Positions 1 to 64,000 of a stretch of 64,000 nt of DNA are shown here, one piece after another; within the stretch, counting starts at the first letter, position 1; the number at the start of each line of letters is the position of its first letter. The notes below the pieces were generated by a model, which worked only from the letters and a program-made list of their open reading frames with translations, was not told the origin of the DNA and did not search any database. The stretch is from Mesaphorura yosii (Eukaryota > Arthropoda > Collembola > Poduromorpha > Tullbergiidae): positions 186,001-250,000 of the forward strand of contig WIXG01000069.1 of NCBI GenBank assembly GCA_009869945.1. Direction: 5' to 3'. The translations under genes and the position numbers were made by a program.

Positions 1-651
1 AGAATGCTTGTACTGGCCAGAACTCTTTTCTACACTATTTTCCTTTACAAGCATTACCTTGGATTAAGAAGAGAATGGTCAGACTGTTCTCAGGTGGGCC
101 TGGCTCGGCGCACGGGAAAAGGAAGACCGTCGTAATCATTTAGACAACAACTGACAGTTTCGAGTCAAGAAGAAAAGGTAAATGAGTTTATTATCAATCC
201 ATCTTGCCAGAGACAGCTTTTAATGTCACTTTACCAGCGCAGGGAAGGAAAGGCAGCAATGAAGCTCACGTCCGTCGTCATTGTCCCGCACCGTACGGGT
301 CAAAAACGGTCTCATCAAAGGGACTCTGGAATGTTAGGGTATGAGACAAAAGACAAAGTCGACCTGCCGCCTCGACGCAAAACAAACAGCAACAGCTTAA
401 GCTGGAGGAGCGTCCCATTGTCCTGTCTCTGCTACAATCAATCCGCGTTGAAGTAGAAAGTGTCTGCAAGAGTGAATGGTGCGGCACAAGCTTCGAGTCT
501 GTGCATATTTCGAGCATTTCGAGATATCGGCGATCGAATCGAGACTGTGAGTAAATGAAAATGTGACATTTCAGAAGAAAATGATCGATTGCAGCAGCTC
601 AGTGTTCGAATATTATCGACATGATGAATAGATCAATAAACCATGCTTTAT
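1..651. other. no gene recognised
   Basis: I see no splice-consistent coding sequence here on either strand. The end nearest 651 holds the minus-strand poly(A) signals of the next gene: AATAAA read on the minus strand near 646-651 and again near 634-640. Confidence 0.5.
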
Positions 652-1084
652 TCACGAGAAAATACGGAACTTGTTGAACCCTTTGTAGCCTCCACAGTCA
701 CCACCACCGGCCTTGCAACAGGCTTCATTGACACAATTTGAGAAGCACCTCCGTCCTGGTGACTCCGACTCCTGCACCTCACACGGATTACATATCCCGT
801 AGCACCTCAACATATGGTACGAGCAGAAACAAGTGTAGCCCGTCGGAGCCGGCTTGGTAATGACGCACCCGCCAAGCTTGTAGGAGCAGTCACAACTGGG
901 TATAGCTTCTTCGGGTTGAAGGATCAAGCAATTTGCGGCCGCTGCTGAAACTGCACGAAATATTTATCAATCGAAACTAAGTTCAAAGCGAGGTGATGTT
1001 ATTCTTGCCTGGATTTTGGTAGTTGATCGACAAAGCCATGAGCACCAGCAAGGTGGAAGAAGTTTTACGTTGGACGCTGGCCAT
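652..1084 (-). CDS. small cysteine-rich secreted protein, unknown function
   Basis: Two exons, 1084-1009 and 944-652, give a 122-residue protein. The start is the ATG at 1084, followed by a basic, then hydrophobic leader (MASVQRKTSSTLLVLMALS), a typical signal peptide ending near an Ala run. The mature part is very rich in cysteine, starts with a CDCSYKLGGC motif and ends in a Gly/Lys-rich tail. The intron begins with GC (CCAG|GCAAGA) and ends TTTCAG, and the join keeps the frame. The TGA stop overlaps AATAAA on the minus strand. Paired cysteines and a leader suggest a disulfide-bonded secreted peptide. I do not recognise the family; a defence or cuticle role is possible but not shown. Confidence 0.6.
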
Positions 1085-1541
1085 ACTTGCACTTATGCGA
1101 TTGCCTGCGCGGATTGTGGCTGATTGTCATGTCTTGCAGTAGGAAGCAGGAATTTAGCACCGGGACAATTGCGATTAAGGAAGGAAAAAATATTCCACAT
1201 CTTACTTCCTCGTTCAATCATTCCCAATTCATTATCGGCTTCATGCCTCAAGGCATCTTCTCTCTTGTGGTATTGCATTGACTGGAATCGATGGTATTTT
1301 CCTCAAGTATTAAACGAGACGCAGCAACGCAACGCTTCCGACAGGCAGATGAAACACTAGTTAAGGACTTGGTCTAGCTCCGCAGAATTGAAATTACACA
1401 TTGACAAAGGACAAATAAATATTTATTATCAAAACGAATAAAACGATTGTGAAAATCCGGACTTGTACGCCAATTGGCGTATCTTCACAGATTCTACTTA
1501 AACTTGACCTGCAGAATGGGTCAAATTAATTTCTTTGTTAA
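1085..1541. other. intergenic, nothing recognised
   Basis: The spacer between two minus-strand genes contains short overlapping open frames on both strands with no splice or family support. Confidence 0.5.
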
Positions 1542-2363
1542 TTAGCACCTGCTGACCAATGAACAAACATTGAGCTCAAATTCAGCATGCCATGTCAGGA
1601 AATCAATATACTTTGACACCCAGTAGAATGAGAATATTCGAATCACCATTTCGACAACAGTCAGCGACAATTCTGTCCAATGTGGAATGAAGAGTTTGGC
1701 AATACTGAGAGCAACCATTGTGGTCAACTTGAAAGTCAGTGCGAGCATCAGGAAAATCGAGACCTTCAACCACCACTCGGACACGCGGATTGAGCGTAGC
1801 AGGTTCTGGAAAAAGCATCAAGAAAAATTATGGCGCCAGAAAAGATGAATACGACTCGCAAGTCTTGACCGTTCTTACTCTCCCAAATGTAGTCACGAGA
1901 AGTGTGAATCCCATAAATATCTGCAGGAACTTGACTGATAAAATTGTGGCTGAGATAAGAAGAAACAACGAGACTGGAATTTCTGCAAATGTCATAAATT
2001 AGTCAGCAACATTCGTATGACACGTACGCGTGGCAAAATGAGGACTGGTAAATCACTTACTTTGCAGTCTGTAACTTTCCTTGACGTACTTTTCCTCTGA
2101 CACAAAATCTTGTTTCTCAATGATTTCTTCTTCTTTACTGAACATGACAAGATAATAACTATCCCAGATTTGATACATTTGGATCAAGATTCCGAGAATG
2201 CCGAGTATCTGAAATGTCAAGGACAATGCACGTATCAGAAACCATTTTATAGCAGCCGTCTTATCCAAGATCCAGCGATAAATGCAATAGAATGGCTTAC
2301 AATATCAGCGACTGCGAGAATGCGCGTGACCAACTGCCGTTTCATCGGATCCACTAAATCCAT
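1542..2363 (-). CDS. four-transmembrane protein, LAPTM/tetraspan-like family (copy 1)
   Basis: Four exons, 2363-2301, 2208-2061, 1982-1879 and 1805-1542, give 192 residues with intron phases 0, 1, 0. Four hydrophobic segments are visible: around residues 14-32 (LAVADIILGILGILIQM), 72-95, 110-130 and 140-160. The loop after TM1 is acidic (FSKEEEIIEKQDF). The same length, phases and layout recur in the genes at 29.3-30.1 kb and 35.8-36.6 kb, so I take this as a distant member of one local family. Small four-helix proteins of this kind include LAPTM endolysosomal proteins, but no diagnostic motif is visible in this copy. It lacks the C-terminal PPxY seen in the 35.8 kb copy. The function is unknown. 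Confidence 0.65.
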
Positions 2364-3786
2364 GCTGCCCAGCTAGCTCAAATCAAATTGCTGAGGCGTT
2401 GTACAGAAGCTCGAGGTTGGGGCAACAAGTTAAAGAATAAAGTTCACTCTGTAAATTCACTGGTGAACTTTACGCATACCGCAAGTTTGCAACACGGAAT
2501 TGACACAACTGAGAACTGAGAACGAATGCGTGTAACGTGTTTACTGTTTACGAAGAACTCAGTCGAAGATGTGAGATAAAAAGTTTTAACCCGGTTTCTT
2601 TCCAACCGGAAGTGATGCGACTTTCAATCTCGTTACAATTTGTATACATATAAACTCAATTCGATACGCTACGCAGCCAATAAGGCAGAAGAGCCAGCAG
2701 ATGAATTCCTGCACGGTACGAACGATTTTATAGGTGTTTTGTGTGAGTTGACTTACTTCTTTCCTCACACATGCAGCCAAGTCAAAACTTTACAGATTAA
2801 AAAGTAAAGAAATCATTATTTATTATTGAATACATGCTCACACAAAACCGGCTGCATGGAAAAGGAATTTATTGGTTGCCAAATGTTTATTTTTAGAAAT
2901 TCTCCGTTTTATGATGAGATGAGATCCACAATCCACTTTTCACGTATCTTATCATGCGCACATGCAAGCACAGTCGCAGCAGCGGCAGTCGCGTAACGGC
3001 TCTACTTACTTTTTGACAGAAGGAAATGAACTTTTTGGCGGACAGATATCATTGTGGAGCTTCGTGGTGTATCACACTTTCGCATTCACGGCTTAGAATT
3101 TCGTCTCATTTCATTTTCCGTCTTTTCGGAGTATTTCATCGTTTGCTTCTGTCGCGCTCTGATATTCTGGCTTCTGAGAATGAGATACCACGACTCAACT
3201 CACGGCTCCGCGAGTCTCAGAATGACAAGCAGCCAGTCCCCCAGCCCAGTGCAAGACGAAAATGAAGAATGGGTTAATTTAAATTGTCAATCATGATACA
3301 ACAACCTCTTCCTTGCATACCATGGCTGTTTGTTCATGCGAAATAGAGCAATGCACACATGCTTATAAATCATTGCATTCTATTTTCGTCGCCAGTGTGC
3401 ATTTTGTGTTGTGGCTTGCATCATCACAAGACGAGATCCGATGGCATCAGATGTGGATTATGTAAATAAGACGTCAGCGCAGCAACGACGAAAATGAAGC
3501 GATTCTTGGAAAATAGACACACGCGCTTCGGATCTCTTTCTCCGAACTATCCCCATTTGTGCGTCCCCGGAAACAATGACTACATTGGCGTCCTTTCTCA
3601 ATGCGCTCAATTTAATGACAAAATAAAAGAGACAAGTTAGGAAAAGTACATGGTATAGTGTAGAGCTAACAAAGCAAATCTAGCACAAAGTTCATCAAAA
3701 AATGTAGCTATCAAAATACAACCGCCGTCATTTGGTCACCTTCCATCAACTCTTAGTGTAGGCTGTAGTGTGTGATTTTTTCTTGC
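2364..3786. other. intergenic; one short inverted repeat
   Basis: No gene is recognised. At 2438-2472 there is a perfect 10-base inverted repeat with a 15-base loop. A hydrophobic open frame at 2586-2780 (minus) lies next to splice-like sites but cannot be joined into a gene. The part nearest 3786 is probably the 3' UTR of the next gene. Confidence 0.45.
2438..2472. repeat. short perfect inverted repeat
   Basis: The left arm TAAAGTTCAC (2438-2447) and right arm GTGAACTTTA (2463-2472) are perfect reverse complements separated by 15 bases. The structure could form a small hairpin. It lies 75 bases upstream of the four-transmembrane gene on the minus strand, so a regulatory role is conceivable, but nothing in the sequence demonstrates it. 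Confidence 0.5.
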
Positions 3787-6472
3787 TTACTGCTTAATTC
3801 CGTCTATTTTCTCTCGCAATTCTGCAACAAGAAGAGTGTTTGCTGCAGAAGGAACGGGTGGCCGCCCGGGCCCTATCAAGACGTCATCTGATGCGTTCTG
3901 AGGTATTCCGACTCCAGTCTCTGTGTCAAACGACTTGCTCGTTGAAATATTCGCGTATCGTGGCTCAGACTCAGTTCCGGACGAAGGGTTGCTGTTTATG
4001 CGCCGAATGTGCATCGATTTACGTGGCTTGGGAATAGGAGGTGGCACCTTTGTGACGACTGGTGGCTCTTCTCGATCAGGCGTGACTCGATGCCCATTAA
4101 GGTCACGGGCGTCCTTATCACCGCCAATACCATTGCTGCCAAGCTCGATTTCCTTCAGTGGTGGTGGTGGAGGAGTTGTCGGTCGGCGCCTGACATCGGA
4201 ATGCGCCTTCTTAAGCTTATCCGGTTTCAGAGCTGGTTTCGTTGACGGAAGTGTGTTGAATGAACCAGACCCTTTCACTTGGTTGGTGCTCCAAGTATTA
4301 GCCCTGTTGAGTAACGCTGCAGCTCCTTTCTCTTGGCATCCAGGTTTGATTTGCAAGTCATGCAGAGTTTGCTGATGTTGAAGCTCTGCACGCAGCGAAT
4401 CTCGCACTGTCGTGTAGTTGAAGGGTCTTTCGTCAACAGGTTCCCTCTTTCCAGCTCCACCGATCTTGATGTCGCTGTCGCCAAAAGCAGCTAATGCCGT
4501 TGGTAAAATTGGGCTGCGTGGTGGCGGTGGAGCGCTGTTGCGTCCACTGTTCCACTTCGGGCTGGGCGCCCGAGCAGGCTTGCCTCTGCTGCTGGCAGTA
4601 GAGGAAGATGGTTTTTCCTTGTCAAATTCATCATCTGACTTGATGTCTTGTTTATACCTTTCGATGAAACTGAAATAACAATCCAAGTTAATTGTCAAAT
4701 AGGATTTCGAAAGACTTTGAAAACATCGCATTATACTTACTCAAAGACTAATTTTCTTGTATCTTCGTTTTGCATATGAACCTGAAGGTCTTTGATAAGT
4801 TTTTCTCTGTCATTGTCATGAGGGAAGGATTGTGACGCGTCCTTTGTGGCAAATGGAGAATGGTTGTCTGAGTCAGTCATGTGTGATAAGACAGGAAGCT
4901 GAACTGTTTTGTGACTCTCTCGTAGGGCGGATCTGGATGGTGGCGGTCCAGACTGGGTAGACTGGCTTTCCTCAATTACACTGGACAGAGAATGCCACAC
5001 AAAAATATAAGCTCACTTATGACAATTGGTATTTGTAATTGGTAAAATCCTCAACTTACTCATAAATGAAGGAGAGTGTGCGCTTGTCTTGTGTTGGGCT
5101 GATTGTGTTTGGAGCGGCTGAATTGTCTCCTTCTCCAAACGTGGTACCATTTGGAGTAGTTGGCACCTTCAGCAAGTCTTGTACATTGTTCACAATCAGT
5201 ACACCAGTGTCGTTCGCTCTTGCGTCGGAAAGGCCAATATGCTGAAGGTGTCTGAAGTCAGTGGGGCCTGAAATGTCCATCTTATTGAACTTATTGCTCG
5301 TTCGCTTTCGTACATCTTCTTTGCGCTCGAACATTCTCTTTATAATTTCGATTATTTTCTTGGCGGTCAGGGGTTCGTGGCCACCAACCCCATCAGTGCT
5401 GCCGCTTGGACCAGCAGCACCGGGAGACAAAGAAGGAGGGTGCGAGGAATAGTTGGCGGGCGGAGTGGTAGGAACAGCGGTACAGTTGTCACTGGATAAC
5501 TTTCCTGTGCAAAACGAATAGAAATATTCCATTTCATGAATTGTCAACAGTCAATAGGACATAAAACATAGGCACAAAATAACTCGGGTTTCTGAAAGTG
5601 AGTGAATGGATCGTAAAAGACATTCCTTACTTACTTTGTGTGTTGTCGTTCATGGTTGCAAGAGCCCGGTTGAGACACTCAACAAAGTCTACGAGCTTGT
5701 CGTTTGAAGTTGTGGCGAAAACCAAACGCTTGCTCTTGTCCTTCAACTGCGATAAAAGTCGATTAGCGGTCTAGCCAATGGAATTCCTTATTGTAAAAAC
5801 ACGACTTTATATTTACCTTTCTATCGAATACGATGAATTGTTTATCAGGAATGGAGTAGCGGAAATTGAAGTCATGCTGAAGTTCCAAAGTGCAAATTGA
5901 TCCCGTCTCTTGTGATACGAATTCCAAGCTGTGAAGCTGAGTCCAGGAGGAGGTACAGGCTGAGGTCAGGCAAAGGATCCGAAATTCCCCAATCCTCCAA
6001 TCATCATCAAACTCATCTAACTCCACAGCTGTGGTCGTTGTTGTGAACGGAGCGCCTTTCTTGGAAATGTACTCAAGATTTACCAATGTTGAGAATAAAA
6101 CCTGGACAAAGTATAAAGCAAAGCGAACTGAGGCTTGGCTGAATTCTCGCAACGACGCTGACTCATTTTGAAAAAAAGTACACAACTCTGCCGACCAATA
6201 TAGTTCGATAAAAACTTTCCGTAATGAAGGTTTCGTGTTACCTTTTTGAGATGGATTCCTTCCTGGAACAAGTACGCCAAAATCTTCTTCTGTTCCGGGT
6301 CGGTCAGGTCATCCCACGTTTTCGGGGACGAAGCACCAGTAACTTGTTGGATAAAATTAACTACGGCTCCACCGTGATCGTGGTCTTCCACTTCAGGCGC
6401 ATTTGGTGCTGCTGCTGGTGCCGCTGCAACAAATGATGGTGATTGCGCAAGTGTATAGAAACTGCTTGACAT
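3787..6472 (-). CDS. WASP-like protein: WH1-like domain plus CRIB motif, no VCA tail
   Basis: Six exons, 6472-6242, 6101-5817, 5746-5635, 5504-5060, 4980-4741 and 4669-3787, join in frame to 522 residues. Residues about 58-205 look like a WH1/EVH1 (PH-fold) domain: an EQKKILAYLFQEG start, then LELQHDFNFRYSIPDKQF and RLVFATTSNDKLVDF, in the order seen in WASP WH1. A basic patch (KKIIEIIKRMFERK) leads into ISGPTDFRHLQHIG at about residue 287, an exact match to the CRIB pattern that binds Cdc42/Rac-GTP. The rest is proline-rich with PPPP tracts that could bind SH3 domains or profilin. WASP proteins normally end in WH2, central and acidic segments that bind actin and Arp2/3. Here the last exon stops after LREKIDGIKQ with none of these. 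It is either a WASP-derived adaptor or another WH1-CRIB protein; the family call is inference. Confidence 0.6.
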
Positions 6473-8106
6473 TGTGTGTGGTGAAGGATCAGATTGTGGG
6501 TGTTGAATTACATTAAACAGTCGAGCTGTTAAGTATTCGCAACACGTAGCCTGGACCTATTAACTCCGCACCAACAAAACACTGAATAATTGCAGCACAG
6601 TTGGCTTGGCTTACTCAAGTGCCGCATGTTCTGACTACGCTGAATGAAGTCAGCATAACACTAGCACCTATCAGTTATCATTATCACCTAGCCTAAGCCT
6701 CAGCTAAGTACCGAAATAGAATTCAATAGAGCTTGGTAGTGCCGTGAGCCGTGCAATGCAAGTGCGAGGATTGTCGTCACAGTTGAGTACAATCACAGTC
6801 ACAGCACAACAACAATGAACACAATGTTAAGGATATGGCTTGAATGGCAAATGGCAAAGGCCTGGAGCTAGCTGGATTCGCAATGCACGAGCACCTCTTC
6901 AGTCTTCACCATTCTTTATTCATTAACGTAATGTTAACATAACTAAATAAGTGGTATTATACGAAGACTGGGATGTTTAACTTTGCGTAATAAACGTTGC
7001 GTGTGCCAAAGCCAAAGTCAGTTACTCACCTCGACTGCGTCGATGTTGGTGAAGATGGTATGGATGATAGCAGCAGAGGTTATACATGCAATACAAACTG
7101 CGTAGAGTAGGTAGTCGTAGTGAAGTTGGCCAAGTTAACTATCCTGAGCCATGTCCAGAATGCAGTTGTAGCAGCAGCGACGGCGAGCTCTGCAGCTTCT
7201 GCAGGAATAGGATGTATGGTTATCTTTGTTGACTCTCCGTTCTTAGCAGCGTGAACAGGCGAGTATTTCGAGTCTGTCTTGGGTCTGGGAGCAAGATACC
7301 AAATTATGATTCATTATTATTACATTTACTTTTGTACACGCTTGCCGAAGCGCAAGTGACATTAAAGTCAAAGATGATTCCTTTACCGATCTGTCACAGT
7401 TTTGTGCGTCTCTTCTCAATTTAACTTCGGACTTGTCCTCGTCTTCATCAACTGGTAACAGCCGGATGACTCACTGCACTTCGCTTATCGCACTGTAAAG
7501 TTGTAATTATGAAATTAGTAGTACAAATACACGTATTACGAAACTAGCTACGCTAGCAATTGCAACTGTACTTTAATTCGTCATGTCGTGTCGAGAGTTC
7601 AAACTTGGACCAAATGCAAATGTCAATTGTAAAATTGTAATGCAGCTGAGCAGAGGCAGCCAAGTTCCTTGTTCTTGATTCTGATTCACGTTCACTTCGC
7701 GTCATGTGGTTTTGGTTTTGGAATAGCCCCAATTAAATCGTATGCATTAAAATAATGTACACAGTGACTTGCGATGCGGTGCACCTTGCCAAAATATTAC
7801 GCTGGCGTGGATGTGTCCTTACACACGAGAACTACGTTCAATAGAGTAAATGCACAAAGTGACTTCTTATCTTTTATTCATGATGAAAAATAGTACGAAT
7901 AGCACGACAGAACTAGTTACATAGTTTGTTGGCAATACCAGCAATAATAAACAGTGAGCTTGGAATTTCTTAACCTAATTAGCCGATTTACTTCCTTAAT
8001 GATTACGCGAAATGACATCACGGTACAAGTGCGCCATACGCGGACGAGCAGGGTGCACGTAGAACAGAAGAGCCACATGCTGATCAACTTTGTGATTCGT
8101 ATAGTT
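6473..8106. other. intergenic or 5' leader region
   Basis: No confident gene. A minus-strand splice donor (GTCGAG|GTGAGT) lies near 7028, downstream (on that strand) of an open stretch at about 7040-7275. A further splice-bounded acidic stretch lies near 7387-7450. These could be 5' exons of the WASP-like gene or an unresolved small gene; I could not join them in frame. Confidence 0.35.
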
Positions 8107-9355
8107 TTAGTTTGACGTTTCTTCCTCCATTTGCATTTCCAACATCCTGAGCCTGGTCCTCAAACGTTGAATGTCATCTTGGATGCCATCGCCTTTTTGT
8201 TGGATATCGCTCAGACGATCCAAATCCATTTCCTGGAGACGGGAATACACAATGAGATAAACAAAGGAGTTATTGAATGAGTAAATGAGTCGCTGAGAAT
8301 AAACCAAGACTCGGCATACCATGGATTGAATTTTCTTCGTAAATACTTCGTTCAATTTCTCGTTATTGCTCACTGCTCGAGTTTGTGCTAATTTCTGCTC
8401 GTTGTATAATGTGCGATCCAAATTCACAATCGTTTCTACAACTTGAGCATGGTACTCTGCCGGACACGAAATGCCCTCCAGTGCTTTCTTCTCGCGTAGT
8501 AAATGTATCGTTTTAAAGGCGGTTGGACCTGTGCTCAATGATTTTATTGCCTGACGGACTTGTCGAAGATTGTTTGTTGCCTCTTCTGCCCAATCATGAT
8601 CAGCAAATTATTAAGTTCTTTCGAATAAGGAGATAAGGACTAAAAGTTCCATTCCGCTTACCAACTAATTGAGGATTGAGAAGAGCGTCTCGTTGTTCAA
8701 TATAAGTACTTTGACATATTTTCTGGTACTTCTGTAAGAATTCACGGTTAGATTGACGAAGATGCCGGATCAACCGTTGGATCGTGTGTTGACAGTCTTT
8801 GGAATCTTTAGAAGCATAGAGAACCGATTGATCCCGCTGCTCTGTGAATGTAAAAATGTAAAACACATGTGCAAATAATAATTTCATATTTTGGTACAGT
8901 AAAGTTTACGTACCAGATGCAAAGTTTAAGTTGAACTTGGGCTGCTCACGTGGTGCTGCTTCGAACTGTTGCATCAAATTTCGACAACTTTTTGGATTAT
9001 CAACCAGATCACGTACTTTCACACCGGGCATCTGACCCGCACTTTTCAGCCTGGATAGTGCCTTGAAAACCGCACTCGGTTCCAGATTCAAGTCCTCATA
9101 AGGCCTTTCCTGATTTCGGGCTGCTCTGGTATTTGCAATTGTCGAATTGTTAGCGTGCTTTCTGCCGATTGAACGCGATTGAGACAATGTGCCAGTGTTA
9201 AATGAATTGGATCTGGCTACTGGAGTGGGTGGTTTGCCAAGCACGACCGGAGCACCTGGTCCACTACTTCGCCGCATGCGTCTTGGGGCGTTTGGTGTCG
9301 ACGCTTTTATTGCTGTGGTAGAAAACACGATGGTGTTGTCTGCGGTGTCGGACAT
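8107..9355 (-). CDS. coiled-coil protein, family not recognised
   Basis: Four exons, 9355-8914, 8841-8662, 8585-8320 and 8232-8107, join in frame to 337 residues. I start at the ATG at 9355; an in-frame open stretch continues upstream to 9472 but looks like leader sequence. The first 100 residues are low-complexity and basic (RRMRRSSGPGAP), rich in Ser, Thr and Pro. The rest is helical and charged with heptad-like runs, ending in IQRLRTRLRMLEMQMEEETSN, a clear coiled coil. There are no membrane segments or catalytic motifs. The pattern of a disordered basic head and coiled-coil tail is common in cytoskeletal and centrosomal proteins, but I cannot name this one. Confidence 0.65.
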
Positions 9356-9568
9356 TTTACGATTTGGGACAACCTGACTGGGGCAAATTACAAATGTGAC
9401 AAGAACTTTAAAGTTGGCACTATAAAAGTTAATACTTAAATGAGAGCAAGTGGCTCTAGCACTGAAACTCAACTCAACTTTGTCATGCTACGAAGAACTA
9501 GTATGATTTTAGGACTGGTTTTATTTCACAAGGCGCTTGTAACATTAGCATGAAAATTACATTTTCGG

Positions 9569-10073
9569 TCAAAAAGTCGCAAGTTCTGTGACTTGACCAC
9601 AAGATTTAATGACCCTTGCATTTGAATATGAACCACAACGCAGAAAGCTGTAGCCAACACCAAGCCCGCACCCACAGAAAATTCGAATCTGGAACCGAGA
9701 CCTATACGTCCGGCACAGCTAAAGTATAATTCTACGCTCACTCTATTTTACAGTTTGGTTTCAGGTTGCAAGTTGCTTGCGAGTTTTATGGGCTCGGAGT
9801 ATTAAAATTAAAATCCGTCTTGATCTCATCTGCATCTTATCAAAATTAATAAGCTCATGATTTACATACGCGGTGGTTAATTTGAATTCGAACATGTATG
9901 ACTTGATGAAGTAGTAAAAGTAATTTTTTGCTGATGTAATTATCTCTCCATGCTTCTGGCTCTCGCCTCTGATTCTTCGTGGGGTAGAATTTGAGAAGCC
10001 CTCTAACATCGAACGCTTCCCTGCCGTCTGCCATTACAACTGCAATTAGAATTAGAATGAGCATGATCCCCAT
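9569..10073 (-). CDS. possible small secreted cysteine-containing peptide
   Basis: A tentative two-exon model (10073-9870 and 9718-9569) gives 117 residues. The first exon starts with a strong leader, MGIMLILILIAVVMADG, followed by a basic segment (AFDVRGLLKFYPTKNQRR). The second exon supplies six cysteines (IFCGCGLGVGYSFLRC and others). AATAAA on the minus strand lies about 44 bases past the stop (9525-9520). The donor (CGC|GTATGT) and acceptor (ACTTTAG) are acceptable but not unique, so the splice join may be wrong. It could be a neuropeptide-like or antimicrobial-like precursor. No family is recognised. Confidence 0.38.
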
Positions 10074-10787
10074 CAAACGGCAGTTGTCACGTGCTCATTA
10101 AGCAATCAAACTAAACTCATAACCATTAATGCAATTGCGATTGTCTTGTGCGTTTATGAGCCATTATTTCACCAAGATGGCCAAACCACGTGAAGGAAGG
10201 GACGGGTTGCTATTTCATTATATAATGCGAAGCTTCTAGCATGGGATGGCCCTGCACGCAGAACATAGGCAAAAGATCTAAAAACTAATTTTGGCTGTCA
10301 GGATCAGCAACAGCAAATCGAGACCGGGTTCAACTCCAAGTGAAGCCGTACGCCAAGTTTCAGTTTCACTTTGGCTCTTGTGGGTGCTCCCCGCTGCAAC
10401 TTTGTCCTAGTCTCGTTCTTCTTTTCGGGAGTTCATGTTGTGGATTCCCAGTCAGACCCGGTCGCGTGTTTACGTCTAACATTATTGTACCGTACCTTAC
10501 TGAAGTTGACTGCACATCCAAGAAAAGTTTAGTATTTGCTGATTTTTCGGAAAATTCGGAATTACTGTACATTTGTACAAAATCTAGAAAGTTGTTTTGC
10601 AGGGTCCGATGAACAGGAACCTGTAATAAAAAGTGTGTCTAGCCACGAGAAAATAAGCACACATACGGCAGCCAGATGTGAGGTGAGATTTACGCCAGCT
10701 CAGTAATTAGTAACTTACGACTTACTCGACCTGAGACACGGGTGATGGGGTTGAAATGGACGGATGCTTTTTTGACTTTACACTAAA

Positions 10788-10823
10788 TATATAAAGTGTT
10801 TAGATAAGGGCAAATATTCAGTT
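10788..10823 (+). promoter_or_regulatory. TATA box and initiator of the first kainate receptor gene
   Basis: TATATAAA at 10788-10795 is followed by the arthropod initiator core TCAGT at 10818-10822, with its A 32 bases from the TATA start, the standard spacing. Transcription would start near 10820 and leave a 5' leader of about 34 bases before the ATG at 10854. Confidence 0.6.
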
Positions 10824-10853
10824 TCATTGGTGAAAAAACAAAATCTCAAGAAT

Positions 10854-13800
10854 ATGGCTCCGGTGAGGCGCTTCTGGTCCAAGTTTTGGTCCACTCTGCT
10901 GGCGTTCTTGCTGATTGTATCGAATTCGGTTGGACTTCCGCAAAACATCAAAATAGGTAAGCATCACACTACTCCGTTTCATCAAGTAATTCATCCATAA
11001 CTACCTAATGAGTCAAGATGGCTGCACCTAAATCAGAAAACGTTACTGGCGTTCAAAGCATTAAAATTCCATACTGATTGTGGTGGCTAGTTTTCATACC
11101 TTTGATTCATTCTGATATGGCCATATCACAAGCAGCCTACTGATAATGATTAATTGGAGCGGTAACTGAAAGACTCTCGGCACCTCATTTTGCATACTAA
11201 TATATTGCCAGCAGAATCTTCAATTCCACCAACCGAATGTAAGTTTGTGAGTTAAACATCCACCGAATAAATACATCAAAGAATGCAAACTCTATCCCGG
11301 ACCGCATTTTATGAGTTATGAATGTGCGTACTCGTACGCGTACGTGTCTTTAATGAGTTTCGCATCTCAACTAAACGCGCCACGCACGGCGCTTATTAAT
11401 TTCCATTACACATTCCATTAAACTAATTTGCGCATCGCATCGTGACGTGATCAAAGTGAAAGCAGTGCAGTGAAATGAGACCAGTGGATGGTGAATGTGA
11501 ATTCCAGCTTGAATGTGTACGAGAACGTGTTTCATCATTGGAATTATTTCTTTCGTAATATGCGTGGAATACAAATAGAAGCTCGCTCGTCATGCCGCAC
11601 ATCGGTGGAGATGGAGAGAGAAGATTTAAGAGATTTATGATTACAATTTGCAAACTTTATGAATTGTATTATAAAAAGAAGAAACAAATGGATTACACTG
11701 CATTGCTGTATCACGGCTTCATGCAATCGGGCGAGTTGTAAGTGTGTGAGCAGCACTTTTGTGCAAGTCAGCACTGATGTCTGTTCTCTGAAGATTTGTA
11801 CTGCTGACTCATTCAATAGAGTTATTACCGTACGCAATTCCAGTTTGCTGGAGGCGATGGGTCGTGTGCAGGGGTTTTATTACGCAAATAAATATTATGA
11901 AATGCATAAATAAAATAACTTCACTTGTCTTCCCATCCAAAGTATATTTTAACGGTAACGTGTAAACTTTCTCTGCCAATCTCATTTCAACTCTCAAGTG
12001 AAGTGAAAGACTTTTACCAACAATCGCTTCACTCAACTCTTTCCTTTTTGAACAAGTACCTTTTAACATACGAACCATCCTTCGCTTCCTGCAGGATAAA
12101 TGCAAATAGATTTCAAGTGTGATTTGTGTTCAAGCAGATGTGAGAACCGTGACGTATCTACGATTTATCCTGCATTCCGCTGCATTTCTTGACAGATTCT
12201 AATTTTACTTGTGCTCCTATCTGATCAGTGAATCCTAAGCGGATTTATGTCTCCAATGCTTTATCAAGAAAATCTGTTTTGAATTATGTTTCATCAATTC
12301 ATCAATTGAATTGAGCTCACTCTTAGGTTCTATTACCATCGCAGATCGCAATAGTTTATCGCTCTGGTGACTCGAAGCTAACAGACCTCTGTTAAATGGT
12401 CGATTTGCTAGAAAGGTCAGATTGAGCTAAATTCTTGCTTGCGGTGCGATATAATTCACCGCAGCTCACATAAAACGAAGCAATTTGCAATTCCATCGCC
12501 GTAAATTGCAAGCGGTACCGAGATTACGAACTTTAATTGTATGATTATTGCATGGAGAGCCCGGATACGAGTGACTGCGGCCATCCAAGATGCAGAAATG
12601 CACATTACACCAAAATTCATTGTCAGTACTGCCGTTGCCATTTGCCTACTTTTATATCGTCTCCAGTCTCCAGAGACGGCAATCACTGAGCCATGTATTG
12701 CATTTAATGCCTGGCATCAAAATCCGATACAATGCGGCCACGCGCTGCGTTGATAAATCGTCGCAGATTAAACAACAATATGCGTCACATTTTCATTAAT
12801 TTTGCTCTTAATTCGGTATTAAGGCTGGCGCGCAGAGTTTTTTATGCTAATCACCCCATGTCAAATTGCACTCGAGGGCCCCGCACGAACCGTAAAAAGA
12901 AAATGAGCGTACACGAGTTTTTAGTGCTCATTTTGGCAATTTTTCATCAAGATTGCAAGTGGAAGCAAGAAGTTGTGCGATGTACAGCATCATCACGACG
13001 GCGTCGACATGATAAGCAGAACAGCAGAATGCAGAAATGAGACTCATGAGAGAATTATTAATGAAACCATTTGTACTACTGTGCTTGCACTTCTTTTGTG
13101 CGCTGACTCCAAAGTGTCAGTTTCCAGTTTCAGTTTTAGTCCGGGTTTGGAATGCTGCAGTCTTCTTTTCTTGTCATCAGCCTCCGTCTTCGTCTCCTCT
13201 CTCGCCTGGTTCGTTCTCAATCTCGTTCTCATCAGTCTCCGTCTCCGCCGTCTTCTTCAAGTAGGAGAATCGAGTCTGGAATTTACATTTTATGACTTTA
13301 TAAATTAGGTTCATTAGGACGAAGCGGCAATAAACCCGATTTTTTGACAAATTACTTCGACGAACGACAGAGTCATTTCCCTTTGCCTTTGCCATTTCGC
13401 GCTGCTTGTAATGTGATATTACATTTTGTAATTGAGACTCACATTCATCTCACACTGCGAAGCGCCTCTGTCTGCTTGCAGCCTCGTCTTGGGTTAAACC
13501 AGGTGGAAGATTTCTAGCCTCGCAACATGACTTCAAAACAAATCTTCATGCAATCCAAATATACAAGCCGTCATCACTTCACAACGCGTTCCCATTACTC
13601 GCTCACGCTCCATTTACACTTTTATTGCTTGTTCCCGTCGAGCCACCGATTCAGCTTCCAGTGCGTATGTATTTTTACGATTATATTAGAGAATTATGCA
13701 CAGTTATGTGTAAATCCAAAGCTTCTGTGCGACTCGCAGCAGGGCCCAGGGAATGCTGACTGTCAGTCACTCCGAGCCGCTGTGCTATGCTGCAGTGAAC

Positions 13801-16800
13801 GGAACAAGTAGAGAAAGTCAAGCAGAGTAAACCATTGCCCGTCCCGCAGAAGGATAAAACGTTATTTATGAATCGTGGTCTGGACGGACAAACACGAACC
13901 ACAATCCATTCTGCTTGAGTTTGGGACAAGACCATTCTTTTTGATGAGCACATAAGAAGCGCAATATATTTCATCCCAGTCGGTGCTTCGTGCTTGGCGT
14001 TTGCATTGGCTATTCACAAAACACAAAATAGGTAATACACGCAGAGGAGCGGCAGTGGCGGCAGTCTCATCGTCTAGAATGTCATGAATTCGGTTGGTCG
14101 GCAGTCGACTCGCGAGCTAGTTGAATGAGCGTCTTAGGCAATATTTTTGTAATATCTCAGGCACAAGCAAAACCTCAGGCAGGAAAGGAATTTCTTAAGC
14201 TAGCTAGTCTTGTAAGTAAGTGGCTGCTTCAGGCGATGCGTTGAGTTTGTATTTATTTTTATCTGAATATTTTTGGAGCAATGCCATGAAATGATATAAA
14301 AGCCAAACACGATTTCAGTGCAAAACGCAATGGCAATAGCCAAAGAACGACGGCGACGGCAGCGGCAGGGAATTGCTAGAGACAAGCAGGCAAGCTCACA
14401 ACAACAGTAACAAAACAAGAGCAATAATAATAATATGATGGGAAAAATTATTGGACTCGGTTCTCATTGTGCGAGCTCTATTGTTTGGGTTGCACTGAAC
14501 CGAATTGATGGCACATGATACGTTAATAAGTGCGTTGCGCACAGTGTACGTCTTCTGCTCCCATTTGGATTCATTTCATTTTGTCGCGAACGAAGAAGAC
14601 ACGATACTTTGACTTTTCATGAGACAAAACCACGAGCAATTCGAGAATACCGTGGATTGAGTTCATCTTGGGTCGGTGCCGGGCTCTTCAATAGGATGAT
14701 CTCATGCAAAAGGTCAAATAAGAACGTTGCAATGCAATATACGATACCGAATTAGCACAATACATTGGCTTGCATTCCCATTCAGCATCCAGCTTGCAGG
14801 CAGAAAGCGTAGTACAATAATGAGGTTTGGAAATGGGTCCAAGCTTCATTTAACATGACAGCCAAATTTATGCTTCTTGCAACCACATTTTTGCAATACG
14901 GCAACGCCTGCTTTAAAATTTGTGCGTTGGGGGGGGCGAAGAAAAAAAGGAAACTTTATGATTGTGAGTTGTATTGTTGAGCCTGGTCCAACTTTACAAT
15001 TGGCATTCAGCATTTAGCATTTTATTTAAAGTCTGTCAACAAGTTTTATGTTTCCTCAAACAAGGCACTGATGTCAAATAGTAAATGCTTGAGTTCTAAG
15101 AAGACGTGACGGAAGGCATTTAGGAAATGAATACTACATAATACAGGCGCAAATGGCAAGTGCGTAATTTTTAATTTTTTTTGTTGTGTTTGCGTAGGTG
15201 GGCTGTTTGATATTTGGGACTCGTATGAGGAGACAGCATTTCGTCACGCTGTCGAGAGAGTCAACGGCGGACCCAATACCATGAAAATTAGTGCGCAGTT
15301 GGAGAAACTGGACAGTGGTGATTCTTTTCATGCGTCCAAGACAGGTAGGTAGGGCAAGGAAGGTTTATTCTGGGAGACGAAGGCATTCAATTGCGTGCTA
15401 TGTGCCAAGTAGCCGAGCGAAGCCACTGCAGTAGACTTGTCGGTTCATTCATTCCATTCACTCGTGTATGCCACGCATAAATCCAGGAGACAGTAGCAGT
15501 AGCCAGTGCCAGTGACCCCATAATTTAACCCGTCCACTGTCGTTACAACGATCGCCTTGGCATGTGCACAGAGTGTACTCAAGGGACAGGCTTCGTTGCC
15601 TAACGCAACTGTTGTTGTATGCTGGATCGAAAACATAGCCGCATTGACGGACGACGCGAGTTACCCACATACCTACGATAAGAAAGAAAGCCATAAGAGT
15701 CCTTTGTAATTAAAATGTGGTATAGACTGTTCACTTTTACCGGTCTGACTAGACTACTTACTCTCCTGTTTATTGTACAATCGTGTCACACTCTTGCGAC
15801 AAAATTTGTACTCCTTGTCGAAATTTCCTTCCCCCTGGAGCTCGGGCTTGATTTGCTCGATGAGCGCCTCCGTCTCATTCTTCGTGCCAACGAGTTGATC
15901 GAATGCGTCCTTGTCAGGGTCTTCGCACAAGCGTAGGAAGAATTCGGGCAGAGTGTCCGAGTCGCAGGACGGGTCGTTATACGATGCGCACTGATAGCAG
16001 CTTATGGCAGACTCTGAAGAAATGGTGATAAAGCCGAGCGTCAGTTGTTTATGGCTAAAGCATTCAAGAACGCTTTAATTGCTTACCAACAGGGAATAAT
16101 GAGCCCAGTGTCCCCAATATAAACCCAAACACGACCTCCTGCATAATTAAATCACCAACTTCGGTGAAAGTTTCAAACAAAGCGTGAGAAAATGTAAATC
16201 AGTTAAAAGTCACAATTTTACTGAACTTCGCTGCAGTTTTGCAGTCTCTGCAGTTCGGGACTGAAAAGTCACGCTGCTCAAAACTCAACCATTGAACTGC
16301 GACTTGGGGATTCAAACTTGGAAACGATGAACCAACGACGACCACAACTAACTAATGACTTTCTTAACCACACGTTAGTGAGCTCGCATGAACTTAGAAA
16401 CAAACCATCGACCAAAACCAGTGTATACCCTCGAGAATCTTGCGGTTTTCTAAAACTCTGATGGACAATGAATTATTCATAAGCAGGTTCACGTTTACGC
16501 ATGATTCACTAAGTCGTTAATTTATGCATAAAAATCCCAGCATTTGAGTAACCAAATTACAAAAGTTTCGCTCGTACTCGAATTACTATTATTAGCGTAC
16601 TTGTTTACTTTTATTTTATGGGAATTTGAGTTTGCTTTTGCACCAGCGTACAGCATTTTAGTGTCAATGGAAACCGTAAACTTTTTCTTTTAAAGCAGAG
16701 TAATTTGGGGCAAACCAGCGAGTCGTTCGTATTTCGTCTGACGCCAGTCACATTCACTTAAATAAAAAAAAGTCTGTACTTTCTCTGAAAAGAAATTCGA

Positions 16801-19800
16801 AACAAATCCAGAAAACTGCTGGTCTTACAAGTCAAGTCGAGTCGCGGAGAAGGCAGAAGGCAGGCAGCAGAAGAGATTCATTGTTCAGAGCCATCGCACT
16901 TATAACTTGGACGAGACGAGACGGGACGGAAAATAAAGAATATTGCGGAAGTTTGCTTCAGGATATCTTTTTGTCATATTATTCGTACGAGTACGCGGTC
17001 GTGCGTGCGTAGTCCAGAAAAGAAGCACAGGCGTGGTGCTTACATCAGAATCTGGAAATTTTACTCAATTGGAATAAGAATTCGTCCTAATTTTGGTACG
17101 AGACGAAAAAAGCGAACATTTCCTGTACTCGGCGCGTGCTGAGTGCGTAAGCGCTGATAAATTCACCGAACTTTGCTAATTTTCTCAAAGCGGTGCAAGG
17201 CTCGCTGGTGCGGGATGGCACCTTCTCAGCATTATCTACGCTGCGCTGCCTCCACCGCCCAATTCACCAATTCAAGCACCGAGTCGCGCGACCCACGTAT
17301 TCATATTAGCACCCAATCTCCAGAGACGCAACGATGCAGCACACCACACGAGCTATTCAGCTATTCAATCAGACATTTATACTCTCTGACACGTAATAAA
17401 GAATGTTCTGCTTTCTCTCAATGGAATCGAGAAAGTTTGACGAACGAGTTTGGCCCGAGTCAGCGAGATAGAAACGCGTCAAAAGGAAATGGCAAGTATA
17501 AAAAATAAGTGCCTTCATCCTACTGCCTACTAGCTGCTAAATGCTGTGAGATTGCGTTTTAAGTAATATGAAAGGACGAAGTCAGAGTCAGTAAAAGTAA
17601 AAGTTTGCAGACACGTAGCGAAGAGAAGCGATGGGATATGAACTCATCACGAAAATAGATGGGAAAAGTTTCAGCCAGACCTCATTGAGACGGACGTTGC
17701 TGCGCTACACTGAGAAAGTTGTCATTTCCATGAAAAAGTTGGGCAAATACAATAAAATGAACGCGAACGATGCGCGATGAGAGGAAGAACGCGCGTACGA
17801 GACAGATCAAATATTGAATTACTTTGTGAACTGTGAATGAATAAGTGAACCAAATTCAACTTCAAAGAAGTGGCTTAGCTCATGACTTTCGCTTTGACTT
17901 GGCATTGGCACAGCAAATTCTGATTGACACTCGGGCATTAATTACACTGATTGGATTTAGTATGCTCACTGCTGCAAGATGGGGTTGTTGGAATATTTGG
18001 TCCGCAATCAACGGCCGCGGTGAACCACGTGCACTCAATCTGCGAGATTCTGGGGATTCCGCACATTGAGACAAAATGGGACTTTCGATCCAGCACGGGC
18101 TCCTTCCTCCTCAATCTGTATCCGCATCCGGAAACTATGAAAAAGGTTTGTCGTTCCTCCATCCAGGGTTGAATGCATTTCTTGGTCGGTCCAACTTTGT
18201 CATTTGTCGTCCCACTGCCTCTGCTTTCACTTCCTTGCTCGCTATTTCCTATTTCCTGTGCCTGTGCCCAATGTCTATAAAGCGTTAAACGTGAAATGCT
18301 ACAACGCATGACATTGATTCTATAGTCACGCATTTACACACGAATTTAGCCTCAATCGCTACCACCCGCTCGCTCTATGCCTTACACTATAGTACGCATC
18401 GCAATATTAAATGGCTAGCACAATTTCCTGCTGCTTGACTAATGTTATTGGCACTAAAAGAGTTGACAAATCGGTTATTCTTCGTGCTGGCTGGCGAATG
18501 GGCTCAGATTCTGAAGATTTACTGCTGTGCGTGGAGTTGCAATGAGTAAAGTTGCGGGATTGGTAAAGATTCTTTGGAAAATATAAATTTTTAAGTTGTC
18601 ATTGCCCAAGAAGCGGTTTCTTTTGAGCGTTGCCAAAAAGTTGGTCGGTCTTGGTCGCAAAGTTTACGCACGCACAGTGTCAAAGTATTAATTGAAAGCG
18701 GAGGAGCGAGAAAGAGAAGAACCGAACCAAGCTTAGACCTCGGTCCGGTTACTGTGCTGCACGGAAGAATATAAAATCTGGACTTGAATTTATAAACTTG
18801 AAGCAGCGAGCATTTAACGGGTGCTTTCTCCGCACAAAAATTTATTACAGGAAGAAGCATTCATTTTATTGTCTCCTTGAATTGGAAACATAAAAACGAG
18901 TCTTTTACGCGTTCTTGTCTTTTGTGTGAAGCTTGGTTGAACTCATTCTGCCAAACTCGGGCCGACTATACTTTCTCCACGCATCTTTCCCTTGCCTTGT
19001 TCCCGAAAATATCTCCTGTGACCGACCCTGCAACGCAACACACCAAACAACAACGCAATAAATCATAAACATAACCCAGTTGAACTGCACTACAGGCGTA
19101 TGCAGATTTAATGTCTGAATGGCGATGGGGCAAAATTATAATTTTGTATGAGAGTCACGAAAGTCTCGAGCGTCTCCAAGGAATCTTCCAGCTCACTGGG
19201 CCAGGCTACATTGCCACTGACATCGTGGTGCAGCAGCTGCCCAGCCCTCAGCTGCGTCCTGGCTTCCACACGTACACGAGTCCCAACAACGAAGAGAACA
19301 TTTACTGGCCGCTCATGAAGCGACTGAAGGATACGTATCCAGACTACACGTACGTGATCGTGGATGCGGCCACTGACAAAGTGCCAGAGATTATGAAGGC
19401 TGCTGATAAGAGCGGAATGACCAAAGACAATTACAAGTATTTTCTAACTTCGCTCGTAAGTCAAGCCAAGATTTAACGAAATTCAACCTGGACTTTTTTC
19501 AATCATTGGTTCTGGCGACAGGACATTCACACTCTGAAAGAAGAAGAGCTCCGTTACGGTGAAGTCAATGTGACAGCCTTTCGTATGGTGGATCCGGACG
19601 ACGAGTTGGTGTCGGAAGTGATAAACAGTTGGAACCTTTGGAAGGTCGCTGGACGAGTGGCTTTTGAATCAATACCTGTTACTTACCAATGGTATCGCAA
19701 GTCAGATTATGCCAACACGCCGCAGATTCTCATCCCTGATGATATGCCTGATTTACGCAACGGAACTTTGCGTTTGGAGACAGCACTGATCTACGATGCA

Positions 19801-22800
19801 ATAACACTTTTCGCTGGGGCATTTCAAACACTGCTGGCTGAGAATCAGCAACAAGGTCAAGGTTCATATTCAAGACTGGAGATCAAGCCAGTAAGCTGTG
19901 ATACACCAATTGCGTCGTTGTACGGCGCAGGCCTTATGTCAACAATGAAAGCAGTAAGATCCAGACTTATATTGAGAATGCCGAGAGACATAATTTAATA
20001 GAGATCTTGGTCTGGTTCCCAGTTGAAATTCAAAGGGCTCACTGGAATAATTGATATTGATGCTGACGGATTCAGACGTGATATTACGCTCGATGTGATG
20101 GAGATGAACAAGAAGGTAAGATGTGTAACCATTCAGTAGTGACCACGATTTGAATTACGTGGCGTGCTACTGCAGGGTTACGAGAAAATTGGCGAGTGGA
20201 GCACGCGAGGTGTACCTGCGTTCACTTGGACCCGTAGTATCGAGGATACAAAGAAACTACAAACTGAAGACTTGAAACGTGCCAATTTTACGGTGGCTTC
20301 TGTTCTGGTGAGATCCCGAATCACAGCACAGGTTAAAAATTTCAATCATTGTGTGATTTGATACTAGACGGATCCTTATTTCATGTTGAACGGAACGGAT
20401 GGGAGTTACATGGGGTTCGTTGTTGATCTGATGGATACACTGAGGCAGAATTTGGGGTTCAAGTACGCCTTCAAACAAGTTGATCAGCATGGAGGGAAGA
20501 AAGACGGGCGTTGGACGGGCTGCATTGGCGAAATACTCAACGATGTTAGTGAAACGGACAAAACATGTCTCATTCATTTTCACTCCTTGCGATTTTACGA
20601 TCGTAGACGGTTGACCTATGCATCGGTGACATGAGCATCACGTACGATCGTGGCAACGTAATCGATTTCACAACTCCCTTCATGAATCTCGGCATTTCAA
20701 TACTGTACACAAAGCCGTTCAAGAAACCGTCCTTCATATTTTCGTTTCTGCAACCATTCCATAGCGATGTGTGGATTTACATGGCTACAGCTTATCTGGG
20801 AGTATCACTTATCCTTTTTATCTTGGCCAGGTAAGAGCACTTTACCGGAGCGTAGCTGGAAAACCATACCCAGTAATTATAACGATAGAGTAATGTAGTA
20901 AATTGGCGCACACACACAGGGTAACTCCTGATGAATGGCAAAGCGATGAATTAGGGCGAAGAGATACGCTGGAGAATCAATTTACTTTGCTCAATGCACT
21001 TTGGTTCGCAATTGGGTCCATGATGGGGCAAGGCAGTGATGTCCTGCCCAAGTAAGGGATGAATTTGCCTTGACCACCCGAATTGTGGCATGCACGACCC
21101 TTTGCCACATTACTTCCACGACCCCAACTGAAATATAAGTCTGTGACGTACAGTACGTTTCCTTATCCGACTCCGCCTGCGATACCACAAATCATAATCA
21201 CGTCAATCACGTGGCTATCCGTTGTCGCTTTAGTTGTGATTAATCATCGATGTCGTACTCCTTGTATGAAACCAAGTCCATTCTCTAACAAGGGCGAATT
21301 TCTGGAGCGAAAAATGATAGCTCCTCTTAACCGAAGTGATTTTGCTGATATCTCTTCTCCCTACTTCATAATCGCACGAATGCTAATTGGGTCCCCTACA
21401 CTTTACCTGAAACTCTAAGAGTTTACCTCACTTCCTTGTTATTTTCAAGAATAAGCCCTCAAGAATGGACTTCCTCGCATATTTGTGTTGAGAATCCTTC
21501 CGAGCTGGAGCTTACCCTGCACTTGACCAACTCCCTTTGGTTCACCATTGGATCTCTTATGCAGCAAGGTGACCACCACCCGACCATGATGATCATACGA
21601 CCATGTAGGATATTCATATGCTGTGACTACCATTTTCGTTTTCAGGTTCTGACATCGCACCAAGGCAAATACAACCCATTATTGTCCTAATCCTTAGTTG
21701 TTGGTTCCTTTGCCTTTTGTTTTGACATAAAGCATGGCATAAAGCATGCGGCTGTAGATTTAGGTGTGGCCTTTTTGCAAGAATTGATTCGTTCCTTGAG
21801 GCTTTTAGCGTTTTAGCGCTGTTTTCGTTTTCTATGTTCGAGTTTTCCTTAAGTGTTCGATTCTTGACTAATGTAATCAAGTCAATGAACGAATAGGGCG
21901 GCATCAACGCGAATGGTAGCTGGGATCTGGTGGTTCTTCACACTCATCATGATTTCATCGTACACAGGTCAGCAGCCTTTCTTAGTCAGTAGTAATCAAA
22001 TTAGATGTTCACTAGCTCAAAAAATCTTGCCCATGCCACGCGTCAACTGTCAAAACAATTAACTCATCGCATGCTGCGTGGTGATTCTGTCACTTAGCTA
22101 ACTTGGCCGCTTTCTTAACGAGCGAGGGCTTGGAGGAAGGGATCAAAGACATTAGTGACCTGCCCAAACAAAGCAAAGTCAAGTACGGAACCCTGCAGAC
22201 TGGAAGTACCTTCAGATTCTTTCAGGTGCGAACTAAATGATACTCGATGCATTTGATTCTTGTGCCTAACACGTTGCATTGTACTCATCCAGGAATCAAG
22301 CTTTCCATTGTACATGGAAATATTCAAAAACATGGAGGCCATGAAACCGAAGCCGTACGCTTCGACCTCGGGCAAAGGTCGTGAAATGGTGGAGAAGGCC
22401 GATGGGAAGTATGCGTTCTTCATGGAGTCTGTGAGCATCGAGTATGTTACGGAGCGGTACTGCAAACTGACACAGCTGGGCGGCCTACTTGACCAGAAAG
22501 GCTACGGAATCGGGCTCAAGAAAGGTGAGACGAAATACAGATGAACAAGTTCCCGATACAACAGCAACAGCTGCAAGATTCTATGTTTCATGCTTCAGGA
22601 TCAAAATTTCGCGATGTTTTCACCACCCAAGTGCTAAACTTATCGGAAAACGGTGTGATTGAACAATTAAAGAATAAATGGTGGAAGAGCCCTGAACACG
22701 GAGGTGGCAAGTGTCAGGTGAGAAAGATTCTGTCAGCGGCCAAATACAGCCAACTTATACATCATTCATACGTGCAAGAAAAAAATTCAATTATAAACGC

Positions 22801-23374
22801 CCTTTGATAGAAAGAAACGGTGTCTTCCGGCGGCGCGCAGGCCTTAACCATGAGTCACGTTGGTGGTGTCTTTGTGGTGCTTCTGGGCGGATGCGTCCTG
22901 GCCATTATCATGGCCTTTGTCGAATTCTTCTGGAAAGCACGAAAATTGGCGCTGCAGGGGGGCGTAAGTTGGTCAAATTTCTTATCTTGTGATTTTTATT
23001 CTTGTACCAGCAAATTACCATCGCCACATTTGTGTGTTTATATGTTTTTATCTAACAAGCGTGCCATGAGAGAGATAAATCGATAATTTGGTAATCCCAA
23101 GTTGGACAGCAGCTCATGGCCAACTATGATTAAAATCCGAATTGCTCTTTAGAAATCGGTCTGGGCTGAAATTGGCAAGGAGCTGAAGTTCGCACTGCTG
23201 TGTCAAGGAGAGACGAAGCCGATCCGGAAACGGGAGAGTCTGAATCCGACTCTGAACAGTGAGGCTGAGAGTGCGAGATATCTCGTTGGGAGTATGGGCA
23301 CAGGTGGCACCGGAGGCGGTGGCGGCACGGGGAACAATATGACCAGGAACTCATCGTTGGATCAAAAGGAATGA
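10854..23374 (+). CDS. kainate-type ionotropic glutamate receptor subunit (copy 1)
   Basis: Exons: 10854-10956, 15198-15344, 17961-18145, 19096-19455, 19522-19953, 20023-20115, 20176-20307, 20368-20544, 20607-20830, 20920-21051, 21897-21967, 22098-22225, 22293-22524, 22599-22717, 22811-22963, 23153-23374. They give 969 residues, normal for the family. A signal peptide is followed by the amino-terminal domain ([20 protein letters not shown]), the S1 ligand lobe (residues about 470-590), M1 ([18 protein letters not shown]), the pore loop, M3 with canonical SYTANLAAF, the S2 lobe and M4 ([20 protein letters not shown]). The glutamate-contact Arg (ITYDRG), Thr (GSTFRFF) and Glu (FFMESV) are kept. 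The Pro of vertebrate PLAIT is Asp (GDMSIT). It forms glutamate-gated cation channels at the plasma membrane. Introns 1 and 2 are 4.2 and 2.6 kb, unlike the others. An alternative pore exon lies at 21450-21664. AATAAA is at 23508. Confidence 0.93.
10957..15197 (+). other. large first intron of kainate receptor 1
   Basis: This 4.2 kb intron separates the signal-peptide exon from the rest of the receptor. It starts GTAAGC and ends TTTGCGTAG. I found no convincing nested gene; open frames here are short, low-complexity and unsupported by splice sites. Several GTACGYGTACG-like palindromic stretches (near 11325-11347) and a G run near 14931 are visible. First introns of this size often hold regulatory elements, but none can be named from sequence alone. 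Confidence 0.6.
15458..16144 (-). CDS. Ly6/quiver (Sleepless)-like secreted or GPI-anchored protein, nested in a receptor intron
   Basis: Three minus-strand exons, 16144-16087, 16013-15762 and 15672-15458, join in frame to 174 residues. A hydrophobic leader ([19 protein letters not shown]) precedes the classic Ly6 opening [14 protein letters not shown]. Ten cysteines follow, ending in [10 protein letters not shown], the CxCxxDxCN signature of three-finger Ly6/uPAR domains. The tail after CN ([14 protein letters not shown]) is hydrophobic and may be a GPI signal, though weak. Drosophila members such as Quiver/Sleepless, Boudin and Crooked act at neuronal or junctional membranes, and Quiver modulates potassium channels and acetylcholine receptors. 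The gene sits entirely inside intron 2 of the kainate receptor on the opposite strand. The exact family member is not determined. Confidence 0.75.
16145..17960 (+). other. remainder of kainate receptor 1 intron 2 (upstream of the nested gene)
   Basis: This stretch is the 3' part of intron 2 and also the likely promoter region of the antisense Ly6-like gene. No coding exon is recognised; the open frame at 17173-17508 has no splice or family support. The intron ends in GGATTTAG before 17961. Confidence 0.5.
18146..19095 (+). other. intron 3 of kainate receptor 1
   Basis: A 0.95 kb intron from GTTTGT to CACTACAG. No nested gene is seen. Confidence 0.6.
20920..21051 (+). other. pore-loop exon, version A (Gly at the Q/R-equivalent site)
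   Basis: This 132-base exon runs from RVTPDEW to GSDVLPK and encodes the M1-M2 linker and re-entrant pore loop. The loop apex reads [13 protein letters not shown]. Aligned to vertebrate WFGVGALMQQGSE, the first Gln of QQG, the RNA-editing Q/R site, is Gly here. Acceptor (ACACAG) and donor (CCCAA|GTAAGG) are good and the phases (2 in, 2 out) match version B. Confidence 0.8.
21450..21664 (+). other. pore-loop exon pair, version B (Gln at the Q/R-equivalent site)
   Basis: Two exons, 21450-21568 and 21646-21664 (138 bases together), encode a second complete pore loop from RISPQEW to GSDIAPR with apex [13 protein letters not shown]. Input and output phases equal those of version A, so either can join exon 9 to exon 11. 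The internal intron interrupts the codon after MQQ. The last donor is a GC type (CCAAG|GCAAAT). The frame is intact and the residues are those expected in a working channel, so it does not look like a decayed copy. It keeps a Cys (SSHICVENP) that also occurs in the second receptor gene but not in version A. Confidence 0.75.
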
Positions 23375-24187
23375 CCAGAGCATGGAGCAAAGTCAACTCA
23401 AGAAGCTTACGCATGACATATTTTGTATGAAAACTCTACACTGTGCATGAATCGGTCCAAACAAAACAGATTGCCATCCACAGTCTGGCTAAAGATTCTT
23501 AATGAGCAATAAAAGTAGCATTCTCATTAAAATAAGTGCTATTCATTTATTGTGAACATCTGGCATCATTGTTCTGGTGTGCTCGCCATTATTATAGCTT
23601 CTTTAACTTCGATTCTATTACTTCACTTATCTTCATCTCTGCAGCGCGTAATCGTCGCAGCCGCAGTCTCTTTCTTAGAAAAGTCATGAACCATTCAAAT
23701 GGAACTCTGCCCAGCAATCGTAAATAAGATAAATCGCGTGTCACATCACATCCATATCCTGGCAATGGGAGTAGGCAATTGTTTATTGTTCTTGCATATG
23801 GAATTCTTGGCACTGAATTAAAATTCTTGCGTCTTCGACTCCCTTATTATTTACGGGTTCGGAGCCGATGGTTGCCATTCACCTGGTCTCTTCTGCTGTC
23901 TCCTCACAGATGCACCGATGCGATAAGAATCGCGTCGTGGCTTTCGTACTTGGTGACAAGATGAATCGTAATCGCAAGTCGCATGCTGGCGTCTCCTGTA
24001 AATGAACTTCGGTTGAATCTAGGCCGTCCATGCAGCTTTGTTATTCTAAAATTAGAGTCTTCGTCGCACCGAACTGAGCCGGTGTGATTGCGATGGAGTG
24101 CTTGAATTCTTTCAGACCAGTGCAGTGCCTGATTCAATTTGTAAATAGTAAACAGTAGTGGTCGCGGTGCACCAGCACCATTGCACG
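23375..24187. other. intergenic between the two kainate receptors
   Basis: The first 140 bases are the 3' UTR of receptor 1, with AATAAA at 23508-23513. The rest is the upstream region of receptor 2. No TATA box at the proper distance from the ATG at 24188 is evident. Confidence 0.5.
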
Positions 24188-27100
24188 ATGCATTTGTCCA
24201 TGCGGCTCATTCTGATTCCGGTTCTGATCATTGTCATCCGCCTAATCCCTCCAACCAGCCAGCAACAGCGTAGAAATATTCGAATCGGTCAGCAACCATT
24301 CAAACGCCAATAATCTCTGACGTAACGCATGTCTCATTTCTTTGCAGGTGCACTTTTCGAGGACACGTCCGATCCTCTCGATGAAATAATCTTCAAGCAT
24401 GCAGTTCAGCGCATAAACTCCGACTCGAAAGTTCTTCCCAACTCCAACTTGAACGTCCGGATCGAGAAAGTTGCTGCCGGGAATTCTCTGGACCTCTCGG
24501 AGAAAGTATGCACGCTTATGCGGCAGGGAATTGCTGCCATATTCGGGCCAGGCAACACCGCGGGAGCCAGTTTGACTGAATCAATCTGTGATGTGTTCGA
24601 TATTCCACACATTGAGACCAAGTGGGACTTCCAGGCATCGCACAAGCATAAGATTAATTTACACCCACACCCCCATTCGCTGAGTCTGGTAAGACAATCA
24701 GAGTTATACTACTCCAGTCTCTTCTCAACTTACGTGTGAACCACTTTCACAGGCGTACAAACAAATTGCCGAGGAATGGCAATGGAAGAAGTTCGTAATT
24801 CTATACGACGATAATCACGGTCTCGCTCGACTCGACGAATTGCTCAAGTCCAAGGTCCCCATCGATCGCAGAGTGATGATCCGCCAACTTCGGTCACCGG
24901 ATGGAATTGACGACTACCGCGAACTATTGAGGGAAATCATGGCTGAAGAGGACTACAAACATATTGTGCTGGATTGCAGCGCTTTGAAAGCTCAACTTGT
25001 CCTGAAGCAGGCTCAGCAGGTTGGAATGATGTACTCCAGCTACAGCTATCTGCTCACTACACTGGTAAGCATTAAATAGCTGCTTAATCACGGACATAAA
25101 GAATATTAGAAAACAGTTCATTTGTGTCAGGACATTGAAACGATGGATCTAGAAGACTTCAAGTACAGTGGAATAAACATTACTGCTTTCCGTCTGGTTG
25201 ACCCGAACAGACCTGAGGTCAGAACAGTGATTAACGAATTGAGTGCAATGATGATGGGTTCAACCACTCAGAATCCGTACGCGTATAATCAATTCTCAAT
25301 GCCGATGAAGCAGCAGCCTTACCTGCCGCCGGGATCACAAAATGGCTTCGGGTTCACTCCTCTCGTTAATTCTTCAACGTTGCAGAGCTCAATGACGGTT
25401 CGTAAAATTTAATATAACTTCTAATGTTAGAAGCGAGAAAGGCTTATGTAGGATTAACATTTTGTACTGTTGTAGACTGAAGTCGCACTGATGTATGACG
25501 CTGTCCAGCTGCTCAGTGAGACTCTTCATGTGCTGGACAACATTCAGAAAATTGACATTCGTCCACTGAACTGTGACCGGAGTGAGCAGTGGCGTTTTGG
25601 CTCCAGCATCGTGAATTACATGCACCTGGCCCAGTTTCAAGGACTCACGGGCGTAATAAAATTCGATCCCGAAGGCTATCGATCATCCATCGTCCTAGAC
25701 GTGGTTCAAGTCAGAGAAACGGGCGTCCAAAAAATTGGGTACTGGAACACAAATCAACCGGACACGTTCAACTTTGATCTGGTCCGGAGGGCCGAAGCGA
25801 GTAGACAAGTGACTCAGTTCTCAGAGTGCAACGAGCTTCAGAAGTGCACGTTGAGGGTCACGACGTTTCTGGTCAGTCCTCTAATTTTATCGAAACCGAA
25901 GAGTCCAACCCATACTAATTTTCTGTGATTGATAGATTCCTCCCTTCTGCATGCTGAAGCGATCTCAGAAAGACTTGCACGCGAATGATCAGTATGAAGG
26001 CTTCGTCGTGGATTTGATGGAGAGGCTGGCGCAGAATTTGAGGTTTAAATACCTCATTCAGATTGTGGCGGATGGTAAGTACGGGTCGTTCAACCAAACG
26101 ACGAACACGTGGAATGGAATGATTGGCGAGGTTCTGAATAATGTAAGTACACAGACATTTCACCGATTCCTGATGCCAGAAGGTCCTGACTTTTGACTCC
26201 TCCTTTGTAGACGGCGGATATCGCTGTAGCTGACCTGGCCATCAGCAAAGTCAGGCAGAGCGCAGTCGATTTTACAATGCCGTTCATGAATCTAGGCATT
26301 TCCATACTTTTCACCACGCCAAAGGCCAAACCTCCCGGCTTATTTTCGTTTATGTCGCCATTTTCCTTCACTGTTTGGGTTTGCATGGCCATCGCCGTGT
26401 TCGGAGTTCCGTTGGTGCATTTCGTCATTGGCAGGTAAAGTCGCATAAAAAGCGAACTCATACCTCAGTCTTGTACATCATTGCCTCAAAAATCCTGCTC
26501 TTATCAGAGTAACTCCACAGGAATGGGACAACCCATTCAACTGTGTCCAGAACCCGAAAGTGCTCCACAATCAGTTCACACACCAAAACAGTTTCTGGTT
26601 TACAGTTGGCAGTATTATGCAACAAGGATCTGATATTGCACCAAAGTAACGTTTGACCCATTTCACCCAAATTACAAATTGCTGAGAGCTGTGAAATGAT
26701 AGAAAGGCGATCTCCACTAATCAAACTAATGAATTGACTCGAAAGACTTATTGTTTGTATTTATGGGTGTTGCACCATTTCACAACATAAATTGGTTTGA
26801 TTTGATTTGCTCTAACGCCTGGTTTCAGAATTTCACCGTTTGAGCGCAGACTAATATCCAGCTGCTGTTATCAGAGCACCTCCGCCTCAACTGTCGGAGT
26901 TCGTCGTATTCGCAAAGTGACGCTTGGTGACTCAATTCACTTTTGCATCTCATCTCTGCTGTGGCATTCCTACGAAATGTTTCCAAAGTACTAACCAAAT
27001 TAACACTATACTTTGCTTTTCAATTTTGTGTGTGATTTGCTTGGATGCTAAGATTTTATCTCTGAAATCAATTCTTCCTAATTCCACAGGGCCATTTCAA

Positions 27101-28210
27101 CGAGGATGCTCGCTGGCACGTGGTGGTTCTTTACTCTGATCATGGTCTCTTCATACACTGCGTCCCTGGCCACGTTTCTCATCGTGCAGGATCTGGACGA
27201 GAGCATCAAGAGTCTGGAGGATTTGGCTGCTCAAACAAAAGTGAAATACGGTTGCGTCGACGGAGGAAGCACGGCAGCGTTCTTCAAAGACTCGTCGATG
27301 GACGACAAGCGCAAGATTTGGGACAACATGATTCGAATGAAGTCCACCAAGAAAGACAATGACGAGGGAATCCAGGCGGTGGTGGAGGCGAACGGTTTAT
27401 ATGCGTTTTTCATGGAGTCGACACTAATCGAGTACAACATAGAGCGAATTTGTGGGCTGGCCCAAGTCGGAGGGTTGCTGGATAACAAAGGATATGGAAT
27501 CGCGATGAGAAAAAGTAGGTTCAGAATTAGTCGTCTTTATAAAAAGTGATAGCCGTATTTTGCGCACTCAGATTCCACGTACTTGGGTCAACTCAGTTCT
27601 GCAATACTCCAGCTCCAGGAAAAAGGAGTTTTGTCTGATCTAAAGCGCAAATGGTGGAAGGAGGAACGGAAGGAGACGACTTGTGAGGTAAAGATTACGA
27701 GCATAATTCGTATTGAAAGTAAAATTTTAATGATCATATGCGATCTGTCGGTTTCAGGTCAAAAGCGCTAGTGACAACGTGGAAGCTCTTAGATTCGTGA
27801 ATCTTAGTGGCGTGTTTGTCGTCCTCGTCGTTGGGTGCATTGTGGCGACTACGCTCGCATTTTGTGAGCTGTTTGTTAAAACCAGTCAAACTCCTCTTGA
27901 TGAAAATGTAAACTTCGCAATGCAATGCAATCGTCTTGATTTACTTGCAAACAGAATTGACAGTTGGCTTTCATTACAGGAAAGTCGTTGGCAAATGATG
28001 AAAAATGAGCTGCACTTTGCCTTTGCGTGCAAAGGGAATGTGAAGCCTGTAAAGAAGAAATTGTCTGTCAGTGTCGGTGGGGCTGCAGAGGTCGGATCCG
28101 CGAACTTCCTAGACCTTGGCATCACAAATTCATACGGGTTCCCGAAAATGGGACAGGCAGGCTCGCCAATCACAACCGAATTGGCTGATTTGAGTAGAGA
28201 TAATTACTAG
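24188..28210 (+). CDS. kainate-type ionotropic glutamate receptor subunit (copy 2)
   Basis: Exons: 24188-24287, 24348-24688, 24753-25064, 25131-25397, 25476-25871, 25936-26142, 26211-26434, 26508-26645, 27090-27514, 27572-27687, 27758-27907, 27980-28210. They give 968 residues. A leader ([13 protein letters not shown]) is followed by the amino-terminal domain ([19 protein letters not shown]), S1, M1, a pore loop with [13 protein letters not shown]3, S2 and M4 ([20 protein letters not shown]). The ligand-contact Arg (ISKVRQ), Thr (GGSTAAFF) and Glu (FFMEST) are present. M3 reads SYTASLATF instead of the near-invariant SYTANLAAF. Compared with copy 1, exons are fused (S2 is one exon) and introns are short, and there is no alternative pore exon. 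Tandem position and shared intron borders show duplication. The donor after exon 4 (ACG|GTTCGT) is weak, and the last intron (27908-27979) is 72 bases and open in frame. Confidence 0.93.
26646..27089 (+). other. intron 8 of kainate receptor 2
   Basis: A 444-base intron after the pore exon. I looked for a second pore exon as in copy 1 and found none. Confidence 0.65.
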
Positions 28211-28421
28211 GCGCATTGTGGTACGTTTTGAATGCTGAACTTTACTTTACTACAGAGCTCTGAATTAGCGTAATTCTAATTCACATGCTTACAATATGCA
28301 AGTTACGCAGAAAGAAACTCACAGAAGAAGATATGAAGATACTCAAATGATAATGATTAGAGTACATTAAAAGTCCGTGGGAGATTGAAGTTCTTAATTA
28401 ATTGTTGACTTGCCGCTCGAA

Positions 28422-28933
28422 TTACTTCCTAATCCCGAAGCGATGATCAGTGAACGGATTCACTGATGGAACTTTCATGCCATCAATGCAGTTTGTGTCT
28501 TGCCAAACCATTTGCTCCTTCTTCGTCTCGTTGAACCTCTTCATAGCATGATCGACTGTGATGGTCTCCAGCGGGTCGTCCATGAGATGTGTGGGGTGAA
28601 CAAACCAGTCCTGAGTGCAGATTCATAAACAAAGTCAACGTCAAGGTCAAGCTCCTGCAATGGAAGAGGCCTGAAGCCACAAAGTATAAGTAAAAGAGCA
28701 GTTTACCAGTCGTGGCTGAAGATCGCTGATTGTTGCACTTCTCCAGCTGCTGTCTTGTCCAATCTTATTGAACTGGCGAAATGCCTGGAGATTCCGATTG
28801 AAGCAATCACCCATCTTGTCGGTTGAGTTCAAGCGCAGGCTCAACTGAAGTGGAACAAAATGGGACTATGTTTTCGACTGTCAGCTTGCAAAGAAGGCCA
28901 TCATGCGTACCGAATCAATTGCGAACCTGCCAT
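28422..28933 (-). CDS. hypothetical 114-residue protein
   Basis: A three-exon minus-strand model (28933-28911, 28839-28707, 28610-28422) joins in frame. It starts MAGSQLIRLRLNSTDKMGDC and ends with a polar, charged exon (DWFVHPTHLMDDPLETITVD) and the C-terminus PFTDHRFGIRK. There is no signal peptide, membrane helix or known motif. The last exon has clean borders (CACTCAG acceptor) and a long open frame; the first acceptor (GTTGAG) is unusual, so the 5' end may be wrong. It lies convergently just downstream of kainate receptor 2. I do not recognise a family. Confidence 0.45.
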
Positions 28934-29317
28934 AACCCTATGCGCAAGAAGACAAGTAAAAGAGAGTTCTATCGGGATCTTGGTTTGCTCTGTCACTGAA
29001 TGCAAATGCATTATTTGGGTATTTTGAGGATTAACACTGGAAGCTTTTTACAGAGAAGTTTTCGTTTTGAAGCAATATGTCTTTATTTAGGATGGAATAT
29101 TAATGTTGAACATTTAAATGATGCAGCCGCTACATTCTAATCATTACGATTACGAGTTTACAACATAGTCGAAGTATATTACTTCAGAGCAGGAATACTG
29201 AATATCGAGTTATCACAATCTCTTAGCACAGCGTCACAAATGTTTACTTCAAGTACATGATTTCTGAGTATTGTTTGTTAAGCTCCATGCCTTAGCTTAG
29301 GATTTTCATTTTAGTAT
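28934..29317. other. intergenic
   Basis: AT-rich spacer between minus-strand genes. Nothing is recognised. Confidence 0.5.
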
Positions 29318-30135
29318 TTAGCAGGTAACTGAAATTTTGTCGTCTTCCGTCTGACAGACGTCGTACCGAGCCGTCGTTTTGAGCGAAACGAAGTACCGGT
29401 ACAGAATACTGAAGTAGTACAGTTCCGTCAACGAGAAGACGATCCCAATGAGTCCGAGCAAGATCTGCGTCGAAGGAACGACTAAGCAAATGAGGGCAAT
29501 CACAACCGAACACGAGAGAAACACGTCCAACGTGTACAGAAGGAGCCAAACTTGGAGGTGTGGACGAGATTCCTACGACCCACGAGAACAAAGAAGTCAA
29601 TGCATATGTCAAGTCAAATACCAAACTCTGCGTGGTGGTCGAACTTACATTTTGTACAGCATATTGCAGCAATTTGGCAAATCCAACTTCTAAGAAGCTC
29701 CAGCACGTGATGATGCCAAGCACTGTCCATTGAACCCATTCTACACAAGTAACAACAATGCAAAGATTCGGCAATTGGTAATTAGTGAGTTCTCGGCGAT
29801 ACTATTTTGTGGGCACCCACCTTTCAGACCGAGAAATCGATTCCAATCCGCATATTCTGGCCTCCCACTCGTGTAAGCCTCGAACCTGTCTTTTGTGAAG
29901 TATATCAAAATGTCCATACTCACCGTGAAGATTGCCGTAAAAATCGCGAACCTCTGCCCAATTTCCGAAAGAATTCAAGTAACCATAAATATGATCTAAG
30001 AACAAGTAACAGCTGAATGGCGAAAACAAAGCTTACAACGTTCCTGGCCGCAATCTTTGTGGATTTGTGGTGCAGGTAGTAATGTTTGCAAACTGCGGGC
30101 GGCAGGCTGGCCTTCTTTTCGTGGAGTGGTGCCAT
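29318..30135 (-). CDS. four-transmembrane protein, LAPTM/tetraspan-like family (copy 2)
   Basis: Exons 30135-30037, 29953-29821, 29740-29649 and 29572-29318 give 192 residues with intron phases 0, 1, 0. Four hydrophobic segments are clear: RFAIFTAIFTVSMDILIYF, TVLGIITCWSFLEVGFAKLL, LDVFLSCSVVIALICLVV and ILLGLIGIVFSLTELYYF. The N-terminus is basic and rich in His, and the C-terminal tail is acidic (CQTEDDKI). Exons 2 and 3 are 133 and 92 bases, exactly as in the copy at 35.8-36.6 kb, which shows common descent. The exon 2 acceptor (TTGGGCAG) is chosen because upstream in-frame stops exclude earlier ones. Probable integral protein of endolysosomal or plasma membranes; the function is unknown. 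Confidence 0.75.
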
Positions 30136-31136
30136 GTTTATGGATATTGGCACAATTTAATTTGGAGAACGAAGCTGGTTACGTCGCCCTAGAATACAAC
30201 CGAATTTAAGGTGACTGCAATGCAGTTCAGCAGTGGAACCCAGCCAGCCAGGCGTCGTCCTCGCCCAGCTTGCAAGACGCGACGTCCAGGCAAGGAATGA
30301 ATGAATGAAATCGAGCTCAGCAGCACAGTGCAGGAATATCATGGATAGATCGAGAAACGCTGGGATGAGGCTGCGGCTGTGGCTTAAGGCTGTACGGGCC
30401 AAAAATCAATACTTTGTCGCGACCGCTCACTCCTGGAATGCGTGATCTGAACACTGGAACGTGATGCACGAGCAAAAAGTAAGGCAGGAAGGAGTGTTGC
30501 AAAAGCATAAACATCTTTATTCGCAATTCGCATATCGCATAAAGTTCAACAGCATAATATAGATCACATAGTGCATGAGCACGACTACTTTTTCACAATC
30601 TCGCCTACGAACCTTCCCCGAGGTTACGATTAGGACTACGATGAACAACATCAACAATGATTAACTTTTACATTAAGCTTACGCACTATTACGTATCTTT
30701 GCTTTGGCCAGATTAAGTTACAAGATCACATCACAACAGTGCGGCACAATGATTCGCGAAATTCACGATCAGCTATTAAAATAAGACGCATGCAATCGGC
30801 TTATCAGTAGCAATTGCAGTTGTACACAATGAAAGCTCTTAATTAGACATATTAGACATTGGTTTCCAGTTGCTTTTGGTACTCAGCAGCGTTTTAACAT
30901 ATTTGATTTGGTACCGTCGGTGAGAAGCGTGCAGTGAGGACAGAGCAGAGGCGAGGCATAGAAAGCGCACAGGACAGGAACAGTTTACAATTTGGTGCAG
31001 TGTGCATCTTAAACAGACCACCTAATCTTAATTAGCCTTACTCGTAGTAAAGCATTAGCAAAAGCGTTCTAGAAGAAGTTACTATCACAAATCGCCGAAG
31101 TCGTCTTTACTCCCTCGAATTGAGCCGAGTTGGGAT
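30136..31136. other. intergenic between four-transmembrane genes
   Basis: Contains the upstream region of copy 2 and the 3' end of copy 3. Open frames at 30157-30526 are not supported by splice sites or composition. Confidence 0.5.
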
Positions 31137-31797
31137 TTACAAATCGACCCGTTTCACATCCATGTTCTTCAGCACAATTTCTCGGAGAAAAAGGTCGACG
31201 ATGTAGATACAGAGCAGCTTGTACATGTACACGATCAGGGCGAACACCATGAACAGTGTCTTGTTGGCTGTAAAGAGGTAGACGGGGATCGCGCAGAGCA
31301 GCCCAGCGATGCAGTTCACGATGGTGAAAATCAACCATATCTTGAGTATTGTGTAAGATTTCTGCAATTTAGGGCATGAACATTGAATTATTCACGGATC
31401 GATATGATTGAACATTGTGCAATGCAGCGTGACTTACGTAATTTGCACCGAAGAAGAAAAGCAATGCAAGAATGAGCTCAAGGCAATACCAACCGAAGTA
31501 AATGCCCAAAATTGTCCACTGTTTGTGAGGCTCAAAGTCCAGGAAGACTTGCAGGTCATCCTGGCCAGGATTTTCCACCGCGTATCGTCGGATGGCGGAG
31601 GGATTGAGGCCGTAAAAAAGTGTCAACGCACCGACGAGGATGATGCCAAAACAAGCAAAGCCCTGAACAAAAAATCGTCGTTCTTACTGAAGATTCGTCG
31701 AGGGAAAGTATGCTTGATTTACCAGGTCAATTTTGGACAGGAATTTTGCGTACGGTGCCACAGATCGTGCATTCTTCGCCAAAGGATTCTCACCCAT
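31137..31797 (-). CDS. four-transmembrane protein, LAPTM/tetraspan-like family (copy 3)
   Basis: Exons 31797-31723, 31662-31438 and 31361-31137 give 174 residues, both introns in phase 0. Hydrophobic segments: GFACFGIILVGALTLFYGL, ILGIYFGWYCLELILALLFF, LKIWLIFTIVNCIAGLLCAI and LFMVFALIVYMYKLLCIYIV. The sequence KQWTILGIYFGWYCLELILA aligns well with VQWTVLGIITCWSFLEVGF of copy 2, supporting paralogy. The intron structure differs: the two central exons are fused. The tail is short and basic (KNMDVKRVDL). No catalytic motif is seen. Confidence 0.72.
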
Positions 31798-33246
31798 CGT
31801 GAATGAAGAAGTTGCTGAAGCTACAGTCGACTTCTCAGTAGACTAAACTCGGTATCACCAACTGGATGGATTTGAATCACTCGACTAAGGAACTGTTCTA
31901 CTTGATGCTACACTGAAAGACAATTTGTACTCTTTACACCATGTGTAATATTTACGTGCATGTCATGGATGGAATTCTCGAATGACTGAAACAATATACA
32001 TCACAACACAATCTTGTAGATGTTGTGCAATATTTGACTGGACTGGACTACTTTCTTTTTTCAAAGCCTGTCCGCAGCAGCCCGCGTCCGCAGTCGACTG
32101 GCGTTGCCAGAATCGATAAAATGTTAAGCTCAATTAACTACTTGGAACTTACATAAAATAAGAAGTAACAAAAAGAAAGAAACTTTCACGATCACGATGA
32201 AGATCTTCTTTCTGACTCGGGCCAAGAGCCAGAAGGAAAAGGAGAAGCTCGCTCGTGTTTTTACGAGCACATAAAAATGGGAAAAACAACGCAGAGGGCT
32301 TGAGTCGTTTGACTCCACGCTTTCGCTATTCACTTTTACTCCACTCCCTTTCACAGCTTTCTCTTTCTTTCTGCCCAAGTACGAAGTACATTGTACTTGT
32401 CTTCAAGGCGTCGCGCGTCTTTCACCCAGGCCAGACCCAAATAATCCGCTTCTTTACATTCAAGACACGGAACACAGAATGTAAATTTTAGCTTTTGGCA
32501 TCGCATGTCTCACGGTAATCATCTCCCATAACCATTTGCCAGTTTGGGTTTGTTCCTACTTTGCTTAATGCAATAATGATTGGAAATCCATTATCCACTT
32601 ACTCTACCACGCCATTCTTTACCTCAAATCTGATGGTCCCGGAGTTCAGCTGAGTGCTTAATGACAAAAGTTCTGGCGTTTTTCTATTTGCACTGCTTTT
32701 GATTCTTTTTTCACTTTGCGGCTTCGCTCAGAATAAAAATGCAGCACCTTTATTCAAGTAACATTTAACTCAGAAAATCACAGTGATTTCGGTTATTTCG
32801 ATTCTGACTAGAATTAATCGCTCAAATCACTCAACAATTAAACACGATTTAAATTGTAGTCGTCTAATTAAGCTTGAAACAAGTGGCAAATGAGTTGCAA
32901 AAGCTCAAAGATATGAATAAACATGGAATTGACTTAAAAGCGATGCAGGTGAAATCCATGGCATTGGTGCTAAAGACTTGTTTTTGCGGGCTGGCAAAGA
33001 AGCTCTTTGACAAAATTTTCGTGCGAGGATATTCGTTTACAAATACAAATGAAATTGGCATTGGAAGTGATTGATATGTGCTAACTTAAATTCATAGAAG
33101 CTGGCGATAACAATTTGAGATCAAACATGTTGATCTTGGGTTTAGATTTATTGTTGGATGGACGTCGGAGATTCTTCGACCTTGACATTTGCGATCTCTG
33201 CCTTCACGGCTGTGTGTACCAAAAATATGACGAGGCTCTTGGCTTT
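31798..33246. other. intergenic, nothing recognised
   Basis: This 1.4 kb gap has only short open frames. The one at 32874-33074 (plus) has no splice context. It probably holds the promoter of copy 3 and the 3' UTR of copy 4. Confidence 0.5.
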
Positions 33247-33987
33247 TTACTCCACGTCGTACTCGTCGGCGTCTGCATTTGGTCGGGCTCTGTCCCGAGG
33301 CACCTCACACCTCTCCAGCATTTCGTCGATGAGTAAGTATACTACGAAGAGGCATGAGAACCTGTACAGATCCGTCACGCCGAACACGGCGACAGTAGTG
33401 ATCAGGGCTGGTGACGGATTTTTGAACGAAATGCTGGACAGCAGTGTGCCTTGAATGGCAAGCTCAGCGAGGAAGCTGGCACTCATCAGGATCAGCCACG
33501 CCTTCATGTAGCCGTAGTCTCGTTTCTTTGCTCCGCGCAGGAGCACGTACGCCAGAGTCAGTTCGGCCGTCTCCCACCCGTATTGTACTAGAAAGGTTTT
33601 CCATTGTTGATCCTCTGCAAAAATATAAACAAGCCGATATATTTATGTTCAGTGAAGCCAGCTGCGAGCATGTTATTCAAAGTTCTATGCGATTTTACTG
33701 TCTAAATTGAGGAATTCACTCAGTTTTCCTGCATAGAATGTATCGTTGTGAGTGCGCACATGCTCCTGCAGCATGTCAGTCCGAAAGTAGAGCAGGAGCA
33801 GAATGATCGACATGACGAAAAATGGAGCAGCGGTGATCCATAAATTGATCTTCGCCAGCACTTTTACTTTGGCTTGGAGAGTCGAAGGAGGAAATTCCCC
33901 AGGCAGCCCCTTCTTAGTCGGGGCGTGGAGTGGATGATGTGCGTGGGGCGCGTGGTAGTGGTGCGGGACAGGAGCTGGATGCGACAT
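33247..33987 (-). CDS. four-transmembrane protein, LAPTM/tetraspan-like family (copy 4)
   Basis: Two exons, 33987-33720 and 33614-33247, give 211 residues, phase 1. The N-terminus is unusual: a run of His and Pro (PVPHHYHAPHAHHPLHAP). Four hydrophobic stretches follow: INLWITAAPFFVMSIILLLL, TAELTLAYVLL, WLILMSASFLAELAIQGTLL and ALITTVAVFGVTDLYRF. The sequence QWKTFLVQYGWETAELTLAY parallels the QWT..G.....LE segment of copies 2 and 3. The tail is acidic. Only one intron remains, so this copy has lost or never had the others. The His-rich head could bind metal, but that is speculation. Confidence 0.7.
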
Positions 33988-34540
33988 TCTTCTATTCACT
34001 CAGGCTTGGCAGACACAGAAAAGGTCACACGTCCTCCTGGACTACATTTTAAATTCAAGTCCAAGTCCAACTTTTGCAACTTGTGTTAAGTATTCAAAAT
34101 TAATATTCAACTTCACCTTTTTACCACTTTTTGTCGCTTTGTGGAATGTGGATCACTTTTTATTATGCAAAACTGTTCTCGATGCATTTTGATACGACAA
34201 TTTGTCGTTCCACAATTTACAATTCTGTGGTTCTGGCACAGTTTTAACTTACGACATTGCATCCTGTGCACAGCGTGAGCTTCTTTTCTGCAGGATTTCC
34301 AGACCTACAAAATATCGATCGACTTACCATTCAATGTGATGGAGTGGACAGGCACTGTGAAAGTGGAATGTGAACCGTAAACATTGAATGGAGCGGATGA
34401 ATAATGAATCTCTGTCGTCGGTGTTCCTGTCCTCGCTTCCTTTTTGTTCTGCCGCTCTATGCAGCTTGGTGACAATTTTGGCCCACTTTGTCACTTGGAA
34501 CTGATGACACGAGAATAATGCAGACGGGACGGACATTTCG
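33988..34540. other. divergent intergenic region
   Basis: This stretch separates a minus-strand and a plus-strand gene and so should hold both promoters. Only the TATA box at 34541 is evident. Confidence 0.5.
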
Positions 34541-34577
34541 TATAAATGTTCGGTGCCTGGAGTGCATGAGTCTCACT
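34541..34577 (+). promoter_or_regulatory. TATA box and possible initiator
   Basis: TATAAAT at 34541-34547 and an initiator-like TCACT at 34572-34578 are spaced about 33 bases apart. They would give a leader of about 100 bases for the secreted-protein gene starting at 34676. Confidence 0.45.
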
Positions 34578-34675
34578 TTGTACAACTTGACACTTCCTTC
34601 AATTGCTTCAGATCCTCCTTAAAAGCTCTTAAACTTCAAGCAAAGTTCACGATCACAGTCCAGTACATCAATAAA

Positions 34676-35363
34676 ATGAAGTCCCTCCAGAAATGTTACA
34701 AATTGCTGGTCTTAATTTTTTTGGCCATACTCAGTGATTCACAATTAGTAACCGGAATAATCCAGCACTCAAAATCGTACGCGATTCGAAATGTGGCAGA
34801 CGACAACGTAAGTTGATTTTTCCCAAAGCTCGATTCTTCGATCATTCTCATCGCTGAATTTGCAAACAGTGCCTCACTGCCACACGCCACACATTCAGGG
34901 CCGATGAGGGAGTTTTCGTTGGAGAAGTCCTCACCAGTCAGTGCTTCTCGCTCACTTACCAGTACTGGGATGCAATCCGCTGGCGGAACACTCCAGGCAA
35001 GTTTCAAGAGACGACTGTGACCCTCGAGCTCGCATTTTCGTCTACAATTTGCCCTTTGTTTTTGCAGAGAATCAGTTTTGGCTGTTTCCAAAAAGTGCTT
35101 CCTTGAACGAATTGACAACAGTTCCAGACTACGAACTGGGCTCTAAGCAGCAGCAAAATATGGTCGAAATTCTTTACGTGGGAAAAGGAAAAGACACGAA
35201 AGCTGGCTCATTTCTTATACGCAGCACATTTTTGGACAAGTGTGTTCAGAGCAACGGGGGGGAACTTCGCATTTCATACGAACGCTGTGATTTCACAGCT
35301 CCTGAGCAGCAATGGACGGCTGAGCCTTTGACTCACGTGGACACAAATTCATTTAAATGTTAG
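34676..35363 (+). CDS. secreted protein with a QxW-like (ricin B lectin-type) repeat
   Basis: Exons 34676-34807, 34870-34996 and 35068-35363 give 184 residues. The N-terminus has a leader (YKLLVLIFLAILSDSQLVTG). The second intron starts with GC (CTCCAG|GCAAGT) and ends TTTTTGCAG. Near the C-terminus, FLDKCVQSNGGELRISYERC is followed by APEQQWT, a Cys-Gly-Cys-QxW pattern like one lobe of a ricin B-type beta-trefoil. Four cysteines appear in the mature part plus one at the very end. It may be a secreted lectin-like protein; a single repeat is weak evidence. AATAAA is at 35441-35446. Its strand is opposite to the four-transmembrane genes around it. Confidence 0.6.
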
Positions 35364-35796
35364 TTAGGAAAGATTTATTCAAGTGGAATGGTACAGTAAA
35401 TGAAATGACTTGCCTGCTTAAGAAGTCAAGTTGAATGTCTAATAAATAATATGTGCCTATTCTTATGTATGTAAAAGCTATATACAGAGTTAGGACTTAA
35501 GGATGTTTATCATATCGAGACTAGACATCGTATTTCGTAGGAACAAACTAAAAACGACGAACAGATCTGTATTAAGGGTCATAGCCTTTGAATACTACGT
35601 GCAAAGTAGTTAATATTACTTACTAATAAGTCTTGAAGGTATAAAGGAATCAACCGCAGACGACATGCATGAACAACGAAGGAAGGTGCAAGTTAGGTAA
35701 GTAATAAACCAGATTTATGCATTCGCATGATTGAACACTGGGTCCGGGATCATTACCACGTTCACAACATGCATGAGGCAGACGACAATTACTTAT
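35364..35796. other. convergent intergenic region
   Basis: Holds the 3' UTR of the secreted-protein gene (AATAAA at 35441) and the 3' UTR of the convergent minus-strand gene. Nothing else is recognised. Confidence 0.55.
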
Positions 35797-36612
35797 TTAC
35801 ATCTGAAGGAATTGCTTCTCACAACCTCCAAGTGGTACATTATGGAATGTCGCCTCGTACGCTGGCGGTGGTGTGGTCATCATATGCTCGGCTGTAGTCG
35901 GCAATGAATTCTTCTTGATTTCACAGCGGAGCAGGTGAACCACATGCAGAGAGTAGCCAGTGAATGCATAGCAGAGGGCCACCATTAAGATGAATTCCAT
36001 GTTGGTCTTGCACAAGAAGAAAGATGGAATTAATATGACTGTGATCACCACTGAATACGTCGCAGTCACGACGTACCACAAGCGAAGTTTCTTGTAGTTT
36101 AGCTGTAGAACATTGTAAAAGTAATGGGAATTGGTAATTATTATGCTCGCCAATAACTAATGAGCCAATGGCTTAGTTAATTAAGCATCATACCTCGCTT
36201 GCAGCCTTCAAGAGATAGGCACCAAGGATAATTTCGCCAACAAAATACAAGAAACCTGGAGTCATGTAACTAATCTTTTGTAGAACTGTGAGATAATAGA
36301 ACAGATGATTGGATCAATTTAACCACAGTTAGTCTTAGGTCAATAATTTTCAACTACACTCACCGTTTGCATTCAATAGCTTCAGATCGATGTCAATTGA
36401 CGGATCAGCCATCATCTCTTCTTCAAGAATTCTTGGGTTACTGAAGATCACATATGTGCCAATCAGGAAAAAGATGAGGATGACAGTGGATGAAATCTGG
36501 AAATTTATCAAGAAATCAATGGCAATAATGTTAACTTTATTTCCAACCTCCAAATGATTTAACTTACCACTTCAATCCAGCCAACGGCTTTAGCTGCATT
36601 CTGGTAACGCAT
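35797..36612 (-). CDS. four-transmembrane protein with C-terminal PPxY motif, LAPTM/tetraspan-like (copy 5)
   Basis: Exons 36612-36568, 36496-36364, 36285-36194 and 36102-35797 give 191 residues with phases 0, 1, 0; central exons are 133 and 92 bases as in copy 2. Hydrophobic segments: ISSTVILIFFLIGTYVIF, MTPGFLYFVGEIILGAYLL, VVTATYSVVITVILIPSFFL and FILMVALCYAFTGYSLHVV. The cytosolic tail contains TPPPAYEA, a PPxY motif that binds WW domains of Nedd4-type ubiquitin ligases. Vertebrate LAPTM4/5 proteins are small multi-pass endolysosomal proteins that use tail PY motifs to recruit Nedd4, so a sorting or turnover role is plausible. The start is the first ATG, just before a short basic head. 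Confidence 0.75.
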
Positions 36613-37402
36613 CTTGAATTCACTGATTTTAACAGCCTTGCTAGCTTACCGAGTGAGAAAAGATCACTGCCTACGTGATTAACTTTACCAGTAAAATTAA
36701 TTACTGACGGAACAGTAAAAGCCCACAAATATTATAAGCGAAACGACTTGAAGTTGGCTTGTTCGCAGCACTCTGCACTGTTGCATGTTTAGTTTCCAGA
36801 GAGCCATCCCGTGTATGCTGAAAAAGGGACGGACGGAGCAAATGCTAAGGTTATTTTGGTTTGTGGAATTACGTCATTCGCCTGAGAGCCTCTAAAATGC
36901 ACTAGAATAAAGTTCAACTCCACTCCAAACGTCCAAACTCTGCTTCTCATCGCCAACTCTGGAACTAAAAGCCTCGATGATTCACCGTGGAATGGCTTTT
37001 AGTGTAAATAATAGCATTATCCAGTTCTACAGCATCAACAGACGCTCAGAAATGACAAGGTACCAAAAATCATTTACTGGCAAGTGCACGCAATTTCTCA
37101 TTTCTAGATCCATATTCTTCGCGCTAACAGCAATTTGATGAAAAAATGACGATTCGATTAGGGGTAATCTGTATCGTATTTTGAAAGTGGACTTAGAGCT
37201 CAGTACTCAAGTTTTCGAGTCAACATTCGAGACGACCACGCAACGTGTTCACGCGCAATCCGAAGAAAACGAACCAGAGTCCTTGAGACTTTAGCCGAGG
37301 ACTATGCATGGTACGAATTTTCAGTCAACAAATTTGTACGAAAAGTAGCGATGTTGCGGATTTCTCATTTGAATATTAATGAAGATTTTGTAAAGTATAC
37401 AA
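36613..37402. other. divergent intergenic region
   Basis: Lies between copy 5 (minus) and the first DEG/ENaC gene (plus). No recognised TATA box or conserved element. Confidence 0.5.
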
Positions 37403-40260
37403 ATGCGATTCCCTTTGGACTCACCAGAGGAGAATCGAAATCAAGAAGTAAATGGAGACAATGGCGAAATGGTGGTCCCTAAGTTGATTCAACAAAGAAT
37501 GACACGCCAGCACCATATCACGCGAACGACAGTGACCTTCAAGGTTAGATATGTGCTAATGTGCTTCACTGTTCAGGTTAGAGTTCTGAAAGTAGTCGGT
37601 TCTTCAGCTAAACTCGACATTGCGCGCAAACCAATCTCAACTTACAGGAACCTTTCTGGTCAGGGATCCAAAATGGGGAAACGTACGCAGCTACAAGAGA
37701 AGCTGAATGATGGTACCGTTCTCGTCATTCCCGAAGAAGAGTTGCCATCCTGCTGCAATTCTTGCTATGGGTACAACTGCTGGTGGGAACCTCCTTCATC
37801 AGAAGCAGGGCCAAGCTGTGGCAACGAGTGTCTGTCGATGGATTTTTGTCGAACATCTAACATACATGGGCTTAAATATATTGGCTTAGTCCAGGGCCAC
37901 TTTGTCGAGAGGTGAGTGAATATTTTGAAGGAATGCGACACTGGCGTCCATTTCGCATTGCGCTGAAATCTTATTCTTACAGAGTTGTATGGAGCATCAT
38001 CTTTTTAGCGGCGGTTGTAGCTTCTGTCTACTTGATTCGTGAGAGCGTGGCCAAGTACATCTACAGCCCCGTCACAGTCACCTTCACAGAAAAGGCGATC
38101 CACATCGACGATATCCCGTAGGCCACTTTTAAGCGCAATCTCCCACAAAACGATTTGTATGCGTGGTTTCTCAATCTATAATTTTAAAGGTTTCCGGCCG
38201 TTACAATCTGCAATGTAAACAACTTACTTCTCTCCAAAGTTGACGAACTATTTCTGAATGCCGACCTTGGAGAAGCACGGGGCTTGTCGGATGAAGAGAT
38301 TCAAGAGTCCATCAACAATATATCATATGTGGAACATGTCTGCGATGCAACCTTAAACAGCTTCAGCTCCAAATTCGACGTCTTTAGAAGCTGGAACAAG
38401 AAGGTGGACGATTGGAACCGCAAATTTAAAGATATGTTGACGCCTGAACCAAAATTCGATGTCGTCCCCTTCTTGCAAACCTACGCACAGAAGTGTTCTG
38501 ACATGATCAAGCTGTGTCTGTGGCAAAGCGAACAACTTGCGACCTGTCACGATTTGTTCCATGAAGTAATCACAGATTATGGTAAGGGGCTTCCATAAAT
38601 TTGCTCACATACGCAACTTGAACGTAGACAGCCATGGATGTAGGAGGGCAGGAGAGTCGACATTTGTGTACCTTGACTGTTTACAAAATCCGTCAGCATG
38701 TTTCTGAAGAATTGTCCTTTCATTTCTTCAAGGGAAGTGTTGTGTCTTCAATATGGCACCCGAGTCGCTGCTCGTCAAGGATCCACGAACAAGCATCCAC
38801 CGTGTAGACATAGCCAAGCAATGGAAAGAAGGAGACTTTGACACTGACTCACTAATCGTAGCCGAACACGCAGAACAAACCCACCACGATAAATACCAAC
38901 GAGCTCTTCCGGAATATCCAAAGCGTGCAAAGGGCTCAGGGCTATCGAATGGAATTTCAATCATCGTCGACCCGGACTTGGACAATTATTTCTGTGCTGC
39001 AGCGGATTCGGTTGGATTTCGGGTATCTAACTTAATTGACTTAGCATCAAGGGTACTAATATTAGTGATATTTGTAGCCAACACGGAAGTATTGTTTATT
39101 TCGGTTTCCAGCTTAGTGTCCATCTCCCGATTGAGTTCCCGCAAGTCGCCGAGTACGGGGACGCCATACCACACCGCACCGAATCGTATATAAAAGTAAG
39201 ACCTGATGTGACCAAGGCTGATGACGATATGCGTGATTTACCACTGGTAATTTCAACTTCGAATACTCAATGAAGAATCGTTAAATACATTAAAAACCAT
39301 GTTGTTCAACAGGAAGTTCGAAACTGCTATTTCAGTGGGGAGTATCAGTTAGCATATTTCAAAAAGTACACACGCCAGGTATATCGAAAACACTAAAAAC
39401 AAGTTTAATTCTTTTAACTATTTTTACCTCAAAATTTCTCCACCAGAACTGTTTCGACGAGTGCTACGCCAATATCACCTACTATAATTGCAACTGTACG
39501 AGGTTCTACATGCCACGCAAGTTTATTTTGTTTCTCCCTTTCGCCGCTATAACCGCGACCTATATCTTCTCAAATAATTTTTTATTCCAGGAGATACGGA
39601 ACGCGCGTTGTGCACTCATGAACAAATCAACTGTACCATGGGTTTTAGACATTATTTTCAGGAAAATCCAGATACGCTGGACAAATACTGCGGAATGTGC
39701 CGAATAACGTGCAACTACCTCAGTTACTCAGCAGAGGTAACTTCAAAGCCCATAAGAGACGACATCAATATATGGGTTCATGAGCAAGGACTTCATACGA
39801 GGCACTGGTAATTTCTCGGCTTGTACTTTCACCTTTTGTATTGAATATCGTTACATTGATTGGCCAAAATTTCAGGAAGGGCAAAAACTTGTCCATAATC
39901 CACGTATACTTTGCTGAAGATACAACATATCCTAAGGTCAGAAAGCGCCTGCTTGGTATAACCGATCTTCTGGCGTCTATTGGCAGTCTTTTGGGGATGA
40001 CGATTGGCTTCAGTGCCCTGAGTTTGTTCGAGTTCGTGTACTTTGGCTTCAAGAAAGTAATTGGCTGCATGCTTCGGGGCCTGAGGGTTCGAGAATGTTG
40101 CCATGAAGATTTTTGGTGCTGCTGTTGCGGGAAAGCGGATTCCCAAGATGAAGACGACGAACAAGAGGTGGTGCACACGCGAAGAAGAAAGTCATTTGGG
40201 AGACGACGCAGTCAGGCACTCGCGCTGAGACGAGTGACTCCAGCCCACGTTCAAAATTAA
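37403..40260 (+). CDS. DEG/ENaC family sodium channel subunit (copy 1)
   Basis: Exons: 37403-37911, 37983-38117, 38190-38581, 38733-39022, 39112-39246, 39313-39378, 39447-39516, 39591-39807, 39876-40260; 732 residues. The N-terminal cytosolic part holds a Cys/Trp-rich stretch (SCCNSCYGYNCWWEP) and the gating His-Gly (SNIHGLKYIG). M1 is VVWSIIFLAAVVASVYLI, followed by the family marker FPAVTICNVN. The extracellular loop has TDYGKCCVFN, IEFPQVAEYG and NCFDECYANITYYNCNC. M2 is SIGSLLGMTIGFSALSLFEF with the G-x-S selectivity filter as GFS. Such channels are trimers passing sodium, gated by protons, peptides or force. The C-tail is Cys-rich then basic. Intron 7 is GC-AG. The first 90 codons are poorly constrained, so the start may lie further in. 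AATAAA is at 40358. Confidence 0.9.
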
Positions 40261-40546
40261 AACTTGGCTTAGAGCCATCACATGGGATGATAAGTACCGA
40301 GAAATGACAATTACTATTAATGAGCTAGCATGAAACTATTTGTTAAAGATCGCTTTAAATAAACACTGGTCAAGGGCACAAGAATCAGTTTCGCGAAATA
40401 AACTGCGACTTAAAATCGGCATTTGACCCATGAACTAGCAGAAGAGAATTCGCAGGACACAGAACTTAAATTATTTTGACAACATTTTCACAGAATTGTA
40501 GTGAATTGTGTTCTAGTAAGAATTTCATTCTGGTCAGCCTATCGGC
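40261..40546. other. intergenic between DEG/ENaC genes
   Basis: Short spacer with the copy 1 poly(A) signal AATAAA at 40358-40363. Confidence 0.6.
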
Positions 40547-43193
40547 ATGAGCAAGCATCAATTAATATTTCAGGAAATTAAAAGGGTTAATTTGCTCGAT
40601 TACGAACGAAACAGGAGTAAGATTTCGCCGATGATGCCTGTAGTTACACGGAGCAAGACAATGGCGATGAGATACGGGAATGGCTACTACGGAGGATACG
40701 GATATGGCCAACAAACTCTGTACCCACTCCCCGAAGAGGAGAAGGAAGCCGAAGATGTGTGTCCGCCATTTTGTAACTCGTTCCAGGGACATAACTGCTG
40801 GTGGGAGCCTTCGGAAACCTGCTACACGGCAGAATTTTGTCGTAGCTCGAGCATGCACGGGCTAAAATTAGTCGGGGAGACGTCTGCTCATTTTTTGCAA
40901 AGGTCAGTGCGAATTGCGAATAATAAGAATAAAGAAATTATGCGATAGTAAAATGATTGTCTTTATCAGGGTGCTCTTCCTGATTCTGTTCATCCTTGGC
41001 ATTCTAACATCGTTCTATTATGGAAGCAACATCTGGGAAAAGTTCATCCAAAGCCCAACCATGGTGACGTTCACCGAGCAAGCCATCCGCATCGAAAATA
41101 TTCCATTTCCAGCCATCACTGTCTGCAACGTGAACAACGTCCGCAAATCTCACGTGGAGAATCTGACCAGGTACCGTAAAGAGGTTAGCGTAGTTTCAGA
41201 AACTCTTAGTACCTAATTTGGTCGTCCATTTATTTCCTAGGATCCTTGAGAGCGCCAAAGAAGAAGGGAGATCGGATGAGGAAATTCAAGAAATATTCGT
41301 CAAATTAGAGTTTATGCAAACTGTGTGTGAATCAACCACACGAAGCCTCACATCCGAATTCAAGTTCAACTTCAGTGCACGAGTAATTGCAGAGAGATTG
41401 CATGCTTTTCTTGAAAAATTTGATGGGCCTGAGTGGCAGAAGGCGGGACTGACACGGACGCCATTGAACACAATGAATCTGCTCAGGGAAGTTGACGTAA
41501 GCGATTCTAGTCTAGTAGCACTACTGATTCGCAGCTTCAACTGCATTTTCAATTACAGGTGGACCAATCCTGCTCTGAAATGATTCCTTACTGCCAATGG
41601 CGAGGAAAACTGAACGACAGCCTCGAAAGGGGCTGCCATCTTTTCAGATCTGTAATTACAGATTTTGGCAAATGTTGCAGCTTTAACCTAGCGCCGATAC
41701 CTCTTCTCTTTCGCAATCAGTTAAGCACGGAATTTGTTTTTCATCTTTCACATAATTGAACACATGACAAATCCTTTTCAGACAGCATAGGCTTGACCTT
41801 GACCCGGAAGAACTAAGTGAAATCGAACGATGGAATTCTAGCGATCTCAACGTAGAAAATTTGGTCATCGAACCAAAAAACGAAAAAGGCCCTCCAAAAT
41901 TTCGGGAGCTTCCTTTCAGAACAAGAAGCGCGGGTCAGGCGAACGGCTTATCCATCATGCTCTTTCCCGAGATTGACGATTATTTATGTACTACATCGGA
42001 TTCTATGGGATATCACGTAAGACAGTAATAATATTTAACGCTAATTAAGCAACTGAACCAATCAACGACCTTTCATTTTGACCACACTTTCACAGTTCTT
42101 CGCTCACATGCCGATCGACTTTCCACATGTGGCGGAATACAGTAACATGCGAATTAAATACCTTCGTTGTGCAAATGTTTGTGCATTTGAGCCTTTGGTT
42201 TTTTAATTAAGGTGAGGCTATTGGTCCAGGAGTTGAAGCATTTTTCAAAATTACACCAGAAGTCACGAAGGCGGCTCCAGAAATTCGTGATTTGACATCG
42301 GTATGCTTGCTGCTTTTGCTTCATGAGTGAAGACAATTGATGTGTATTTGTATTTTAGAGTGAGAGAAGGTGCTACTTCAGTGACGAATTTGAGCTGCAG
42401 CATTTCAGGTTCTACTCTGAAAGCAATTGTATCGATGAGTGCATTGCGAATCTCAGTTTGGAAGTTTGTGGTTGTGTTAGTTTCTACATGCCACGTAAAG
42501 CACTGGTTCATGCTAAATTCCAAATTGCGTTTCTCTTTTACTGAATTAAGCACACTACTCTTTGCTTTGCTAGAAAATGAATCGACACCGATGTGTCACG
42601 ACGCGAAAAGCGTTGGGTGTACCCTCAACGTGGGCGAACAACTAAAAAAGCTCAAGTATGATTTCATCGCTGACTACTGCAAGAACTGTTTGCCAACCTG
42701 CACAGACGTCACGTATCGAGCTGATGTGAGCACAAGAGAGCTTAACTATGGGGTTAATGATTGGAGCAGAAGCGAGTTGAACCTGTCGGAGTTCGAGTCC
42801 TCGAAAGTCTCCATCGTACATCTCTACTTCGATCAGGACTCGACGGCCCCTAAAATACGAAAGAGATTGTATGTTCTGAATGATATGATTGCCAACATCG
42901 GTGGTCTGCTTGGCCTCACTCTTGGACTCAGCGTGCTGAGTTTGGTCGAATTACTGTACTTCTGTGTGGTCAAAATTTGTGTCAAGAATCTTAAGAGCTG
43001 TTGCAGTGGTCGTCGGTGCATGAGGAAGATGCGGAAATTTTGCTGTGGAGCAAAGCCGAAAGACCAGCGTTTGGTGATGCCAGTGGCCGCAAGGGTGACA
43101 TTTATTGAGCCTCAGCCGCGGATGCATGGCTATCAAAGTTACGGTCACGCTCCTTTGTCGATGCCTCATTCCTATTATGCCGCACATCAATGA
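40547..43193 (+). CDS. DEG/ENaC family sodium channel subunit (copy 2)
   Basis: Exons: 40547-40902, 40970-41170, 41241-41496, 41560-41720, 41782-42016, 42096-42141, 42212-42300, 42359-42494, 42574-43193; 699 residues. It repeats the plan of copy 1: a Cys/Trp-rich cytosolic module (PFCNSFQGHNCWWEP), His-Gly (SSMHGLKLVG), M1 (VLFLILFILGILTSFYYG), FPAITVCNVN, TDFGKCCSFN, GEAIGPG-like EAIGPGVE, NCIDECIANLSLEVCGC and M2 (NIGGLLGLTLGLSVLSLVEL) with GLS as filter. The C-terminal tail is Cys-rich (KSCCSGRRC) and ends with a Tyr/His-rich segment. Introns partly match copy 1: the border after FYMP is shared, but copy 2 has fused exons at FPA and at the CYF/NC region. AATAAA is at 43262. The exon 4 donor (AATCA|GTTAAG) is inferred from frame. 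Confidence 0.9.
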
Positions 43194-44248
43194 ATCCATG
43201 GATGGCCTGAATGGATGCAGAATATAGACCCGATCTGACGTTCAATTTCATTCCCTGAACTAATAAATGCACATAGTAATTAAGGTCACCTTCAAATTAT
43301 TCTAATTTTATGCACCGCACATGCATACTCGTTCATTCTATCCTTCTTTCTTGTTCTTTGGTCCAGAATAAATTGTACGAGCTTCTCATACAAAATTAGA
43401 TGCAGGTCTCACTTGGCTTGAGCTTTCCTCCTTTGTGGTAATAAAAATCAAGGCCAATGAAGCCGGCTCATTGGTATCGACACATTTAATGCGTGCACCG
43501 CTACTGATGACTTGAGATGGCCGAGTTACGAACACGATTCGATTCAGTTGCTACATCTGCTCTGTGGCAGTGATCCTCATTACCCTCCGAGTTCGCTCCA
43601 ACTTTGAAATCCAAAACAAACTCAGTCAGATCAGATGAGCAAACTTCCATCTCTGCTCGTATTATTAAGTGGAGTTATACGAATTTGGTTAACGGAAGTT
43701 ACACTGTTATCTTACGGATTATAGTCATTTCATATTTATTTGCTGTGTGGTCTGTGACTTGTAATTGTTATAGAAGCAAGAAAGAACTCTACGACCATGG
43801 TGCACATCAGTTTCAACAAGTCTTTGTATTCTAATTGACGCGCAAGATTGCTGATAAGATAACAACAATCCATCCAGATGCTGATTGAATAAGATATAAA
43901 AGGATTCCTGCGCCGCCAGGGCAAGTTCTAGTCAGAATCCAAGCAGCGCCAGCCTTCTGCTGTATAATGAAGAGGATGAGAATAGCACTGTTATCGCTAT
44001 CTATATCAACATTGCCATTGTAGAGCAGTGATCGATGACCTCTGCCCTCCAGTCTTTGTAGTCTGGCTAGTTGCCTCTTGTACTGTAGATAATAGGATAC
44101 AAACATTGATATTATTAGCTTATAATCCATATCAGGCATTTAACTGACATGCCACTGTTCATCTAGTTAACCTATTCGAATGATTTAGACGATTGAAATT
44201 GTATTGAATGCCTTAGAAGATTGATACAGTTGTAGTCTCGTAGTTAAA
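43194..44248. other. intergenic, one unresolved minus-strand open frame
   Basis: Contains the 3' UTR of DEG/ENaC copy 2. A minus-strand open frame at 43831-44139 is partly hydrophobic (SGWIVVILSAILRVN) but lacks joinable exons or a leader. Confidence 0.45.
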
Positions 44249-45519
44249 ATGGAGGAAGAAGTTCTGCTCGCCAAGTGTTTGGAGAAGAATGAAGCAATCG
44301 TCCAACGATGGAGTTTCGTAACCAAGTACATTGTTGCGTTCGCGGCAGCTGCAGTCGCCGAGACTGTTACGTACCCATTGGATCTCACCAAAACTCGGAT
44401 GCAAATACAAGGAGAATTAAATGCAGCGGCAGCTAGCAACAATGTCAATGCTGGATCGTTGTCCCGTCCAGTCATGAACAAGTTGGGAATGTTCAAGACA
44501 GCTCGTGGGATCATTGAGCATGAAGGCGTTCTCAAGCTGTGGAGTGGGCTTCCACCCGCATTGTACCGCCACATGATTTACTCTGGGATTAGAATGGGAT
44601 TATACGAGAAACTACGAGATGATGTACTAGGAAAGAATCCGGATGGGAGTTTCCCAATTTATAAGGTGAGGACCGAGTGATGAAAGGTCTGGAGTTCTGA
44701 TACATTTCCCGGACTAATTGGTTCTTATTTTACAGGCCGCGCTTGGTGGATTGCTCGCAGGTGGGTTCGCCCAATTTACAGCAAGTCCCATGGATTTGGT
44801 AAAGGTGCAACTGCAAATGGAGGGTCGGCGGAGATTAGAAGGAAAACCGCCACGAGTCAAGAATGCGTTTCAAGCTCTGGCTAAGATTTGGGGTGAAGGA
44901 GGAATTCGTGGCCTTTGGAAAGGTACACTTCACCTCAAAGACTTTTGTTCCAAATAATCTTTAATTATGTGCTCTGTGCTTGAAAGGTTGGGTTCCGAAC
45001 GTGCAACGTGGTGCTCTTGTCAATTTGGGTGATTTGACAACTTATGACACAGTCAAGCGTTTTCTGCTGAAGAATACTTCGATGCAGGACAATTCTTACG
45101 TGCATATCATGTCTAGGTACTGTAACCAATCTATGCCCAGAATCCACATTTATTACTTCACATTTAAACGAAGCGGTTGTGTTTGTAGCCTCCTGGCCGG
45201 CCTCACCGCCACGATAATGGGCACTCCGGCAGACGTGGTCAAGACGCGAGTTATGAACCAGCCAACCAAAGACGGTATTGGACTCTACTACAAAAACAGC
45301 ATCGATTGCCTCCAGAAAACTGTGAAAAACGAAGGATTCTTCGCATTGTACAAAGGTTCGTTCTCAAGCTCCTCAACTTTCAGCAAAATGTAGATGTTTA
45401 CATGTAAATTGCGATTTGCAGGATTCTTTCCGATTTGGATGCGTCTTGGACCGTGGTCGCTCACATTTTGGGTCTCATTTGAGTGGATTCGGAGTTTGGT
45501 TGGCGTGAAAAGCTTTTAG
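44249..45519 (+). CDS. UCP4: mitochondrial carrier, uncoupling protein 4 type (SLC25A27)
   Basis: Exons 44249-44665, 44736-44922, 44987-45116, 45189-45355 and 45422-45519 give 332 residues, close to vertebrate UCP4. The three carrier repeats each show the PxDxxK/R signature: [38 protein letters not shown] and [14 protein letters not shown]. Segments such as [41 protein letters not shown] and DLTTYDTVK are diagnostic for UCP4 rather than UCP1-3. The protein sits in the mitochondrial inner membrane with six helices. UCP4 is mostly neuronal and is linked to mild uncoupling and to complex II or calcium handling; the transported substrate is still debated. The ATG chosen gives the usual short acidic head. 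AATAAA is at 45737-45742. Confidence 0.93.
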
Positions 45520-46039
45520 TCACTAGTCAATTCAAAGAGTCAGTGTGAAATTCGCTGACAATGAGTCAATATGAACAGAAATAGCATACGAGACTCTTGA
45601 GAACAATCTGCATATGCAATTATTACAATCTCGCGGGTGCCATTCATAGGGTCGAGACAACCAACGTAACGATTTTAGTCAACACGTAGAACTTATTGTA
45701 ACAATATGAGACTTATTGTATATTTTTATAACAATGAATAAAGAAGTACGGTTCTCATTCATATTCAATGCAAGGCGGCAGACCAGCGACAATGGACAAG
45801 TCAAAGTGCCTACGATTTCCCAGTAAAAACCGGACTTGTGGGACGAAAAGTTGTCTTAAACGTATGAACGCGTGCGAGTTCAAATTCTCACATGTTCATT
45901 GGAAATTCGTGTAAGCTTCGCAGAACTGCGTCTTTGCTTGCCTTCAAGAAATGTTACCTACCTTTTTGTGAGAATCTCACATTTATGAACGAACAGACCA
46001 AGTAAGAGCCGGCGTGACGCTTTTGTATTTGCTCTGGGT
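45520..46039. other. intergenic
   Basis: The 3' UTR of the UCP4 gene and the upstream region of the next gene. Nothing else is recognised. Confidence 0.55.
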
Positions 46040-46075
46040 TATAAATTGTGACTTCGGTTCAGCCCATCGTTAGTT
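46040..46075 (+). promoter_or_regulatory. TATA box and initiator of the DUF4789-like gene
   Basis: TATAAAT at 46040-46046 and an initiator-like GTTAGTTC, with A at 46072, are 32 bases apart. The predicted leader is about 98 bases before the ATG at 46170. Confidence 0.5.
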
Positions 46076-46169
46076 CTAGTTTAACCTCCGAACCGAGGAC
46101 ATCCCAAATTAAAATCAAAGCTACATCTCGGAATTGCAATTAGTGGGCTGTGTTGAACTTACCACCAAC

Positions 46170-47279
46170 ATGAAATCGGTTTTTGCACACGCTCTCAAGT
46201 TGACGTTTCTCGGACTCGTCCTGCATACCTGCTCCTGGATCGCGTCTTGCAGTTCCATAATTGCGGATGATGGCGTCAGTGTGGATTTGGAACAGCACAA
46301 CAATGGAGACAATCTACCAAACAATCTGCAGCCATTCCTTCCAGATGAGAATGACGCGGGTGGCTACATCAGGTAAGACAAATATATGCTGTTGGTAATG
46401 AACGTATGACGTTGTGCTTGCGTGACCGATTGTTGGACTCTACACAGGGCATTGCTTTGTCCCGACGTACCACTCGAGGCTCTCCCGTACTTCCGATTCC
46501 ACTTGGTCACTCGACTCTGCTTTGAAGTTGGGACACAAGGTCCGTGTAGCCCCAACATGGTGTTTGTGAAGGAGCCAGCGACCAAGGCGATTGGCAAATG
46601 TGTGTGCTTGCCTGCGTCAGTCGGCGACGGTGTCAGCTATCGACCTCTGCTGCGTGATCCAGTTACGGACCAGTGCTACTATATGTTCAGCCAGGTACAA
46701 GAGAACAGAATTGTGAACGATCGCCTACACAGCGGCTAATGCATGCCATGCCAGAGTCTATAATTATTGCACGTCATTAAACTTGCATGCTAATTGTTTT
46801 CTTTTCTCTTGTGTTTATTTAAGGCATTTTGCCCTGACCGTGAATGGCTTACTGTAAACCCACATAATCACAATCACATTCATTGTGAGAAAAATCCGTG
46901 TGCCAATTTTGGTGTCAATGTTAGTACCAGTGTCAGTAATGCAAATACAAGTGTAAGTACATTAGACGAGACTATTCTCGAAGTGGATGAAGTGGACATC
47001 AATACTACAAGAATGTATGAAGACGAGCCACTACAGAAGTTAGAGGTCGCGGCCGAGTACGTGCTCTTTAATGGCACTTGTACGAAATTAGATTCTCACT
47101 CTGAATTCTGTGATCCTGATCAAATACTGAGCTTCATTCCCGGTGGTGTGCTGGGCTGCACTGAGCCCCGACCGCAGCTTCAACCCAACAATGACAGTGA
47201 CAATGCGATTAACCAGGGAATTGCCAGCGCTGCAGATGAACAGCAACAAGAAGCAGAAAATCTCATTCATCGAAGATGA
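46170..47279 (+). CDS. secreted DUF4789-like arthropod protein
   Basis: Exons 46170-46372, 46448-46694 and 46824-47279 give 301 residues. A leader (LTFLGLVLHTCSWIASC) is followed by a linker and then repeated cysteine-bearing units of the DUF4789 type: TQGPCSPNMVFVKEP, GKCVCLPA, DQCYYMFSQ and FCPDREWLTVNP, with CxxxPC (CEKNPC). DUF4789 is found in secreted arthropod proteins of unknown role. Between the units lies an Asn/Ser/Thr/acid-rich stretch, and the C-terminus is Gln/Glu-rich. The start is the ATG directly before the leader, and the upstream TATA/Inr pair agrees. Exact domain limits would need a profile search. Confidence 0.75.
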
Positions 47280-47917
47280 GATTAGGTTAAGAAGATGTCG
47301 ATAGTGATGGACCACCTGGAAAGTAGCGCGGAACATTAAGAGTACTTTGGCAAATGGATTCTTGATCCGGCATCCGACCCTCTGAGCCTGAAGGATGAGC
47401 AAATGTCACGGATTCACGTCCCGGGAATGAGATTATAAATTAAGAATGGAGAATGAGTGAAAAGAACCTTTTATCTCGGCCACCAGTTCAACTTCTTCAA
47501 CTGCTCTGGCGGCTGCGACGTAGTTAACTCTGAGAGTGTTAGTGCTTTGTTATGTGGTGATGCGTCGTCTTGTCTCGAGTGTCGTTTCCTGCATGCCAGG
47601 ATATTATTGTATCTTTCGTGCTACGTGACAATAACATTAAACGACTCGGAGGAAATTGAAACTGGCACTAAGACACGGCCTGGAATATATTAACTGCATT
47701 ATCTGGCCGTTTCTTTATTGTAAATACTTGTAACCTTCTATTACACTGTGAAGACGCTCGATATTTCCACTGAATTGAATAGGTTCAGAATTAGAACGTA
47801 GAACGATTGATTGCAGAGTGGTAGCTGAAATCCACTTGCTCTTGAATGCAAAGATTTAACATATTATTATATTTTAATGAATTTTGTGGATGATCTCAAA
47901 GTAAATGTGAAATAAAA
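47280..47917. other. convergent intergenic region
   Basis: 3' ends of two convergent genes. The plus-strand open frame at 47457-47693 has no support. Confidence 0.5.
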
Positions 47918-48337
47918 TCAAAAGTAATTAATTCCCGTTGTAAATGCGTCGATTATATGTGTCGTCCAGTGTTGCATTGATTCTGGAAATACGGATCCGT
48001 AGCCGGACGAACGAACTCCATCAGGAGGGATTGGGAAAGGTATCGAAGGCGAGAAGACGGTTAGAAATCCATAAATGCCAATGAGCCAGTAAATGATTGG
48101 AAGAACAAACAGAAGCGTGGTGATCATCCAAGGATTCGTGTATTTGGAAATGTACATGTCGGAGTCGTACGCGCCGTCATCGTTCGTATCTACGCCAAAG
48201 TCTCCTTTTCTTGATGAAGATGCTGATGATGTGAGTGGACGGTGCTGGAGCGTTTCGCAGGACACAAACCACGCACACGCAAAAGTGCTCAAAATCAATG
48301 CCAAAATTGAATTCGTCGCTGCAGTACAAATCCACAT
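47918..48337 (-). CDS. hypothetical small membrane protein (possibly a terminal exon)
   Basis: A single open exon of 139 codons from the ATG at 48337. It has two hydrophobic segments: NSILALILSTFACAWFVSC near the N-terminus and TTLLFVLPIIYWLIGIYGFL in the middle, separated by a Ser-rich then acidic loop (DTNDDGAYDSD). The first may act as a leader or anchor. Upstream sequence contains other possible exons, so this may be only the last exon of a larger gene. Composition differs from the four-transmembrane family, and I do not assign it there. Confidence 0.5.
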   Translation of the reverse strand: MWICTAATNSILALILSTFACAWFVSCETLQHRPLTSSASSSRKGDFGVDTNDDGAYDSDMYISKYTNPWMITTLLFVLPIIYWLIGIYGFLTVFSPSIPFPIPPDGVRSSGYGSVFPESMQHWTTHIIDAFTTGINYF

Positions 48338-48542
48338 GGTTTCCACACGAGTGAAGTCAATCTTTAACTAGCCTCACAAAAATCGAAGTGCAACGCATAC
48401 TTGCCTGATTTAATTTTATGGTTTCGAATCTTAGTCCACGCATAATTTCGGAGTTAACAGTCAACCTCAATAATTTAATTTATTCAAACGGGCCGAGACG
48501 ACGAATCACACAAGTAGACAAAGTACTTTCAGAGATATGAGT

Positions 48543-50181
48543 TTAGGATTTGGTGTAATGCAGGCAGAATCCAATGTTATTCAAATCCAACTCTGGTGGT
48601 CCGATTCGCAGTGGGGAGCTGGCCCAAATAACGCATTCGCACTCTGCAGGACAGTGGTACGGTTCCACAGTCAAGCAGGTGTTGTTGGGCATGAAGGGGT
48701 TGTTGCATGAGAAACCGCCTGGACAGCCATTCGGGCCAATCGGTTCCAGCTCAGGCTCACCGTTGTCAAAATTCACGTACATCGTGTAGGGCTTGGTTGA
48801 CACTACCACAGCAATTATAATCGTCAAGATAAGAGGCTCATGTTGACATTGCATTACTATTACTATGATCATTTACCTTTAATTTTTGGGAATTTCCCTC
48901 CGCAGTACACTGGCGCCGTGGGACCATCCACAAAACCGGGGATTGTCAGATAGTCCGTCCTGCATTGAGTTGCACTGGCTGAATTGTTGATTCCAGTAAT
49001 GAAAAAGGCGTCTTGCACACCAAGACATTCACTCCACTGAAAAACGTCAAACTCGAGTCAGTAGGGATTTAGCACAATGCAACACTGCAGTCAACACTGT
49101 GAAACTAACCTCAATTGAAGTGGAATCGCCTCTTACGCACACAGCGTACTTGTGACTATTCAGCTGCTGGTTGGGAAAGTTGAAGCTTTTGACCATTCCT
49201 CGCGTATGTGTAAAGTACTGGGCGCAGTCATCGGGAGCTCGCTCCGTTGACGAGCACTTGATCATCGTCACTTGAATATCGTACATGCTCTCTGGTCTCC
49301 CAATGTCCAGTGTCAGTTTGATCAATTCAGACTCTCCATAATGAAGATACACTGCAAAATTGTACAGAGTTCATAACTGCAATGAGAATATTCTCACATA
49401 TGATGGCAAGTAGAGTGAAACGAAAACTTACAGTGCTGATCTTTCGCATCTCCGCAGATGGTGAATCGGTCCAAGTTTTGTGCACCAGACACAGAAAAGG
49501 CGTCTCTCGTGCAAGTGCCGTCGTCGGGTGTGCCAAACTGGTGGACTGGTTGTTCCAAATCAAATTTCTTGAAGTCGAGTCGTAGCTGACAAACATCAGT
49601 TTGCTGAAACCAACGGAAAGGTTAACCTTAGTCCTAATTCAGAAAATGAAACATGCGTTCGGGTGAGACACCTTTGGCTCTTACTTTTGGCACTTCGTAC
49701 ACCGCAAGATTTGCCTTGTCTGAGTTCACAATGTGCGATGGCGAATGTTTGATCCTGATGCGCCCAGGTGTGTTTCCATCGTACTTCAGATCGATGATGC
49801 AGCAGATGCCAATCCCATTCGCACAGGACCCACTTGTAATCACACCACCATTCACGCTCTTGCACTGGCTCCGCTTTAGGCAGTGACCGTCTCTACCCTC
49901 AAAGGTGCATTTAGTGTTTGCAGGGACCGGGAAATTTGTGTAGAGCTTGAAAAGAGGAAACACTGGGAGGAGAAGGAGACATATGAATCCATTGGAATTG
50001 AATTTAGAACTGGCAGACAAGGCGGCTTACCCCTGGAATCCCTGGACGACGATATGCCCTCCATGTGCGCCATTTCTGAATCTGAGCCCGGATCCAAGGA
50101 AGGACTTAAATCAGCTAATGTATGCTCCGATAGCGTGACGAAAGCAAGAAGCACAATACTAAATCTGAGTCTGGACGCCAT
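48543..50181 (-). CDS. secreted CUB-domain protein
   Basis: Exons 50181-50031, 49962-49685, 49603-49432, 49351-49110, 49036-48877 and 48802-48543 give 420 residues. After a leader (LRFSIVLLAFVTLSEHTLAD) comes a Cys-rich N-terminal module (CTFEGRDGHCLKRSQC, CANGIGICC). Then come CUB-type segments: DVCQLRLDFKKFDLEQP, CTRDAFSVSG, FTICGDAKDQH, and a second unit with CRTDYLTIPGF and VYCGGKFPK. This layout, C-rich head then CUB with QLRLDF, is common in arthropod secreted proteins related to but without a serine protease domain. No His-Asp-Ser protease triad is present. CUB domains bind proteins or carbohydrates extracellularly, often in a calcium-dependent manner. The target is unknown. Confidence 0.85.
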
Positions 50182-50245
50182 ATTTCCTGGTAAATACTTT
50201 AATCTTAAATTTGCTGGGTGCGTGGATGTTTGAATGCCAGCATGC

Positions 50246-50281
50246 AACTGACGACGGAACCCACACCTTGGTCTTTTTATA
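50246..50281 (-). promoter_or_regulatory. TATA box and initiator of the CUB gene
   Basis: On the minus strand TATAAAAA (50281-50274) is followed by TCAGTT (50251-50246), with the initiator A 32 bases from the TATA start. The leader to the ATG at 50181 would be about 68 bases. Confidence 0.6.
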
Positions 50282-50897
50282 CGTTCCCTTTTCATTATTG
50301 TTTCGCCTTTTCTCTGACTCTTACTAATGCTAATTAGTACTGTTAATCTTTTACGACTCATGACACTTTCCTCTTCAGTGAAAACAGAATAAATGTACCG
50401 CTAACCAAACGTCGCAACTTGTGTGCTTGGGAAATAAATCATTCTTTGGGTGTTGGGGCTTTTGGTCATAAAAAAAAGTCGTTTCCTGATATCTACTTTG
50501 ACTAGAATTACGACTTCCCGACCTGTGGCATCGCTTGAACCGTGGTGAGTTGAATCGCGGCATTGAATCCAGTCGTTCGCATATTCTGAATTCTGTTCCT
50601 TGTTTCTCGCTAAAAATTATAAATCGCTATAAATGAGTCATTTAAATCTCTCATCTTGTAAAATCTCAAATTTGATGGTCCGATATAATTAGTTGACTGA
50701 TAGGCCGCGCAATAATGGCTTAAACTCATGAGCAATTTACTTCAGCACTCTTATCTTGAATTTTTATTTAATCCGTTGGAATTGCCTGCTAATGTTACGT
50801 GTGTAAAGAATTTTATTGCGTTTGGATGTTTGGATGATCTGCTCCACTTTCAATTTTGTAATGGGAATTTTGTACAGCCATGTCAGGCACGCTCACC
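50282..50897. other. intergenic
   Basis: Nothing recognised between the CUB gene promoter and the 3' end of the next minus-strand gene. Confidence 0.5.
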
Positions 50898-52115
50898 CTA
50901 AATCGGTCTGCGGCGCCTATACTCTCTGTACGTTGACTCGGGCCACCTCGCCTGTGGTAACAAGTGCTTGAACTGCGAAGTGAACTGGGTACGAGGGACG
51001 TAATTCAGAAGTTCTCGCTCCTGGCGCTGCGACTTCTCCATTCGCTGCTCAGCAGCCTGGTTCTCCACGCTTATCACTCTGCTGGACCTGTAACCACTCT
51101 CTGCGAACATCGCGTCGATGGCGTGGACTGTTGAGATTGCTTCATGAAGAATTTCGCGTTTACGTTGAATGTGGAGTTCGGGCAGGTTCTCTACCTCGTC
51201 TTCTTTACCCTCCTCTGGATTTTCCTCATGCTGCCGGAAATGAGCCCCTGGAAACGGGTTCCAGTGGCTAAACGACCCCACCACGTTCCAAAGCCCGCGT
51301 TTAATACTTTGCTTGACTTCTTTGAACAACGACACCGCCATTTCAGACTCTGGCTCATCTTCTCCTGGAACTAAGACGGAAGTGTGCCGAGGCTTCGGCT
51401 TTCTGGGTTTGCGCTCAATCTTCTGCCGACGGATAACGAATCCACTCGCCACGGCCACGTGGTATGGATGAATTCCGCGTTCTGCTCTAGGCTTGCGGAG
51501 ATCCAGCAGTCCGAAGTATTTCCGAAGAGGCTTGGAGGATATGATGGGTTCAGGAATTTGGAATTTTCGTTGCGCACGAGCACGTTCTCGTGCTTTTGCG
51601 CGTGTAGAAACTGACGCCGAGTTCTGGTCATCCTCATCTATGTGAATGCGTACTCGTGTAGTTGGACGCACGATTGTCAAACCGCCGCTCGTCACGGTGG
51701 GACGCGATTTCTGGAGAATTGATTGCAGTTTAACAGGCTCTTCTTGCTCTACTTTTTCTGGGGCAGAGGCAACGGAAGCTTTACTCTGCATACTGGAAGC
51801 TTTGCTGAAACACGTGCTGTCGCCAATTTCTGGTTCCAGTTCCGGCTCCGGTCTGGGCTGTTGCTTACGGTGCCGAGATTTCTTCGACTTCTTTACGCTT
51901 TTCCTCTCAAGCGTGGTGCTTGAAATCTAATTTGCGAATAAATGGATTTAGAACAGAATAAGGAAAATTTCCCGAGCACGTGCCTTAACAGAAGTCTCGC
52001 TTTCGCTTTTCTTCACAACCCTTTCCCTTCCTTTGATCCATAGAATCTCCTTCGGGTCTAGGAGACTTTCGTGCTGATTATTCTTTTTGGGTGAGTGTCT
52101 GGGATTGTGCGACAT
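50898..52115 (-). CDS. highly basic protein, family not recognised
   Basis: Two exons, 52115-51990 and 51926-50898, join in phase 0 to 384 residues. The N-terminal 90 residues are Lys/Arg/Ser-rich (RKSVKKSKKSRHRKQQ) then acidic-proline (RPEPELEPEIGD). The centre has runs such as RAKARERARAQRKF and KIERKPRKPKPRH, which would serve as nuclear-localisation or nucleic-acid-binding patches. A shorter region, GLWNVVGSFSHWNPFPGAHF, is hydrophobic and aromatic. There is no leader, membrane helix or known domain. The large open exon and clean frame argue for a real gene. Its function cannot be inferred. Confidence 0.6.
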
Positions 52116-52609
52116 GGTTTGTACAACGAGTGTGATTCATTCAAATGCAAGTGTATCAAATTCAGTGGGTTACCACGACCGATGTCAGGGCACTAGATGA
52201 CTACACTAATACTAATTATTACTGTGGGATACGTGCACCTCGCCGCCTAAAACTACGCTACGCCGAGGACCTGAGAGCGGATCGGGCGCTGCACACTGCG
52301 CTACTACAATGCAGCAATTTGAGTGCCAAGTCACGAATGGTCGTCAATTCAAGCCCCAAGAACTCTCTAGAGGAAAGCCACGCTAACTCTGTAGCAACCG
52401 GTGAAATCATTCAGATTTGTCCACTAAGGAGCGGCGCCAAAAATACTTTCCGTTTCAAAAATTGAGATTGAAAGATTGTCAGCAGTAGATGTTCATTTTA
52501 TGCTATGCGGTGTAATTTATTACTGTCCAAGTTGACTGACTACAAGTTCAGAGTTGCCTACAATTTGGACTCCAACATCCAAACCGTTTGACAAAAGACG
52601 TCGCTGGAG
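52116..52609. other. intergenic
   Basis: A plus-strand open frame at 52145-52465 lacks splice support and overlaps the likely promoter of the basic-protein gene. I regard it as chance. Confidence 0.5.
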
Positions 52610-53031
52610 TTAACGGCGGTACCAACCACCCCAGCCTCCCCAACCGCCATGTCCGTACCCACCGAAGCCGCCAAAACCACCGACATAGCCCCCAAACCCT
52701 CCTCCGTAACCTCCGTAACCGCCATACCCACCGTATCCACCATATCCGTAGCTTGGCCATCCCCAGCCGCCGTACCCACCACCGTAACCACCACCAAGAC
52801 CAAATCCACCTGCAACAATAAGAGGCGCTTGGATCAGGTACGTGCACTTATCTCCCTGCTTGCTTACGAGACAAGACAGAGACCATAACCGCCGTAGCCT
52901 CCGTAACCACCGTAGTAATGTCCAGCTGCAGTGTCCAAGTCCTTGACGCTGTCAACATCCTCGGCTGTAACACCGGCGATGGCACCGATGACAACCACAA
53001 GCGTAAAGACTAAAAATCTGGCCGTGGCCAT
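52610..53031 (-). CDS. Gly/Tyr-rich secreted protein (GGY repeats)
   Basis: Exons 53031-52884 and 52809-52610 give 115 residues. The leader MATARFLVFTLVVVIGAIAG is followed by a short acidic piece and then a long Gly-rich tail made of GGYGGYGG units mixed with Trp and Phe, ending WYRR. An upstream in-frame ATG at 53085 would lie before the predicted transcription start, so I use the inner ATG. GGY-rich secreted proteins occur in cuticle, silk-like secretions and nematode and arthropod antimicrobial peptides. The sequence does not decide between these. The donor (TATG|GTCTCT) is poor, but the frame is maintained. Confidence 0.65.
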
Positions 53032-53072
53032 TTTAGCGTGTTTGTGTAATTTGTGAAGCTTGAGAGATCGAA

Positions 53073-53110
53073 CTGTGTTCATCTTTGCAAAAAGAGCCAG
53101 TGCTTTTATA
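53073..53110 (-). promoter_or_regulatory. TATA box and initiator of the Gly/Tyr-rich gene
   Basis: On the minus strand TATAAAA (53110-53104) precedes an initiator-like ACAGTT with A near 53074. The spacing of about 36 bases is slightly long but usable. Confidence 0.45.
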
Positions 53111-53902
53111 CGAAATCTGCAGAATTTACGCGGATTAAGCTTGCTGGTGGACATAATGTCGTAATCATTCTATTTGCATGGATTTCTTGATAAAATTATT
53201 ACGATTACGAGCATTTAAGTCTTAATACTCATAATTTTTTTGAAATTCGGGACATAGGCTGCTGGCTGTCACAATAATTTCATGAATGCGAACTTTGTTA
53301 AACGGTAATTTATATGCAGTTTGAGGGTTTGGCATGAAATTGTGCCAAATTTTGTGGACATAAAAATAACAATCTCAATTATCACAGTCATTAATGTGCT
53401 AAGTACCGCTTGTTTGAGTCATGAATGAGCACGAGCACGCGTCGTGTCTCATTTCTCTTTCATCAGACGCAGAAAGTTGCCATTCTCGTTACATTGTTCT
53501 ACTACCGCTGTAAGAAGTCAAAAGCGTTAATTAACCCACAATAAAGTGTCATGTAGTTCAACTGGTAGGGAAAGAGTGTCAGAATTATTGGATAACTGAA
53601 TAAATTCGCGCACTTTAACGTTGTCAGCAGTCCTATCCTTATTTAGCACAAGTCTCCTAGTACGAACAGTACCAATTTCTCTGAATTGTGCATATTTCAA
53701 GCCGCGTCTCACGCCATAAACAGCCAGGCATAACTTGTAAGACGTATTTTCTAATGCGCGAATTTCAACTGGACACTGGCACTTTGAAAATGCGTTGCGC
53801 ACCTATAACCATCACCAATTACTAAATATCAACAGTTGAAGGAATTATTTGTGGTTACTAATTCGAATATTACTATTCCTAATTACTCAGACTCATTCAG
53901 CC
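53111..53902. other. divergent intergenic region with one unresolved open frame
   Basis: The minus-strand frame 53527-53802 follows a possible acceptor (GGTTATAG) and stays open for 91 codons, but has no start codon or partner exon. The rest shows nothing recognised. Confidence 0.45.
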
Positions 53903-56054
53903 ATGCTGTCCCTGCAAAACTACGGCAGTTCATCTTCGTCCGATGAAGAATCAACGGAGGAGGGCCCCAGCACAAGTGCGGCGGCAAACCGGAAGGAAGA
54001 TTTGCCAGATCACCTGAAGCCACTTAGCACAGATCCCTCATTCTCAATTGCCAGCAGGTTGGCCGTCGTTGCAGCACCAGATGTAATGGTAAACGTAAGT
54101 ATTTTCGATTGAAACCGATTAATACCCTCTAAGGGCCAGCCGAAATCACATTAAATCTTAATTACGTTTGTATATTGTGTGTAGAGAGCCTTGGATCCTG
54201 TGAAGCACATCGATCCTCAAACCAAGGAACTGACTTACAATCCTAAGTACGAAGAACTGTACGCACCAGTTGCTGGTCCTGAGAATCCATTTAAAACTAA
54301 CCAACAGAAGGCGAACAAGAATATCTTATCTGGGTACATTGAGAAGGCACATCTAAATGAATTCCAGTTCGAGAATCAGAGAAGAACATTCACAAGCTAT
54401 GGTGAGTCTTGCAAGCCGGTCTTTGTGTGACTATCTCATGATTTAATTTAATATTTAATATTAAATGTACAGGATACGCAGTGGATCCGACTATAGACTT
54501 AGCTGAGGGAACGATGCCTAAGATTATAGGGAGCGCACCTTCAGAAAAGGAAGGTGAACTCAAAACAGTATTCGAAACAATACCCAAACGACCTAAGGAT
54601 TCCAGAAAGCGCGAGAAGAACAATATGCCGGAAGACGTCGAGGGGTTTTTGGGTCCTTGGGGAGGGTTTGAGAATGAGCAGAAGGTTGCCAAACCATCAG
54701 AGGTAAGCATTTAGCTTTTTAATTTCGTATAATAGAAGGTACACTTAATTGACTTAATTACTTATAACTAATTGGTTCATGTAGGAGGAAGCTGCGGAAC
54801 TCGAAGTTATTCTCTCCAAACGCCAGCGCAGGGGAAAGAACGTTGAAGAGAAACCGATCGAGGAGAAATCAATTCTTCACATTAAGGATACAGTTGATTA
54901 TCAAGGCCGATCCTTCATACATCCACCTCAAGATGTTGGAGTTAATCTGAAATCCAGAGATCCGCCGACCAAGTGCTTCATTCCCAAGAACCTCATCCAC
55001 ACTTATCAAGGTCACACGAAGGGAGTGGCGGCAATTCGTTGGTTCCCTGGTTCTGCACATTTACTCCTGTCTGGCGGCATGGATTCTCGTGTCAAGTTGT
55101 GGGAAGTGTACAAAGAAAGGCGATGCATTCAAACTTATGTTGGTCATAAACAAGCAGTGCGCGACATCAACTTCAATAACGACGGAACGCGTTTCCTGAG
55201 CGCAGGCTACGATCGCTTTGTGAAGTTGTGGGACACAGAGAGGGGCGACTGCATTTCAAGGTTTACAAACAGGAAGGTCGCGTACTGTGTCAAGTTTCAT
55301 CCCTCGGAAGACAAGCAGCATCTGTTTGTTGCTGGCACTTCAGACAAGAAGATTGTTTGTGTAAGTTTTCACACTTCCACTCAGATGTTTATTGTTCTGT
55401 AAACTCTAATTTAATGTCACTTTCTTTAATTTAAAGTGGGACACAAGGTCTGGCGACGTTGTGCAAGAATACGACCGTCATTTGGGAGCCGTCAATACCA
55501 TCACATTCGTGGATGAGAATCGGCGATTTGTGTCGACTAGTGACGACAAATCCCTGCGTGTTTGGGAATGGTAAGTTGAAAGGCTATTTCAAATCACAAC
55601 TAAAACAAGAGCTATACATAAACTAACTCGATTCTTCAATTCTTGAATTTGCAGGGATATTCCTGTCGACATGAAGTACATCGCCGATCCGTCGATGCAC
55701 AGCATGCCAGCGGTGACACTGGCACCAAATCAGAAGTGGTTGGCGTGCCAGAGCATGGACAATAAAGTGATGATATTTACAGCATTGAATCGCTTCAAGC
55801 TTCATCGCAAGAAAACATTCAAGGGCCACATGGTAGCTGGATACGCATGCCAGCTCGACTTTTCTCCAGACATGAGCTACCTGATCTCTGGCGACGCTGA
55901 TGGGAAAGTATATGTCTGGGACTGGAAAACAACCCGCGTGTTTAGCAAGTGGAAGGCGCACGATAACACTTGCATCAGCGTCCTTTGGCATCCACACGAA
56001 ACGTCAAAGATCGCAAGCGCAGGGTGGGATGGACTCATCAAACTGTGGGATTAA
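53903..56054 (+). CDS. CDC40: pre-mRNA-processing factor 17 (PRP17/CDC40), WD40 splicing factor
   Basis: Exons 53903-54094, 54185-54401, 54473-54702, 54785-55360, 55437-55570 and 55655-56054 give 582 residues, matching the human protein (579). The N-terminal half is conserved and unstructured ([35 protein letters not shown]). The C-terminal half is a seven-bladed WD40 propeller with blades such as [41 protein letters not shown] and [12 protein letters not shown] at the end. PRP17 acts in the nucleus in the second catalytic step of splicing. The stop directly after the last blade is normal for the family. It is followed, 530 bases downstream on the same strand, by DNAJC8, another spliceosome protein. 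Confidence 0.96.
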
Positions 56055-56587
56055 CTGGACGAGATGATGCGATGGACCTTTATATTTTAGACTTTTATTA
56101 ATTTCAAGCACTGTTATTAATCGAAATAACCTGCTCTATTATATATCTTGGAAATATACTATTTGAAGTTTGACCATTGATGATAGATGAAACTGTTTCT
56201 TAATTTTTACTCGATCAAACGCAAACGTTCAAGAACAAAAACAAACCTTCCCCAAGCAGGTTGGATTTCATGGTGAATCGTAAAGTATTCACATGGCGGA
56301 AACATTTGTATGGGAGTTCATTTCAAATTCCAATACAATTTCTACCAACCTTTCTGTAAGCAGTTATGTAAGTAGTTGCAACTTACGAGGGTGGTTGTGA
56401 CGTTAATTGTGGTGGGAGAAATCTTAAGTACAAGAATGGAAAATGTCATTCATTAAAATTTAACGATTTCCTGGTCTTGCGGTTGACTACTTCACTAAAA
56501 CCTAAAATCAGTGGTGAATTAAACCCGGGACTATCATTGTCCACGCAGTGTTTAAGCTAAGGTCTTCTTGGAGGTCCAGAGATAACT
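56055..56587. other. intergenic between PRP17 and DNAJC8
   Basis: Contains the PRP17 3' UTR and the DNAJC8 promoter. No TATA box is seen, as expected for housekeeping genes. Confidence 0.55.
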
Positions 56588-57623
56588 ATGTCATCCGGCG
56601 GGCCGAGCAGCGGTGTTAAGAAGGAGGAAGGAACTTTTGAGGAATTCTATTCTGAAGTAAGAGCTTGTACGCCGAACATGTACGTTTGATTATCCTATCC
56701 TAATTCCCTGTCATATTTGGAACTTTAAAGGTTAAACAGATTGAGAAGCGGGACTCGGTTCTCACCCCTAAGCAGCAGATAGACAGGCTTTTACGTCCTG
56801 GATCGACATATTTTAATCTAAACCCCTTTGAAGTACTTCAAGTCGATCCAGAAACTCCAGTAGAAGAGATCAAAACCAAATATCGCAGACTTTCAATTCT
56901 AGTTCACCCGGACAAGAATCAAGACGACCAAGAACGAGCGTCATTAGCGTTCGAAGGTATGTATAGTTGATGACTTTAATTTTAATTTACAATTGTTGAA
57001 AACAATTGTTTTTTTTATTGTTATTGCTATACAGCTGTGAACAAAGCTTGGAAAACTCTTGAGAATCCCGAAACCAGACAAAGATGTATGGACGTCGTTG
57101 AAGAAGCCAAGGCTCGCACTGATATTAATGTAAGTTGTACTTAACGCAATGTTAGTATGCAATGAGTATTCATAAAGTACTTTTCTTAGATCGCCGAAAA
57201 GAAAAAGAAACTGAAGAAGGAAGGCAAGTCGACCTCTGTGGACGAAGATAATCCAGAAAAGTACAAACAAGCAGTTCATGTCATGCTAATGAAACAATTT
57301 GCCGAACTGGAACGAAAAAGAAGGAATCTCGAAGAACGTAACCAACAAGAAGCGAAGCGGAAACGAGAAGGTGAAATTGAGGAAGAAGAGAGGCACAAAG
57401 TCGAAAAAATCTGGCAGAAAAATTTCGAGGTATGAAACTGACTCCTTACCAATGGAGTGGCATGTACTATACTCAAGTGTCCGCTTGAATTGAATATTTT
57501 CAGGAATCTAGGGAAGGACGTGTATCAAGCTGGAAATCATTTCAGTCGACCGCAAAATCATCAAAGACAAAGGTGCCGAAGGGCATGTTTCGTCCGCCGA
57601 AGCACAAAGCCGAGTCTAGATAA
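56588..57623 (+). CDS. DNAJC8: DnaJ homolog subfamily C member 8 (spliceosome-associated)
   Basis: Exons 56588-56656, 56731-56956, 57035-57129, 57190-57429 and 57504-57623 give 249 residues, close to the human 253. The J domain begins at NPFEVLQVDPETPVEEIK and holds the essential HPD tripeptide (LSILVHPDKNQDD). The C-terminal half is a charged helix (ELERKRRNLEERNQQEAKRK) ending SWKSFQSTAKSSKTKVPKG and PPKHKAESR, as in vertebrate DNAJC8. It is a nuclear protein that binds SRPK1 and associates with spliceosomes; the HPD contacts Hsp70. Possible alternative last exons lie downstream at 57731-57794 and 57869-57886, and the only AATAAA found is at 57932. Confidence 0.95.
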
Positions 57624-59909
57624 TATGTATTTTGAATAATTTAGTGAACTTTATACTTTCGAATCAAGTTCATGTTCAGAATTAATTGGATAGAATGCCA
57701 AAGTTGTTTGCAATCTTCTTACGTTTTAGGATGTGATGAAATCCGTAACTTCGGACTTTATGGAAGCCATTGGCAAGTCTGTTGCTGATACGCAAGTAAT
57801 GAATTTATCAGTTTTCTACATATATTTTCTTGAAATTGGTATGTATGTGCGTATTTATTTATTCCAGTTAAAAGCCTTGAATTAGTTAACTGATTACATT
57901 GACCATGTATTGAAGTGTAAGCCTTGTTTTAAATAAAGTGTCGTATTGTCGCATGTCTACTTGACTAATCGGGTCAGTTCAGAGTCTGCATTTTGCGTGC
58001 GAATTTCGCAGCTCGGACTTCGAAGTTTTCCAAATTGCAGCGAGATACACTCCATTGACTGGGTGTTATTGACTGGGTGCTAACTGGTTATGTCTCAAAA
58101 CCAGATCTCAACTAAAATTTCAAACACAACAGCTGGCCAGTGCGCGAAGTAATTCATACATACTTCAGGATTTCCATATTCGTTATAATGAGGACTGCTC
58201 TAAATTACATCGCCAGTCGCACCCTGCCGTTGTCGTCACAATTCATGAACACTCCGTTTGAAAATCCAGTCCTGCTAACTTGCAACTTGGTGCGCATTTT
58301 TGCATTTCAATGAAGCTATTAGCGTTGTCGTGTCGCTTTCGGCTTCGTGCCGTGTACATTTATTTTACGCAAACAATCCCGGCCATAAATTAATTGATAT
58401 ATATCAGCGCATCATCAGTTTCTGCGTTTCATCGATCTTGAGCTCGAATTCGATAGAAATGAATGGGAACTTTGTACCAACACCGGTTTTGACTCGAATA
58501 ACACGCATGGAGACGAGAATGGAGACAGTCGCATCTGGCAGGGCTGCACTTTGCACAACAAACTCACTGGAGCATTTGGCGGAGAATTTCGCATGTGTTG
58601 TTAACCATGATCGATGCATTCCGCGAAGGCATTAAATTTGGTTTTTGCTACAAAGTGCGTCAAAACGTTGTACGTTTTGACAAGATGTGACAAGATGCAA
58701 AGCTTTCATTCATTTTTTACTGAATGAGAAAAAATCATTAGATTATTCTGTAAAGTCTCAAATCATCACCTTTACGTCTATTTTAAAACGTACATTGCTC
58801 ATATGTCTAGATGCTTCAAATCTAGTACTCAATAGTCTACTTCTGTCACTTAAGCGCTTATTCATGTGTGTCTGATGCGTCAAGTAATTTAAGCAGAATT
58901 ACACGGTAGAGAAGTCATCCACAGAAATTGATTTTGCAGTCCACGCCTGGAATTCGCCGGCAGAGATTCCACCCAGAAAGGGCAACCTCAAATCCAATCA
59001 TTCAGGTTCGACAAATTCCAGCTATTTGATATTGATTTGACAAATCTGATTTGTTCTGAGGTGTTTACCGGCCAGAGAAGGTTTGCAACAGAAAAATACT
59101 AACCATCCTCAAATGCAAATGTGATTTCGTAATGTCAGTCACGTCTTCATGGCCCTGCATGCATAAATAGTTCGTTAGAATAATAGCGACTCAGAGACCA
59201 GCATAACATTACGTTTGAAAGTCTGTACCTGCACCTGTTTAATTATTATATGCTAATTAAATTCCAATACCTGTTCACACGTCATAACGTATCGTACAGC
59301 AGTGTCATTCAAACGAGCTAAGCCCCGGGAGTCGTAAACAATGTTTCATTTAGCTGGAAAATCCCTGGTCTATACCAGAGCGGTAACCATAAACTAATCT
59401 GAAAAAGATGATAAAGTGCTCATGAGTATTACACAATAACAAAGTAATGCTGATTTTTACAGGACAGCGTAAGGAGAGCAAAGATGTCCGTTACCAAGAA
59501 TTCACAATTTCCAGGTTAAAGCGTGATGTACCAATTACCTCTTGTAAAGTGTGAACAAATGCGAGTATCGTTCGAAGCCTAGCCGTTCAGGCGTGCGCGT
59601 ACCCGATTCTTTCTGACGCGATGGACAAACGAGACAAGGTATAAAAACGAAAGTTACGAGCTGTAAAAACCCATTCCATAATGCGAGCGCAAGATAGTCA
59701 AGGTCCAGAAACACTGGAAGTAGCACATCACTCAAGAGTATCAAGAGCTAATAATAGAATACGGAGAATCACATAACAAATCTTTACTGCAATCTCATTG
59801 CAGAGTTGAGGCGCCCACCCGTTGCTTTGCGTTGTCTTCGTTGAGGGAAGGCTGAGATTTGAGACTTGAGACGAAGACGCTAACTTGAAACGTCATCGTC
59901 ATTGATAAA
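57624..59909. other. DNAJC8 3' region and long intergenic stretch
   Basis: Besides the possible alternative exons of DNAJC8 and its AATAAA at 57932, I found no gene. Several short splice-bounded open stretches on the minus strand between 58.9 and 59.75 kb look protein-like (for example GGISAGEFQAWTAKSISVDD near 58904-58990) but could not be joined into one frame. Confidence 0.4.
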
Positions 59910-61664
59910 ATGCAACTTCAGAGTGAAACTGGAAAATCGACGACCTCGTCCAAGTCTGCAGCCTTTCAGGTAACCTTCTCAATCTGAATTTTCCTGCCTT
60001 TCTCTCATTCTCCCATTGCTAATCATTTTGGCTGAAATAGATCTTGATCGTGCTATCAGTGTGCTATCTCTGCATCTCAAGTGGAGCGTTTCTTGGATAC
60101 ACGTCCAGTGCGATTGTATCCATTCAGGAAGACACTGATTTCAATTACACACTGACAAACGATGACATTTCGTGGATCGGTAAGCCTGTTTAACCTCTCG
60201 CGAGTTGCATGATCATCTTCAACAATTGGATTCCTTTCTTAACTAATTGTTATTTTCGGGTTTCAGGAAGTTTGGGTCCGATGGGCGCACTCTGCGGCAG
60301 TTTTCTCACAACCGTTGCGATCAACTACCTGGGAATCAAGGGAGCTCTGCTGTACTGTGCATTGCCAGCCTTCATCTGCTCCTGGGGCACAATCACCGTA
60401 TCCACCTCCATCTCAACGATTCTATTCGGACGCTTTGTGGGCGGAGTGGGGACTGGAATGACCATTTCAAGCACTCCGCTGTATGTGATCTCCATGGTGG
60501 ACATGAAGCAACGTGGGAGACTAGGAATTGCACCACAGGTACATTTGCTGGCAAGATTATTCCCAATCTGAGTCTGTCTGAAATAATTTATTTGGTGTCT
60601 CAATTTTGCAGTTCCTGATGCTGCTCGGCATTTTGTCTTCTTGCACGATTGGAGCACTCGTACCGTGGAACTTACATGCGCTCATTTGCCTCTTTATCGC
60701 ACTGCCAGCGGCTGTCTTTTTGTTTTTTGCCCCGCACACACCAAGATGGTTGCTAATCAATGGACGGCATGATGCGACCCTCGCTTTGTTGGAGAAATTG
60801 CATGGGAAGGCGGATGGGCGCATCGAATACGACCGCCTCGTGAACACTATCGCCGCAAATATCAGTACGAGTGAAAAACCACGCAAAGCACTAGCATGGC
60901 TCAAACCGGAAACTCTGAAGCCAATATTAATCTCACTTGCCTTGATGTCATTCCAACAATTTTGCGGTATCAACGGAATCACTTTCTATTCAGTCTCCAT
61001 ATTCAAAGAATCGTCGGGCGTTGGATACTGGGGTCCGAACCTCCCCGCAATAATCTTCGCTTTGACGCAATGCGTGGCAGCCCTCTTGTCAACTCTCCTC
61101 ATCGATAAAGCCGGGCGAAAAATCCTTCTCCTCGTGTCGTCTCTGGTCACTGCCTTCGCATCGATCGCAATGGGAGTCTACTTCTACATCATAATTCACT
61201 ACGCTGCGGACGACAGCCATGACCACTTGTTTTGGGTGCCGTTGCTGGTGGTCATCGTCTTCGGGTTAGGGTTCTCGGTGGGGCTGGGCCCCGTCGCCTA
61301 CTTGTACATCACTGAGATTCTTCCGGAAGAAATTCGGACTTTGTTCTATCCTATCATCATTGACTACCAATGGACGTGCGTGTTTGCAGTCACAATGTCG
61401 TTCCCATTTCTCAAAGCATTTGTGTACACGTATGGAGTGTTTTGGGTCTACGCCTTTTTCTCGGTGGTGGCATTTGTGGTGATATTTTGCTGCTTCCCGG
61501 AGACAAAGGGCAAGAGCCTGGAAGATGTGCGGCATTTCTTTAACAAGAAATATGCGTCGAGAACAGACAGTATTAGTGTCATTAGCAGTGATAAGGAACC
61601 GAATAACAATAATAATAGTGATATTTTAGTACGAAAGGACAGCTATTTGTCCAACAAAGTATGA
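59910..61664 (+). CDS. MFS facilitated sugar transporter (SLC2/Tret1-like), copy 1
   Basis: Exons 59910-59969, 60041-60179, 60267-60538 and 60612-61664 give 507 residues, with twelve predicted helices. Family marks in order: DDISWIGSLGPMGALCGS (TM2), LFGRFVGGVGTGM (TM4), STPLYVISMVDMKQRGRLG, APHTPRWL, FQQFCGINGITFYSV (QQxxGxN, TM7), LLIDKAGRKILL, ITEILPEEIR and FPETKGKSLEDV. This is the arthropod sugar transporter group that includes trehalose and glucose carriers; the exact substrate cannot be read. The protein sits in the plasma membrane and works by facilitated diffusion. The N-terminus is Ser/Thr/Lys-rich, and the C-tail after KSLEDV has Asn and Ser runs. The last exon carries most of the protein. 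AATAAA is at 61726. Confidence 0.92.
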
Positions 61665-62583
61665 GACTGCTCGAGTTAGTGCTAACTAGTTTAAGTTTAA
61701 ATTATTTCAGCTTTGTAAACAGTCAAATAAAATCAAAGTGTTCTGAGTCCTGACCTTTTACTTATTTCAAGTATACTGGTGTCACGATTGAATTGATTAA
61801 GTGGCAGTCTGCCTAGAGAACTTGAGCTCCGCTTCATACCAATAGTCGCATGAAAATTCGATAAACTTGCTGTTGAGTGTCGACTCGCACTGTCGTATAG
61901 GGGGTGACACTAAGAAGAGTTACAGATCAAAATGATTGACAGAATGTCTCCTTTTCCTCAGAAATGTGAGCGCCCAACTAATTCGTACATTAGATCTAGC
62001 GGTGTGAAACATTCTTGATTGCTATTCAAGTGCAAGTACACAACAATGCTGACGATGCTCCTCACGAATCAACAGTGTTATCATTTTGTCCTTTGTCTGC
62101 TTTGTTTTTCAGAAGCAGAAAATGTAGCCAGAGTCACTTATCACGTATCTGACATAGGAGAACCTAGCCTTCAGAATCCAAAGTGGAATGGGGAAGATGC
62201 AAGAAATGCGCTCAGGTTGCATAATTGAACATGTACTAATCTCACATCTGCTGTGCGTGTTGGTGTGATGGCATTGGCGAAGATTGACAGTTGAGACGAA
62301 CCTTTTGACATTTCACTTGGCATAGGTACCTGCTGGAACAGATTCGCACATGTCCTGTTGAATAGGGTCTCTGATAGCTCAAATTAGCTTCCAGTAGCCA
62401 CTAGCGCGTGGTTGGTGATAAGGCAATGCCAAACCTTTCTTTTTGTACAAACTTGGCCTGAACTTTAACTTAATGAGATAATTTGTAAAAATATCAATAG
62501 CAACGGTTCAGCAGCTTTCGACTGGGAATACCTTAAACAGGGAGTTCAGGCACGGTCCATGGTCCAGGTCGGTCAGTGCGAAA
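61665..62583. other. intergenic between sugar transporters
   Basis: Contains the 3' UTR of copy 1 (AATAAA at 61726-61731) and upstream sequence of copy 2. The small open frame at 62019-62228 has no support. Confidence 0.5.
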
Positions 62584-64000
62584 ATGAGTTGGTCACAGCG
62601 TACTACGACTGCTGCCGGCGAAGGAGCTTTGGAAGCAGAAGCCACACGGGTGGTGATCAGCAGCTCCGAAACCGGTTCACAATCGGAGGAGAGCGGCAGC
62701 AGCAGCGGAAGCAGTAGACTTTTCTTGCCGAGGAATACAGAACGGAATCAGGTTAGCCAATTAATTTCCAATGCCATGTGCTACTATAAATTCGTCAAGC
62801 CTATCTTCCATTCAGGTTTTGGCGGTTCTGTCGATTTCTTACCCATGCATCTCCTGCGGCAACTTCCTGGGCTACACCTCCAGCGCAATAGTGTCTATGA
62901 AGGAAGACCTCAACAGCACGTTCACTGCCACTATAAACAAGCACGATGAATCATGGATAGGTAAAGCTATTAGAAAAGATTGTCGTCTTTGATTGCATTG
63001 TACGATTGTAATGAATGCAAGGGCGTATAATTTAATCTTTTACGGCTCCTTCGTACAACGGCAACCGCACGTGCAAGAAGACTTGCCTCTCTCACGTACT
63101 GAAGGATAACCATACGATGACATCGTGGGCATTGACCCTTGACCTGACCTTTTAAGTGCCAGGAGATTGCAAAATGATGCGCCCACTGCAGGCTTCTCCT
63201 GTTATCACGCCTTTATCTGTTATTTCAGGTAGTTTGGGTCCACTTGGCGCTGTTTGCGGTGGCCTCGTCGCGACATTGCTTATCAGGTATTTTGGTGTAC
63301 GAAAAACAGTTTTGTACTTTGGGACCACACTATTTATAGCATCATGGCTCATGATTTCTGTGGCTCACTCCCTATGGCCAATTTTGATAGGCAGATTCGC
63401 AGGTAAAGTGAACTTGCTTCCTTTTCCGAGTTCTGGACTTTGAATACGGAGTAAAAATGTGCAATTTCTGTGCAGGCGGTGTCGCAACTGCGATCGTGAT
63501 ATCCTGCGCTCCACTCTACGTGGTCGAGATTTCTTCGGTGACCCATCGAGGGAGCCTTGGCGTGGTTCCACAGGGTCTGATGCTGCTCGGGATCTTAATC
63601 TCGTTCTCGCTCAGCAATTTCCTGAATTGGCGCTGGGTTGCTCGTGCATGCGCCTTGATTGCTATTCCCTCGACCATTTTAGTGCGCCTAACGCCCGACA
63701 CTCCTTCGATCCTGTTCAAGAATCCGGAGACTTGGCAGCTCGGTCGGCAGGTCCTTCACCTATTCCACGATTCCACGGACGCTGAACTGGAGTATGAACG
63801 CATTAAGATGCAAAAGGCGAGTAAAGGGTCCGAGACGGAGCACGGCTCAAGAGGAAAATGGCGGCTCGCAAATCTGAAGGCATGTGGAGTAGCGGTAGCC
63901 ATAATGTCATTCCAGCAGCTTACTGGCATCAATGGAGTCACATTCTACGCTGTAACGATTTTCAAGAAGACGGGCGCGGATCGACTTTGCTCGCCGCACT
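62584..64000 (+). CDS. MFS facilitated sugar transporter (SLC2/Tret1-like), copy 2, cut by window end
   Basis: Exons 62584-62751, 62816-62960, 63229-63402 and 63476 onward; the frame is open to the last base, so the 3' part is missing. The first 56 residues are a Ser/Glu-rich head absent from copy 1 (ESGSSSGSSRLFLPRN). After that the two align closely: GYTSSAIVSMKEDLNSTF, WIGSLGPLGAVCGG, IGRFAGG, APLYVVEISSVTHRGSLG and FQQLTGINGVTFYAV. Copy 2 has an extra intron splitting GRFAGG, a site that is continuous in copy 1. The linker after TM6 is LTPDTPSIL, so the usual PRWL/SPR-type Trp-Leu is not conserved. Same orientation and shared phase-1 intron after SWIG show tandem duplication. Confidence 0.9.

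Follow-up and report, generated by a model that had tools for sequence, protein, structure and literature searches.

Two tandem alternative exons probably encode the re-entrant pore loop of a kainate-type glutamate receptor gene in the springtail Mesaphorura yosii

A kainate-type glutamate receptor gene of Mesaphorura yosii, here called K1, probably encodes its re-entrant pore loop in two tandem alternative exons, A and B, which would constitute an old splicing switch of the selectivity filter. The gene is modelled at 15198-23374 on the plus strand of the window, the whole 64,000-nucleotide stretch of DNA that was analysed. It is proposed that splicing runs from the M1 exon to either A or B and then to a common M3 exon. 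The ligand-binding parts would thereby remain constant, and the pore helix, the filter and the pre-M2 linker would change with the exon chosen. Exon B would supply a conservative loop with Gln at the Q/R site, and exon A a variable loop, with Gly in this species. Subunits of the A and B forms could assemble into mixed tetramers and would be expected to have different Ca2+ permeability, polyamine block or conductance.

The first-pass annotation had described two versions of the pore segment, both complete and intact, in the stretch from M1 to M3, and its coordinates (20920-21051, and 21450-21568 joined to 21646-21664) proved exact. The spliced K1 model also bears out that both versions are entered and left in phase 2 and that either fits the same flanking exons, as A alone or B alone gives one open frame to the stop codon. 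Two features did not appear in that annotation: the Gly at the Q/R site of A and the GC donor of B.

Table 1. Positions in the window of the K1 gene features and of the neighbouring paralog K2.
Feature	Position	Strand	Evidence
K1 upstream coding exons: amino-terminal domain, S1 ligand-binding half and M1	15198..20830	+	Open spliced frame, Pfam
Individual K1 upstream exons	15198-15344, 17961-18145, 19096-19455, 19522-19953, 20023-20115, 20176-20307, 20368-20544, 20607-20830	+	
Common M1 exon; ends in phase 2, donor CAG/GTAAGA	20607..20830	+	
Pore exon A (VTPDEW...); Gly at Q/R site, leans to first-loop type	20920..21051	+	GluK2 alignment, profiles, tree
Pore exon B, part 1 (ISPQEW... to first base of a Gly codon); Gln at Q/R site	21450..21568	+	
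Intron of 77 nt within the filter Gly codon of B	21569..21645	+	
Pore exon B, part 2 (remainder of the Gly codon, then SDIAP and two bases of the codon that follows)	21646..21664	+	
GC donor of exon B, part 2	21665-21666	+	
Common M3 exon; entered in phase 2	21897..21967	+	
K1 downstream exons: S2, M4 and tail, to the stop codon	22098..23374	+	
Individual K1 downstream exons	22098-22225, 22293-22524, 22599-22717, 22811-22963, 23153-23374	+	
K2, tandem kainate-type paralog; one pore exon found (26508-26645, QQGSDIAPK)	24348..28210	+	

The K1 model starts without a signal-peptide exon. Its A isoform contains the Pfam domains ANF_receptor, Lig_chan-Glu_bd and Lig_chan in this order, all over the cut-off. 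When the piece of isoform A from the end of S1 to the start of S2 was compared with proteins of solved structure, the closest relatives among the best 60 of 333 distinct sequences were kainate receptors: the two top-ranking ones are labelled simply 'Glutamate receptor', ranks 3-18 are kainate 1/2/3/5, and AMPA receptors follow. The nearest full-length relatives among the matches listed are from springtails, namely Folsomia (49%) and Orchesella (47%). By the names of its database matches, K1 is a receptor of the arthropod KaiR1D/kainate-2 kind. In an alignment with GluK2, the residue at the GluK2 Gln position, which we take to be the Q/R site, is Gly in exon A and Gln in exon B.

Exon A measures 132 nt and exon B 138 nt (119 + 19), and the introns from the M1 exon to the M3 exon measure 89, 398, 77 and 232 nt. 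Spliced K1 encodes 934 amino acids with A only and 936 with B only. As the frame also stays open with both loops (980 amino acids) and with neither (890), frame alone does not enforce exclusivity. The two exons are tandem and homologous, share phases and flanks, and either alone keeps the frame; that they are spliced exclusively in M. yosii is a prediction.

The borders of exon A and of the first part of B are canonical (AG before, GT after), and the second part of B is bordered by AG and a non-canonical GC. On matrices built from the splice sites of K1 and K2 (23 donors, 23 acceptors), exon A scores 8.77 at its donor and 5.77 at its acceptor. The corresponding scores for exon B are 2.82 for the first acceptor, 5.2 for the first donor, 11.21 for the second acceptor and 2.42 for the GC donor AAGGCAAAT. 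The low scores of B lie within the range of the locus, in which 3 of 23 donors and 5 of 23 acceptors score lower, and its second acceptor beats all 23 K1/K2 acceptors. On these small matrices, B, with its GC donor and a first acceptor weaker than that of A, looks like the regulated choice, and A like the easier default. A weak GC donor is reportedly needed for regulated splicing of let-2 in C. elegans (Farrer et al. 2002, as cited in the available part of PMC7242645).

RNA pairing was considered as a mechanism for the switch and rejected as evidence for it. In the strongest inverted repeat, 20946-20966 of exon A can pair with 21349-21369 of the intron between A and B, and the fold of 20900-21500 is more stable than shuffled sequences (z -2.8; 20 shuffles). 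Inverted repeats of this strength, however, turned up in 26 of 500 shuffled sequences, and 7 of 45 consecutive segments of the window, the K1 locus among them, contain one as well. A weaker repeat (79%) joins the two donor regions.

Exons A and B are 72% identical over 47 nt of DNA and 43% identical over 46 columns of protein, and over their last 26 codons they agree in 15 residues. Each loop matches Lig_chan or kainate pore sequences far beyond chance, and a search of the assembly with either one matched the other K1 copy and kainate-like loops elsewhere. Chance resemblance or an artefact of exon calling was ruled out by frame, splice sites and homology.

Receptors with two loops recur in insects and crustaceans, which supports the alternative-use reading. 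The comparison covered 192 different proteins, comprising the best 120 of 1673 over threshold and 72 more among the best 120 of 351; they were clustered at 90%, and the counts refer to representatives and are weighted to moths and locusts. By motif, two filters lie between M1 and M3 in 44 of the 192 proteins listed and one in the other 148. The 44 two-loop relatives are double-inclusion gene models. By name, they include insects (beetles, stick insects, crickets, bugs, bees and wasps, moths, thrips, a mayfly and a dragonfly) and crustaceans (crab, crayfish, shrimp, amphipod and ostracods). Two dipteran proteins among the matches listed have one loop per receptor unit, Phlebotomus P0145 and Bradysia P0002, the latter a fusion of two units.

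The two loops of these proteins differ in their filters and at the Q/R site. Among the 44 double-loop proteins listed, the first filter is mostly QGCDFLPK- or QSCDFLPK-like; in one ostracod, both filters read QQGSDIAPK. The Q/R residue of the second loop is Gln in all 44, and that of the first is Gln in 31, Arg in six, Ala in four, Cys in two and Gly in one. By name, Arg occupies this site in all eight hymenopteran first-type loops listed (six in double-loop and two in single-loop proteins), Ala is found in four Hemiptera, Cys in a crab and an amphipod, and Gly in a cricket. The single-loop proteins listed carry Gln in 146 cases and Arg in two. A first-type filter is recognised by motif in 25 of these 148, several of them near-identical locust forms, and reads GCDFLPK (20), SCDFLPK (2), RQGCDILPK (2) or GGDLLPK (1).

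Eleven isoform or protein pairs, chosen by hand, were aligned; their isoform names are database predictions. Five of the chosen pairs join isoforms of one species that have a single loop each (S. gregaria X1/X2, S. americana X1/X2, Macrosteles X1/X2, Cloeon X1/X2 and Euwallacea X3/X4). In all five, the partners are equal in length and all of their 12-13 differences fall within the pore segment, as alternative use predicts. The choice between A and B that the first-pass annotation expected thus gains support from relatives. Two pairs across locust species show one further difference outside the pore segment. All three moth pairs (Cydia amplana, C. splendana and Spodoptera litura) contrast both loops with the second loop only, and no lepidopteran first-loop-only form was seen among the matches listed, in which clustering at 90% may hide one. 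A Vespa pair likewise contrasts the second loop only with both, with long gaps elsewhere too.

Loop types were assigned with profiles of 29 different first loops and 27 different second loops, taken from 41 double-loop proteins under a narrower motif count. In leave-one-out calibration, 28 of 29 first loops and 27 of 27 second loops were placed correctly; the failure was ostracod P0037. Exon B scores as the second type (86.7 versus 76.4 bits, a margin of 10.3). Exon A leans to the first type (64.7 versus 60.6 bits), and its margin of 4.1 sits at the low end of the first-loop calibration margins, which run from 3.8 to 17.7 with the one failure at -12.2. Loops from GluK2, clam, spider and springtail score as second type, from which it appears that the second type is the old state.

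A tree of 103 loops was built on 46 columns, and its bootstrap had not settled. Within these limits, exon A falls inside a set supported at 99/95, together with 11 single loops and all but three of the first loops (26 of 29). Those three (ostracod P0037, crab P0033 and amphipod P0039) group outside this set, so that a first-type loop followed by a second-type one is not a universal order. Exon B is sister to the Folsomia loop (100/87). Exon A has the longest end branch in the loop tree (1.14), and AU tests did not reject trees in which A was held with B (cost 13.3 log units, p 0.271) or with B and Folsomia (cost 11.3 log units, p 0.266). Exon A lies upstream of B in K1 and falls in the set of first loops, but its first-type margin is only 4.1 bits and duplication within its own lineage has a p of ~0.27. 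We take A to be, perhaps, a rapidly diverged loop of the first type; a duplication in its own lineage is also compatible.

Some second loops of double-loop proteins (P0031, P0035, P0041, P0042, P0043, P0045, P0061 and others) have W-H-N, not W-F-T, in the pore helix. These W-H-N loops group apart in the tree (99/90, 11 rows), and from this separate grouping the split between first and second loops may be older than a gene duplication.

Conservation across orders was assessed in seven comparisons, five of first loops and two of second loops, between predicted proteins that are open by construction. Loop identity ranged from 38 to 45 of 46 residues, against 83-86% in the rest of the protein, and the loop clearly exceeded the rest in five of the seven comparisons, including three of first loops. 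First loops compared among Cloeon, Schistocerca, Tenebrio and Euwallacea were identical at 40-44 of 46 positions in four comparisons, with 83-86% elsewhere; the Euwallacea first loop was about equal to the rest (40/46, 87% versus 84%). The first loop of a bee, with Arg, compared with that of a locust was slightly below the rest (38/46, 83% versus 85%). On decay of one version in related species, the outcome that the first-pass annotation had set against its own reading, such proteins bear through conservation, since their lack of stops follows from the way they are predicted: in four of five comparisons the first loop is at least as conserved as the remainder, and in one slightly less.

These data bear on whether A could be a lineage-specific duplicate, decaying or rarely used, with B as the sole working pore. 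The long branch of A, the AU tests that allow its grouping with B, its Gly at the Q/R site and its lack of the NPHPC-like stretch found before M2 in many relatives would all fit such a history. We nevertheless consider it unlikely, as A is open and keeps the pattern W F. I G. M M. Q G S D.. P K, its donor and acceptor outscore the GC donor and first acceptor of B, first loops are conserved in other species, and the best tree places A among them. Decay of B instead, to which its GC donor and weaker first acceptor might point, is very improbable: B encodes a nearly canonical loop (QQGSDIAP) that is sister to that of Folsomia, its low scores are undercut by other K1 and K2 sites, and its second acceptor surpasses every other at the locus. 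GC donors also occur in regulated exons, let-2 being an example in the part of PMC7242645 that is available.

It is also quite unlikely that A is a cassette exon added to B, yielding a protein with two pore loops in series. Such a protein would account for the presence of both loops in 44 of the 192 proteins listed, for the two-loop isoforms of Cydia amplana, C. splendana and Spodoptera litura, whose sister isoforms lack the first loop only, and for the open frame of K1 with A and B together. It sits poorly with the first-loop-only isoforms in five same-species pairs and with the first-type filters of 25 of the 148 single-loop proteins listed, and we know of no receptor structure that fits two re-entrant loops in one subunit. 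Alternative use of A and B thus remains the preferred reading.

Each element of the proposed switch has a precedent. According to the accessible part of PMC8257547, the mutually exclusive flip/flop exons of AMPA receptors encode the last part of the ligand-binding domain (the end of S2, with the S2-TM4 linker) and affect gating. They resemble the K1 pair in being exclusive exons of a glutamate receptor gene, but lie at the end of S2, not at the filter, whereas the K1 pair lies between M1 and M3. Invertebrate NALCN, as described in the available part of Senatore et al. (2013, PMC3557258), has two mutually exclusive pore variants with alternative filters. It shares with K1 the combination of one ion-channel gene and two pore variants that differ in the filter; it differs in having four homologous domains and in not being a glutamate receptor, and its variants are confirmed by cDNA in snail, whereas those of K1 are predicted from the gene. 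In GluA2, GluK1 and GluK2, A-to-I editing of one codon changes Q to R at the Q/R site and abolishes the Ca2+ permeability of receptors with edited subunits (PMC8257547, same part). Editing and the putative K1 switch would both choose the Q/R residue after transcription; editing converts one codon from Q to R, whereas exon choice in K1 would exchange the whole loop, with Q or G. The vertebrate contrast drawn in the first-pass annotation agrees with the same source, which locates flip/flop at the end of the ligand-binding domain and attributes changes at the Q/R site to RNA editing.

Database models of KaiR1D or 'kainate 2' belong to the same kind of gene and include annotated proteins with either or both loops; they are isoform or double-loop predictions only. 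No description of alternative pore exons in a glutamate receptor was found in the titles and abstract openings of the open-licence PMC papers listed, and the accessible part of PMC6720082 makes no mention of them. Flip/flop exons and alternative NALCN filters are known; their combination, a filter switch in a glutamate receptor, was not found described in these papers.

It is quite possible, although we would not favour it, that the Q/R site of the arthropod kainate receptor is set by exon choice instead of RNA editing and, as part of the same tentative reading, that the second exon is held at Gln and the first is a free module with residues hard-coded by lineage. If this were true, the Arg exon of Hymenoptera would encode in the genome what vertebrates obtain by editing to Arg, and arthropods in general would use the switch to set Ca2+ entry per cell type. 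A filter-swapping exon switch would provide a second, independent means, besides editing, of setting Ca2+ permeability. Genes of this kind occur among the matches listed in bees, locusts, moths, bugs, beetles and crustaceans.

Other glutamate receptor genes of the assembly were also surveyed for pore loops. A tblastn search of window positions 14000-29000 with K1 and its loops (E 0.01) found no further pore-like exon near K1 except that of K2, and no second pore exon in K2. In tblastn searches of pieces, most of 1.1-1.8 kb, the paralogs on contigs C97 (two genes), C6, C116, C186 and C2 had one loop each, and the pieces from C70 and C26 gave fragmentary loop matches only. An intron at the filter position (after QQ) is also found in the two C97 paralogs; A and K2 have none there. 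In the kainate-like paralog on C6 (L044, minus strand, about 1094-957), the single loop found carries Arg as its Q/R residue (LLRQGSGLNPK).

On contig C341 (L043:5192-6068), a second glutamate receptor gene has a seemingly duplicated cassette of S1 end, M1 and pore before one M3 exon. The first copy occupies a single exon, read as entered in phase 0 and left in phase 2, and its Q/R residue is Arg (IFRQETSIYP). The second is interrupted by an intron and carries Gln there (LVQQGSDRTP). The two copies are identical at 44 of 105 aligned residues. Elsewhere in the window, two nearby open stretches at 39784-43190 match the amiloride-sensitive sodium channel family (ASC). Across the whole assembly, many open frames of about 640-800 amino acids match Lig_chan, as would be expected of an expanded, intronless family of chemosensory ionotropic receptors.
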